The notes under the pieces are model-generated. The model saw only the letters and a program-made list of their open reading frames with translations, was not told the DNA's origin and did no database searches. A DNA stretch of 64,000 nt, from positions 48,847,043 through 48,911,042 of the forward strand of contig NC_057926.1 in NCBI RefSeq assembly GCF_018873765.1, in the 5' to 3' direction. The stretch comes from Telopea speciosissima. Taxonomy: Eukaryota > Streptophyta > Magnoliopsida > Proteales > Proteaceae. The position numbers and the translations under genes are program-made. Below are positions 1-64,000 of the stretch, in pieces. Numbering within the stretch: the stretch's first letter is position 1; each line of letters opens with the position of its first letter.

Positions 1-26
1 TTCCTCTTTTTCACTCTTTTACGCCA

Positions 27-308
27 CACATGAACAAAAACAATGACCATGACAACAACAACAACAACAAAATGTTCACTTCTATTTCCTCAATTGAAGT
101 CAGGGAAAAGGGACAGGTGAAGGTTAGGGGTGGAAGGAGTGGGTTGGGGTTGATTGCCGCTTTTGTTGTAGCTTTCTCCTTTGTCTAGGTTTCTCTCCCT
201 CTTATGTCCAACACATGAACAAAAAAAATATGTTGAGAGTGGGATTTGAACAACAACAAAATGTTTATTTCTATCTCCTCAAGGAAAAGGGAGAGGTGAA
301 GGTGGAAG
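27..308. repeat. Imperfect tandem repeat with truncated tRNA 3' end
   Basis: Three related blocks occur in a row: about 27-141, about 211-308, and one starting at 309 that runs into the tRNA-Leu gene. Each begins with a CATGAACAAAAA-like string, and the first two continue into AACAACAACAAAATGTT, a 'tctatttcctcaa' stretch and a GGAAAAGGGA(C/G)AGGTGAAGG string. The middle block carries, at 231-251, a 21-bp copy of the 3' end of the tRNA-Leu (T-arm side), after which it switches to the AACAACAAC string. I read this as local duplication whose breakpoint fell inside the tRNA gene, leaving a non-functional stub. Confidence 0.6.
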
Positions 309-330
309 ACATGAACAAAAACAATGACAA

Positions 331-348
331 TAAAAAAACTAAAAACTA
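331..348 (-). terminator. Pol III terminator of tRNA-Leu
   Basis: Immediately downstream of the tRNA on the minus strand there is a run of five T residues and then a run of seven (A runs on the plus strand at about 341-345 and 332-338). T4 or longer is the standard RNA polymerase III stop signal, so transcription should end within about 20 bases of the mature 3' end. Confidence 0.6.
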
Positions 349-356
349 TGTTGAGA

Positions 357-389
<33 letters not shown>

Positions 390-429
390 ACCTTAATCTG
401 GCGCCTTAGACCAACTCGGCCATCTCAAC
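349..429 (-). tRNA. tRNA-Leu (anticodon AAG)
   Basis: The minus strand folds into a complete class II tRNA. The acceptor stem is GTTGAGA paired with TCTCAAC, followed by discriminator A at 349. The D-arm lies in GCCGAGTTGG...AAGGC (box A) and the anticodon stem is CCAGA/TCTGG around loop TTAAGGT, giving anticodon AAG, which reads CUU leucine codons. A long variable arm is present, as expected for tRNA-Leu, and the T-arm is GTGGG-TTCAAAT-CCCAC (box B). There is no intron. An AT-rich TATA-like stretch lies just upstream (about 445-458 on the plus strand) and T-runs follow the 3' end. All stems are intact, so the gene is probably active. Confidence 0.95.
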
Positions 430-559
430 GTGTGTCAAAGGGTTATATTTTTATTTTTAGTACTAAAGATATAATGAAGCAATACCGGTCCCACACCGAC
501 AAGAACGAGCGAACATTCTCACCAGTCACCATCTCAAGGATCGCGCCTTAATAAATACC

Positions 560-663
560 GGCACTGGCGAAGACATCGAAGATCTTAGAGATCTCGCAAC
601 GTCCCAACCGACCAAATTTGCCGGAGAAACTGTCCAGCGAAGGAGTTCTCTCTACTCGGACAG
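560..663 (+). other. Probable 5' UTR exon of SEC61B
   Basis: Unlike its AT-rich surroundings this stretch is GC-richer and ends in CGGACAG followed by GTACTTTC, a good splice donor at 664. The acceptor just before the SEC61B start codon (TTTCCTCCCTAAACCAG, ending at 6142) has no nearby transcription start, so it needs an upstream non-coding exon, and this is the best donor candidate. The exon start is not defined; an AATAAATA stretch near 550 could be a TATA-like element. The assignment is inferred from splice signals and from the frequent leader introns of plant housekeeping genes. A cDNA would settle it. Confidence 0.5.
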
Positions 664-1989
664 GTACTTTCTGACCTCCCATTGGTTTTTTTTTTTAAAT
701 TTGTGTTTGTTGGAAATGTTTATTGCTGGAAAATTCAGAGATTAGTTTTAATGTAGATGAATTCATTGGTTTCTTCAATGAGGGCCCTCCGGATCTGGAG
801 TGAGTAAACCGAATTCCTTGAGACAGATGAGGGATTTTATAGATTTTCATGAAGATTGCTTGAATCTGGAAGTTTGTCTCGGTATTGGTGGTTTTGTTTG
901 GATGGATGGATTGGTCTGCATGTTAGGATAGATTTATTAGTTCTTCTTTTGATGATTTTCTTTGGTAGATATCAAGTAGTTCCCCCTTCCACCCCCATTT
1001 TGTTATAGGAGCTCTGGTGGCAGTTTGAAGAACTTTTGTTTCTGTTTCATATTTATAAATGGAATATTTCGGATGGGCTTCTGTTTTTTTTTTCCTTTCT
1101 TATGTATCAGTGCAGTTTGTGCCGTTTTAGAGATATTCTGAGCTTATGGTCTTAATTTTGTCTATGGTGATTCAAAGTGTTTAGCGTTGGTGCTTCTGAC
1201 CCCCTCCCCCCCTCAAGTTAGGGTCACTTGCTTCCATGGATTTCTGGGTTCTCAAGTTTAATGTGCTTTAACATTCAGAATTTTAACAAATTTGATGGAA
1301 ATTATAGGCGTTCCATTGCAACTTTCTTCGCCTAAATCTAACTTTTCTTTTGGTTTGGTTTTGTCCTCATTTATGGGTTTTCTTTTCTCCCTGACTGTTC
1401 ATTGTTTGATCTTTTTGTTATTTCTGGAAGTTTCTTCCGGTCTTACTTGAATGCCTTGCTGCTGTTCATGTAAATGTATTAAACATGCATCCCATTTGAT
1501 TTCCTGCGGTGAATAATATTTTACAATTTGGAGATTGGGCTTCCTAGCATACATGTGTTATCTAGGAATTTGGAGCTAGGTTCACCAATCTTAAGACTTT
1601 TGATAGTTGATGGCTCCAACCAAGGGGATAGGTCAAGAGTAGATCTCTCTAACATCCAATTCCAAGATTCCTAGAGCTCACTTGAATCATTTATTCTCTA
1701 GCTTGCTGTACCGTTATTTTTCATAGAGAAACTGGGAGGAAACATTGATTAATAAATTGAAGATTATCAGAAATACAAAAGGTCTTTCAATGAAATATTG
1801 GAACAAATGTAAAGATTTGTGTTCAATCAGTACCCATGAATGCCCATCCATCCATGGTCCTTCCAAAATCTTCAATAATTGTGTTCCTCAATCTTGCTCC
1901 TAATTTTTGTGTACTATGGATAGCCAAAACTAAAAATGCTGATGACTCATGAGTCATGCCAATTGAGAGCTTCTTTGTTATATACAACA

Positions 1990-2445
1990 AAATGGAGCCG
2001 TGCTTCCAATCAACTCTATCAGCTCTATTCGAAGTCATACAAGATACATGGACTAAGCTATGCATGTCTTTCTTCACCACTTCTTCTAGGTTTATTTTAC
2101 GCCTGCCCCAGTTCCTTCAATTTGAATCAAATGACTCCTCTGTACTGGAGCATCCCAAGGCCTCCATTGAACATGGCCATGCCATCTCAAACGACTCTCT
2201 CATAGCTTATCATGAATCAGAGGTAATCCAACTCAGCTCTAATATGGTCATTCTTTACTTTATCTATTCTTCCTAGTTTTGCCACACATCCATTTCAACA
2301 TCCCCATCTCTGCTACACTTAGTTTATCTATATGACGCTTCTTAATTGGCCAACATTCCGCACCATACATCATAGGCGGTCGTATGACAGTCCTATAAAA
2401 TTTTCCTTCAAGCTTTAAAGGAATACGCCGATCACACAGCACCTT
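1990..2445 (-). mobile_element. RTE-type LINE fragment (RT C-terminal region)
   Basis: Minus-strand reading frames show the C-terminal part of a plant non-LTR reverse transcriptase. At 2442-2263 lies a segment with KFYRTVIRPPMMYGAECW and an MGMLKWMCGKTRKNR-like motif, typical of the region after the RT domain. Downstream, in shifted frames, come a GHVQ-like segment and the VKKDM...DRVDWK segment (2080-1991) that precedes the element's end. Stops and frame changes break it up. No upstream catalytic domain is present, so this is a 5'-truncated dead copy. A relative lies at 49650-49998. Confidence 0.7.
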
Positions 2446-2879
2446 TCCACTTCATCCATCCTAATAATTTTTTGGGGCCAGGATTGTGGAAATCAGATTT
2501 CAAGATGATTCAATCTTGATTTTCCATGTGAGCAGCTAACAAAATGAAGTCATGTGCTCATAGTACAATGGAAAATAACAATGAATCATAGAAATAAATG
2601 CTCTCATTGTTGTTGTTGTTGCTATTGTCATTTTTTGTTGTTTTCATATAAATTGTAATTGCCCATGGCTTTTGTACCTCATTTATCTTATGTGATGTTT
2701 TAAGGCAGTTTTCCTCTTACAAAACTGTTTATATGAGGGAATTTTTCTGTGCATCGATGATAAGAACTTGATGCAGGAGAATCATTGAGTGGAAATTTGT
2801 TTTGAATTGGATTATATTTGTGTTGGGTCTTTGGTCCAATGTGTTTATTGCAGGGGCCTACTTTAATGAGTCTATGATA

Positions 2880-3200
2880 GGTTAGGAATACGTGTTTCAC
2901 ATTATTTGTTAGTTTAAGTTGGAGCCGTATTTAGGATAGGAGTTGGTTTAAGTCTTTTATTAGTTAATTTAGTAGTCAGTTTGATTACTAGTTGGTTTAG
3001 CCTATTTCTAGTCATGTTTGGATTGGGTTTTTTGAGTTCTATACATATCCATGTAGCCAGCCATTCAGCCATATGATTTGAGTATAATAGAAATTTCAGT
3101 TTACTGCAAACTTGCTTCTGTGGATTCAAAGCATACAGTGTGGGTGGATTCTCAAGGGGTTTTTGTTGAATACCAATATCTCAGCAGGTGATTCGTGCAC
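2880..3200 (+). mobile_element. Probable degenerate LTR fragment
   Basis: The stretch has the texture of a plant Copia-type LTR: repeated TTAGTTTAGT-like strings, then a short-leader-like 'gagttctatacatatccatg' segment, an 'agtataatagaaatttcag' stretch and a CT-rich end near 3200. I cannot place LTR ends, a primer-binding site or a target duplication, so the class is uncertain. Confidence 0.3.
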
Positions 3201-3798
3201 CCTCTCTCTTCTCTTCTTTTCATTTTTTTCTTCAAGTTCTAGCAGTCATATATGTGGTTTCAATGCCAGATTTCAACTTCAACTGTAGTACATCACCAGG
3301 TCAGATTTGAGCTTTACTTTTCCAATTCGTTTCTACAAGTCAGATTCTATTCCTCTACAATTTTTCTATTTCTAACAATCTGATCTGCTATTCCCTTTCA
3401 ATCTGAATTGCAGAGCTCTTTATTCATTCAATTGAAACCTGTTATTTCAATGTAGAGCTGTTATTTGTTACCATAACCTGGACTTCTGGAGAATAAGAAA
3501 GGATACTCTGTGGATTCATAGTTTGAATAGATTCCTTATTTGGATTAGGGATTCACAATACTAGTAGGACTAGGATTCCCTACGACTAATCTTAATTGGA
3601 ATAGGAGTCCTTTGACAAGGATTCATTCACTTGAGTCCTATTTACATTGGGATTATTTCTAACACTTCCCTCGCCATTAGAACTTCTCTTTAATTTTAAG
3701 AAGGCAGTGAATTATTGTCTCTCAGTCCTTATTCATATATATATATTTTTTAGGTTCTATTATTCTGTAATTTAAATCTAACCAGGATTAACCTAAAA

Positions 3799-4219
3799 AG
3801 CTGATGAAACCTGATCCAGATGTGGCTTAAAGGTTTAAACAACATGTCCATGTTAATTCATCAATTTGTTTAGGTTATGAGTTGAGTTGAGACCCTTAGT
3901 TGGACTTGGTTTGGCCCCTACCTTGAGCCTAGCCATTGTGTTGCACCCCTCTGTCCGATGAGCTTGTCCATTTAAAAGAGGAGATCTATTATTGTCCTCT
4001 GACTTCTAGCTGATGAAACCTGATCCAGTTGTGGCTTAAAAGTTTAAACAACATGTCCATGTTAATTCATCAATTTGTTTAGGTTATGAGTTGAGTTGAG
4101 ACCCTTAGTTGGACTTGGTTTGGCCCCTACCTTGAGCCTAGCCATTGTGTTGCACCCCTCTGTCCGATGAGCTTGTTCATTTAAAAGAGGAGATCTATTA
4201 TTGTCCTCTGACTTCTAGC
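3799..4219. repeat. 209-bp direct tandem duplication
   Basis: Two adjacent copies start at 3799 and 4008 with a constant offset of 209 bases. By eye they differ at about three positions (for example CCAGATGTGG versus CCAGTTGTGG, and CTTGTCCATT versus CTTGTTCATT). The near identity points to a recent unequal-exchange or replication event inside the leader intron. No protein-coding meaning is apparent. Confidence 0.9.
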
Positions 4220-4559
4220 TATGTGCTGTGCGGCTCCCACAAAGTGAATGAAGGGAAGCTCGAAGCTTTCCAAACCGATTACTGTGGCTGCTTATGTAAT
4301 GGCGGTGGAGTTGGTGGTAGGTGGGCTTGCGGAATCAGAAAGAAGTGAGTCATGTAGTGCACATGAAAGAATGGTTCTGATCTCGCTTGCTTTTATCTGC
4401 TTTCCTTGCGTTATTGTCTCACTTCACTTGTATGTCTTATGGCTTTTATCTCCACCCACAGTGTGCTTTAGTGCTTTTGAGCTTTTAGTCGGAACAATTG
4501 ACTCCTAGAACTAACAAATTGAGTAGCGATCAATTTCTTCATTTCAACATGTCACAAAA

Positions 4560-4965
4560 TAACAATCAAGTTCAAGGTGCTTGGTCCTCTAATGGAAGAC
4601 AGGATTGCTGGCGATATAAATAGTTGCCTGCTTATCACAAAACATATCAATGGGCCTGGTAATAGGGAAACCAAGCTCCTGAAGAAGAGACTTCAACCAC
4701 ATCAACTCAGCTCTGTAGTATGACACTATGGCTGTATGAGCTATAACTCTATTCTTAGCTTCAACACTAGGCCTCTCCACTGTGGTTTGTTTCTTATTCC
4801 TCCAAGTGACAAGATTCCCCCAACAAATGTACAGTAGCTAGTATTAGGCCTCCTATCACTTTCAGCCCCAGCCTAGGCAGCATCAGAACATCCAACAAGA
4901 TCAATATGCTTATTTGGTCTGTATATAAGATCCTTTGCTGGAGCACCCTTAAGAATCCATTGTGT
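4560..4965 (-). pseudogene. Ty1/Copia pol fragment (RT end / RNase H)
   Basis: On the minus strand the conceptual translation first resembles the end of the Copia RT region, with AKGLIYRPNKHIDLVGCSDA-like sequence at about 4940-4870. It continues into the RNase H region with a TVERPSVEAKNR-like string, in place of the usual TVA-R-S-S-T-EAEYRA, and then MWLKSLLQELGF and FCDKQATIYIASNPVFH at 4780-4589. The catalytic-region order is right for Copia, but stops interrupt the 5' part and both sides end abruptly. A dead internal fragment without recognisable LTRs. Confidence 0.8.
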
Positions 4966-6152
4966 TTCGTATTTCTAATAAGATTATTCCGATCAATGTC
5001 TAAACTACTCTGAACAAGTAAACAAAAAGTTCAAAATGTACAACTTATTGGGTTTTGTTGTGTCCTTTTGTATCCTTTCAGATTTATACACTATAGAATT
5101 CCATCTAACTTGAACAACATCAAAACTTGGGCATGACAAGCAAAAGATTGAGATAGATCTGAACATCACAAGCACCTTTAAAAAACTAACGTTGGTCATG
5201 TTAATCTTGCTAGAAATCAAGTTTTACAATCCAAACTTTGATTCATCTGACTATTTGAAGGAACCAAATGTTAAGGTCTGTTAAGGAAAGCCAAATTAAC
5301 ATAGTCTGGATGTGGACACTGATATATAAACAAGTGTTTTGGGGCTTTCTGTTTTAGAATCTAGTTCTAATGGGCCATGCCCCTGCTTAACATCGACTTG
5401 ATTTATCATAACTGTTTCTTATTGAGGAATATAGGTACAATTGGGGTATCCTCTTCTATAATTTAGGATTTCATAACCAAGATAACTTCTTTGGCAACTG
5501 TCACATGAATTAAGCAGCTTTGGTAGTTTTTAAGTTCTTGGACTCTGTTGATAATTGATGTGGTGCAGTTGTGAGTAGTTACATTTTGAGCTGATTATTT
5601 TTAAATGGACATTCGTTGTAACAAAGTCTTTTTGCTTGGATGGTCAGCATTACACACGCACAAAAAAATTTCAGGTAGGACTGCAAAAGATCTGTTGGTC
5701 ATCCAAAGTGACACATTAGGAATACCTATCATCTTACGGCAATTTAGATTTGTCTTTCAAATTTTCTTTCTAGTATTTGAATGTTGAAACGTATCTTCCA
5801 CACGGGTGTTTCTGATTTAAATCTATTACCTTTTACTTTGGTTTGACGTGACAATGCCTTATGCCATCCTGATATCGTCCCACTGCACAAATTTCACAGT
5901 TGTGAATCCAACGACCAATTTAACACTGAAACAAAATAACATGTTTGCTCTTACCCTCAAATAGCTGGATTCAACCTTTCCCAGTCATGAATAGAAAATA
6001 CTTCTAATTCTCAGTAATTGAAGCTTCTTGCATCTCAACATCAAATTATAATTACTGGGGAATTTGTTTTCTAACATTCCATGAGACTCAAATTTAAATT
6101 TCTGACCTTTTGTTTCTTTTGTTTGTTTCCTCCCTAAACCAGGTCCATAGAA

Positions 6153-6410
6153 ATGGTTGCAAATGGTGCAAATCCCCCAAGAGGCAGTGCAGCAGCCACT
6201 GCCAGCATGCGAAGGCGGAGGACTACCAGTGGTGGCAGTGCAGCAGGGGCAAGTGGAACGATGCTCCAGTTCTACACAGATGATGCCCCAGGGCTCAGGA
6301 TTTCACCAAATGTTGTGCTTGTAATGAGCATTGGATTCATAGCCTTTGTTTCCATCCTTCATGTCGTAGGCAAGTTATTCCTGGTGTCAAGAGAGGCTGG
6401 GAGGTCCTAA
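6153..6410 (+). CDS. SEC61B: Protein transport protein Sec61 subunit beta
   Basis: An 85-residue single-exon coding region. Sec61beta is the small tail-anchored subunit of the ER Sec61 translocon, associating with the Sec61alpha/gamma channel through which secretory and membrane proteins pass. The N-terminal ~40 residues are low-complexity and basic, with a [18 protein letters not shown] segment close to other plant Sec61beta proteins. The family signature follows ([20 protein letters not shown], about residues 38-57), then one C-terminal transmembrane helix of about residues 52-74 and a short lumenal tail. Length matches the family. The ATG lies 10 bases after a strong splice acceptor (AAACCAG at 6136-6142), so the leader is spliced. 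No alternative upstream start was seen. Complete and probably functional. Confidence 0.95.
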
Positions 6411-7944
6411 TAATAACAAATCACTAGTATGTTAACTTACAAGTTGTAGGTTGAAAAATTTTCAAGTTCAAATAGACTATGTTTTGTTTGAGTTCTGCAA
6501 CTTTTTTTGCATGATTGATGCAGGAGCTTGAATCTTTTACAGTCTTATTTCTGTTTGCAAGCATAGTGAGTAATATTGGTTCTCTTTTCACTACGGCTCT
6601 TTCTGGTTTCTAGTAAACTGAAGGGAAGGTAAGTGAAGTGAAACTGGTTTTAAAATGAAAGAGGAAATTTTTGTAATCATTATCTAACATGATTGTGTAA
6701 CCTACTTCAATTTCTTATCATATGTCGTAATTTTACTTTTTAAACAATGTAAAGTAAAATTTAATAACTAAATTTAGAATGATTTGGAGTTTGTGGCACA
6801 TTCATGTTATATAATGGTTACAGATTTTTTTCCCCTTTATTTTTGAGGTTTGATTTAATCTCACTTCCCTTCCTTTTATTTCCCTTGCAACCACTTTGGA
6901 GCGTTCAAGGCAGGTTTTTCCTTTGTTGCCTTTCTCTGTTACAATCATGTTCTTGAAGTCTAATATTATGTTAAGATAACATGTGTTATTTTGCATGGCA
7001 TCGGAATCATGTCATCGTATCAGCTGATTTCTATTAGGATGGGCGCTCACCTATCTGCTGATACGGATCAATTCGTGATCGTCGAGTTTGATTTTATGTT
7101 GGATCCTGAATTTTAAATTCTTGCATTGCATTAGATTTTAAATTTGAAGTTTGAACTGCTTGGTATTCTTGAGCACTTGAAATTTAAAGTACAGATTATA
7201 GGAGCAGGTAATCCAATTCCTTACGACGGAGAAGTGCAAACATAGGTGAGTGTCATACTTGTCACCCAAATCTTCCATATCCATTGAAGTCATGCTATCT
7301 GAATGCCAAAGTTTAATGCCCATATGCTTCTGCAAAGAGGTTTCTATCATGTTGACTCATATTCATGCAAAACAGCTAATGGGTAAGCCCATGATCGGCA
7401 CAGCTAATAAGCATCAGGTTTGCTCATTGTTGCTGATGAATTAGTTAGTGATTGGGAAATTGATTAGGACATAAGATGGGTTGGATCAGGATTAAATTCA
7501 CAGGTTCAGGATCTATTTTTGAATTCTCTGTACAGATCCTCTACTCTATATCCTCCTAACAGATCCAAATTAAAGATTGGATATGGGTGAACTCTTCTTT
7601 AAGATGAAAGGGTTAATCTATTCAATACGTATCATTGGTATCGATTCGAATAAACACGCTCTGATATGTATTGGTATCGATGGTAAATCAAGATTAACAG
7701 AGCCTTTTGGTTTTTTTATTTGATGACAGCCCATTTAAATATGAATGTGTGTAGACATTTTAAGGGTGCCAGTACGTGTTTACAATGTATCAACATTGAT
7801 TCTGAGCATTCCATATAAAGTAAAAGGTAATAGCAGTTAGAGCTAAAATTCTATGCTGAGAAGATCTATCAATACATTTATGTATGAGAAGAGACTAAAA
7901 AAGATGAAGAAGAGAGGCAACACAAATTCCTTCAGTTCTCATAC
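6411..7944. other. SEC61B 3' flank, no gene seen
   Basis: Includes the SEC61B 3' UTR, whose end I cannot place because no clear AATAAA stands out. A MITE-like copy at about 6600-6905 may overlap the transcript end. The rest is AT-rich sequence with short 'cgatac/gtatcg'-type strings near 7015-7080 and 7625-7690, which recur near 53400-53490 and look like remains of a dispersed repeat. No gene was recognised. Confidence 0.5.
6600..6905. repeat. Copy 2 of a ~300-bp MITE-like repeat
   Basis: Shares strings with the region 19624-19950 in the same order: 'gtaatcattatc', 'aaagtaaaat(a)aaatttaataa', 'aatgatttggag' and a right end with 'cccttgcaac'. The right end reads as the inverse of the left end of the other copy (GTTGCAAG...). 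Because the copy begins about 190 bases after the SEC61B stop it may supply part of the 3' UTR or the polyadenylation region. Family not identified. Confidence 0.5.
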
Positions 7945-8400
7945 TTAAAAGGATCTTGCAAACCACACTAGGTGAACAAATTTACAAGATAAAAAGATAT
8001 GCCAATTAGATTCAATCTCCTCTTGAGCCAATTTATCTTTGGTTGGCAGACCTCCAACCAGAACTAAGTTGGAATCGCGAATATTAGTTCTAGTAAGATA
8101 AGATGCAATTAGTTTAATAGTTAGACACTCACTTCTAGATAAAGGAGTACAAATTCTATCTAGTAACAACACAAGTAGCAGTATTCCATGAACCATTGTG
8201 CATCACAACTATTGTTGTAATAAGGATGAGGTTGTTTTCACCCAAAAAAAAAAAATGATGAGGTTGTATATTTGATGGCATGCCATAGTCATTCAAAGAT
8301 GAGATCCAAGAATCGTTCTAAATAGAGACTTCCTCTATCATTGCCAATCCTCCAATAAGTCATTTTTCTTAAGATTGGAAGAACTTTTTTAGTACTAATC
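7945..8400 (-). mobile_element. L1-type LINE fragment (3' part of ORF2)
   Basis: Minus-strand frames resemble the end of plant L1 ORF2. An MTYWRIGND-like stretch (about 8370-8330) corresponds to the common W-R-I/V-G-N-G segment. After stops, a zinc-binding-like segment (8196-7945) reads LPTKDKLAQ...HIFLSCKFVHLVWF, similar to the zf-RVT region. Several cysteines expected in an intact zf-RVT are missing and frames are broken, so this is a decayed fragment. Confidence 0.5.
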
Positions 8401-8415
8401 CAAACCCATGAGGGG

Positions 8416-8545
8416 AGCATTTACTCAATGAGGCATCCAATGGTTGGGATGTGTCGCATACATCCCTGTACATGCCCAATTAGCCATCAGGATGTGTGCG
8501 GCACATCCCAGCCATTGGATGCCTCATTGGGCATTCCTTCAGAGA
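8416..8545. repeat. Foldback (palindromic) element
   Basis: Two arms of about 45 bases face each other. The left arm contains AATGAGGCATCCAATGGTTG and a GGATGTGTCGCA string (8427-8470). The right arm reads back as AATGAGGCATCCAATGGCTG and GGATGTGCCGCACA (8532-8484). A short loop separates them. The arrangement fits a foldback MITE. No target duplication could be assigned. The CATCCAATGGTTGG string also occurs near 55258. Confidence 0.65.
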
Positions 8546-8724
8546 TGCCCTCCAAGGAGAGGAGCTCAATCCGATGGGATTCCATTCACTGCAAGTGTCG
8601 CATGGGTGGGAGAGGGCATCTTGAGGGTGTTTTGGAAAAATATTAAAACCCTATTAAGTTATGGGTGGAAGAAAACTTTATCCCAACTTTATATTGAGTA
8701 ATTTGACTGGAAAAAAAAGGGAGA

Positions 8725-8860
8725 ATATTTTCTATGCCGCAGCGCAAGCTGTGTCCAGGCACATGGGCAGCCTGTGCAGGGGGGCAGGGTGATCATTGCA
8801 CCCACCCACATGTGCTTGGGCATAAACTACGCTGTAGCACAAAGAACAATGGCCCCCAAA
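8725..8860. repeat. Small MITE with TTCTTTGTG-type ends
   Basis: The left end reads TATTTTCTATGCCGCAGCGC and the right end reads back as CATTGTTCTTTGTGCTACAG, imperfect inverted ends of a type repeated at 18680-18812, 41898-42006 and 54357-54516. The middle carries GGGTGATCATTGCACCC, related to the ATGACC(G/A)CC core seen in the other foldbacks. No coding potential. Confidence 0.5.
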
Positions 8861-10760
8861 AAAATTAGGTGAGTAATTTTGTAAATGGAAATGAGAAACC
8901 CATTTTTATATAATGTTATAATTTTCTCAATATTTTATTAAAGCATGCGGAGGCACATCAACAAGGCGATCATTACCGTCTTCCAAGAGGGGTGGGGCAG
9001 TCATTTCACCCTTTCTGTGTCTGGTACAGGACGCACACTCCCCCACGCAACTTTCTCCCTTTGTTCTGGGCCTCTAGGGTGCCTTCCAATCCAGTTTTGA
9101 GCCGTCGTTGTATGCCCCAGTGGGTCGATGACCTTTGATGGACCTACACTCCTACAGCTGATTTACAGAGCAGTTGCAGATTAGCAGTTACCCCAAGCAG
9201 ATCACGAGACACCTTCGTGCCCAGAAAGCCTTCAACCTCTACCACAAACTTCAACCACTGCGGCGCCATGACTTCACGGACCTTTTGAATAAATATTCAT
9301 CGGCAAAGGATGTTGAGCATCACACCCTATGAACAGTTACAGAATGTATCAGCAGATCGCCCATATTTGACTGCTTGGTCTCTTTCTCTCTTTTACTTGA
9401 AGAATCTTGTAGACTGTAGAGGAAGAAATCTAATTCTAGCCCATTAGAGGTGAGTTCCCAAAACTCTGAAGCTATTCTTTTTGGTTGCTTTGTATAGGTT
9501 TTGCATAATTTCACATGTTAGTGATTCCTTGGAATGTTGTCATTATATGGTTACCCTCTGTTCTAATCTGAATTCTAAAATCTAAACAGAACTAACAGAT
9601 AAACATCTATATTTCAAAAGAAAATTACACATTTACACTCTTCAAAATGGTTTCTCTTCACAAAAGAATTTTGCCCTTCAATTTTAAGGTTAATTGGGAG
9701 TGGAAACCGAGGGATAAGGGGATTCTGGTGTTGAATAATTAGGTTTATGAACAACATATTTGAAATGTGTTTTTTGCTGGAATCTCAATTGGCTAGAATC
9801 AGTGTTTTGTTGAAATGTTATGTAGGTAGTTTGTCTTCTAATCTAAGTTTTGTTTCCTAAACCCTCTATACAAAGCTCTGTATCTCTAAAGATTATCTCA
9901 CATTTCACTCTTCTAAATAGTTGCTCTGAATTTCTGAATCAACCTTTCACGTGGCTAAAAAAACACACAGGGTTTGCCAATCTACTTCCAGGTGAGAGCA
10001 TTTTGGAATCTTTTTAGAATTTAAAAGAAAACAAAAAGTTAATAACCTTCAAAATCGGGCAGGAATTTTCTAGGGTAGGGATTAATATAGCAACCATAGA
10101 TAGTCTAGACTTTTAATTTCTAAAGCTTATAATTCCTGTACCAGCACTGGAAAACTATGCTAAGAAACAGTATGAAGCCTTACACCATAAAACATTAACA
10201 TTCAAACAAGGGAATATAATCCAGAATCTAAAATGACTGAATCCAAGAGTGAACTTGGTCGCCATAATTAAATGGGAATCCTTTCGCGAACCAAGCCATG
10301 GTAGTTGCATAAATTGCTGGAGATGAGAGAATGCTAGAAAGGGTAGTTGGAGACAAGAGAGAGAGAGAAATTGTAAAAATTAGAAAATGGGAGATTCATG
10401 CTAAGTTTAGATATAGGGGGAGATTAGAGCTGGATTTAAACAAAGAGAGAGGAATCGAACGAGAGGAGAGGTCAAAGGAGAAGAAAAGGAGGAGAATAAA
10501 TTCAGTCTTGTTTCATGAGGACATAACTGGGTGTTGTGACAAGCCACATCTTTAACTTCTTTATCCCTATGGATGTCAATTATGTTCCTTATCCTTTGCG
10601 TTTTCCAGTTAATGACTAGGCCATGTTGTTTAACATCTGTATTACTCACTTTTCAGAAAGATGTAGAACTTCACACTTAAATGAATTTAGTTAATCTCAC
10701 TGAAGTATACATCAAAGCGAGTCACCAGAAAAAAATAAAAATAAATAAAGCACAAGCCAT
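8861..10760. other. Intergenic, no gene recognised
   Basis: Between the foldback elements and the 3' end of the LRK10L gene. Positions about 8940-9060 contain more GC-rich foldback-like sequence (CGATCATTACCGTCTTCC and GGGCAGTCATTTCACCC). The stretch at 9100-9320 is GC-richer than its surroundings but is not open in any frame beyond short segments and matches no family I recognise. 9500-10760 is AT-rich and featureless apart from A/G-rich sequence at 10340-10500. The 3' UTR of the kinase gene should lie just below 10761. Confidence 0.4.
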
Positions 10761-13700
10761 TTAAAGTATTTCATTGATGGGCATATTAACAAGTGATCTC
10801 GAAGAAGAAGAAAAGAAAGGTGTTGGTGGTATTGGCAAAGATTCAAGGTTTCCTTCCAACATATCCACTACTTTACTTATCGATGGTCGATTTGCTGGAT
10901 CAACCTGTATGCACCACATTCCCACTAAAGTCATCTTCTTGTAAATTTCTTCGTCCTCTTCCATCATAGCCTCATTTACTCTTGCCTGTTTGCCTACTCC
11001 AACACACTTGTACATCCAGTTTGCAAAATATATTTCACCAGTTTGATCAACTTGGTCATCAATGTTCCTTCGTCCCCCAACCATTTCTAGTACCATCATT
11101 CCATAACTATAGACATCTGACTTGTGTGAGACTCCTCCAAAGGTTCGAAAAAACACTTCAGGTGCAATATATCCTGCAGTTCCTCTGGCACCTGTCATTG
11201 ATATAATACTGTCTTTTCTAGGACATAGTTTAGCAAGACCAAAATCAGATATCTTTGGACAGAATTCCTCATCTAGAAGAATGTTATGGGGTTTTATGTC
11301 AAAATGTAAAATGCGTGTATTACAACCACGGTGTAAATACTCTAATCCCCGAGCAATGCCAACTGCAATTTGATATAGTCTTTCCCAACAAAGGTGAGGT
11401 CTTGTTTGTGCTGGTTCCATATCATTGATGAACTTTTCAAGAGATCCATTGTGCATGAACTCATATAAGAGAGCTCTTTTAGATCCATCAAAGCAGAAAC
11501 CTAAAAGACTAACTATATTAACATGGGAAGTCTTACTAATGGTTGCAACTTCATTAATGAATTCTCCTCCATCACCTTTAGAATCATTCAAGATTTTCAC
11601 TGCAACCAGATGGCCATCCTCTAACTTCCCTTTGAATACACTGCCATAACCACCTTGGCCCAATTTTTCTTTAAATGAGCTGGTCATTTTCTTGATATCT
11701 GAATAACTATATCTTTTCATATTTGGCGACCCATAAGTCTTTAGAAAATCAGCAACAATTTGAGCAGTTCTTCTTCTATTCAAATACCATTTTCTCAAGT
11801 ACCAGAGGATTGTGGCTAATATTGCTGCATAACCAATGAATGACAAAACTGTAAAAAAAAAAGAAAAAAAAATTAGAATCATGTACAATACAAAATGATT
11901 ATACTACATGTCAGTATGTCACATTAATGTCTACAGTAAAAATTCTACAGGCACACTTTCACCACTGGTTCTGCCTTATATTAGAGTGGGGCCTATTGGG
12001 ATGATGTGATTGTGGATAGTCTCTATAACTTGTGGGGTTAACACTCCTCTATGATATTTCCAAAGAACTTATCTCATTGTCTTATCAAGCTTCAGGAATG
12101 GAATACATGCATATGACTTTCCTAAACTCAACTTTTTAGTAAATGTTAAACAGGAATGAAGAGCTGATATACCTGAGATGATCTTCTTTGCCAAACTTAT
12201 CTGGGGCACTGCAACACAATCATAACATTGATTAGCTTTAACTAAAAGAATGATGGAACTAAAACCTATAAACCTACCCAAATCACAACATTATCGGAAA
12301 ATCCCAACTGTACCATAAAAGTTGAGCAAGGCTGTGCATAAAACGCTTGTAGTTCCTTTCATTTAAATTGTTTTAGATATGTTTACTTTTCCAAATTAGT
12401 TTGTCAAGTTGCAGGGGAAATGACCCATAAATAAACAAGTTTGTGCATCACTGACTGGAAGATTAAATGATAGGTCTTTAGTTAATTATAAAAATAACAG
12501 GATTGATCACTAGGAACTCTTGGTGGTTTTCCTCGGGTGGAGTTTCTATTGACGTTGGAGTCATGAGATTTTAGGGGTGGGGAAAGGGTATTAATATCCA
12601 TTGAAGAGAAGTCCCAAACTGGGAATGAGAAGAGACACTAATTCCTATCCATCTCCAATAAATGCATCTTTATGCACAGAAAATTGAAAATCTGGAGGCT
12701 ATATTAAGATTCATTTGCAAAGATGCAAGTGATTTTCACTAGCTGAAATACAAAATGTGTTAAGTGATGCAGTTAATGACCAGTTGGGCTTTGGTGAGGT
12801 GTAAATTCTGGCAGTTTAATGTTTCAGATTTTTACCTCTAGTTTGAGATTCATTCATGGCTGAGGGCTATTATTTTTCTGATTTGATTCTCTCTATCTGA
12901 TGTTGTATTTGTTGTGGTTTTCCTATTTAACCAAAACTTGTTAGAACTGGACTTCTGGGGCTTTGAACGATTTGATCATCTTTAGTAATCTTTGAGCTTC
13001 TTATAGTTTCTCCTTCTGCCTAGGCTGAGATCGTTCTGTTCGTTGTTCCACTATTTCTTTTCTGATTTGATTCTCTCTATCTGATGTTGTATTTGTTGTG
13101 GTTTTCCTATTTAACCAAAACTTGTTAGAACTGGACTTCTGGGGCTTTGAACGATTTGATCATCTTTAGTAATCTTTGAGCTTCTTATAGTTTCTCCTTC
13201 TGCCTAGGCTGAGATCGTTCTGTTCGTTGTTCCACTATTTCTTTGCCTTGTTTTCCTTGGGGTGTTGTGCATCTTGTTCAATTCCCTGTTGTCCTTCATT
13301 TATAGAGCTTATTCAACTTTTACCGTTGAGTCCCCCCCCCCCCAAAAAAAAAAAAAAGACCAGAAAAGTCGTGCCGGGTTGAGGTCAGCCCTGTTTAGAA
13401 TTGGACTGAGCTGAAATTTTATAAATAGATAATCTGTGCAGTATCCATGTGGATCCCCTTGTACTTATGCCATGTTTCGTTTACTACTCAGTAGTATTGA
13501 TAGTGAAGCCTAATCAATGGGGCAACAAGGGATGGTCAGATAAGGAAAGACCGGCACGGCCACAAGGCCACACAACCCCAAGATGTAGGTATGTGCATGA
13601 ACTCCTTACCATACTTGTATGCATGTGAGATTTTTTTTTTTAAGGGTAAAATACATTTTGAGGTATCCAATGTTTAATCTACCTAACATTTTTAAAACTA

Positions 13701-16700
13701 CGTTTGAGGTACCCAAGCATAAACTATGTTTAGGAGGTCATATGATGATGTAATAACCAAAATGCCCCAAATTCTTATATTTATGTCTAAAAAAAAATTG
13801 TAATTGGAGGAATATGGTTCAACACCACAGTTTCACATTTTTGAACCTTTGATTTAGATCATACCCGTTCATATAATATTTTGAATCATGACAAATAGAA
13901 TGGTACATTCTGATTTAAGATCACACCATCAATATTTTCCAATATATTCTAATTTATGATTCAACCTTAATGTTTTAACATTTTTAAATGTTTGATTTGT
14001 ATTGTAATAAATTAATTAGTATTTTAAATAATGATTAACATAATTATGCAATCTAATAGAAGATCAAACCACTATGAAATTCTAAATATTTCAAATGGAA
14101 TGATACAATTTAACCATTATATTTTAGCTGTTTAGATCTTTGATTTGCATTATGATTTACTCTTGTGTTTCTCATGAATTAAAATCATGATGCAAATTGA
14201 AGGACTAAAAGTTTTGAAAAAAATAATGGTTGAATTGTATCCTTTTAATTGAAATCTTTTAGATTATGATGGCCATCTAATCTCATATCATGTTCTACCA
14301 TTAAGTTTGTTGTGGTTTAAAATACTAAATGACTGGTCACGATTCAAATTAAACATTGAAAAATGTTAAAACATTAAACTTGAATCACATCCTTCAAATT
14401 ATAATATTTTGAAAGATCTAGAAACATGGTGTTGAACTATATCCTTTCTATTGGAATCTTTTTGATAGATAACATTATTTGTGTTTGATACTCTTAATTT
14501 AGTTTTTAAAACATAGGTAATTTACATATACCACCCCTGAGGTTTGACGAAAATATGATTTTACCCCTTAGTTTTGGAAAATTTTGCGTACCCCCCTGAG
14601 GTTTGCAAACGGTAACAAATAAACCCATTCCTTCAATTCATGGCTAACAGTGTTAAAAACATGGAATGAAATGACAAAATTGCCCTTACAAAGAAAAAAA
14701 AATATCTGCAATATCCTAAACCTCATCTTCTTCCTTGTCCCTCTTGTTTTAGCTTCAATCTCTCTTCTTATGGTGTTTATCCCAATCCCAATCCCAATCC
14801 CACCTTTGGTACCGTGGCTGTACCACCGTATCCTTCAAATTCTGCCGGTGCAGGATTTGTTGGACTCACCACAAGCACTACTAATATCATAAACCCTAAT
14901 TCTCAAACCCTTGTGTATGAGGGATTGGATTCCTTTCCAGGTTCTGTTGATTCTAAGGTGTCTCTTTCTAGCCAACAAGGGTTTGGAACAGAACCGCTGG
15001 TCATGCCGGCGATGCCGCCGTTGGGTTTCACGCCCAACTCACCCACGTTGTGGCCATACTCCAACGATGATGCTTACCCGGTTTCTTGTCTTTGGGATGT
15101 TGGAACAGATTCTTTCTGGTGCGATTTCTGATTTTTTTTGGTTTTTTCTTCCCTCAAGCCTCCATTGATACATAAGGCTTCCCTAATTTATATTATGTGG
15201 AAAGCTGTTCTTCCAAAGAAAATGAAATAAGAGACATAACTGGGGAAGAGTGACCCATGATTTGTTCCCAGGGTTATATTTCTCAGCAGTGTTTAAGATC
15301 TCTGTTCCCCTGGCTCTCATGGCAATCCCACCTGCAACACAACCCATGTCACCGCAACTGGCAGATGCAAAGAGGCACCTTGGATCGATCATGGAAGGAC
15401 CCTTGAACCATTTGTTGGTCACCAGTTCATACCTCCAAATTGCCATACCTTCAAACTCCCTACCTGAAACAAGCAAATGGGTTCCTGCAGAGAGACTCCT
15501 TATCGCCGGAGGCAAAGCAAGCGTCCGACGGCAAAACAGGGAGCTTCCTGCAAGAAGTGAATTGAACCCTAGAAATTCTCTCTTTGTGCTCATCTATTTA
15601 GTTCAAGTGCAACTGAACCCAATTTGACACCTTTGACAAGATCAAAGGCTTGATTGATGTCTTGAAGATGGAATTGATGGGAGGAAAAGATCTGTTATTT
15701 GATCTTACACCAGGTGCCTATCACTGATGATGCGCAGATCTTATAATCAAGTTTCAGGTATTGGGTCATGGAACATTCGGTGTTGATCCATTTGAAAAGA
15801 ATTGCAAAGAAGATCTGTTATTTGATCTTACACCAGGTGCCTATCTCTGATGATGCGCAGATCTTATAATCAAGTTCCAGGTATTGGGTCATGGAACATT
15901 CGGTGTTGATCCATTTGAAAAGAATTGCAAAGCTCTTCTGTTCATTCAGTTCAATCTCAATGTAATTAATAGGGATTTAGGGTTTGGTGAAGAAATTCTT
16001 TCCTTTTTTATATATATAAAAACGTCCCAAATTTTGGTTAAACACTCTCTCTGTTGAGTATATCTAGCAGTAGCTTCAGTTCTAAAGGAAGGAAGATGAG
16101 TTTCAGGATATTTTTTTTTCTTTGTAAGGACAATTTTGTCATTTCATCCCATGTTTTTAACATTGTTAGTCATGAATTGACGGAATGGGTTTATTTGTTA
16201 CTGTTTGCAAACCTCAGGGGGGGGGGGTACGCAAAATTTTCCAAAACTAAGGGGTAAAATCATACTTTTGTCAAACCTCAGGTGTGGTATGTGTAAATTA
16301 CCGTTAAAACATTAGATATCTTAAATGTTATTTCTTCAAATATTGGGTACCTAAGGTGTAATTACTCTTTTCTTATTATTATTGAATTAGAACAAAAAGG
16401 TGAGATGGTTGAGCATGGCACAAGAGACTAGAAGCTTGAAATCCTTTGTTCACTATGTTCTTGTTTTCATAGACTTAAAAGCTTCAATTTTTATGTTAGG
16501 AACCAATTTCTAGCTTTATATACAACTTTAAAGACCAGACAACAATAATCTCATCTAGAAAACTTACCAATAATGCAGCTTTGACGTTGAGGTCCCGGGG
16601 AGCAAAAACACCAGAACTCTTCTTCATAGAATCCGCAGCGGCCACCGCTCCCTCGGCATTCACTGCAATTACTACTCACAGTCTCATTCCATTGCAACTG

Positions 16701-17339
16701 AAACCCTCCCTCTACCAATCCTGCGTAGCCCATATCTAGTAATTGCACATAACTCATCATCCAATAATACTTCGCTACAGGTGCAATCACTATAGGAGCA
16801 CAGGTCTTAAGAGAATCATTCAGGTTTGCCAATCCCAAATCATGTTGGTAAAAGGCGTAAGAGTGATTCCCAGTGTTGATGCTGGAGCAATTAATGGGAA
16901 GATATCCATAATTGGGTGGAACTGGCCTTGTACAATTGAAGTAAAAGATAAGATTTTCAGTATTTTGACTATACACGAAAGGAGAGCCATTGAAGCTTAA
17001 ATTCCGCAGAGGAATATGGCAATCGTTTTGCAGTGCTTCGGTGCTGACTACCGAAACCAAGTTATCAGCGTAGGAGATGTTTCTGATAAGGTATTTATTA
17101 CCAGATATGAGTATCATTGGCTCTTCATTTTCACAGGTAACCTCGAATCCTGGGTAACCGCAGTAGGAGTCTTGTATGAGAGAAATCCAAAAAGGGTAGC
17201 TTATGTCTGTGCCATTCCCGCAGCTCCTAGGTATGCAAGCGTCGAATTTTGGATCTGCTGAGTGAGCTTCTGGTAAGCAGATTGCCAGGAAGAAGGTGTT
17301 GATGATTAAAAACTTGAAGAAAAAGTTCTGGTGATCCAT
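10761..17339 (-). CDS. LRK10L: LRK10L-type receptor-like kinase, 3 exons
   Basis: Spliced from exon 1 (17339-16568), exon 2 (12208-12173) and exon 3 (11848-10761) into 631 residues; both introns are phase 1 and GT-AG. Residues 1-28 are a signal peptide (start MDHQNFFFKF). About 34-96 form a GUB_WAK-type wall-binding domain (CIPRSCGNGTDISYPFWI, CGYPGFEVTC), and about 230-250 a Cys-rich WAK-associated end (NCSECRGSGGRCGFY). One transmembrane helix spans about 267-287. The cytoplasmic kinase has glycine loop GQGGYGSVFKG (from 333), K354 in VAVK, catalytic loop HFDIKPHN with D453, DFG at 471 and APE at 498. HFD in place of HRD makes it a non-RD kinase, as in LRK10L/PR5K relatives and many immune receptors. 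An upstream in-frame ATG at 17498 would bury the signal peptide, so 17339 is preferred. No frameshift seen. Ligand and pathway cannot be told from sequence. Intron 1 (4.4 kb) hosts a Pack-MULE. Confidence 0.9.
12877..13244. repeat. 184-bp tandem duplication, apparently perfect
   Basis: The segments 12877-13060 and 13061-13244 read the same base for base as far as I can follow (both begin TCTGATTTGATTCTCTCTAT and end CCACTATTTCTTT). The unit has no coding content and lies in intron 1 of the receptor kinase. Perfect identity means a very recent duplication or an assembly artefact. Confidence 0.9.
14750..15131 (+). pseudogene. Captured gene fragment, unidentified product
   Basis: An ATG-less reading frame stays open for about 125 codons. 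It starts in a Pro/Asn-rich stretch (YGVYPNPNPNPTFGTVAVPP) and ends in SCLWDVGTDSFWCDF followed by a stop at 15129-15131. Base composition is GC-richer and more gene-like than the flanks. The Ser/Pro/Gly-rich composition and short aromatic-acidic tail look like the C-terminal, non-DNA-binding end of a plant transcription factor, but I cannot name a family. It lies wholly between the Pack-MULE arms and opposes the kinase gene's direction. Confidence 0.55.
15236..15593 (-). pseudogene. Captured F-box/kelch-repeat gene fragment
   Basis: About 120 codons on the minus strand resemble the kelch portion of plant F-box/kelch proteins of the SKIP11/At1g74510-like group: SAGTHLLVSGREFEGMAIWR, then YELVTNKWFKGPSMIDPRCL, an ASASCGDMGCVAGGIAM stretch with the kelch Gly-Gly pair, and ILNTAEKYNPGNKSWVTLPQ. 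Such proteins are substrate adaptors of SCF ubiquitin ligases. The F-box and remaining kelch blades are absent and the frame runs into unrelated sequence after LPQ, so it is a fragment captured by the surrounding Pack-MULE. It is in the sense direction of the kinase gene whose intron it occupies. Confidence 0.8.
15688..15933. repeat. 123-bp tandem duplication inside the Pack-MULE
   Basis: Copies 15688-15810 and 15811-15933 share AGATCTGTTATTTGATCTTA through GAACATTCGGTGTTGATCC with about two visible differences (CTATCACTGA versus CTATCTCTGA, AAGTTTCAGG versus AAGTTCCAGG). The unit may be part of captured sequence upstream of the F-box fragment. No protein match recognised. Confidence 0.9.
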
Positions 17340-17499
17340 CTTCAGTATAAAAAACAAAGACGGCGAAAGTTTATACTTATGGAGGAATTTTTTAGCAGGA
17401 ATCATTATAGATAAGGGAGATTTTCTGGTGCAGAGTTCTTCTATAAGGTCAGGTAGGGAGGAAGTTAGAAAGACTATTGGCACTTCTCTTCTGACCAAA

Positions 17500-18132
17500 C
17501 AGATTCTAAGCTCATCACCCTCTTTCCCGGGACAAGTGGGGTTTTTTTTTTTTCTTTCTACTTTTTAAATGATAATAGAAAATGAGAGAACTTCGGCTTT
17601 AAGCAGCCTTCTTTGAATTCACTGAATTATTTGTTCCTATTCTATCAAAAAAAAAAAAAAAAGAATTATTTGTTTCTATGAAGCTTCAATAACAAGAGGT
17701 CTCAATCAAAGTGACCAAATTTAACAATCAATTCTATTCTATTATTTTTTATAGAGATTAGTCAGAGGCCTAAGTTTCCACGTGTCTTCATTCGATTCGA
17801 TGGTCAACCAACTAGACTTACTCTTCTAAATTTTTTAATATAAATAAAAAAATGAATGAACATAATTACTCAATTACAAATAAATACTTCCTTTTTTTTT
17901 TTTATTATAAAGTTGATTGGCGTGTTATGGGTTTAAGGCAATTATTTTCTAAAAAAAATTTAAATTTAATAACACTAGTCTCTACCTTCATAAAATCCTA
18001 TATTTGAGAGTCTTATTTTAAGGAAATCCCTATTTTAAAAGAGTTAAGATAACAATCAAAGATGGCGACTTTATGAAGTTCATCAAATTTCAACCCATAC
18101 CATATAGATATAGGCAATATGTCAATAACCCC

Positions 18133-18135
<3 letters not shown>
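17500..18135. other. Upstream flank of the receptor kinase gene
   Basis: Contains the presumed promoter and 5' UTR of the minus-strand kinase gene (above 17339). Candidate TATA-like strings on the minus strand lie near 17401-17409 and 17365-17372, but neither is decisive. Otherwise AT-rich with several poly(A)/poly(T) tracts; no gene. Confidence 0.35.

Positions 18136-18180
<45 letters not shown>
18136..18180. repeat. (CT)n microsatellite
   Basis: About 22 uninterrupted CT units. Microsatellites of this kind recur throughout the window, for example near 20522, 28951, 37457 and 62767 (CT) and 31947, 56419 and 57653 (GA). Confidence 0.95.
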
Positions 18181-18181
<1 letters not shown>

Positions 18182-18202
18182 AAAACACAAAAGAATTATT
18201 TA

Positions 18203-18365
18203 TTTATTTATTTTTTTCTGGTGGGGGTGGGGGTGGGGGTGGGGGTGGTGGAGGGGATCCTATATTAGATGAGAAACAGGAGGTTTTGACTTAAAACCTC
18301 CTGGCGGCTAGGCTCTACTGTACTAGCCTCAACTCTCAAGCCAACTGCACTAATAGCTGTCCTAA
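18203..18365 (-). mobile_element. Probable tRNA-derived SINE
   Basis: The minus strand starts with TAGTGCAGTTGGCTTGAG, a Pol III box A-like string, and about 60 bases on has GTTTTAAGTCAAAACCTCC, a degenerate box B. It ends towards a C-rich tract (a (GGGGGT)n run on the plus strand, 18221-18250) and an A-rich 3' end. Possible flanking repeats of the type ATTATTT occur at both ends but are not clear-cut. Confidence 0.45.
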
Positions 18366-18376
18366 AAAAGGGATTA

Positions 18377-18443
18377 TTTGTCATAAAAGAAACCATACTC
18401 CTCTTATTGGTCAAATTTTAACCAATAATGAGTATTTCTTTTG
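18377..18443. repeat. Strong hairpin between two SINEs
   Basis: AAAAGAAACCATACTCCTC and TTATTGGT are answered after a short loop by ACCAATAATGAGTATTTCTTTT, giving a stem of over 20 paired bases. It could be a small foldback element into which the neighbouring SINE inserted. Confidence 0.55.
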
Positions 18444-18630
18444 TCATTTCTTACTATGTCACAAGGATAGCATCCCAAGAAGGCGGCCAGGGTGGTGGTG
18501 GGACCCAAGGAAGGCGATAGTAGCAACTAGCATTGCAAATGCGAGGGAAGGATTCAAACTCAAGACCAAGTCCCAGACTTGCGACAATGAGACGAGCTTA
18601 ACCAATTGAGCAACTCAATTGCCCGTCTAA
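18437..18630 (-). mobile_element. tRNA-derived SINE with target duplication
   Basis: The minus strand carries box A (GTTGCTCAATTGGTTAAGC) and, about 60 bases later, box B (GAGTTTGAATCCTTCC) in tRNA-like order. The unit is bounded by the 10-bp direct repeat AATGAGTATT (18427-18436 and 18631-18640). The 3' region has no long A-tail but ends in an AAATGACAAAAGA-like stretch. Non-coding; mobilised in trans by LINE machinery. Confidence 0.65.
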
Positions 18631-18679
18631 AATGAGTATTCAATATGGTTTAAAAACTGTATCTAAGAATGTACATTAT

Positions 18680-18812
18680 ATGTGGAAGAAAGTTTTTTGT
18701 GGGGAAGTGTGTCCCCTTCCTTTAGACATAGATGGATGCAAAATGACCACCCCGACCCTCATGAATGGCAGTAATGACCGTCTTGTTGATGCCATTGCGC
18801 TCCCCACAAAGA
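18680..18812. repeat. MITE with GTTCTTTGTGGGG ends
   Basis: The left end reads GTTTTTTGTGGGGAAGTGTG and the right end reads back as GTTCTTTGTGGGGAGCGC. The interior holds AATGACCACCCCGACCC and GTAATGACCGTC, the core motif shared with other foldbacks in this window. No target duplication was fixed. A related but less complete unit lies at about 19117-19245. Confidence 0.55.
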
Positions 18813-19623
18813 ACTCTTCTCCATCATATATACATAAAAAATTGATTAAGTGAGATGGATTATAGATCCTCTATAAAACGCCAGATTCATCTGTATTCAC
18901 TGTTCCATGCCCTGTGGTAACCGTGGACTTTACAAAATTCTCCAACCTTTGAATGTCAACTAGGAAGAAAAGGCTCATTCCGTATATGAATAAATTAAGG
19001 AAGCTGCTTGTCAAACGTAACCACCAATCAGAAAAAAGTCTATACCCAACAGTGGATTCTGAAATCTAGAAACTGATCTGCAATTTTCCTTTGGGATTAC
19101 CACCACGTTTAGACATTGGGCGGCAAAATAACTGCCCTGCCCCGATGAAAGACAGAAATTCTGCCCTCATGATGCTCCAATGTGCCTTCTCATTAGTCAC
19201 CATGCACACATAGGGGCCACATTCCCCCCACAAAGAACGCTAACCCAAAATCTTTACATGGAATGTTGTTGAAATGTAATATCTACAAGGTATAGGGTGT
19301 TTGGGTTTGTCAATAAGGTGTGGCCAGTCTGCCTAACCTAAAATGGTTTCAAACAATCTTGGGCCTCTCATTATCAATGAAGTCCAAGAAAGGACTAATC
19401 GCTATTGGAGTGTTAATTGTCTTTACGAGTGGGAATGCTAGAAGCAATCTATTATTATTTCAAGGGTAGAGTTAGTCACGGTGAATGGAATTCCATTCAT
19501 TGTGACGTTTTAGATGCACGTGGGAGGGTATTTTGGGGAACAATAAACTCTATAGGGGTTTATGAACCCTAGGATGATGTGGTGAACCTTCATTGTGTAG
19601 CGAATCGGATCTCATATTTGCTC

Positions 19624-19950
19624 ATTTGGTTGCAAGTAAAAAGAAAGGAAAAGGAAAAGGAATGAAATTGATTTACAAAATAAAAATGAAATCATTTGTA
19701 ATCATTATCAAAGATAATTGTATAGTTTACTTAAATTTTTATTGTTATATTTAATAATTATCCCTTTTGTAATTTTCAAATCTAAGAGTTTTGGATACAA
19801 AGTAAAATAAAATTTAATAATCAAATTACAATGATTTGGAGATAGTCATTCAATCATGTTAATAATGATTACATAGATTTCTTTTTTTAATGTTTCAAGT
19901 TCACTTCTTTTTCCCTTATTTACCTTGCAACTAAATAGAACCCTTATGTC
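19624..19950. repeat. Copy 1 of a ~300-bp MITE-like repeat
   Basis: The ends are inverted: TTTGGTTGCAAGTAAAAAG at the left and TTATTTACCTTGCAACTAAA at the right. The interior is AT-rich with 'aaaatttaataatcaaatta' and matches the repeat at about 6600-6905. No protein; target duplication not determined. Confidence 0.5.
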
Positions 19951-20518
19951 ATGATTATCCACTGCTGACTTAAAAATCCCCTTAAAAATTTAGATTTTTG
20001 TAAGAAAAAAAAAAGTTGATGAGTCCAAGATTTTGATTTCATTGATTCATGTTTCTTGTTTGTATCGGGTTGGATCCTTTCTCTGCTGATGGCAATGCCA
20101 AAAATAGAGTATATATTGATCTAATCATTTTTGTATTTGTATCATATAGGTTTCCTTGGACGTTAATCATTGTTCTTTTTTATTTTTTTAATACATCTTC
20201 TACTTACCTTTAGCCCAAAAAATCCCATAGTTGACTTAAAAAATTTGGATTTTCATAGGCTCCGTTTGTTTCAGCGTAAAATTTTACATGAAAATTTTTC
20301 CGTGGTAAATTTTACATGTTGAAAAGTTTTTTAATGTTTGTTTCCATAGAAAAACAAACATTGAAAAACTTTTGCACATGTAAAATTGTTTAAGTCAAAT
20401 TTTTTGAAGTGAAAATTAAGTCTTATCATATGATAAAGAAAATTGATTTGACTTTTATTGATTATAAAAATCAAATTTATTTAATAAGAGGAAGACTAAA
20501 TGCACCATTAAGTAGAAC

Positions 20519-20555
<37 letters not shown>

Positions 20556-22551
20556 CACACACACACACACAACCAACTGCACAAACCCCAGCCTATCAAA
20601 TAATCCATCTCTCCTCATAAAAAAATTATTTCTCTCTAAAAAAAAATTCAAATATGTAAATGACTTAGTCACATTTTATTCATCATTACCCTTAAATATC
20701 TCTCTTCTTCAATTTTTGTGGCTTCATGGGACTCACCAGAGGAGAACCCTCATATTCAACACTACCCTTATTCTTTGATTAAGGAGAAAAAACAAAAAGC
20801 TTTCCTTTTTAACAATGGAGCATATGGGCTACCCAATGAAAAATGACTTAATTATAAAAGAACTATTCTGATGTCTGAAAATTGTGGGAAAAAAGCTATA
20901 GCTAACCCTGTGATATGATCCTATTATAGAGAAAGCTTGAACAAAAAAAAATCACTGTATATCAGTGGCTTGAATTTTAACTTTACTGAAATGGAAGCTT
21001 AATAGCATTATGTGAGAACAATGATTTGTCCTTAAGGAATATTTTTCTCTTGAGAAAATAAGAATAGAAAGTCGCTACCTAGATTAGAGTTTATGAATCA
21101 CATTCTGTTATGTGCACCTTGACTCGTGGTATGTAGTTAGTAGTAGTTACATATTGGTAGTAATGATGGAGTAGGTTATTGTGCACATGGAGAATGGAAG
21201 AAGTTGTAATTAAACATAGTAGAAGGCTGAGGTGTCGATTATGTAACAGTTGCCTCTTTAAGCAATCTATTAAATAGTAATTGATAATGAAGAATGTATT
21301 TGGAATTTGCTAAAAAAATCTCTTTTAGAGAAGGAGGCCAGACTTCCTACGTAAAGCTTAAATCCCTACAATCTCTCATATAGAAAGAGGATCAACGACT
21401 TCCCAATTATGCTAAGATGTCCTTGCTTTGTCAGTAAATCGTATGCATCTGATATCCTATTTTATCTCTTTTCCACCTTTATTTATTTATTTATTTTTCC
21501 TATTTACCCTCTTCCCTCTCTTGTGCTCGTATCACATTCAAAACAAATGTCTCCAATTGAACTGGTCTGACCACGAGATCAAGTTTAAGTCAAGTTGCGG
21601 ATGAAGGAAGGTCTTAAGCACCCTAGTCCATTTGGTGAACTGCTCTTCCCATTTATAACCAAATACATTATGATATAATTCATGTAAAATAAATATAAAA
21701 CATGAAATAAAATAAATAAAAGAAGGGATGGAGATTACCTCCGTGAATGCACTACAAAACAAATGTTTGTTTAAAAAATATATCACATACAGAAATATTA
21801 AGCCTAGACAATTGGTATTTAGAGAGAGAGAGAGAGAGAGGTTTGCAGTATTTACAAAGTGACATTGTAGATGTTAAACAATGAAAACCTCTATTAAATA
21901 ATATAAAATAATGCAAATAAATATGTAAACACTCTAAACTAATATCAGAAGGTTCAAATAGAGAATATTCTATCATGAAAATAACATGAAAAAATTGGAA
22001 TTAATTAAATACTGAAAATCACTAAAATTCCCTTTAATACATGAAACCTAAAACTGCCTAAAAATCACTCTATAAATTTGGGAGAGGTGGGGGGGGGGGG
22101 GGGGAATCATAATATATAAGAAAAACATAAGAGACCTATGCTACTAAATAATAATGATATGATAAGAAAACTCTATTTCCAAAATCATGCAGAGCTGAAA
22201 TGCTTAGAATACTAAAATCTCTTTTAATATGTACATGATGAAAAATAATTTTGCAATAAATACCTATAAATATAAAGAAACTCAAACTATCATGAAGTAT
22301 AGAAAATCACAGAGATGACACAACATTAAAATTGATGGAGGTTTACTGTTGTTGTTGTAGTTAGCACGGTGGCCGCACTGTATTCGGGGAAATTTGTCGG
22401 GCCAATGTGTGCAGATACCCCCATGTTATCAAAAAACCAGAAAGAAAAGAGATATCCTTAAAATTAAATATGAGATGCAAAATGAGAAATTTGACTCCAT
22501 ATGAAAGAAAATATTGAAAATAGGGTTGTGCAAGCATTACCGAAAAAAAAA
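19951..22551. other. Intergenic AT-rich sequence, no gene
   Basis: No gene recognised. A string GGCTCCGTTTGTTTC near 20260 resembles a Harbinger-type terminus, followed by a hairpin in 20320-20385, but the matching far end was not found. A (CT)n-(CA)n compound microsatellite lies at 20522-20570, and the short GA run at 21822-21840 and the G run at 22091-22104 are simple sequence. Confidence 0.4.
20522..20570. repeat. Compound (CT)n(CA)n microsatellite
   Basis: About 15 CT units pass directly into about 8 CA units. Simple sequence with no other content. Confidence 0.9.
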
Positions 22552-22720
22552 TAGGGGTGCAAGTTTGGCCCTGTCGACCTAAGCTCGCCTTAAGCCCGGA
22601 CAGGGCCTGGGTTGAGATATCTTGGTCCTGAGGACGAATTGACGCTAAGAATTTCTGGTCCCGAGTCAAGGCCAGGCCGGGCCAGGGTTGAGGCCTTGGG
22701 TTGGAGCCCAATCCTGTCTT
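22552..22720. mobile_element. Truncated hAT MITE (one end only)
   Basis: Begins TAGGGGTGCAAGTTTGGCCC and continues with AGCTCGCC and GGCCAGGGTTGAGGC, matching the inverse of the right end of the complete element at 43488-44072 for about 170 bases. No partner terminus follows, so the copy is truncated. Confidence 0.6.
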
Positions 22721-23259
22721 TTTCTTTCAAGATTTCATTACTAGATACATCATATATAACTTCAATCAAGATATGGCCCACCCCGGAGGAAACCATGAAC
22801 CAATCTTACGAAATGAACCATGAAAACCAAAAATCACAAAAACTGATAGTATATCATTCTATCTATTAGGAAAACACAATGGAATAAACTAAGAACTTCA
22901 ATGAAAATGCATCCTGAAAACATGAACCCCCCCAGTGGATAAAGCAAGAGAAAATTTATCGAGGATTACTATTAAATGGCAACATGCAATTCAGGCTAAT
23001 GCTAATAACTAAAAGATTATAAAGAAAATAAAGAGACAAACCTTTAATTAAGAACAACTTGAGGGTATACTATAACTCTTGCTGCCAAAAGAGAAAGCCA
23101 GAAATATAACAATTGGGAAAGAGAATGCCACCCGGTCGTGCAACGCATGTCGCCCCTGCACCTTGACACAGGGGTGTCCGAAATAATCACCGCATCCCAT
23201 TGAAACCCTAGAAATAACCAGATGTACGGCGGTCATTTCATGCTTCCATGTGTTAGCCT

Positions 23260-23350
23260 CTCAGGTTCCCTGCCTGGTACAGTTCGTCCGGTTCCTCTCA
23301 TAGGGGGCAGAAATGATGACCTTACCCCTGCCTGAACACATTGTCCGGGT
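23260..23350. repeat. Half copy of a foldback element
   Basis: Matches the left arm of the complete foldback at 27687-27847: CTCAGGTTCCCTG, GGTTCCTCTCATAGGG and AATGATGACCT(T)ACCCC, then diverges after the loop. Only the left half is present. Confidence 0.6.
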
Positions 23351-23501
23351 GGGGTCCACCCCCCTTTTATTAGAGGCACTAGGAACTATACAGGGCAGAA
23401 AACTTAAGGAGATAATTTTCTGCGTGTCTAGGCGATCGAGTGGCATTCTTTCTCCCATAACAATTTACTGGATTTCAAATGAGATATGGATGGTTTTCTC
23501 A

Positions 23502-23690
23502 GGATTCAGATCCTCTACTGCCGAGCTGCCCGGTAAGACCCTATTGCCAAGACACAGCAAGGCGGTAAATGACCGCCTTACCCCCACTCGGGCAAGGTGC
23601 TCGGGCAGAGGTAAGGCAGTCATTCCTCGCCTTGCTATGTCTTGGTAGTAGGGTCCTGCCGAGCAGCTCGGAAGTAGAGGATCCAAATTG
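23502..23690. mobile_element. Foldback MITE, 9-bp target duplication
   Basis: The ends are GGATTCAGATCCTCTACTGC and, read inward from the right, CAATTTGGATCCTCTACTTC. The inverted arms continue through CCGAGCTGCCCGG/CCGAGCTGCTCGG to a core of AATGACCGCCTTACC and its near-inverse. The direct repeat GTTTTCTCA flanks it (23493-23501 and 23691-23699). A 9-bp duplication fits a Mutator-like source. Copies at 48864-49015 and 62410-62557. Confidence 0.8.
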
Positions 23691-24843
23691 GTTTTCTCAT
23701 TAATGGTAAAAAATGGGGCCAAAGTTTTCAACCAATTAAATCTGAGTTTTTGTTATTAAACGGTTTTTTGGTTTTTGAAATCATCCTTAGGACTCTCCCT
23801 CTTGGGAACGCATTTAAGCCCTCCATAGGAGAGTCCACCCCCCTTTATTAGAGGAACTTGGGGAAATGGAGCAAGCACGGAATGGAACAGATAAAAATAC
23901 ATAATGCACCCTGTTCGACACTTAATGAAACATTGTCAACGGCGCAAGTGTGTCAATGAACACGAGTTCCACGTCGACTTGGGGTCTTCCAACATTGATA
24001 TGCTAAATTAGCAAGTGGGCCTAATCTGGCCCATTTTGGGTTTGGATCAGGTCCAGTTCGGCTTAATCTGGATTAATTACTTATTTTCATTTAACTCTTT
24101 AGAAAATCATAACTTCTCATATGTAAGCCCAAATTTGACAATTACAAATGCAATAAGAAGCTAAGATTATTTCAATTTGAACAAAATAAAAACATATTAT
24201 TTCAAGTAATTTTTAATGGTATGAAATTTAGAAACCATTTTTTGCCAAGAAAGTTATTTTGAGAGTGTTTCTCTTAGGACGAAAATGGAATACTTTCTAA
24301 ACTGATGTTCAAATGAACTGTTTTCAAGCTAATTTCAAGAACGAGGACCTTATTCATGAAAATCAATTATTTTTTGGAAATGTGGATCAGGTTTTAAAGT
24401 CAATTGACCACCTTTTGATCCGATCAATCCTTCAGGGTTATTTTGATAATTTTTTTCAAATATAATTTCCAATCGTTTATGAGATTAAACAGATTTCTTT
24501 AATCTATGAGTTAACTTTTCCTACTGCTCCAACGAACTTATTCATCATTGCCATACATGCCTCTAGGCTGACAAAATGAATGTTTACCAAATGTCCTTCA
24601 AGATTAAGATTTAATCAGTAACATTTTTCCTTCTTCTTCTCTCCTCTTTTTCTTTTTTCTTTCTAAAGATTTCTGATCGACTTTACAAATCTAATTTTTC
24701 TTTTTTAACGATCAATTAGGGGTACACCATCCTTGGAAGGGATCTTCATGTAACTGTTCGAAAATGGGCCTAATACGAATATGGCTTTTGTATGGGATGG
24801 GTTTGGGATATGTATTTTAGCTATGGACATGGATGGGTGAAAC

Positions 24844-25390
24844 TAGGAGTGCCAATCAGTCCGTTAAGGTCGGTTCGGTGTGGGAATGGTGAATCTGAAA
24901 CCAAATCTATAAGGTTTATTTCGGTTTGGTTTGTGCTAATAGGTTTGAAATGGTTTGGGTCAGTTTTAAAAATCGGTATCAAACCATTAGCAGCCCGGTT
25001 TTAGACCGAAACTCATTTGCCTGATGGGTTCCTTATCAAATGGGCTGGGCTTCATTTGAAGTTTTGACCTTTTCAAATAGGTTGGACCCATTTTTAAGTC
25101 TTTTACCTTTATAAATGGGCTGGGCTCCATTTTTTCCAAACAAGTTTGAAAGAATGCAATGGCATGGGAGTAATTATATACTTAAGGTGTTTTCAGTTTG
25201 TACCAGGTCAGGTTATTTGGTTCGGGCCTATTGGGGGACCGTCGGTATAACCCGACCCACACCTAAACCAAGGGATTTTAAATTGTTGAAACTGAAACCT
25301 GCCCAATAAGGGCTCGGCTCGGCTTAGTTTAGGCCTCAGCGGTCGGATCAGGTCGGGTTGGCCGGTTCGATGCATGTTTTGACACCCCTA
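24844..25390. mobile_element. Non-autonomous hAT element
   Basis: Starts TAGGAGTGCCAATCAG and ends TTTTGACACCCCTA, the T/CAGGG-type ends of hAT elements. The 8-bp flanks GGTGAAAC (24836-24843) and GGTGAAAA (25391-25398) match at seven of eight positions. The interior has many GGTTCGGT / GGGCTGGGC-type strings and no transposase. Confidence 0.75.
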
Positions 25391-25473
25391 GGTGAAAAGT
25401 TCATTCTTCCTTCCCTACACAGATACACTTAGATTGAACAGATAAAATAGCCTTTGCCCTCAAACTGAGTCAT

Positions 25474-25474
<1 letters not shown>

Positions 25475-25510
<36 letters not shown>
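25475..25510. repeat. (CT)n(TA)n microsatellite
   Basis: CT units pass into TA units. The small inverted-repeat element at 25512-25672 sits immediately beside it, between two TA-rich runs. Confidence 0.9.
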
Positions 25511-25511
<1 letters not shown>

Positions 25512-25672
25512 CATAGGCCAAAGATTTCATACACGGCTGTGGAAGCATGCAAGGTCGTATCCCCTCTCACAAAAAGTAGGAAAAGTCATAAACCCCCACC
25601 CATATTTAATGCCTCGAAACTCCCACCCTCTCACATGCACGGCTTACACAACCGTGTATGAAAACTTCCCCC
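25512..25672. repeat. MITE with TTTCATACACGG ends
   Basis: The left end carries AAAGATTTCATACACGGCTG and the right end reads back as AAGTTTTCATACACGGTTGT, with inner arms around GCATGC/GCCGTGCATG. It sits in a TA-rich microsatellite, so target duplications cannot be read. No coding content. Confidence 0.6.
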
Positions 25673-26020
25673 ATTTATATATATATTCTATCCCATTGGA
25701 TTGCCTCCATACTTGATGAAGGTATAAATACATTTAGTGGAGTACCCCTTTTCAGTACTTGTGATTATTGGGACAACTACATACATGATATTGGGATTCT
25801 CAGTTTTGGCATGGATATGATAGAATCTACTCCTATAGGCCACAAATCCCTTTTTTTTTTTTTTTTTTCCCCCTCTCCTTGTAATTTTCCCCATTGGCAA
25901 ATCTATCTTTTGCATACAACTTTCCACTCATCTCATGGCATGAGAAAGCTCTTCAAACCCTTTCCTCTAACAATTACATATCAGTTTTCTTGTTTATGAA
26001 TAGTGAAAACAAAGTCTAAG

Positions 26021-26022
<2 letters not shown>

Positions 26023-26054
<32 letters not shown>
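26023..26054. repeat. (TA)n microsatellite
   Basis: A pure TA run of about 16 units; a shorter one follows at 26442-26458. Confidence 0.95.
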
Positions 26055-26057
<3 letters not shown>

Positions 26058-26514
26058 CCCCATGGACCCAAAACCTCATTACAATAGAGCTAGCAAACAT
26101 GAAAGAGCCAAACCCATCACGACAATGCTAAAATCAAAACCTTAGCTGTCTTTACATTTATATATAATCTCTCTATCATTAATGGACTTTCTTAATGATG
26201 CTTAATTAACCTTGTCATGGCACCTCTTATATAGTTTTCTCTTACCAATATATGTTTTTATTTGACCTTGGGATTAGGGAATTAAGTTTAAATAGAATGT
26301 TTATACCCATTAAAATTCACTGTTATGGTTGTCTCTAGTCAATGGCATGAGATTCCAGTCTTTTCAATGCAAATTTGCATGTGATTACGTATTTTACAAT
26401 GCTGCATGTTTTTCACCATTTGTACAGCGGTGGTAGCTAATATATATATATATATATCGAGTTCATAGAGCTTAGTCTCTCCATAGTAGTTTAAGTAGTA
26501 GAAGGCTTAATTAG

Positions 26515-26850
26515 TTATGTCTTGTATTCCATCGCTTGCATAAGTGGGTTGATTCTGAAGGGCAGTTAAGAGATTGTAGGGGCCGAAGGGTTATATCAGT
26601 ATTTTGGTAAATTTCAAGTATAGGGTTTTGATATAAATTTGTAACGAGCAAGGGTGTTTTTCTCTGTAACACAATCTGGGAGAGGTGTGAGGACCAAGGT
26701 CTGTAAGCCTATTTTTCATTGATAGTGAAATAGACCTTTTCTCACCGTGGACGTAGGTAATTTTGTCGAACCACATAATCTGTGAATGTTGTTTGCGATT
26801 TCCATTATTTACTGCATTGTTTTGTGTTATCGTTTTTCTACATTCTCTTG
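26515..26850 (+). mobile_element. Solo Copia-type LTR fragment
   Basis: Shares an ordered set of strings with 50228-50632: TTGTATTCCATC(G/A)CTTG, GTATTTTGGTAAA, TCTGTAA, ATTGATA(G/A)TGAA and a GGACGTAGGTAATTTTGTCG segment followed by AACCACATAA, the usual 3' part of plant Copia LTRs. No internal domain follows, so it is a solo or truncated LTR. Confidence 0.6.
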
Positions 26851-28400
26851 GTTCATATCTAAGCAATTCAAACCAAAATTGGACAAAAATGAATCATTCA
26901 ATTATTGAACATCCACAATTATGTGCATGGCTTTGTAACAGGCTTAGTTTTGTTATTACACTTGACCAGATGAATCAACTGTCTCACCCCATAATGGTAA
27001 AAGACAAGTCTACAGGTAGATTATTGTCTAGGTAATTAGATGATTTAAAGCATATAATATATTAACTTTAATTTAAGTAGTTCTCTCCTCTCTCACATTT
27101 CTCTGCTCATGACTTCTCTTTTTCATTAAATATATTATTTTGCTTGTTTGCTATTGGCTTGACATATAAGACGTAAATATAAGCAAACTTTGTTGGATGG
27201 AGCCCAATATGGGAGGCGATCTCCTTAATGGGTAATGGGCTTCAATTAACCACCTTAAAATGTACAATATAGAGTGAACCTTTTACAGTTGGGCCTTATT
27301 CTAGGAAAGACCCAATTGAACTTTGTTTCAGGGCTAGTCTTTACTCCCGGTCTATATAAAGGAAGCAATGTCTGCTAATTGCTACTATTGACAAATTGTG
27401 CAGACAATGACTAACAAGGAGAAAAAGAAGGATTCAAATCCCTCTCTTCCGTTTCATTCCAAGTCTCCCACCCTTTTTGGAATCCATTCTCGAGAAAGGT
27501 GGTTTCGATAGGCCCCTATGACACTTCTATTGTCTTACAAAATGAAATTCCAGTTGGTTGGCTATTGCAGTATAAAGTTCTTCTGGACAATAAACAATAT
27601 GGATTTGGGTATGGTTCTTAATCTGAAATGTATTACCATTTTGATTCTGTTTAATATAAAATGAATAAAAATGGAAATTTTCTCCTCTCAGGTTCCCTGG
27701 CCGGTCAAGTTCGTAGGTTCCTCTCATAGGGAGGGAAGAAATGATGACCTCACCCCACCCGGGCAGTGTGTTCGGACAAGGGGTGAGGTTATCATTTCCG
27801 GCCCCCTATGAGAGAAACCTACGAACCTGACCGAGCAGGGACCTGAGTGGAGTTAGATTTGAATAAATGGTTGTGATTCATGCAATTAAGTAGTATTATC
27901 TATCATGAAAAAATAAAAAGGAAATAAAATTTTTTTAATGGTTTATTTCATATATTAATGATTTATGAAAGAAAGACAGAAAAAAAAAACGAAGAAAATT
28001 ATAAAGAATTTGAATAATTAAAACCAGAAATCCAGTCATGGCCACCAGAGAAGAACAAAATTGGAAACTGAATTACAATAATGACTCTTTCAGTTTCAGA
28101 ATGCTTTGCTTTTTGTTCTGATGATGGATAGAGTCAGATCGACCTCCACTAACTTCTCTGTCAATGATTGAATCAATTCAGGAAAAAGCAGAGAAGGAGA
28201 AAGATGGAGACCCCAAGAGAAGATGTTGACATTTCAGCAAGCAATCAATATAAAGTAGAGCATTTAAAGAGATGGATAAAGCTTATAAAACTTAAAAGGT
28301 TGCGTGGTTAAAGGTAGAGGAGAGGAGAGGCGAGTAGAGGAGAGATGCCATTCTAATGAATAGGAGTCAACGTAGAGAGACAACAGGAGAAATGTGGTTT
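26851..28400. other. Intergenic, no gene; one foldback inside
   Basis: Apart from the foldback at 27687-27847, nothing gene-like is visible. The sequence is AT-rich with scattered homopolymer runs. Confidence 0.4.
27687..27847. mobile_element. Complete foldback element (CTCAGGTTCCC ends)
   Basis: The left arm reads CTCAGGTTCCCTGGCCGGTC, AAGTTCGTAGGTT and CCTCTCATAGGG. The right arm reads back as CTCAGGTCCCTGCTCGGTC, AGGTTCGTAGGTT and TCTCTCATAGGG. The loop region contains ATGATGACCTCACCCC and its near-inverse. The arms span almost the whole unit, so single strands would form a long hairpin. No clear target duplication. Half copy at 23260-23350. Confidence 0.75.
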
Positions 28401-28949
28401 TGTGTCTTCACATAATGTCAACCCAACCCAACTCCATAGAATTCAAATTCACCATTTTTTTATATTCTTTACTATTAGGTAGCAGGTAGGACACTTTTTT
28501 TTTTTTTTTTCTAAAGAGGAAACTGAAGAAACCACCCAAGATTTCTTTTTTTTTTTTTCTCTTTTCCACCTTTGAAGATGCATGAAGGAATATATCTATC
28601 TCTCTCTCTCTATCTCTCTGTGCTGTAATGGGAGTGTCGAAGAAGAAATAGAAAACAGAGAATGGCATCCCTTGTATACAAACAATGGCGTACGACAAAC
28701 AATAACAGCAACAAGGCTATGGAGACAACAAGGATCGACCAAACACTTCTATTTAATTCTTATATTATTCTCTCTCTCTCTCTCTCTGCACATGCACCGA
28801 ACACACAGAGCCACACTCATCCATACTGACAAGCTTACGTACTTAACCCTTCACAGTTTCCTCTTCCTTCTCTAACACTCCCACGAACACACACGAAAGC
28901 CTGTGTTCCCTCCCACACTAGCACTTTCTCATCACACGTGAAAACCCAG

Positions 28950-28983
<34 letters not shown>

Positions 28984-29101
28984 CACACAGAGGCATACAT
29001 GCACGAATCCTTGATCGAACCCAATCAGGGCAGCTCTAGTCAACAATTTAAATCCAGGACCCAACCCAGATTTGAATTGATAATTTGATACCCACTATTG
29101 A
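28401..29101. other. Simple-sequence-rich intergenic region
   Basis: Contains poly(T) tracts (about 28494-28511 and 28546-28560) and CT microsatellites at about 28589-28620, 28770-28788 and 28951-28980. Short open frames here are produced by these repeats. No gene recognised. Confidence 0.45.
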
Positions 29102-29590
29102 GGTAATAATCTCACATCGATTGTGAGTGTTCCAACTATCGAGTATAAGAGTCACAAGAAGCCACCCCACTTTGAACCAATTGATTTTAAAAGGAAAGTT
29201 CGATATGGTATCAGACCGGGGCCTCTGTTGATGCGATGATGGGTCCTACTCCACCCATGAAGACAGAGCCTAGGAGAGTCCTGCACGTAAAGGGGAGTAT
29301 AGACGTAATAACCCCACATCAACTGTGAGTGCTTCAACCATCGAGTATAAGAGCCACAAGAGGCCATCCCACTTTGAACCAATTGGTTTTAAGATGGAAG
29401 CTTAATATGGTATTAGAGTGGGTACGTTGGGCCTCCATCGATGATGGGTCATGCTCCACCTACGAAGACAGAGCCTAGAAGAGTTCTGCACATAAGGGGG
29501 AGTATAGAGGTAATAATCTCATATTGAGTGCTCCAACTATCGAATATAAGAACCACAAGAGGTTTCAATATGAAAGCTTAATACCCACCC
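29102..29590 (+). repeat. ~205-bp tandem LTR-like repeat, 2.5 units
   Basis: Units begin near 29102, 29304 and 29510. Each has TCACATCGATTGTGAGTG-like and ATCGAGTATAAGAGTCACAAG-like strings, and the first two share AACCAATTG(G/A)TTTTAA and ATATGGTAT(C/T)AGA. The latter recalls a tRNA-iMet primer-binding site, so I read the array as a small TRIM-like LTR element whose LTR and short internal segment have been tandemly multiplied. No coding region. Confidence 0.5.
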
Positions 29591-30011
29591 ACATTATGAA
29601 ATTCCACAGTAAGAGATTAAGGGTGCATGAATTGCCAAAAAAATGTGTATGATCAAGCCAAATTAATGAGGCTAACTGCATCTGCATTATATACTTGAGA
29701 TGAACTCATCGTGAAGGAAATGTCTATTTCTGTTGAGTTACTCTCCTTTCTAGGGTTAGCCAGAAAAAAGAGAAGAACAAAAAGGATAGAGAAGAAAATA
29801 AAAGCAACTATTCTCAGTTCATCACCATCTATAATCAAAACAGCCACTCACAGATCGAAAGAGGTTTAAAGGGAAGAACTTATAAGCACATGTGCTTTGA
29901 GAGTACTATTATTAAGCAAAAGCTTCCCAGTTTCCCCCCTTCCCCAAAGCAAATTGACTGGGTTTTTCAGTCACTTACCTAAATTTTTTTTTCTATCTGC
30001 CAAGATCATCT

Positions 30012-31943
30012 TTACTGAAGATGATTAGCGCCACCTCCGAAGGATCGATCAGAAGCCGACTTCATTTCTGGATCCAGGGAACTGATATCAATACCATGTT
30101 GTTCTCTTTGTGATAACCCACCTCCCATGCTCCTTACCATTCCTCCAACACCTAAGAAGTCTCTGGTTAACCTATCAGATCCTCCAAGACTCACTGTAAG
30201 ATTTTGATGCAACTTGGGTTCTTCCATGTTTCCAAAATTGGTATTCTGATGGTGGTGTTGTTCCAATGACATTCTGTTTGTATTGAATCCACCAAAGTTG
30301 GTCTCTTGTTCATGTCCACCACTAGTACAATTCACTCCAAAGGTAGGGATCCCTCCTGAAGCAGCTCCAAAAATGGAGGAGCCACCGTTGGCTAGAGAAT
30401 TCATTAGGTCTTGGAGATGATTTTCATTTTCTATCTGTGACCTTAATGTTTCACCCCCACCACCTCCAAAATTAGCCCTAAAATTAGCAGTCAATTGAGA
30501 CCTGTCAGATTTAGGACCACTTGATGAAGAACTGCCAAAACCTCTAACCAAAGAACCACTTCCACTGCTTGCTGTTGAACCCATTTGAGCAGCTTTTTGA
30601 AGCAAAGCTGTTGCAGACATTTGAGGAATAACAACTTCATTTTGTACTGAGTTGTAAAGAGAAGAGACACTTGACCCAATGTGATCACCCATTAGGTTAG
30701 AAGAAAAGAGGGAATTTCCTTCTCCACCAGCATTTCCATTGAACTGTTCAGGAATTAGTAACCCAGAAGAGGACAATTGACTGTTGTTATTGTTGATATT
30801 GTTGCTATTATTGATGCTGCTACTGGTGCTGCTATTGGAAAAAAAGCTGAGATTGAAGAGATTGGCAGCAGCTGCAGCTGCAGAAGAAGATGAATTACTT
30901 GTACTGCTTTGAAGTTCAGGAAGTTGCATTAGTCCATGGAAGGTCTTGTTTTGTAATAGTCCATGGTGGGGCTCTTCATGGTACTCTTGATTTGAAGCTC
31001 CTGGTAGGAAGAAGGCAGATGAATGGGTTTGTTGAGGTGACCGGAACGATGAAGACGGATTCGATTGTGAAATGAGATGATTAAATTGTGCTCCTCCGGC
31101 ACCGCCAATTCGCATTAAATCACTTGACCTGTGGTGGTTTTGATCTTGTAATGAGGATATCTGTGAACCCACTTGAGATAGACCTAAACCCATGCTGCTA
31201 TTTCCATATAAATGGCTTCCCATTGTGTTTAACCCAGTGGGTAGCCTTGCACTCTCTTGAGCTAGTGCATCACAGAAGGCCCTGTGGGTGATGAAACTAT
31301 CACGTCTGCAAGAGGAAATTAAAAGAAGTGCTAATGAGATCACTAAATGTGTTGAACATAAATTATGGAATAAGAGAAGGGGGGGGGGGGGGGGAGAGGA
31401 GGAGAAGTGAGGGTCCTTATTTTCTTCAGTTACAAGGGAAGTGGAACTAGAAGAAAGCTAAAAACAATTTCTTAACAGTAATGCATGGTCATTACTTGAA
31501 GCAAGAACTCTAAAAATTGATTAACTTCATCAAGAAGAAATTTCTCATATATATAATCAAAGACTTGTTTCATTATTTATTAGAAAATGCAAAAGATTTC
31601 CCAAAGAAGACTAAATACATAAATATATGTTTGAATTCTTTAATTTCTTTGGGTAAAAAGCAATTTTATTTATCTGAATGTGAAAAAAATAAATAGTTGT
31701 AAAGTTACAAGCCTCGAACATTCATAGAGTGGAAATAGACCATATTGTCCTATATGTCACCGACAAAGCCTTCTTGACTAAGGAGTCAACTACTGTGTTA
31801 ATTAATCTCCCTAGGATAAATTTATGTTTGATTTCTTCAATAAATGAAGAATAAAAACACTATGGAAATGCATAAATTTTGAACAAAATCTTGCATCCAA
31901 GATGCCAAGATACCAAAATAGGAAAGAATGAAAAAGGGAGACT

Positions 31944-31991
<48 letters not shown>

Positions 31992-33771
31992 TAATGAATA
32001 TGAAAATGAGGAATGGATCAACCAAGAACTCTCCCATTTCAGGACTGGCTCTTCAGTAAATGAAGCTAAAGAATTTTTTCAATTTTGATGAAAGACCATC
32101 AATAAAGAAGCCCATTTCTAGGACTTATTCTCCAATTAATATGAAACCATGAACTGTCTCTTTTACAAGGAGAGAATTTTGCTAAAACCATGAATTCTTT
32201 ACTAATTAAAAAAAAAACCCCAATTTTCAGAAATTCATAGTTCAGTTAATGCACACATCCCATGAGACTGTATTTCCTTGCAATGCAAGAACCAAGCTTC
32301 AACATGGACTTCCTCCCATGGAGGAAAGAAAGAAAGAGAGAGAGAGAGAGAAGGTAACTATAGAGGTCTGTAATGGTTTTCATGAAAAAGGGAACCTGCA
32401 AGAGCTGAGCCAGGTCACATCTAGCCCACCCAGAAGAGAACAAACCTGCTAACAACAACAACAGCCCTTCGTTACATGGAATGGCAGCACGTGAACATGA
32501 AAAGGAGGGGAGAGAGAGAGGGGAGAGAGAGAGCATAAAGGGCGTTGGTTTCAAGAAACAAAGAAAAAAAAAATAATAGTGTTTTTGAAAACACATCCAT
32601 GACCATGGCAGTTTCAAAGATTATTCACGTGGGAACAGTTTCTCTGCCAGTTCCTTACACTATTGTTTTGGTACTACTCATATAGAAGAAGAGATAGAAG
32701 AGAAACCCAAAAACCCCAAATAAAAAAAAAAAAATCTCCTCAAACTTCCATGTCTCAATTCTGATCCTAACAAACCTCAGAAAGCCCACATCAGGAGAAG
32801 CTAGAAGAGGTATGGAGAATCTGAATTAAGAGTATATTAGTGTTAATTAAGTGGATTGGATAGGATTAAGGGTTTTTATTTATTTTTGGGCAAAAGATTA
32901 AGGGGGGTTTAATGAGATTACCTTGAGAAGAGAGTTCCACAATCACATCTGTATTCTCTAGTGCCACAGGTTTTGGAATGGGCTTTCCAATCAGACTGAA
33001 CTGCATATCTCTTTGAACACTTATCACACTTCCATTTCTTCTCTCCATGTTTTCTACAGAAATGTTTCTTAATACCTGTGAGGTCTCCAAGAGCTCTTGA
33101 AGGGTCATGATGGACACAAGTGGGCTCAGGACACAAATAAACCCTTCTCTTCACCTCTTTTGTTGTCTTTTGCTTAAGCTTCCAAGGAAGGTTATGTCCT
33201 CTTCTGTGGAGCTGTAAGTTTTGCTCCCTTTGAAACCCTTTGTTGCATACCTCACAAATGAATCGGTTTGTGGCCATTAGAGTCTTGGGAGATAGTGCAA
33301 TCACCTCTGCATCTGGATCTGTTGTAAAAGAAGCCAAAACAGAAAACCCAAAAAAAAAAATATAGATATATAAACAACAGTGATTAGAACAAACAAGAAG
33401 AAAGAAATAATAGAAAAAAAAAAAAAAAAAAGGAAACAAACCCATTTCATTTCCATTCATGATTCTAGAATTAGGGTTTTTGGTTTGGAGAATTCTTGAA
33501 GAAAAACAAAAATTTTGAAGGAAATAAAAGGAGAATTCTGTTTTATTGGTTTAATTTATTTATTGGTATATATAAATAGATAGATAGATAACAGGTACTT
33601 GCTTGGTGTTCCTGGCAGATTTCTCTTTTTCTTCTGAGGTGCTGTGGTTGGAGCAGTTGATGAAGTGGGTGTCAAGGACTGTTGTTGCAGTTTTATTTCG
33701 TTTTGATCTTCTTCTCTGATTCCAAAGAAAGATGCCGCCGCCGACGCCGCCGACGATGAAGCTGCAGCCAT
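30012..33771 (-). CDS. IDD: IDD/BIRD C2H2 zinc-finger transcription factor
   Basis: Spliced from exon 1 (33771-33603), exon 2 (33318-32922) and exon 3 (31305-30012) into 619 residues. An Ala-rich start is followed by a basic KKKR signal (about 47-50) and the INDETERMINATE domain. ZF1 is C78/C81/H94/H98, ZF2 C119/C124/H142/H147, ZF3 C154/C157/H170/C174 and ZF4 C181/C183/H196/C200, with the hallmark TLMATNRFICEVCNKGFQR segment. The long Ser/Asn/Gly-rich C-terminus keeps the conserved MSATALLQKAAQMGS (418-432) and LTRDFLG (568-574) motifs. IDD proteins are nuclear DNA-binding regulators, several acting with DELLA/SCARECROW-type GRAS proteins; which subclade this belongs to (IDD4/5-like is my guess) needs a tree. 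Intron 2 is GT-AG with a canonical GTAATC donor; intron 1 fits only as a GC-AG intron, which restores the family motif GTPNPDAEV. Complete, probably functional. Confidence 0.93.
31644..31790. repeat. Dispersed repeat in IDD intron 2 (copy A)
   Basis: Shares TTTGGGTAAAAA, ATAGAGTG(G/A)AAATAG(A/G)CCA and GACAA(A/G)(G/A)CCTTC strings with 61318-61460 in the same order. Probably the 3' part of a retroelement, family unknown. Confidence 0.4.
31947..31987. repeat. (GA)n microsatellite in IDD intron 2
   Basis: About 20 GA units on the plus strand, reading (CT)n in the sense direction of the IDD gene. Confidence 0.95.
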
Positions 33772-34794
33772 CTTCGATCAACAACTCTCTTTCCCTTTTC
33801 TTCCTTGTTCTACTTCTTGTTAGCTTCTAACTCTTGTTGCTCTTCCTTTTCTTTTCTTCTCACCAACCTAAAAAACTGAAAAATCAGCCAAAATTTCCAC
33901 TACTACACATGAAATCTCAACTTCCTCTCTAGTCCCTACCCTCCCTCAGAATCCAAAAAATGGAAATTCTAACTGGTGGGTATTGATCTAACTCCACTGT
34001 AGTAACCTGAAAACTTCCAAATTCCAACAAAATCATGAAAATACAAAAAACAAAGAAATCACCAAAAGAAAATTATATCTAAAAGCTCAACAAGTTGCAC
34101 TCAAGGCATGAAGAGAAGAAAACAAACAAGCCAAAGACCCCTTTCCTTCTCTACTTCTTCTTCTTCTTCTTCTCTTGTTCTTGTTATTCTTATTGAGAAT
34201 ATTGTTCTTATTCTTCCACTAGTCCTTTCTACTTCATAATTATCAATCACTTTTTTTCTTTCTATGATTTAATTCTAATACATCCCCACCATCACACACA
34301 CACACACGCTCCTCCCCCCCTCCCCTCCCCCTTCTCTCAAAAAAAAATTCTTCAATTTTTTTCATGATTTTTCTTCACCCTTTTCTCCTCACAAATAAAA
34401 ATACGAAAAAAAAAGGAATATTAATTGGGTATGTGAGGTTTTTTGTTCATGCTCTCTCTCACGCAGAATACTGTGTCGTTATATGGCGATGGATTGGGGC
34501 CACCGACCTGTAGGTCTTACCCTCTCCCCATCATCTTCTATAATATCGTATCTTCTTACTTCACTTCAAGACAAATCCTCTTACCTCTTCATCTCTTCTC
34601 TTTCTCTTTCTCTCTCACTGTAAAAAACAAAAACAAATTTAATTGCTTGATCCTCCCCCCTCTTCCCCCTTTTACTTCTCTTTATTCCGGTGAGATTCTT
34701 AAACGGTGACCTGATCACTTTCCGCACTACTATTACGTGTTTACTGTGGAGGTAAACCTGTAAGAAGCTATGAATTCCTATCTTCCACTTGGAT

Positions 34795-34796
<2 letters not shown>
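33772..34796 (-). other. Upstream flank / leader region of IDD gene
   Basis: Immediately 5' of the IDD start codon the sense strand is purine-rich (GAAGAA and GAGAGG-type runs; a (CTT)n tract lies at about 34148-34172 on the plus strand), a composition common in plant regulatory-gene leaders. I cannot fix a TATA box or transcription start. No other gene is seen, and the short plus-strand frame near 34443 is pyrimidine-repeat noise. Confidence 0.35.

Positions 34797-34825
<29 letters not shown>
34797..34825. repeat. (CT)n microsatellite upstream of the IDD gene
   Basis: About 14 CT units, roughly 1 kb upstream of the IDD start codon, reading (GA)n in the gene's direction. Such GA-rich tracts can bind plant BBR/BPC-type GAGA factors, but any role here is speculation. 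Confidence 0.9.
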
Positions 34826-34830
<5 letters not shown>

Positions 34831-35327
34831 TACATATGTATGTTGTGCATACGTTGTGTATGAGAGAAATGGTATGGTGTATGGAACAGCTGACGACAGA
34901 GGTAGGGATTTGGAGTCTCTATGTGTTTTTCATTGGTAAATTTTGTAAGATAAGTTGGAAAATTTTGAAACTGAGGGTCATTTTGGTAATTTAAAAATGT
35001 TTAGGTGTGATTCTTTTTTATGGATTTTTGTTGGCCAAGTATGATAAAACTGAAGATGACCCATCTCTTGCATCCCCACCCCCCACCCCCACCCCCCCCC
35101 CAAAAAAAAAACAAAGAAAATGACCCATCTGTTCTATGTATGTCTGTTGACATGTGGTGGCATGTACCCCCAACTAAGTCTGGGCTTAATTTATCTTAGA
35201 AGTCTAGTGGGCTAGGCACCTAGGCTAGGGCTTAACCCTATTGGAGCCCATAGCCTGGTTTGGACTTAAGCCCCTTAATTGGGAAGGTGGGCTAGACAGA
35301 TTGTTTCTACCCATTAGACTCAAAAGT

Positions 35328-35559
35328 TTTTTTTTTTGGGTCTATCCTACTCAAGGGCCCACAGGTCAACTACAAGCTAAGGGGGAAGGTTAAGACAAAC
35401 CCACAATCTACAACTAGGGGTGGGGGGGCGGGGAGAGGAGGGGGGAGAGAGGTCCCTTTTTGGCAAAAGATGCAATCCAGGAGAGTTGATCCCTTGACCT
35501 CCTGGTGGGCATGCACTCAACCGACAATGCCTCCAACCAACCGAGCTAGCGGTTGTTTG
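35328..35559 (-). mobile_element. tRNA-derived SINE with 16-bp target duplication
   Basis: The minus strand starts near CGCTAGCTCGGTTGGTTGG (box A) and has GTCAAGGGATCAACTCTCC (box B) about 50 bases on. It ends in a poly(A) tail (poly(T) at 35328-35337 on the plus strand). The flanks CATTAGACTCAAAAGT (35312-35327) and CATTAGACTTAAAAGT (35560-35575) match at 15 of 16 positions. Non-coding retroposon dependent on LINE enzymes. Confidence 0.85.
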
Positions 35560-35575
35560 CATTAGACTTAAAAGT

Positions 35576-37199
35576 GTGTGTGTGTGTGTGGAGAGAAAGA
35601 GAGAGCATTAAGTCCTTAAATGGTTTAAGTTTTCCTTCACCAGTAGAAAGAAGAATAGTCCATAATTTGACACAACTTGGACTACTATGACTTTAACCTA
35701 AGATTAGTAAGTGACAACACAACATTCTATCCTTGTACACCTAATCTCAAGTAGAATTTTCAGTTAGGGGAGAAGAAAAAAGAAAAGATGCTCATATTTT
35801 CGGCAATGATGGTACCTCTTATAATCTACTATCAACACTCACCTTTTTCATTAATTTCCCACTTAGTCCACCAATTTCTTAAGAACTAAGACAATACATC
35901 TATATCACCCATCAATACTTAGCAATATCCCAAAAAAATAAAAAATAAACTAAAAGGATAATCATGGGCAACTACTTTATACTCAAGTTGTCAAAGATTC
36001 TATTTGCTAATTTAACAATCCTTATCTCATTATAGAAACCACTTTTGTATGTTAGGTAATTCTAATGGGATACCAAACCATCCATCGAAATGTTTAAAAA
36101 ATTGTTATTATGAAGTTGGTGTTTTAATAGCTTTAGATCTGATAGAGAAACAAATCAGTTATTTGAAGATTGATAGATTAAATTTCGAATTTTGTTTTTA
36201 AAAAACAATTAGTTTATAATTTCTAGCATTAAAACTCTTTCCTATACACCTACTTGAAGAACATAAATACTATATTTTTTAAAACTAAAATCCGATCAAC
36301 TAGTAGGGAGTACTGTTGACAGGAATTTAATTAGTGTAAAAGCTTGATAAGGTTGATAGCCAAAATGAAAAAGATTTATAAGGTCCTACAGAAGAATGAT
36401 TTCAAATAAATTATATGAAGATTTTTTTAAAAAAATATTCAACAGAATTGTTAAGAAATTTAGTGTAAAAACTTGATAGCTGAGAAAGCCAACAAACCAG
36501 ATTTTGATTCGGAAGAGAAAAATGACATCTAGTCATTTTGTGAAGTATCGACAACACTAGAGTTGGAGGATTGTCTTCTATATGCCCCCACAGTATGTGT
36601 TGATCTATGTGCACCACCGGTGTTAGATGAATATCTGAGAGAAGAACCCCGAACATGGTGACTTCAACTTGCTTGAATCAACTTTTGATTTGGAAAATGA
36701 GGTAACTTAAGAGATTAGTGGTGACATTCCTCAAACCATACTTGGAGGAGACCTTATTCTCCACTTCCGACCCACATGACTTGAAGTTACAAGGCATGTT
36801 CTCCTACCACCATCTCCGGTTGAATTCATCTTTGGAAAATGAGCAATAAATTTCTCCAATTTGTTTGTACATGGAATGAAGATTACCCACATCACCTATG
36901 ATGCGTATATTGATTCACTCTTGACAATTCTTTCACTATCATCTCGTCACACACTTGCCAAAGCCATTAGAGACTCAGTGATGGGCACTGATATTGTTCC
37001 ATTGTACAACTCATGACCAACCCATCAAGGTTTGAAATGGCGTGTCACCATTCCTAGCAAAGAAGCTATTTTTATTGCAGTGTTAGAGATGATAATGCTG
37101 TTTCATCATCGCATCAGCAAAATTTACCTCTCAAGAGGATCTCCATCGATGATAAGGCAATGACACAATCAAGGCTGGGTTCTAGGCTGTCAAGATAAC
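35576..37199. other. Intergenic, no gene recognised
   Basis: A short (TG)n run at 35574-35590 is followed by AT-rich sequence. Positions 36400-37110 have slightly more complex composition and may be old retroelement sequence, but no conserved motif could be read. Confidence 0.35.
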
Positions 37200-37450
37200 T
37201 TTCCTACAATAGAAGATTGCTCCACACAAGAACATGCTGGCAATGCTTATCTTAGTAAAGCTACATCAAATGGAATAAATTATTTTGAGAAACTCTCAAG
37301 AGAGCCACCACTTATTACTGTAAATAACCAAGGGAAATCGTCCTTAAATAGGACTGTATACCAAAGGATTGAATATTGAGGAATATCCTTTTATAGTGGA
37401 TGTAGGTTATCTTAACCAAACCACTTAAAGCTTTTGTGTTCTTCCTCTAT

Positions 37451-37498
<48 letters not shown>

Positions 37499-37515
37499 AC
37501 AGTATGAGTTCTAAC
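37200..37515 (+). mobile_element. Copia-like LTR end with PBS-like sequence
   Basis: Contains AGTGGATGTAGGTTATCTTA then ACCAAACCACTTAAAGC, the arrangement at the 3' end of plant Copia LTRs, a (CT)n tract (37457-37492), and then AACATGGTATCAGGAGAC, which resembles the TGGTATCAGAGC primer-binding site complementary to tRNA-iMet. No intact gag/pol follows. Confidence 0.5.
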
Positions 37516-37639
37516 ATGGTATCAGGAGACCAAGGATCAATTGAGAATCTCACTTCTGCTACTGCGCCCATGCCTTCTCCACTCATAACCACCTCCTCTT
37601 CATCCTTCCATAATCTCATATCCATTAAGTCCTTCCCTT

Positions 37640-38990
37640 TTTGCAAGTCACTTAGTATTTGATGAAAGTCCTAAATTTCCATTTGATCCAAGCGAAGCTC
37701 AAGTACTTTTAGGTGGAACAAGAATTCGAGGACGAATTCTTTTGAAGAAGGGGAGAATGAAGCAGTTTCAACCCACATCTTGAAGACCATATCACAAAAT
37801 TAGCACAACTAAGCAAGTTTGGCCTTTAGCTATGGCTAGCTCTAGTCCAAGACCACCGGACCAAAAGACAACCACCCCAAGATAAACAAGAGCCATGCTA
37901 ATGGAAAATCTCTACAATGCCACTTGGGCTACCCTAGTGGATTGATGATGTGGAAAGCTTCCTAGTGGATGATGATGTAGTACCCACTTTCAAAATATCT
38001 TTGTCTACCAACAACTGCTTAGCTCAGTTGGTGAGCCGTGGTGCGCTTCATGCCCATGCTCACCAAGAGGTCTCGAGTTCGAGTCTCTTGGCTGGTATCT
38101 TGTCCCCTCCCCGGTTCCATCCCCCCCCCCCCCCCCTTCAATCAAATATGTATGTAAAGCTCCCAATTACCAAAAAAAAAAATTATCTTTGTCTAAGTTC
38201 TCCTCTTGAAAATTACATCAAGACTTCTCAAAACAAGAATCAAGACACCTTGAAACAAGAATCAAGACATTGTACTTATTTCTTGGAGCAACCAACTAGA
38301 AAGTGGAGTAGAAGTTCTAAAGTTTTCTTAAATCAAGATATAATCTCAACCATTGGAACCTCATTTGAATTAAGGGTTGAGATGTTGTAGGAATTTTTTA
38401 GGGTTTTTGTTATTAGCCTATAATAAGGCCATCAAAGTTAGCTAGTAAGAAAGTGAATTTTGATTACTCGGATTTATGAAAGTGCTATGATACTTTCCTT
38501 TTAACCTAAAAGATCGAGTTCTTCCTTGAAACCTAGTAGTGTTTCACACCATCTTTGTGAAGAGTTGGTGCTTTCTTTGAGTTCCTTTACATCCTTGAAG
38601 AAATTGCAACCCTTTGATACTGCAAAACCAGTCTTGAGAGCTGATTTTGAGTTCCATATCTATCCCATCACCAAGAAAACTAAAAGATATTGTTATGGAA
38701 TTTCAATTCCAGAATTTGGATTTGGAGAAGGTCTGTGTTCTCAGATCATTTCACCAATCTACACTCAGAATCAAAGAATACTTTCTTCACAAAAGTTTTA
38801 TCTCCACAAGTGTTCATTCATTTGCCTTTGGAACCAACTCATTTTGAGTTAGATCCAAAGAGTTCTATCCATTTTCCCAAACTGGTGGAGTTTTGAAAAA
38901 TCCTAAATCCGAGTTCAAGTTTATTGGAGCTTAAGTCTATCACTCTCCCGATTCGAGTCCAGCAACCAATCTTGAGGCTTACATCAAATA
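37640..38990 (+). mobile_element. Degenerate Gypsy-type 3' end and LTR-like sequence
   Basis: GAACAAGAATTCGAGGACGA followed by ATTCTTTTGAAGAAGGGGAG near 37720-37760 matches the usual end of Gypsy pol (an EQ-xx-RTNSFEEGEN-type tail), after which non-coding LTR-like sequence runs to about 38990. A SINE has inserted at 38008-38183. LTR boundaries are not resolved. Confidence 0.35.
38008..38183 (+). mobile_element. tRNA-derived SINE with 12-bp target duplication
   Basis: Contains box A (CTTAGCTCAGTTGGTGAG, about 38018-38035) and box B (CTCGAGTTCGAGTCTCTTGG, about 38071-38090) in tRNA spacing, then a C-rich tract and a poly(A) end. The perfect 12-bp repeat TATCTTTGTCTA flanks it (37996-38007 and 38184-38195). 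A young, complete-looking insertion. Confidence 0.9.
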
Positions 38991-40382
38991 AATCCAAGGA
39001 TCAATATATTTTTCTGACATTTTGTTCCATTTAGATAGATATGATATTATAGCATGTTCAATAAACTTAAGCAGCTAACTAATATGCATCAATAAATGAT
39101 GCATTGGAGGTACTTCTTTCATAAGTGGCATTAAGCTAAATCATAGTCAACTAATCATAAATTTAATTATTCATATCATCTTCATTCAATAGTACCAAAC
39201 ACATCTCAATGATCCAAACAAAACTACCAAGTACTCTAGCAAAGAGGATTTAATGGACATGTACACTATGAGATGCTATTCTCTAACTAGAAGTAAAGTA
39301 AAACTCCAAGTATGATTTTAACATGTATAACCATATATGATGCATATCAGTTACAAGAAATCATTTATCCAGGTAATATTCCATTACCATATATACTTAA
39401 GAACTAATATTAAGTTTGGTTACACTAATATTTCGCTACCATTGATTGCAGATCATCTTTATGGAACATATACATCCAATTACGCATGAACTATTCAAAA
39501 TTTAAAAAAGAAGAAAATTTAAGAAACATAGATCTTATTAAATTAAAACAAGCTTCCTATTTCTATGGTTACCAAACAAGAAAACATGTGTTATAGATCT
39601 TCCTCACATTTGCACAGAAGAGAAATAGATCAAAATGAATATATATTTACACGAGCTTAAATATATACTTAGGGTTTTATAAAAATAAAACCTACATGGT
39701 GCAACATGAAATGGTTTTGTCTGCAATATTAAGTGCTTTTGGACTCAAAATAATATGTATTTTACATATGGTAACCATTACATTAGCAAATTCAGGCTCA
39801 TAGCTCATAGAACTACAAATCTTACCGATAATAACTCTAATCATAATCGAGAAAGGATTTCAATTACTTACTTTGCAAATGGAAGAAAAACTCACTTCAA
39901 GATAAATAGTGAGCATAAATTTTCTAGCTCATTGTCTTCATCTTCAACATCTCAAACACTAGAGTTCATGCCCTACCATCTCTTCTTTCGATAAAACCAA
40001 GGTAGGTAGGTTTTGTAACCTAAGAGCCTTTTTATAGGGGTAAAATAATATTTATAAACAAAATTGCCCTAGACCGCGGCAATATATTGTTCATATGCTT
40101 CGCAGTGAAATTGGTATACATTTATTGTAAGTAACCTTTATTGACACCTGCAGGACCCCTTAAAAAAATTAATTCTAAGAAGTTTCTAGAAATGAATAAT
40201 ATTTCTAGACAAAAGTACCTTTATTAGTGTGTTGAGGCCTAGACCGCGGTGATGTATTTATTGTTCATATGCTTCATCGTGAAATTGGTATATATTTCTT
40301 GAGTATACGTGATAATGTATTTCTTTCTTTTCGAAACATGGATGTATTTATAGGAATTTATTTTGTAAAACAAAAATAAATT
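38991..40382. other. Intergenic AT-rich sequence, no gene
   Basis: No gene or clear transposon structure. Two related segments, near 40069-40130 and 40250-40310, share AGACCGCGG(C/T), TTGTTCATATGCTTC and GTGAAATTGGTATA(C/T)AT, an imperfect direct repeat about 180 bases apart that may be subterminal sequence of the CACTA element that follows. Confidence 0.35.
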
Positions 40383-40649
40383 TTTTTATTTACTATTGAA
40401 TTTTCTTTCCGTCGTATAAACACGTCTGAATCACTTCTATACACACTATATTTTACATGACAGAATATTTTAACCATCGCAAAAAAGTTTAGAATCCACG
40501 GTGGACATTTTTCGTCTTATATGGATATGTCGACAGTCTATCCGACGGACATGCAACAGAAAATTACTATTGTAGGTGTAGTATTTGGACAGAAAAATTT
40601 TTTGCTATGGAAAATTTCCGTCGCAAAAAACCAAATTTATTGTAGTGAT
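40383..40649. mobile_element. One end of a CACTA (En/Spm-like) element
   Basis: Read inward from 40649 on the minus strand the end is CACTACAATAAATTTGG, followed by TTTTTTGCGACGGAAATTTT. CACTA ends with a TGCGACGGAAATTT-like segment are typical of this superfamily. Subterminal CCGTCG/CGACGG strings recur at about 40410, 40528 and 40619. No partner CACTA end or transposase was found in the window. Confidence 0.6.
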
Positions 40650-41185
40650 AGTAGGTCGACAATATAATCTTTCTTTAGAGAAGAACAGATCATTGCCCCT
40701 TGGAGAGGAGAGAAAAGGGAAGCCTTGAATTCCTTGTAACTAAGGCAAATTTCAGTTGTGCCAATGCAAAACAACATGCAACTCAGGGATCTAAAAGTTA
40801 GTATTCCACAAATCAAATCCCATGATAGGGTAATACCCCTCATCCACATTAAACGTTGAAGGTGCACTCTCCCAAGTTCCTCGCGATCATCCCATAACAT
40901 GGATTTCATCTATGAACCGAGTGCCTAATCTCATAATGACAATATAACAGAAAGAACTACAATGCAAAAGGCCAATGAAGAACCAAGAAATTGATCAAAT
41001 ATAAGGTTTTGCGGAAAATACAAAAGAAGAAGGGTCTCACCTTAGTAGAGGAAGATCAATAGCCACCCAAATTGTGGAAAGAATGTGTCCCTATGGAAAT
41101 AGAAAATTTTTAGACCTTTCTAAGGTCGTGCAAAGGTTTAAAAATGGAAAGAAAAGATAAAAACACTGTCTTAGAGGGATTGGGC

Positions 41186-41460
41186 TCCTCTACCGCGTAG
41201 GGGTGTGCAACACATCTTGTGATGCCACACTAGAGCTCGCCACGTGGACAAGCTCTGTTTGGATGACACGGATCAAGTTGAAAATGCTGAGCATGGTGCA
41301 TATGCGGTGGACAAGAGGATTTCTTAATTTTGAAATCCAGATTTTCAAATCAATTCATGCCATCCAAAGGGGAGGTCATCCACGTGGCAAGCTTTGGTGC
41401 CACGCCAGAAGATGTGCGGCGCACCCTTGCACCGTAGAGGAGCGGAGGAGCCTGATCCGT
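41186..41460. repeat. Foldback MITE, ~75-bp arms
   Basis: The left arm contains GGCTCCTCTACCGCGTAGGG, GTGTGCAACACATCTTGTG and CTCGCCACGTGG. The right arm reads back as GGCTCCTCCGCTCCTCTACGG, GGGTGCGCCGCACATCTTCT and CTTGCCACGTGG. The CTCCTCTAC terminus is related to the GGATCCTCTACTGC family. No target duplication assigned. Confidence 0.6.
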
Positions 41461-41897
41461 CTTAGAATCGGTTGCAAAAGGAAATAACCAAATTAAAAAC
41501 TTAGAGGTTGCCATTCAAAGGCCGGTATTCAACATTGAAAAGGGTAGTCACTTATACTTGGGGGAAACATTAGAGATCTTCAAAGTCATGAATTTGTTAG
41601 TATTTGAACCCAAAAATTTTTAACTAGAAGTTTGTGAATCTAGTTATATCATGGGATAGATGATAATATGACAAAAGTTTTACTACACTAGTAGAGTGGA
41701 AAGAATCCCCACTCCATCGGTGATATGATCATGTGTTTGTCCCATCACAAACTCCCACCCCTATTGTATAGGTCAAATGTACCCCCTCCCATGCCCATCC
41801 GACGGTGCCATCCCCCTGGTCAAGGTATACTTAGGTGTATGAATACTCGGTCCTAAGAATAATGTGGACTTGGATTGGTTTTTGTTTTTAGGCCAAA

Positions 41898-42006
41898 TGT
41901 TCTTTATGCCGGGGGTGGGTGAAATGACCACCCTACCTCCTTGAATGATAGGCCCATGTGTCTAGCGCAGGCTACACAGACGCAGGCTACACTGCGGCAC
42001 AAAGAA
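41898..42006. repeat. MITE with ATGTTCTTTRTGCCG ends
   Basis: The left end is AATGTTCTTTATGCCGGGGG and the right end reads back as GATGTTCTTTGTGCCGCAGT. The interior has GTGAAATGACCACCCTACC. Related to 8725-8860, 18680-18812 and 54357-54516. Confidence 0.6.
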
Positions 42007-43487
42007 CATCAACCTTTGTTTGTAATATGGATATTTGCTCTTCTAATTAGGGGTAGATGGGGAATTCTCTAATTAGGTCAATTAGAGGCCCATAACAATC
42101 GTATGATCTACCATGTGTGCAGCTATTCCCCTTCTCACTTCTACCCTCCAAGTTCTCCAAACGTACAATAGGAGACAGTGAGTGAGGTGTAAGACATGTG
42201 GTTGATGGCTGGTCTGGCCCATGGGGACTCAAGGTATAATAATTTCTGGATCAGAACATTACTTAATGGATTTTAGGACTCATAGTTGATTAATTTGCTG
42301 CAGCTTAATAGGGGTAGCCTTGCCCATGAGATAACTAGCTGGTTGAGTTTTGTTGATAAAACGTGAATATTTTCAGTTTAAAGCCACCTTCACCTACCAC
42401 TCTTAATTAATGGTCCCTTTCAAAGCTGTCTTGATAAATTATAAGGATGTAAGCAGAAGAATTGTTTTCACACAAATAAACCCTGAAGGACACAAAAGTC
42501 TTCCAAGCTAGGTCTATGAGGCACAAACATTAATTTGGAGAAAATTAACAAAATGGACAGAGAGAGAGAGAGTGGACACTAGTAATGTAGGCTAGGTCTG
42601 TTGTCTCTCTAAACTTAATCTACCCTAGTCCATCTCTTTGTCCATTCTCACTTAATTTGAAAAAGGATAGAATCACAACAACCATTTCACTTTTTCTTTT
42701 TAACCACACTAGGATTTCTTTAGACTTTAGGGTAAATATTATTTTATATGAAAGTAAAATCTTGTTGTAATCTCGGTTGGTGAAAAAGAAATTGTAATTT
42801 TACTCTTTTGATCACTTAGTATACACCTTTTTTTTTTCTTCTTTGAAGGTAAATCCTATCGTTTCACATGTATGTTCCAAAAATGCTAAGCATTAATAAC
42901 AGCTTTTGATAAGAAAATTTCTTATTAATACCCTTTAACAAATCATGTCATTTCACATATATTTTTGAGACACGTGCAAGACAATGATAGATCTTAAAAA
43001 TAACATGATGATAATACATTTCTAAATTATTTTGAAAATCATTTTTTTTCCATAACGTATAGAACTTTTATTAGGGTGAGAATTCAAAAGAATGTTAGGT
43101 GTTTTAAATAGTATTCAAATAGTCCTTTTTGATGATAATATAATGATAACTTACTTTCGAATTATTTTGAAAGGGTCCTTCAAGGCGTCACTAAGTCAAG
43201 TGAAGTATAATGCTTCACTATTTGGCACTTGGCTGTACATACGTCAGTCCATGTGATAGAGGACCCCACATTCATCTCAATGTACAAATTTTAGTCCAAA
43301 GTAAACAAGGAAACTTACTCAAATGCTTATTCAAATTTTTAGTAAAATTACCAAAATACCATCAAATGGAGATGAATATAAAATACAAAATGGCATCTTT
43401 CGTAATTTTAGCTACTTCCTCCACTAATTTGAAGTAAAAACTGTATCAATGAGATGCTTGTTTGGTCCTCTGTCACATTGACTAACC
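42007..43487. other. Intergenic, no gene recognised
   Basis: AT-rich sequence with one short GA run (42559-42571). The string GTCACTA(A/T)G(T/C)C(A/T)AGTGAAGTATAA near 43188 recurs near 47947, a small dispersed repeat. No coding signal. Confidence 0.35.
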
Positions 43488-43814
43488 TAGGGCTGCAATA
43501 GGCTGGGTCGGGTTGGGCCGGGTTTTTCAAAATCTCAGCCAACCTTGACTCTCATTATCTGGGACTAGGTCCGGCCTGACCCTAACTTAGGGCCTGAAAA
43601 ATCCAACATTGACCCACCCTTAGGGTCGGGCCGGGTTGACCTTGGTTGGCCCTGATCATGAAGAGGGGGAAGGGAGATGCATGGGTTTGGCTGGGCCAGG
43701 GAGAAAATTATCTATTTTACATAAAATAACGCTATAATAAAATATATTATATCACTTATTATCTTCATATATAATATATTATATAATAAAATGTGTGTGA
43801 TGTTTAAAGTTTAT

Positions 43815-43882
<68 letters not shown>

Positions 43883-44072
43883 AAAAATATTTTACAGTAT
43901 AACTTAAAAGTGGGCCAGGCTAAGCCCGAAGCCTCAACCCTGGCCTAGCCCGACCCTAACTCAAGGTCAAAAATTTCCAATCCTAACCTATCCTCAAGGC
44001 TAGGCTATCGCAGCTCAGGCCTTGTTCGGATTCATGGCGAGCTCAGTGGACAGGGCCAAACTTGCATCCCTA
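43488..44072. mobile_element. Non-autonomous hAT element with (TA)n core
   Basis: The ends are TAGGGCTGCAA and, read inward from the right, TAGGGATGCAAGTTTGG. The flanking 8-mers GACTAACC (43480-43487) and GACCAACC (44073-44080) match at seven of eight positions. The interior is rich in GGGTCGGG/GGCCCGA-type strings around a long TA microsatellite. A truncated relative is at 22552-22720. Confidence 0.8.
43818..43877. repeat. Long (TA)n microsatellite
   Basis: About 29 TA units inside the hAT element; able to extrude as a cruciform. Confidence 0.95.
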
Positions 44073-44741
44073 GACCAACCCATGTACTATCTGAAACTGA
44101 AAACTCATTTTTACTCTTATTTTTAAGAATTCTTTTTGAAATAAAAGAAGGGACAATCAAAAGTCAGTTACAACTTTTTCCTTCACCATTTTGATGACAA
44201 CAAAAAACAAACTTTAATGAAAAGAGATCTCAACCTCAGACATTCTGTGAGAAAGTGCTAGAATTATGAGCATGATCACATGCGTACTCATATTGTTTAT
44301 GACCCCCCACACTTTCTATCTGCGATTCACCTAAATATTTTTTTAACAAAAAAAGGTTCATGATTAAATTAGGAGTAAATAAAATGCACGTAAATATGCA
44401 ATGTTTTTCATGGAACATGCGTACTTATATGTAAACAGGACCAATTTATAAAAATAAAAATTAAAAAATTAAAAAAAAAAAGATGACCCACTTATGATCT
44501 CAATTGAAAAATAAATCACTTATATTGTACTTGTTTGTTTCAGCTTTTTTTCTTTTACTAACAGTCTGACCTATTTTTTATTGTCCAAACACATTATAAC
44601 CAAGCTATTATCATTATTTATTTATTTTTTTCATCAAATTGATGTCTACAGGTGTGCTTGATTAGGATTACCAAAGTCTAATTCAGTTCCTTTTGACTGA
44701 TCCTTAGTACAACTATGTGGAGTTAATGATACAATCCTTTG

Positions 44742-45166
44742 TTGAGTTTGGTATGCATTCTTGGAATGTATTCTAGGTAGGGATGTAAATGAATAGCTGA
44801 AGTCCGTTTCCGTATTCATGTTTGTATCCATGTAGCACTATCCGAATCTGTCCGAAAGCTACACGGATATGGATACGGATAGGCTATAGCTATCCGAAAA
44901 GCCACATTTACATGTAAACGGATAAAATATTCGATCCGTATCCATGTCCATATTCGTTTAGCATTATCCGAATCCGTCCGAAAACTAATCAGATGCGGAT
45001 GCGGATATAGCACTATCCAAGCCGAATCTAATCCGTTTACATCCCTAATTCTAGGTCGATTTTGTATTCTCAGACGATAAAAATCAAACTTATGTTGTTC
45101 ATTTATCGTCCAAGAATGCTCATTCGACCTAGAATGCATTCCAAGAATGCATACCAAACACAACCC
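44742..45166. mobile_element. Harbinger/Tourist-like MITE, interrupted
   Basis: The outer arms carry TTTGGTATGCATTCTTGGAA at the left and, reading back from the right end, GGTTGTGTTTGGTATGCATT then CTTGGAATGCATTCTAGGTC. The same termini occur in 52355-52885, where a TAA duplication supports the PIF/Harbinger class. The left end has lost its terminal bases. A hAT element (44778-45047) sits inside. Confidence 0.65.
44778..45047. mobile_element. Nested hAT MITE
   Basis: Starts TAGGGATGTAAATG and ends CGTTTACATCCCTA. The 8-bp duplication ATTCTAGG lies at 44770-44777 and 45048-45055. The interior is built from TATCCGAATCCG / CGGATACGGATA strings, shared with the relative at 51485-51758. It interrupts the Harbinger-type MITE, so it is younger than its host. 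Confidence 0.85.
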
Positions 45167-46313
45167 TTGTTCCACCATTCCACTTCTGAGGATGATTTAA
45201 TGAAGCCCAGCTCTTGCAACAGATGCATATCCATCACAAATCATGACCACATGAAGTGTATCCCTACATCTTAAAGCCTTGGCCTATGTTACAAGAACTC
45301 ATTTACAAATATGTTAAGAACACAAAAGAGAAATTGAATTTAAGATTATCCAAAAAGCTAAAACAAGTGAACAACCTAATTTATAATGAAGAAAAACTCA
45401 AGGGTCTATACGGCATTTCAAACAATTTAGAGGCCTTTATGGACATTTGACAAGTTAAAAAGGTCCTTACTGTGCTTATTTTTCTATAATTTATTTATTA
45501 CTTTCTTCCTACTCTTAAACACATTGGTACAATCCACAAAACTAGATTTGGTATTGTCTCCTTCCTCCTAATCATTACTTTAAAAGAAATAACCCTAGCA
45601 GGTTCTTAAAGTAAATGACATTCAAACAAATAGAATAAATATTTGTTTTTATGTTTCTTTTTAGGTTATGGAACTTGTGGCCTTGTAATGCAAGTTAGGG
45701 TTTTTACTTATGGGAAAAGACTTAACCTTAAGATCTCTTCAGTTAAAAACAAAGGACACTAATGCACTGTCAATTCTAAACATCCAACTATAAGAACAAG
45801 AAGTCTCAAAGAAATTTCGTGGCATTAATGAAGCCAACTACTTGTGCAAGCTAGCTTTCTTGTGACATTGTTGTATTTTTTATCTCAATTAAAACTAGGA
45901 ACTTATTACTACTAGTTCAAAAGAAGTTTTTGTCTTTTCCCCTTATTACCCTTTTGTGAGTTTGTTATCAGAAATGCATGTATGGAGTATAGGTAAGGTT
46001 TACCTTCATTTCGAAAAAGAATAAGTACAATCAATAAATAGAAACAAAAAATTATTATTATGATAAAGACAAGAAGTAGTTGAGTTGAATTCAATTGCTT
46101 TAATCACTTTGAGTTCAAATGAGTTACCATCTGATCATAGTGACCAGCATGGCATGCGTCTGTAGAAGAAAATCTTCGAGATAATGTCCAACGAAGACCT
46201 AGGTTTCGGTGGTATTGATTTGTAAATTTGTAGTTCTTTTTGGTTACTTCCTAGCTACCTCTTCCCTTGTAAGGGTCTTGCCATAGGAGGGGGTTAGGTC
46301 CAGTTGATCTTGT
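45167..46313. other. Intergenic, no gene recognised
   Basis: AT-rich sequence with short scattered frames and no recognised motif. Confidence 0.35.
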
Positions 46314-46653
46314 TTTAAGTTTGGAAAATTTATGAAACACCCCCTGAAAATGGATCGATACTCAGATCACCCCCTCATATGTGAAAATTCTTAGATCACC
46401 CTCTGCATTAGAGTCCTATACTCAAATTAGACCCTACCGTTAGTTAACTGATGAAGTCAGATAGTTAAATTTTTTGAAAACCCTAAACTACCCTTGAGAA
46501 GAGTATAGTTACTATTTTACCCTTAGATATGTGAAGTTACTTTTTATCCTTGGATCTAAAAACCCCAATTTTTTTAAGTTTATAAGGATGAGGGGAACCA
46601 AAGGGGAATATTCCCTCTTCTTCCCCAAATCAACGGAAAGACAAATGAAACCC

Positions 46654-46884
46654 TTAGGGTTCTGCCTCAAGGAAATGCCGTGAATGGCTGCCAAAACACT
46701 GTGACAGCGGCCCAATAATCCCGGCAAAGGGTGGTGATAGGCCGGCAACAAATTGTAGGGTGTCAGACGCCGTGAATCTCAGGCGATCCTTGCACCTCAC
46801 GATTAGCTTTCCCTGTTTCTCCCACCACAAAACTCCAAGACAAAAACCAAATAGAAAAATACCAGTCTTCATTAAAATGGGCAA
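46654..46884 (-). pseudogene. Possible captured gene fragment, unidentified
   Basis: A minus-strand frame of 76 codons with GC-richer, gene-like composition inside the element, including VLWWEKQGKLIVRCKDRL. No conserved domain recognised. It could be exon or leader sequence of a captured gene. Confidence 0.3.
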
Positions 46885-47189
46885 AGAGACTATCGTCTCG
46901 TAATCTCTTCTTTTGTTCCTTTTTTTTTTTTTTTGTTTTTTTGTTTGCTAGTTTGGATTATCGAAGAATGAAGACTGATTGTTCTGTTCTCTCTAGCTCT
47001 TCAAAATCTCTGTTGAATCTCTAAAGCCATTGCTGACCTTGAAGTTTTCACCCTGATAATTGATTTTGCTATTGTATTGGTGCCATTTGTGAACCTGGGA
47101 AGGATTTGAATTCAAAACCCTAGGTTTAAATGCCGTCTTAAATGGAAGATTTTGTTTGTACACATGTAGATTTCTGGTGAATGGGTAAT

Positions 47190-47466
47190 ACTCTGTAATG
47201 GCATAAACGGGAGTGATTGGAGAGCACTGATTTCAAGCCCGAAAGGGCTTTTCTCGGCTTTTCTCTCTGAAGGGTTTGCTTCGAGGTCTCTGTCCCAGAT
47301 TATTAATGGGTCTGATGCTTATGCTACTGCAACAGCCCATGCCGATGGTGAGAAAGCTAGAGATGCTTCGGTGAGTTCGGATAAGAAAGCTGAGGAAGCC
47401 TGGGTTGGGGTTTCATCTGGTTTGGATACACAGATTGAGGCTAGGGTTCGAAGAAACACAAGATGA
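47190..47466 (+). pseudogene. Captured gene fragment, unidentified
   Basis: An ATG-less frame open for about 90 codons and ending in a stop at 47464-47466. It includes GLFSAFLSEGFASRSLSQII and an Ala/Asp/Lys-rich ATAHADGEKARDASVSSDKK stretch. Composition and length look like exon sequence, but no family was recognised. It lies just inside the right arm of the 46323-47657 element. Confidence 0.4.
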
Positions 47467-48863
47467 GAAGAATAGGAAAGGGTAGTATTGTAAATTTAAT
47501 TCTAATGATTTAGTATAAGGGTAAAATAGTCAGTTTACACCAATAACTAACAGCAAACTAACACCGTTAGTGTAGAGGGGGTGATCTAAGTATTTTCAAA
47601 TATGAGGAGGTGATCTGAGTATCGGCCCATTTTCAGGGGGTATTTCGTAAATTTCCCTTTAAGTTTTTTTGACTCTTCCAAGTTTTTGTATATCCTTCTT
47701 ATCTTCTTAACACAATTTTGAATCATTTTAGCGAGAAAAAAAATAGCGACCAGCATAGCCAATAATGCCCCAGAGAGCCGAGAGCATGCCACATTATCTC
47801 TTCTTGCTAGGTCATGACCCACCATGAAATTCACAAGAGTTGCATATCCATACATTCCTTTTTTTTTTTCCGTAGGAAATAAACATTTAAGTGAGTTCTA
47901 TTTGTTTAAGATTAGATATGTTTAGGAAAAAAATGCTCTTTTAGGCGTCACTATGCCTAGTGAAGTATAACACTTCACTATTTGTCTCAATGGCCAAATT
48001 TTAGCCCAAAGTAGGATTTTCTATCACATGAACTAATCCACATACTGCCATCTAGTAAACAGTGAAACGTTATACTTCATTAGAAATAGTAACGAGGAAG
48101 AAAACCCAAAAAAAAAATTATGTATAAATGAAAGGAGAGCTAGTGATATTTTCTAAGACTAAATAAAAATCACCCTTAAGATGTGTACAGACAACCATAT
48201 CGATATGAGAGAGAGAAATGTCTGTGTTCTTGCTAAAATCATTACCAAATTGTGAAGAAAAAAGGGGTTTTGAAAGAAGGGTTTAATTAACCCACAAATC
48301 ACCATCTCAAGTCTCAATTAATGATGCTTAAAAGAAACCTTTTTCTTTTGTTTTCTTTTCCTAACTTTTGTCAACAGGAAATGATTCACCCCCTACTAAA
48401 TCAATTGTTGGTTTGGGGTTTGTGAGTCTACTTCTCTGTCAACCTCATTTATCCTTTCTTCTCCAAATTTTTAGGTTATGAAAGGCCAATTAAACAACCT
48501 CATCTAGTCTGTCTCCCTCTTTTTAATTGGCTTGTTACATAAATTTCTTTGGTAAAGTAAAATCAATAATTAATCATTTTTCACTTCCCTTCCAACCAAA
48601 CAACACATGGAAGGGTTTCTTTTTTTCTTCTCTTTTTCGTTTTTTTTTTTTTTCATTCTGTTGCGTTCAGGGTTGGATTAGAGCTTATCCCAACCTGGTT
48701 TTAAATGGGTGGAGTGCTTCCACGATCGAACAGGCATGATACTCTGATCATACCTTTTTTTTTTATTATTAAATTCAATTCAAATATTCTCTGGGATCCA
48801 GGGCTGGCCCCTAACCTTATATTAAAAATCAATCAATCAAGAAAACAGAATAAAAGGGGGGAC

Positions 48864-49015
48864 CAATTTGGATCCTCTACTGCGAGACGGTGAATGACCG
48901 CCTTACTCCTACTCGGGTAAGGCGCTCAGGCAGTGGTAAGGCGGTCATTCCCCACCTTACTGTGTCTCGGCAGTACCATTCTGCCGGGCAGTTCGACAGT
49001 AGAGGATCTGAATCC
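48864..49015. mobile_element. Foldback MITE, 9-bp target duplication
   Basis: The ends CAATTTGGATCCTCTACTGC and, read back from the right, GGATTCAGATCCTCTACTGT are those of 23502-23690 in the opposite orientation. The core contains GAATGACCGCCTTAC and GTAAGGCGGTCATTC. Flanks AGGGGGGAC (48855-48863) and ATGGGGGAC (49016-49024) match at eight of nine positions. Confidence 0.8.
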
Positions 49016-49649
49016 ATGGGGGACATACCCGCCTTATCCCAACCTAAGAAGATAACATATTCCATCACACACTCGAACAGGTGAGACCTTACTCCCGTAC
49101 AAAACTCAAATAAACAATTAACGGGTTCTCAAAACTGGAATACCCGCCACATCCTCGCGCAAAATACTCCTGAGTTCCAAGGGAGCACTGCGACATACCC
49201 TGATCACACCTCGTTAGAAGGTATCTTGGAATTTACTAGTCAAGACATAACTTGATGAGTGCCCGAAATTAATATTGTTCCTGACATTAGGCAGAGGACA
49301 CGTTAGGATATATTGATTGCCATGAATGATCGGCAATGTGGGTCTTTTGTGCTCATTTCCGGTTTGAAAGTTGATAGAGAACTCTGCTCGCCATCTGGTG
49401 TTTGTCAAAGTTGATATTATAATCTTCTGATGCTCTTAGAAATAGAGTATATATATTTGGTGCATCCATGGTCGGATGATTCCATAGAATGTACACTTTG
49501 TTTGGATGAACGGCAACAGGAGAACTGAGGTGTTTTTCCTTACTATGATAGCTTTATCCTTCTGTCCAAGGACCCTTCCATCTAAACATGAGTGAGATTC
49601 TAAGAACCAAATTTCCATGTGTTTTAGTTGGTCAATATTTTAGGGGCGG

Positions 49650-49998
49650 ACCTAAAATGACCACAAGTGAGATGGTGAAGAATGACATGCATAGTCTGGG
49701 TCTTGTGCTAAGTATGATTTCAGATAGAACCTATTGGAGGGCAAGGATCCACGTTGTTGACACCATGTAGCTGGGATTTTTCCTGATTTTATGGGCTATC
49801 TTCTTTCCTCTTACTTTCATTTTTCATTTTTCATTTCTCACTTGTTTTTTTTTTTAATCTCATTTCTTCTTTTTTATTCTGCATTACTCTTATTTTTCTT
49901 TTCTTTGTGAGGACCTCAGTTTTTTCCTACGTTGTTTTGAAAGGATCCATGTAGCCGACCCCATTTAGTTGGGATAGGACTGAGTTGTTGTTGTTGTT
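49650..49998 (+). mobile_element. RTE-type LINE 3' end with (TTG)n tail
   Basis: The conceptual protein EMVKNDMHSLGLVLSMISDR then WRARIHVVDTM is the last part of RTE ORF2. After a stop and a T-rich segment comes GATCCATGTAGCCGACCCCA then TTTAGTTGGGATAGGACTGA and (GTT)n, the characteristic RTE 3' end. Everything upstream is missing, so it is a 5'-truncated copy. A relative on the other strand is at 1990-2445. Confidence 0.8.
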
Positions 49999-50227
49999 TA
50001 GTTGGTCAATATTTGATTGAAATTAATCTTGCATTTTTCTTTTATTAATCTGTTAATTAATTCTACTGATGGTCATACCGAAGGTGGAATTATGGATTAA
50101 TTCTTTGAGGTAGTTTTGTTTTGTCGTTTGGGTATGCCTAGATGTTAATTCTATATCTTTTTCCTTCATTCTAGTACATTTTGCTGACCTTTAGTAAAAA
50201 GAAAAATAGTTGACCAATATTGGAAGC

Positions 50228-50632
50228 TGTTGAGGTGTTGGGGGTAGAGTGTCTTTGTATTCCATCACTTGTATAAGTAGGCTGATTCCTAAGGACCATT
50301 AAGAGACCATAAGGATTGGAGAAATTGGTTTACTTTGCACGTTAATCTTCGTTACCGGGGCCTTGAGGCCGCGTCTATGCGGGACAGAGGTGGCTGGTAG
50401 CCCCGAGAAATTTGTTTAGGGATATATGGGTATTTTGGTAAAATTACCTATATAGGATTTCGCTATATATTTGTAGCAAGAGTTCTTTTCCTGTAATCAA
50501 TCTGAGAGGTATGATGACGAGTGATTGTAACGCCCTATTCTCCATTGATAATGAAGCAGATCTCATCTCATCGTGGGCATAGGCAATCTTGTCGAACCAC
50601 ATAAATCCTTGTGTGCATTGTGTGATTTTTTT
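50228..50632 (+). mobile_element. Solo Copia-type LTR
   Basis: Starts near TGTTGAGGTGTTGGGG and includes TTGTATTCCATCACTTGTAT, TATTTTGGTAAAATTACC, TCCATTGATAATGAAGCAGA and TGGGCATAGGCAATCTTGTC followed by AACCACATAAATCC. The same order occurs at 26515-26850. No gag/pol follows; a solo LTR is the simplest reading. Confidence 0.65.
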
Positions 50633-50725
50633 TTCTTTTTTACTAATGAGGAAACCCTTGAACTTTCCCGGATTTATGGTCCAAACCCAAGGGAAAACCC
50701 CGGTTACACAAAACCTCCTCCCACC

Positions 50726-51318
50726 TAAGGGTGTTAAACGGTCCGGTTCAGTTAAACGGTTCGGTTCGATTCGATTTTGATTGCTTGAGAGTAGAAACCG
50801 AAACCAGACCGTTTAACTAAACGGTCTCATAATCAAAACCTGGACTGTTTGGTAAATGATTTCAGTTAAACGGTTTCGGTTAAATGGTTCTATACAGTTT
50901 TACATGGTTTTGGTTAGACGTTTCTATACACATTTTCTACTCTATTTATTAATACTAGTTATTAGTTAATGGTTATTACTAATTATTACTTACTAAGTTA
51001 TTAGTTTTTTGTTCTGGAAAAAAAAAATCATTAATGAAGAAACATGACTGTTTAGTAGTTGCTATTTGCTAGGTTTTGACTTTTTGTTTATAAAAAATTT
51101 TAAAATTTTTTTTTTTGTTAAGTTCTTAAACTGTTAGACAGTTTGGTTATAATCGGTTTTAATTGGATTACACGGTTTGAAACCATTGGACCGATTAAAT
51201 AAATGGTGTCATTTTTAAAACCATAACCGGACCATTTAACTAAACGGTCTGCTGGTTTTGATTTAAACGATTCGGTTCAATTTCAGTAAACGATTTTGGT
51301 TTAGTTTTGACACCCTTA
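50726..51318. mobile_element. hAT element with perfect 8-bp duplication
   Basis: The ends are TAAGGGTGTTAAAC and, from the right, TAAGGGTGTCAAAACTAAAC. The 8-bp repeat CTCCCACC flanks both sides exactly (50718-50725 and 51319-51326). The interior consists of variants of AAACGGTTCGGTT. Non-coding. Confidence 0.9.
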
Positions 51319-51484
51319 CTCCCACCCGTGTGTTTATATACGACTTCCATTTTGTTCTGCATCGTTTTAGGTTCACATTTTTCTACATGAGAGATTCTAG
51401 CAAGACCATCACTCTCCCTACCTAGCATAATGGCTAAACAAAACTTAATTATATAAGACATTTCATTAACAAGTAAAGCACTTA

Positions 51485-51758
51485 GGGTTGTAAACGGATC
51501 GGATTCGGCTCGGATAGTACTATATCCGCATCCGCATCCGATTGGCTATCGGACGGATTTGGATAATGCTAAACGGATACGGACACGGATACGGATCAGA
51601 TATTTTATCTGTTTACATATAAATATAGCTTTTCGGATAGCCATAGCCTATCCGTATCCGCATCCATTTAGCTTTCGGATGGATTCGGATAGTGCTAAAC
51701 GGATACGAACACAGACACGGATACGAAAATAAATTTCGACTCTTCATTTACACCCCTA
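51485..51758. mobile_element. hAT MITE, sibling of 44778-45047
   Basis: Starts TAGGGTTGTAAACGG and ends CATTTACACCCCTA. Flanks AAAGCACT (51477-51484) and AAATCACG (51759-51766) agree at six of eight positions. The interior shares CGGATACGGA and TTCGGATAGCCATAGCCTAT strings with the copy at 44778-45047. Confidence 0.75.
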
Positions 51759-52354
51759 AAATCACGTCAAAAATTTACCAAAAGAACAAGTAAAACATGT
51801 CAAAAAGCAAATCCAACTGGAATTAATCAATCATGAAAACCTAAAAGTTTTGCATTATTATTTAGTTCATATGTCATGTCCACCAATTTTCACGCTATGT
51901 GAAACATAATATACGTGGTTAAATTAATGTTCTTCCTAAAAGGTATTGGTGATATAGACATTTTATCAACCTATACCTATAACTGGCAATGTGAAGATGA
52001 TTTTTATTTTATTTTATATTTGGATAATTTATTTAAAAATTTAATGCCTTTTTTAACCAACCAAAATTAAAAGGATCACTAGTTTTGTTCATGTACCCAA
52101 TGTCTTTTTTTTTTTAATTTATTTGGTCATTAATTTCAGATTAATACAATTTACTTGATTTAAAAGGGGGGGTGTGTGGGAAGAGATCCTAAATTAATAT
52201 CTAAATAATTGTTCATTAACAAAGTTAATAATATAGACTGAGACATTAGACTTAACAAGTACATGCTACTAGAGAAAGGGACATGCTACTAACCAGGGTA
52301 ACTTTAGTTTTAGATGACCAGACCATGTTAGCTAGCTAAGAGAGAGCTAATTAA

Positions 52355-52885
52355 GGTAGTGTTTGGTATGCATTCTTGGAATGCATTCCAAGTTGATTTC
52401 ACATTCTCGAATGACAAAAATAAGGGTAAATTACACATCACCCCCTGGTTTTCAAACGAAACTCAGATCACTCCTTGGTTTTTGAAAAAACTCAAATCAC
52501 TCCCTCCATAGTAACGGTGTTAGTCTGCTGTTAGTTATTGGTGTGAAATGACTATTTTACCCTTGTACTAAAACATTAGAATTAAATTTACAATATTACC
52601 TTTCCTTCATCTTCAACATTGGTCAAGGGTAGTTTAGGAATTTAAATTTATTTAACTTGCTGACATCATCACTTAACAGCATAAAACTAACGGTAGGGAC
52701 CAATTTGTCATATTGGGGTCTAAACCAAGGGTGATTTGAGTTTTTTCAAAAATCAGGGGGTGATATAAGTTTCGTTTGAAAACTAGGGGGTGATGTGTAA
52801 TTTATCCTAAAAATAATTGTTTATATTGTCTGAGAATGCAAAATCAATTTACAATGCATTTTAAGAATGCATACCAAACACAGCC
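52355..52885. mobile_element. Harbinger/Tourist-like MITE, interrupted
   Basis: The ends GGTAGTGTTTGGTATGCATT and, from the right, GGCTGTGTTTGGTATGCATT are flanked by TAA on both sides (52352-52354 and 52886-52888), as expected for PIF/Harbinger. A 384-bp Mutator-like MITE (52424-52807) has inserted inside. Confidence 0.8.
52424..52807. mobile_element. Mutator-like MITE, nested
   Basis: The ends GGGTAAATTACACATCACCC and, from the right, GGATAAATTACACATCACCC continue as inverted arms of about 70 bases (CTGGTTTTCAAACGAAACT). Flanks CAAAAATAA (52415-52423) and TAAAAATAA (52808-52816) match at eight of nine positions. Subterminal sequence is shared with 46323-47657, so this looks like a deletion derivative of the same family. 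Confidence 0.85.
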
Positions 52886-52888
52886 TAA

Positions 52889-53997
52889 GATTATCGGAAA
52901 ATATAATATATGCCACAAGAGCTCAGGGTGATTGGAATGGATATTTTTCTTTCTCAAGAACAAGGTTTAAAATAGTGATTTCTTGTTGACATTTATCTTC
53001 AATTAATGGATGGGGAAAATGAAAAACCCAGCTTAATTAAAGTTCCTAATTAATCATGAGTAGTGACTAGTGAGTAGTCCTAATATAAAGGACCCACAAG
53101 CCATCAGTTTCATTAACATCATTGTCGAGAATGCTTCCCCTAATTTTACCGGACAAACTTAAGAAAAAGGATATTTTTATTCATGAATTTTCTAGTTAAA
53201 TAGGCTATGCAAGTGATGGATAAGGACTTTGATCCAAGCTTTTCCTCATGAGATATGAAGCCTAGATTAGCAAATAAGGAATAGAGATGCATGGTATGTG
53301 TTCATGCATTTACCATACATATACTTACATGCATCCACAAAACCATATTTAAGCTTTTTTTTTTTTTTTTTCTTTTTTAATTTATGCTCGATATTGGTCA
53401 GTGTCATATTGTATCAATAACAGTATTAGCCAAGACCGATACGGCCACCGATAATGATATCGATATCGATACCTATAATTTTGAATTGCCCTCTATTTTT
53501 AGCCATGTAAAGAAGATGATTTAATATTTTGATCATTGTACTTAAAGGAAATTCCTTGGCTAGTCCTGTCAAGTTTCGATTGTTCATTTCAACCATGTGA
53601 CCTACTATGTATATATTTTTCTTTTTTCATTGTTTTTTCGAACCAGATTGAATTTAAATTGACAAAGATTAAGCAATGGCGTGAACAACATATCTTTTGA
53701 ATTTGGATAATTAACATAGCTGCCCTGTGAGAAAGATTTTCTACAATGGGAATAAGGAACTCCATCCCCAAAACTTTTTGTTCTTGATTTTATTTTTTAG
53801 GCTCAGATCAAGTTTTCTTTCTATCTTCCTTCCCAAAATTCAATATATTCATATGTCTAGGGATAAAGTAATGAAAAACTTGGATACGGAATTTATATAT
53901 ACAGCCGCCTTATCTATAGCGACCTAGGTTGACTCTTCAACATATTCTTAGTGTAACCATGTATTAGTTGATTGATTAATGGATTCATATGTGGTCA
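52889..53997. other. Intergenic, no gene recognised
   Basis: AT-rich. A remnant with repeated GATACGGCC / GATATCGATATCGATAC strings lies at about 53390-53490, related in style to strings near 7020 and 7640. No gene. Confidence 0.35.
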
Positions 53998-54323
53998 TAG
54001 GGTGTCCATCAGTCGGTTTGGATTGGTTTCGGTTTGGTTTCATTGGTTTCAATGTGAGAATTAGTGAGTTCAAAACAAGATCCAATAAGGGTGCACCAGT
54101 TTCGATTTGGTTTCAGTTTATCATGTAAATATATTCAAAAGCATAAAAAAAAAAATGTTTTTTTATGAAATTATGGGTTGGTATCGGAATCTTTCGGGTC
54201 ATATCGGTTTTGGTCTGGTTTTCAAGTTCGATTTTAGCACGGTCTAATTTAGTTTTGGTATCACAAAACCCCAACCCGAAACATGATCCAATAAGCTCAT
54301 ATTACTAAGTTTTGGCACCCCTG
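53998..54323. mobile_element. Probable hAT MITE
   Basis: The ends TAGGGTGTCCATCAG and (right) TTTTGGCACCCCTG are hAT-like, and the interior is full of GGTTTCGGTTTGG strings as in 24844-25390. The 8-bp flanks agree poorly (TGTGGTCA versus TATGATCG), so the call rests on ends and interior. Confidence 0.5.
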
Positions 54324-54356
54324 TATGATCGTGTAGAAAACCTTTCACCTATTAGG

Positions 54357-54516
54357 GAAATGTTCTCTATTGGGGGGGGGGGTACAAGCCCGCCTAGACA
54401 CACGTACACCTCCATGAAAAGCGGAAATCTCGTCCTTGAGATGCCAGCGTATGCATTCTTGATATTGGCTCCCGCACGTTCATGCCCCTGCGCTCTCCCA
54501 CAAAGAATGCTCCCCC
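54357..54516. repeat. MITE of the GTTCTTTGTG-end group
   Basis: The left end is AAATGTTCTCTATTGGGGGG and the right end reads back as GAGCATTCTTTGTGGGAGAG. The interior includes CACACGTACACC and a GC-rich stretch. No target duplication read. Confidence 0.45.
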
Positions 54517-54887
54517 TTTTTAATAATACCAGTTCTGCTGTTCTGGATTTACAATGGATTTTTGTTGTGCATTCTATCTCTCTATATTATATTTGAATTC
54601 ATCACAATCAGGTTATATTTTGCAGAGAGAAACCTAATCTTACTGGTATTTACCAAAATATTGCGAGTGGATCTCTGATCTTTATTTGTCCCCTTTTTAT
54701 TCTCTTTCCCTAAGAAGTATATGTTTTTCTAAATTTTCAATTGATGACCTGAACACTATGGACATATCATCTATGAATTCTCCATTGATATTTTTTGCTA
54801 ATAGCTTTGATGCCTCGAGTAAGACAGCAAGTTGGGTCACTCTTATTGTTTATCAAAACAAGTTTATTTTCGGGGCTTGAGTTTGGT

Positions 54888-54995
54888 GGATGCGGATCCT
54901 CTACTTCCGTGCGCTCCATACATAGCAAGGCTGGAAAGACCGCCTTACCCTGGCTCGGGTAAGGCATTCAGACAGCTCGGTAGTAGAGGAATCCG
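54888..54995. repeat. Diverged foldback of the GGATCCTCTACT group
   Basis: The left end is CGGATCCTCTACTTCCGTGC and the right end reads back as CGGATTCCTCTACTACCGAG. The core has AAGACCGCCTTACCC and GGGTAAGGC. Shorter than its relatives (23502, 48864, 62410), and no convincing target duplication. Confidence 0.55.
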
Positions 54996-56415
54996 AAGAA
55001 GTTGAGGGTAGGGCAGATGCTAGAGTGCTCTTTCAAGGGATCGAGGTATGTTAGAAAATGGGCTTCAACTCAGTAGAGGCTTGGACAGTTTCCTAACAGT
55101 TGATTAAGTACTTACCAAAGAAGAAGGATGTGGTGTGACCTTGGGAGTTTTTTAAATTTTTGCTTGAAATTTATTGGATTTAGATCCTCTGTGGTTTGGG
55201 GTTGTGCGGCCATCGTGCTGCGCGCAACTCTCAAATCACCACCTCACCACAGATGTCCATCCAATGGTTGGACATCAAGCTCCTCAAAAATGTCGTTCAA
55301 ATTTGAATCGGGCTCGATACGCAATCTAAACAGACAAACATGATACACAAACATGATGCGCAACCAAGCAGACATCCACTTGTAGGAATTGTCATTCAGA
55401 CACTCCCTTGTAAGATATTTAAGATTTTAATTTTATCATGTGAGCAAACACAAATCCATCTGTCTCGAGACTTGTGATAAACCAAATCTGAAACCAATTC
55501 AACCCTTTAACAATGAGACCTTAATATGCAAAAAAAGTTGATCTGTGTGCATGTTCTCTGTAGCCAAAGACAAAGTCAATCAATCCTTTGCTCGTGAATA
55601 TAGAGCCAAGAGTAGTGCAGAAAGAAAGAACCAAACCAGCTCTTATTACTATGGGGACCCCATTTTTATGATCATGACCCAACGTGGGCGTTTAATGAAG
55701 CTACATTGCATATGAATGTGTGTGTGTGTGTGAGAGGGAGAGGGAGAGAGAGAGAGAGAGACCATGGCATGGGGTGCCCACTTGGAGGAAGCATAATAGC
55801 ATAATGGTCCCCAAACACACCCGTCTTTTTCTCCCACATTCCAGCAATACCACCAAGTACCCTTGACCCCTCCTTATTAATCAATCTATCTATTTGCTCT
55901 GTGAGAGAGAGAGAGAGAGAGAGAGAGATTTTACCATCGTTTGGTGACTGGTAAAAGTGGAGTGGCTGGAAAATTGATAGTAACTGGCACTGCAAGTCTG
56001 CAAGGTGAACTTTTCCCAAAAAAAAAAAAAAAAAAAATTTAATTTATGCATGTAGTTCAATTTATTATTTGTGAAGCTTGATCTCAGTTCAAAAAGTGTT
56101 GTGGTGATTCTTAGGTGAGCTTTCAGTCCAAAAAATGTTGTAGAGTTCGTTAAGATCTTCGATTAGATATGTATTTCGACATATATTGTTGGTTCAAATC
56201 CGAATTAGACCGTGTGGGTCTCTAAGGGCAGTTTTTTTATTTTTTAGATTAAGATTTTCTTACATAATATTGTTATCTCATTGAGAGATGTGAGTGTGAA
56301 GGTTTATATCTTACTTTACAGAAATAATGGTATTGTTCTATTGCTCAGCCATGAATATAACCTTCTTTCGAGGGTGAATCAGGTAAATTTTATCTTATGT
56401 TTCAATGTTTCACAT

Positions 56416-56471
<56 letters not shown>

Positions 56472-56944
56472 AGAATAGGCCAATTAGAATGGTTAAAGAA
56501 GCCCTTGACTTTGAAATTTCAAATAGTTTTGTGAGTGTTCATGAGAATGAAAGCAGAAGCGGTCAATTCTACTTGTGCTTAGAATTTTTAAACCCATGTC
56601 GGGCGGCTAGCTCTTAAAATGTCATGGAACCCCCTCCCCCTCTCTCTCTCTCCAAAGTACTAGACTACGTGTGAGACTGTGAGTCTAGTCTGGCGTGAAG
56701 TTGGCAGAAGTGATATTATAAGGCAAACAGTTAAGTCTTTGCTGGTTCTTGTCTTGGAACTTTTGTCCAATTCAATTTTATAGGGTCCCATAGTCTTCAT
56801 TTCCCAAATGGTTTTTCCATTAGATTCCCTTTTATTTGAAAGCCCATGGTTAAACCAGAATAACTGGGACCCTTTAGCGGCTCAATTTGTTGTCCACTTT
56901 TAAAAGTGATACTACAGTCTATACTCTTTGGGATGGGCTGGACC
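54996..56944. other. Intergenic with GA/TG microsatellites
   Basis: Contains a string GGATTTAGATCCTCTGTGG at about 55178 that looks like one terminus of the foldback family without a readable partner. (TG)n(GA)n lies at 55720-55760, (GA)n at 55902-55928 and a long (GA)n at 56419-56470. The open frames here derive from these repeats. No gene recognised. Confidence 0.4.
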
Positions 56945-57500
56945 AGTCTAGCAAGTCCGGAAGTCATAAAAGTTTATTAAAAGAAGAAACAATCATCCAA
57001 TGCAAGGATTTATGTGGTTCGATAAAGTGCCTACATACATGGGAGAAATGCGAGAGTAGTTTTCACTAACAATGGAGAAAGAGTTACAAGCTCTTTTCGT
57101 CATGATTCTTTGTGTTAGCAAAGAATTTCCAGTAACCCTAACGATCGCCCATCACAAAAATTTATAGGAAAACAAAGATATACAAATTTCCTGAATTACT
57201 CCCATGTAAACCTTAAAATTGAATTCTCCAGATCTTAGGCCCTATAGGCTTTAACGACTCTTCGAAGGCAGCCCACAACCCAGTCTTCAGAATACAAGAC
57301 ATCAACCCTTAACACACTGACCTTCTCAACAACAATGAATGAGTATTTATAGGAAAAGATTTCTACTTGGTAGTGTTTCCTATGCCCTCTCACAAGGCAC
57401 CATGAAATGACACCTCTGCCCCATTAGTACATACCCAAGCGTGTTCCCCCATTGGCCCAGACGCTTGTGTACAGAGCATGCGACCAACAGCCCATATTTA
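56945..57500 (-). mobile_element. Copia-type LTR, minus strand
   Basis: On the minus strand the sequence reads CCTATAAATACTCATTCATT (TATA-like), then TCTCCATTGTTAGTGAAAAC, CATGTATGTAGGCACTTTAT and CGAACCACATAAATCCTTGC, the same ordered motifs as the plus-strand LTRs at 26515 and 50228. No coding part adjoins it. Its boundaries are approximate. Confidence 0.55.
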
Positions 57501-57646
57501 TAATTATTTTGTTATGCAACATAGGTCATACAATATATGATATTGAACCTTTTCCTAGCTTTGTCCGGGTTAGAACATTTTTCTTATAAATAAATATATG
57601 TATTTATATCATTCACAATTTTCCCAAAATTTTATAAATTTAAGAA

Positions 57647-57702
<56 letters not shown>

Positions 57703-60700
57703 ATGTATATATGATTAAACCTCTTGGGAGTCATATTTGGGCCCCCATTCTCAGTTCACCAACTGAATCCAGAAGGCCTATATGGGTTGGGCCTTTCCCA
57801 AGATCATGATATGTGTAGGCCATACAATACATGGTTTACACCTTTGCATACCAATATAAAATTAAATTAATCTAACTTCATTACTGTTCCTAATGACCAT
57901 CCAAAATTAATCATGGAGAAAACTCGGTAATAAAGCTCCAGCTATAATTTCCTAAAGTTGTTGATTGTCTATCATCAATCAAAAAAAGCTATGAGCTAGG
58001 TATGGTGGATATTTAAAGAAGATTAATGAAATGATGCAAAAGGTTATGTGAGACAAATAATGGGTTTATGATAATTTGATTGTTAATCCCAAGATAGAAC
58101 AGTGATAATCTTAAGATAATGTATGTGTGGAGATAATGCAACAAACATTCATACTTTTTAAGGATTACTAAATACTAATCCTTTGGTAGGCAATCGATCC
58201 TTAATCCTCAATCCGTGACTTTCGATTACACATCGAACACGCCAAATTTGGACAAGAGGCCATACAAGACCCATTGAGGGGCCAGATAGAGACCCACGAC
58301 GGGGCCAATAGGACTCAAAGAGGCGACACTTCTTGGAAAGCAATTACAATTAGTACATAATAACACTGTGACTTAGATGTCAACAAGAGGCACTCGATCC
58401 ACTGACTAAGTCCCTGAGCACTCTCCAAAGGGATGGTGTCAAACCACCAAAGCAAGCCCGATCAGCTCGAACATAAAGACATAATATTAAGGATTATGTT
58501 CCCACAAGAAAATGTAAAATGAGCTTTCATGTAAGTTTATTCATGAATCACTCAAAAGGAAAAAGATGTACATCGCTCTCATTCTTTCTTTTCTTGATAC
58601 TCTCTCTCCTCAATGATCATGTGGATCCCTTCTAAGGAATCATAAGGTACATATGAGTTGTATGTAGATCCCCTCCCCTTGTTAAAATATGAGCAAAAGA
58701 ATAGTATGAATTTGAAGACATAGACTAGACATGCCATTCCAATCCTGACTTGATTCAATAAGTATGTGGTCCATGATATAAAATAAAAAAAAAATTCCCC
58801 ATAACACTGAATTTTAAAGCAATTTTTGAAGACCATAAGTTTTGACTCAGATGTATTACAGGAGTCATAATACCAATATTCAAATGACATATCCAAATTC
58901 ATTTTATTTTCTCCTCTTCCTCATTGAAATTAGAGTTTTCTTTACCTTGTGAATTTGAGGGTTCGTTATCGCTAAAACGACATCTAGTCTCCATACTTCC
59001 TATTGTATCATGTATGAAACCAATCCCACACGTGATTCAACCTTGTGGACTGTGAATGTAAAGATCATCTACTTAGGGCAATGTTAATAATCAATATATT
59101 ATTCTTTAGTCTTATTAATGGATTTAATGTGGACCAATCCTAATATTATAATATCAAGTGAAAGTGTCCCTTTACTAGAAATAGAAAATATAATATTTCT
59201 TTTAGATTTACTGAGAAGAAGAAAAAAAAAGTGAGATATTATGCTTGAATTTCTGTTGTTTTAAGTCTTTTGTGGGTTTGGGGGAGGGGAGGGGAGGGGG
59301 TGCTGTCCTTATCAGGAATAAGGCCTTTTGCGGTTTGTAAAGATTCTCTCTCTGTCAAGGATGTGATGACGTGTCATGGGCCCATTGGGACATTCAAGGA
59401 AACAGGTGATGGGTCCCACTGGATTGGAAGAGGATTCGTACCCGGCAACCAACGTAACGACGGCACATAAGACATCCTTTCGCTGGCCAGTCCATAACTC
59501 CACATGCAACCAATTCCTATGCGATTATTCCTTCCCCCCCCCCTCTCTCTCTCTCTCTCTCTTTATTTATTTACCAAATTTTCATTCTTTTAAAATTCTG
59601 TTTAATTTTATTTTAATCTTAGCACTTGGCTTTATCTAACCCAATTTTCCATTTTTTTTCATATTATAGTAACATTCTCTACCTAATGTTTACATTATAT
59701 TAGGTTATGTATTCTTAGTCAAAAAAGAAGATTTTGATGTGTTTTTCTGATTTAAATAATCTTTGTAGTAGAAATGCACCTCTATCAGATAATTAATAAA
59801 TAAAAAAAGATGAGAAAAAAAAACCCTTTTCTCTTATATAAAATAAGGGGAAGTGTTCTCTGTTTGAAGCATGGCTCCTACACCTATGCGAGACCCAATC
59901 AACGTTTCCCTTTTGGTTTAATCTATGAAGTGTAGGGAGTTCATTGTATAGGGAGGCGGAGAGAGACAGACACAAGGTGACAAGGGCATAGAAAGAGAAA
60001 GGCTCCCAGATAGAAAATTTTCTTCCATACTCTGAGCCGTTGTGGTCAGGTACATTAGCACATCTGTATCTATCTCTCCTCGTCATATGAAATGACATCG
60101 CTACCTTCCTTTGGTTGATACCATTTTTTCGCAATCTGTTGGTGCGCTCCCCTATGCAGCTTGCTCTAGAATCCTCTCTCATAAAAGAAAAAGAACCTAA
60201 TACTCAATACTAAATAGGGTTTCATTAATTTTCTTATGAAGTATTAGGTTTCGATAGTTAAATTTGTAATAGAGAGGATTCATGCTATTAGCAATACATA
60301 TTGGGTAGGAGTATCAAGTGCATTAAACCCCAACATTTGAAGGGAAAAAAAATTTGATGGAAGAAGAAAGGAAAATTCATTATAATTGAAGGTCAAATGT
60401 AAACTGTAAAGACATGATCAGGAAGAAAGAAATGAATAAATATGTAATAGTAACAGTTCATAATTACTCATTTTTCTTTCAACTAAAGATTGCTATATAG
60501 ATAGATATTCTTATTACAGAGAGGAAAAAAAAAGGGAGTGGGAGGGAGGAGAAGATGAATGCTAATGCATTGTTAGGTTTTTTATAAGATCTTAAAAGGC
60601 CACATCTTCTATCACCAAGTTGTAAGAGCTGCTTATAAGCAAATTCCTCTTTAATGGATATTGGCCTTTCCTTCTAATAATAATATATGAATGGACAAGG

Positions 60701-62044
60701 AAGAAATTGTGACTTAAACAAGGCTTTAATTTTAAAAGTGATAACTTGGATTTTCTAACTTATTTTTAAATATTTTTTTATTATTTGGTAATATTAAGCA
60801 CCCTCCAAATGAAAGAGAAGAAAGGCTCCAAATTATCTAGTACAGTTCCTTTTTGTGTTTTATGTTGTTGTCACCTATTCATAAATATTTTCACTGTCAA
60901 ATCTGATAAAGCTTTCAAATTTTCTCCTTTTTATTTTTTCAAATCCCAAAACTTTCTTGATCATGGGCCATCAAATTGACAAAAAAAAATGAAGGTACAA
61001 CCTAAAATGGTATAAGTGTGGGACATAACAAGCTATATTCTGATAAAGCTTTCTTACGATGATTGAGAGAGAGAGAGAGAGAGATAAAAAGAAGTGACAA
61101 ATTTTGACTTTTCCCATTAAATTTTACTTCCACTCTGAAATTTTAACATGTTCAAACCTTGATTATGATACTTCTTTAATACTTATCATCCAATCCATCT
61201 TTCTTCTAATCCAAGAAGAAGAAACCATGGCCTTTTCTACTCAATTCCCATTATTTCATGTTTCGAAAGTAATAATTTAAGCATTAATCAAAAGACTATT
61301 GTTCTAGGATGTAATTTTTTTTTCTTTTTTGGGTAAAAATGAATTTATTCAGAGCGTGGAGAACACATGGGTGTGGTGTACAAGACTTCAACAACCATAG
61401 AGTGAAAATAGGCCAAACTGTCGTACACACAACAGACAAGACCTTCCGAACTATATATATATATATACAGGTTTGCATAAATAAACCTGTTCTTCCATAT
61501 TAAACCTCTTAGTACAACAACCACAACATCATATACAGGTTTTTTGTGCAACATTAAAAAATGTACATATTGGGTATCATAGAAATTTCTAACTTAAATT
61601 AAGCAAATGATTTTCTCCTTTTTGCTATTGTGAGTTTCCCTTTTTCATTTCCATCCATAAAGCTTACTTCCAAAAAGAAAAAAACATGAAAATTCTATGT
61701 CTACAAACACATCAACATGTGATTTGTCTGCTCAATGCATGTGAGTGATTGTGATGACTGGGACCATGATCTTGTGGTGATTTTCTTTTGGAAGGAAGCA
61801 AAGAAGTGCAGACACAACAGTAAGTAACACTCAAAAAACTGGTATTTCTGAGAGAAGAAGAAGGAACAATGAATAATGGAGTGGAATATTTGTTGAGAGG
61901 AGAAGCTGGAGAGCACACAATCAGAAAAAGCTTTCTTTTCCTAGTTGGGTTCTAAAAGGAAACTTACTTTCTAGTTGCTGTTGCTGTTGTCTGTGTGAGG
62001 GATTAAAAAGCTGATGTACTAGAAGGGTTCACGGGTCAATAAAC

Positions 62045-62078
<34 letters not shown>

Positions 62079-62409
62079 CAAATGAAAGATTCCTCCTACA
62101 AGAGAGAGTCACATCAAGGAAGCCAATATGAAAGGAAAGAAGGTTTTAAGGACTCTGTACAAGGACCCTCTTTTTCTTTCTACTGCTGATGCAGGAAATA
62201 TCTGGTTATGGAATCATTTCTTAACATGACAAGCCAACTAACAGCTTTCTCTCTCACTGTCTATTGTTCTGTGGACAAGAAAATACCCACTTGGTCTCAC
62301 TGTTATATCTGTCTCATGAAAGTAAATTCAGTTAAGTGAAAACTGGAAACCCACCATTGTGTTGAACTAAGTGAAGTGGGAAGACTAAGATAAAACCATC
62401 CTGAAGGTA
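57501..62409. other. Gene-poor stretch, no gene recognised
   Basis: About 5 kb without a supportable gene. It contains (GA)n at 57653-57698, a G-rich (GGGGA)n tract at 59279-59299, short CT/GA runs near 59544, 61065 and 62048, and a dispersed repeat copy at 61318-61460. A 129-codon minus-strand frame at 59793-60182 matches no family and includes simple sequence, so I do not call it a gene. Confidence 0.45.
61318..61460. repeat. Dispersed repeat (copy B)
   Basis: Matches 31644-31790 in the order TTTGGGTAAAAATG, CATAGAGTGAAAATAGGCCA and ACAGACAAGACCTTC. Probably retroelement-derived, class unknown. Confidence 0.4.
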
Positions 62410-62557
62410 GGCAATCCAGATCTTCCACAGCGCAGCTGCCCGTCAGGGCCGCGAGCAATGACCGCCTGTTCGAGCAAGGGTAAGAAGGTCATTGCACGCA
62501 ACCCTGTGTCTGCACAGCACAGGCAGGACGGGGCAGCGCACCTTAGAGGATCTATTT
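62410..62557. mobile_element. Foldback MITE, 9-bp target duplication
   Basis: The ends are GGCAATCCAGATCTTCCACA and, from the right, AAATAGATCCTCTAAGGTGC. The arms contain GCGCAGCTGCCCG and its near-inverse, with the core GCAATGACCGCC and GAAGGTCATTGC. Flanks CTGAAGGTA (62401-62409) and CCGAAGGTA (62558-62566) agree at eight of nine positions. Confidence 0.7.
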
Positions 62558-62619
62558 CCGAAGGTATCTCTGTGCCTATTAAGTCATTACTGGAGCTAAA
62601 ATTTGCCTATACTTCAAAA

Positions 62620-62745
62620 CCGAGATCTTGATTAATGAAAGAGGAAGAATAATCTCTGCAAAATCAAGATTTTTATATTTTTGAAAGAGGAAGAATAATC
62701 TCTGCAAAACCAAGATCTTGATTATTGAAAGAGGAAGAATTATCT
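62620..62745. repeat. ~45-bp tandem repeat, three units
   Basis: TGAAAGAGGAAGAATAATCT begins near 62636, 62682 and 62726 (the last unit has TTATCT). Each is followed or preceded by a CAAGATCTTGATTA-like segment. Confidence 0.75.
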
Positions 62746-62766
62746 TTATATCTGTATCACAAGTTA

Positions 62767-62789
62767 TCTCTCTCTCTCTCTGTCTCTCT

Positions 62790-62822
<33 letters not shown>
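62767..62822. repeat. Interrupted (CT)n microsatellite
   Basis: CT units with a few GT or GC interruptions. A (GA)n run follows at 62934-62952. From here to the window end (64000) no gene is recognised. Confidence 0.9.
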
Positions 62823-64000
62823 CATGTGTAATTTGGCCCACATAGTAGGTTGTCCCTTGAGCAAGTGGTGAAAAGGTTGTGTGCTAATCTGCCCCTTATC
62901 CAAACTGAAAATATTTGCTAGATTTAGACACAGAGAGAGAGAGAGAGAGAGATATTCTTGGTTTCTCTGATATATTCCTTACTGCAATGATTCAAGTATG
63001 GCTATAGTTTCTCCCTACTCTTCTGTTATTAGTTTTCAGACTTCTGCTATACCATGCCATTGCATGTGCTTGTGGTATTTAAACCCTAAAATCTAGTTTC
63101 CCACACCCCTCCCAAAAGAAATAGGGGAAAGAAAAGGATAAAGCTTGGTGCAAGTGTAACCAAGAATTGTGATAATAAGTTGTAACCATCCTATGGGGCA
63201 CACAAGAGACAAAAACCCTTTCCATATGAGACAAAACGTTAAAATCGTTATCAAAAATACCCCTTGGTGTACAGAGGTTCGAGCCAAGGGCAAAGTTGTC
63301 TTTATGCCAGGAATGATGTAACCAACCATGATTACACCAAGCAAAACCCTAAAAAACTTATTGTAGTTGGAACCCTACTTTTCTTAAGCCCATAAAGGCC
63401 AACGTTTCATACCTTATTGAGTACCCTCTCCCTTGAATCCTTAAGACGAAACCAATCGAAAAGAATATTTTACCTTGAACATATGGACCCCTTCCATGCT
63501 TGGTTAGATCTTAGGAACTTAGAACACTAACATTTTCATGGCTCCCACTTGTGTTTGGTGCTTGTGGTTAAAGTAGTGATCTTTCTAGGCTGGGCTACTA
63601 TGGTGGGCTTCTAGGAAAGCCTGATTATGTAAAGACTGACTTGGACAGAATTTTAGGCCCGTAACAAAGCCCAGGACTGCTTGTTTAGAAGTTACTTGCT
63701 TTTTCTATATGGGCTTGACATGTTTTAGCCTGTTGGCCCAGTAGCTGGATATGGGCCTATATACCTTCCCAAAATTATGGAAGGTGAATTGCAGGAAAAC
63801 TGGGAATAGAAGTCTTGAGCAGGGTTATTAAAAGCTGGTTATATTCACTGGAAACTAGCCCAATATCTCAAAGCTTGCTTAATGGCCAGGCCCGGAATGT
63901 CTTGGGTTTGGGTTCGGGCTCAAGTATGCGGTAATGCGCGTAAGCTAACCATGTAACAAATCCGGTCTAAAGGGGTAGATTAGCAAATACATGAGGATGT

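Follow-up and report, generated by a model that had tools for sequence, protein, structure and literature searches.

We analyzed a 64-kb window of C11 in the genome of Telopea speciosissima (822.9 Mb), the genome that was searched throughout. An LRK10L-2.1-like kinase gene lies here on the minus strand, and its first intron holds a MULE-type element of 1789 bp (window 14515-16303), bordered by terminal inverted repeats (TIRs) of ~220 bp and set in an older repeat. The features discussed below are as follows, with their basis in brackets.

10761..11848, minus strand: host exon 3, protein kinase domain (domains, database protein P0124)
12173..12208, minus strand: host exon 2, 36 nt (splice reading, P0124)
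12209..16567, minus strand: intron 1 of the LRK10L-2.1-like host gene (splice junctions read from the sequence, in agreement with P0124)
13642..16375, ends approximate, no strand: older palindromic dispersed repeat split by the element (self-complementarity, fold, relatives, empty sites)
14506..14514, no strand: left 9-bp target site duplication (TSD), TTAAAACAT (sequence; single copy in empty sites of related repeats)
14515..14736, plus strand: left TIR (self-alignment; genome-wide terminus family)
14727..15238, approximate, plus strand: ABI4-like segment A, the C-terminal coding half (stop at 15129-15131) and the start of the 3' flank (donor collinearity)
15242..15564, minus strand: At3g27150-like kelch segment, set into the ABI4 flank (96% to its donor at C3:3.48 Mb)
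15332..15547, minus strand: hypothetical cryptic exon, 216 nt, phase 1-1, open (acceptor TTCACTTCTTGCAG, donor CAG/GTGGGA, cut between CAG and GTGGGA)
15565..16082, approximate, plus strand: ABI4-like segment B, downstream flank (collinear with segment A in the donor)
15687..15932, plus strand: 123-bp tandem duplication in segment B (L009, L010, and the donor each have one unit)
16085..16303, minus strand: right TIR (self-alignment)
16304..16312, no strand: right 9-bp TSD, TTAAAACAT (sequence)
16568..17339, minus strand: host exon 1, GUB_WAK_bind and WAK_assoc ectodomain (domains, P0124)

A preliminary description of this DNA had placed the element in intron 1 of an LRK10L gene. Our splice reading agrees, with exon 1 ending at 16568 and exon 2 running from 12208 to 12173. 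P0124, a 631-aa LRK10L-2.1-like kinase of T. speciosissima, is 100% identical over the 70 residues queried; this database protein has the same splicing as read here and lacks the element sequence. Splicing most likely removes the window copy along with the intron, leaving it without coding function. Nothing here demonstrates a change to the host protein or a consequence for the host gene. Rfam gave 0 matches over 10500-17700. The 64-kb window also contains two-copy tandem duplications at 3799-4220, 12867-13244, and 15687-15932, with units of 123-209 bp that each match at 98%; two of these three fall in LRK10L intron 1.

The TIRs, first put at about 200 bp, pair between 14516-14736 and 16302-16085 with 88% identity over 227 columns, gaps counted, and the arms differ at 11 of 186 ungapped positions. 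The target duplication is likewise perfect, as had been claimed: the 9-mer TTAAAACAT at 14506-14514 recurs at 16304-16312, and the window holds it three times on the plus strand and twice as its complement. Genome-wide, 903 termini match the 31-base terminal pattern with at most one mismatch (reversed-pattern control, 0), and viral contigs gave 0 matches to it. The six TIR siblings whose ends were read (L014-L019) are all flanked by perfect 9-bp TSDs, judged by eye. The element is free of transposase, as TIRs and captured pieces fill nearly all of its 1789 bp. Judged by its TIR length, its TSD, and captured fragments with donors elsewhere in the genome, it is a Pack-MULE, as originally proposed, and its link to MULE transposase is one of structure.

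Just inside at least one TIR, five of the six siblings (L014-L018) carry a palindrome of ~45-59 bp that is 88-96% self-complementary. The window copy has this palindrome on neither side (near 14705 and 16112); of two further copies introduced below, L009 keeps the right one and L010 the left one.

The flanks of the element belong to an older palindromic repeat. They include a self-complementary stretch at 13934-14417, and once joined, the flanks form an end-to-end fold (run without a shuffled control). A genome-wide search for relatives of this outer repeat gave 104 candidates, of which 40 were scored, and 95 matching pieces; most are 65-79% identical, and a few short ones reach 90%. Twenty outer-repeat loci were returned for the empty-site comparison, two of them the window itself. 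In nine of the 18 tested, the alignment of the joined flanks runs unbroken through the junction, and the element is absent. The weaker cases are L055 and L057, at 61-63% identity, and L063 and L064, which span 80-90 bp; the alignments of L049, L052, L053, and L055 were checked letter by letter. These empty sites indicate that the element inserted into an older repeat, ~60 bp from the repeat end.

Segments A and B make up the bulk of the element interior and correspond to one collinear stretch of a donor at C8:51.855-51.856 Mb (L011), which has an intact AP2/ERF frame of 275 codons. The captured DNA comprises the C-terminal half of this frame with its stop codon, to the exclusion of the AP2 domain, and ~0.5 kb of the flank beyond. 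The two AP2/ERF database proteins listed for the ABI4-like frame come from Protea and Macadamia. In the window this frame is open, without a start codon ahead of the ABI4-like part, and runs antisense to the host gene. The longest exact run shared by the element and the donor locus is 63 bp. Approximately 0.9 kb downstream of the captured region, at L011 4711-4821 (C8:51.857 Mb), we observed a TIR-like stretch of the element's family (75-76%), which places an element end close to the ABI4-like donor gene.

The kelch piece is ~325 bp long (~108 codons) and replaces ~14 bp of the ABI4 flank. Its donor at C3:3.48 Mb (L012) has an intact frame of ~400 codons; the piece is 88% identical to a paralogue of the donor at C8:4.55 Mb, a gene to which the Telopea kelch protein P0005 is a 100% match. 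It corresponds to residues 117-226 of P0004, a 399-aa Macadamia homologue that is 91% identical to the C3 kelch gene. The Telopea protein from the C3 gene is perhaps hidden in a 90% database cluster, although this is a guess. A distant kelch donor, as an identity of 75% to the best homologue might have suggested, was rejected, since that value is depressed by a frameshift: a 2-bp deletion near 15487, which L009 and L010 do not share, puts the first ~26 kelch codons of the window copy out of frame with the remainder.

The fragment had originally been called F-box/kelch, and only the second half of this name holds. Kelch motifs score above the Pfam cut-off in an open frame of 136 codons, whereas Pfam detects no F-box family in the piece, and no F-box region was captured; P0004 likewise shows no F-box by Pfam at 1e-3. 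The other claims about the fragments are borne out. There are two of them in opposite orientations, the ABI4-like C-terminus on the plus strand and the kelch repeats on the minus strand. Being antisense to the ABI4-like piece, the kelch piece is sense to the host gene, both lying on the minus strand as described. The parental kelch gene sought in the same genome was found, on C3, as was an ABI4-like parent on C8.

One reading of the 136-codon frame and its above-threshold kelch motifs would be a native F-box/kelch gene, remnant or functional, residing in the intron. The preliminary description had named an intact gene of this kind extending past the element's ends as a contrary case; the kelch piece instead stops inside the element. 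It is bordered on both sides by ABI4-like sequence, an intact kelch donor is present on C3, TIRs and a TSD surround it, and related repeats have empty sites. Together, these observations refute a native gene, which we regard as exceedingly improbable.

The ABI4 and kelch composite occurs at three places: in the window, at C11:31.15 Mb (L009), and at C6:53.88 Mb (L010). These come from an interior search that returned 15 candidates genome-wide, all 15 of which were scored; the search skipped very common words. The 9-mers flanking L009 agree at eight of nine positions, and those flanking L010 are runs of A, uninformative as a TSD. L009 has stops in both captured frames; in L010 the ABI4 frame is frameshifted and the kelch frame is open. 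ABI4 sequence lies on both sides of the kelch piece, in donor order, and so the kelch piece must have come second. None of the 15 interior candidates proved to be the expected intermediate, an element with uninterrupted ABI4 sequence.

Three further elements with the same TIRs (L038, L039, and L041) are free of kelch sequence, and their ABI4 sequence ends at the same donor position or positions. In L011 coordinates, the ABI4 ends of L038 cover 2925-3037 (left) and 3786-3831 (right); L039 and L041 retain the right end only, 3676-3832 and 3797-3831, respectively. The TSD matches at 9/9 in all three, that of L041 being low in complexity. The interiors differ. That of L038 matches, at 95% identity across 986 bp, a locus at C2:53.19 Mb with a 659-codon open frame, and this gene piece bears a VARLMGL motif. 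The interiors of L039 and L041 are mosaics of pieces found elsewhere, and the pieces in L041 recur widely (61 candidates, of which 40 were scored). Over ~150 right-flank sites, L039 differs from the three composites by 0.081-0.135, a range like that among the composites themselves (0.069-0.132), suggesting that the radiation may have been quick.

On balance, we favor a lineage founded by a single ABI4 capture, in which the old capture persists as a rim beside the TIRs and the interior has been repeatedly reopened and refilled. The same moderately held reading would have the refilling proceed from the inside in separate branches, with kelch in one, the VARLMGL-type gene in another, and mosaics in two more. 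An alternative explanation would involve the exchange of modules, in which the kelch piece and the sister interiors arrived by recombination or template switching between loaded elements. Modules are indeed shared: the VARLMGL-gene piece sits between ABI4 ends in L038 and occurs in L070 without them, and L041 is a mosaic of widespread pieces (40 scored of 61 candidates). For the kelch piece, however, there is no visible source for such an exchange, as no other element among the 15 interior candidates contains kelch sequence. Exchange is rather unlikely for the whole, while for the sister interiors it is a live alternative. L070 itself (599-2232, at C9:51.10 Mb) belongs to the same TIR family and holds 372 bp of the VARLMGL-type gene piece of L038, with no ABI4 ends.

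We also asked what the substitutions say about the age of the two captures. Unpolarized counts gave 34 shared ABI4 differences at 477 noncoding sites, against a mean of 9.7 private differences per copy. Polarization with L042 and L040 as outgroups covered 491 ABI4 sites (357 coding and 134 flank). Coding differences fell once on the element stem and 10 times on the donor branch, with one ambiguous; the corresponding flank counts were one, three, and two, giving totals of 13 for the donor, two for the element, and three ambiguous. All six shared kelch differences lie on the donor branch. Shared substitutions were thus rejected as proof of a much older ABI4 capture, since the polarizable ones fall mostly on the donor branch. 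The capture times are indistinguishable by substitution counts, and the order is given by the nesting alone.

Private changes at 1157 sites number 10 in the window copy, 38 in L009, and 28 in L010, and changes of the C-to-T type number 5, 19, and 17, respectively. One possible reason for the slow window copy is that its site, within a transcribed gene, is less methylated. The low count could suggest constraint, but the noncoding parts of this copy are slow as well. The kelch piece of the window has two private changes, too few to test constraint.

Taken together, the anatomy argues strongly for a non-autonomous Pack-MULE that captured ABI4-like and then kelch sequence stepwise, is present in three copies, one of them in the LRK10L intron, and has no coding function. 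The anatomy shows that a TIR-bounded ancestor first gained ~0.9 kb of the ABI4-like gene, its 3' coding half and downstream flank. A kelch gene on a different chromosome then contributed ~325 bp, which entered this segment in antisense and replaced ~14 bp, after which the composite multiplied to three copies and one copy landed in the older palindromic repeat of LRK10L intron 1. Against an absence of function stand two open frames, the ABI4-like frame of the window and the kelch frame of L010.

Both captures may have been filler copied in during the repair of breaks in the element. The second looks like such filler, as a deletion of ~14 bp accompanies a 325-bp insert from another chromosome and no TSD is seen around the insert. 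Short shared letters are present at the capture junctions, by inspection. The origin of multi-piece TIR elements is debated between break repair with filler (PMC8277862) and the fusion of neighboring insertions (PMC8903248), as far as the available text of these papers goes. The fusion model, as presented there, fits the kelch insert less well than break repair, as no TIRs are seen beside the kelch piece.

The transposase would presumably be supplied by an autonomous MULE. The genome is rich in the MULE transposase domain PF10551 (827 candidates; the 150 scored all exceed the cut-off), but no element uniting it with these TIRs was found. L014, a TIR element of 4.75 kb, gave no sign of being the partner, as frame inspection showed no long transposase-like frame. 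Nor did L073, the one long candidate that was domain-searched, as the domains inside it are of the hAT type. It spans 6.75 kb between the same TIRs (33-6787, at C1:79.36 Mb), has a 9-bp duplication of low complexity, and encodes DUF659 and hAT dimerization domains on its minus strand, with zf-BED below threshold. L073 is probably a MULE into which a hAT element has inserted.

The sense orientation of the kelch piece raises the question of whether it could contribute an exon. In such a case, some LRK10L transcripts would include the 216-nt exon listed above, or a similar one, which would insert part of a kelch module between the ectodomain and the membrane segment. The candidate was the best-looking of several, its splice sites judged by eye, and a frame-keeping kelch exon is possible on paper. 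Open, frame-keeping candidates do exist on the sense strand: in the whole intron, six acceptors would yield a symmetric open exon of 200 nt or more, and every one of them lies in the kelch piece or no more than 13 bp from it. On the antisense strand, however, where acceptors mean nothing, there are five such acceptors, four in the kelch piece. The sense count thus reflects captured coding sequence with few stops. Because of the 2-bp deletion, the 216-nt exon would begin with 20 residues outside the kelch frame, the database protein P0124 lacks a kelch exon, and an incomplete piece of a kelch propeller is unlikely to fold. We consider exonization very improbable.

A regulatory role would instead have intronic transcripts and the inverted ends of the element give rise to small RNAs acting on the kelch or ABI4-like donors or on LRK10L methylation. 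Exact matches to the C3 donor locus account for 110 of the kelch piece's 305 21-mers, the longest uninterrupted match being 72 bp, so element-derived small RNAs might conceivably match that donor. Captured sequences in maize act as siRNA reservoirs, according to the available portion of PMC13317346. The fewer C-to-T type changes of the window copy (5 versus 19 and 17) hint at less methylation here, although the numbers are small. We regard a regulatory role as an unlikely prospect, if a conceivable one.

Both donors are intact, and the nesting of the captures can be traced nearly to the nucleotide. In the sister elements, the older capture ends at the same breakpoint or breakpoints, beside other interiors. 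The order of captures can thus be tested within one genome. A literature search of partial coverage found no earlier report of this element.

The comparisons that follow draw on the accessible parts of the papers cited. The Pack-MULEs of rice, maize, tomato, and Arabidopsis (PMC3310237, PMC13317346) likewise have long TIRs and a TSD, are non-autonomous, and carry pieces of host genes in several copies with donors elsewhere. The present element does not differ from them in kind; it adds a capture within a capture, the older of which forms a rim in sister elements. Soybean Tgm-Express also carries captured gene pieces and is reported to make new exon combinations by alternative splicing (PMC1947982), but it is of the CACTA type and has reported transcripts, whereas the window element is known from sequence alone. 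In animal Pack-TIRs formed by gap filling or FoSTeST, external filler enters a TIR element, often with short microhomology, and gives chimeric products (PMC8277862); the filler here, in contrast, entered an earlier capture. A parallel in stepwise internal gain is Zm-Pack-PIF cluster 18, which acquired a 163-bp gene piece and, in one subgroup, later added 58 bp from a second gene (PMC8903248). That cluster belongs to the PIF superfamily of maize, with 15-nt TIRs, while the present element is MULE-type, with ~220-bp TIRs, and comes from Proteaceae; here, moreover, interiors also appear to have been replaced. As stepwise gain of gene pieces has already been published for maize Pack-PIFs, the Telopea element belongs to a known class of gene-shuffling elements, of which it is a well-preserved example, and its stepwise captures can be read with unusual clarity.
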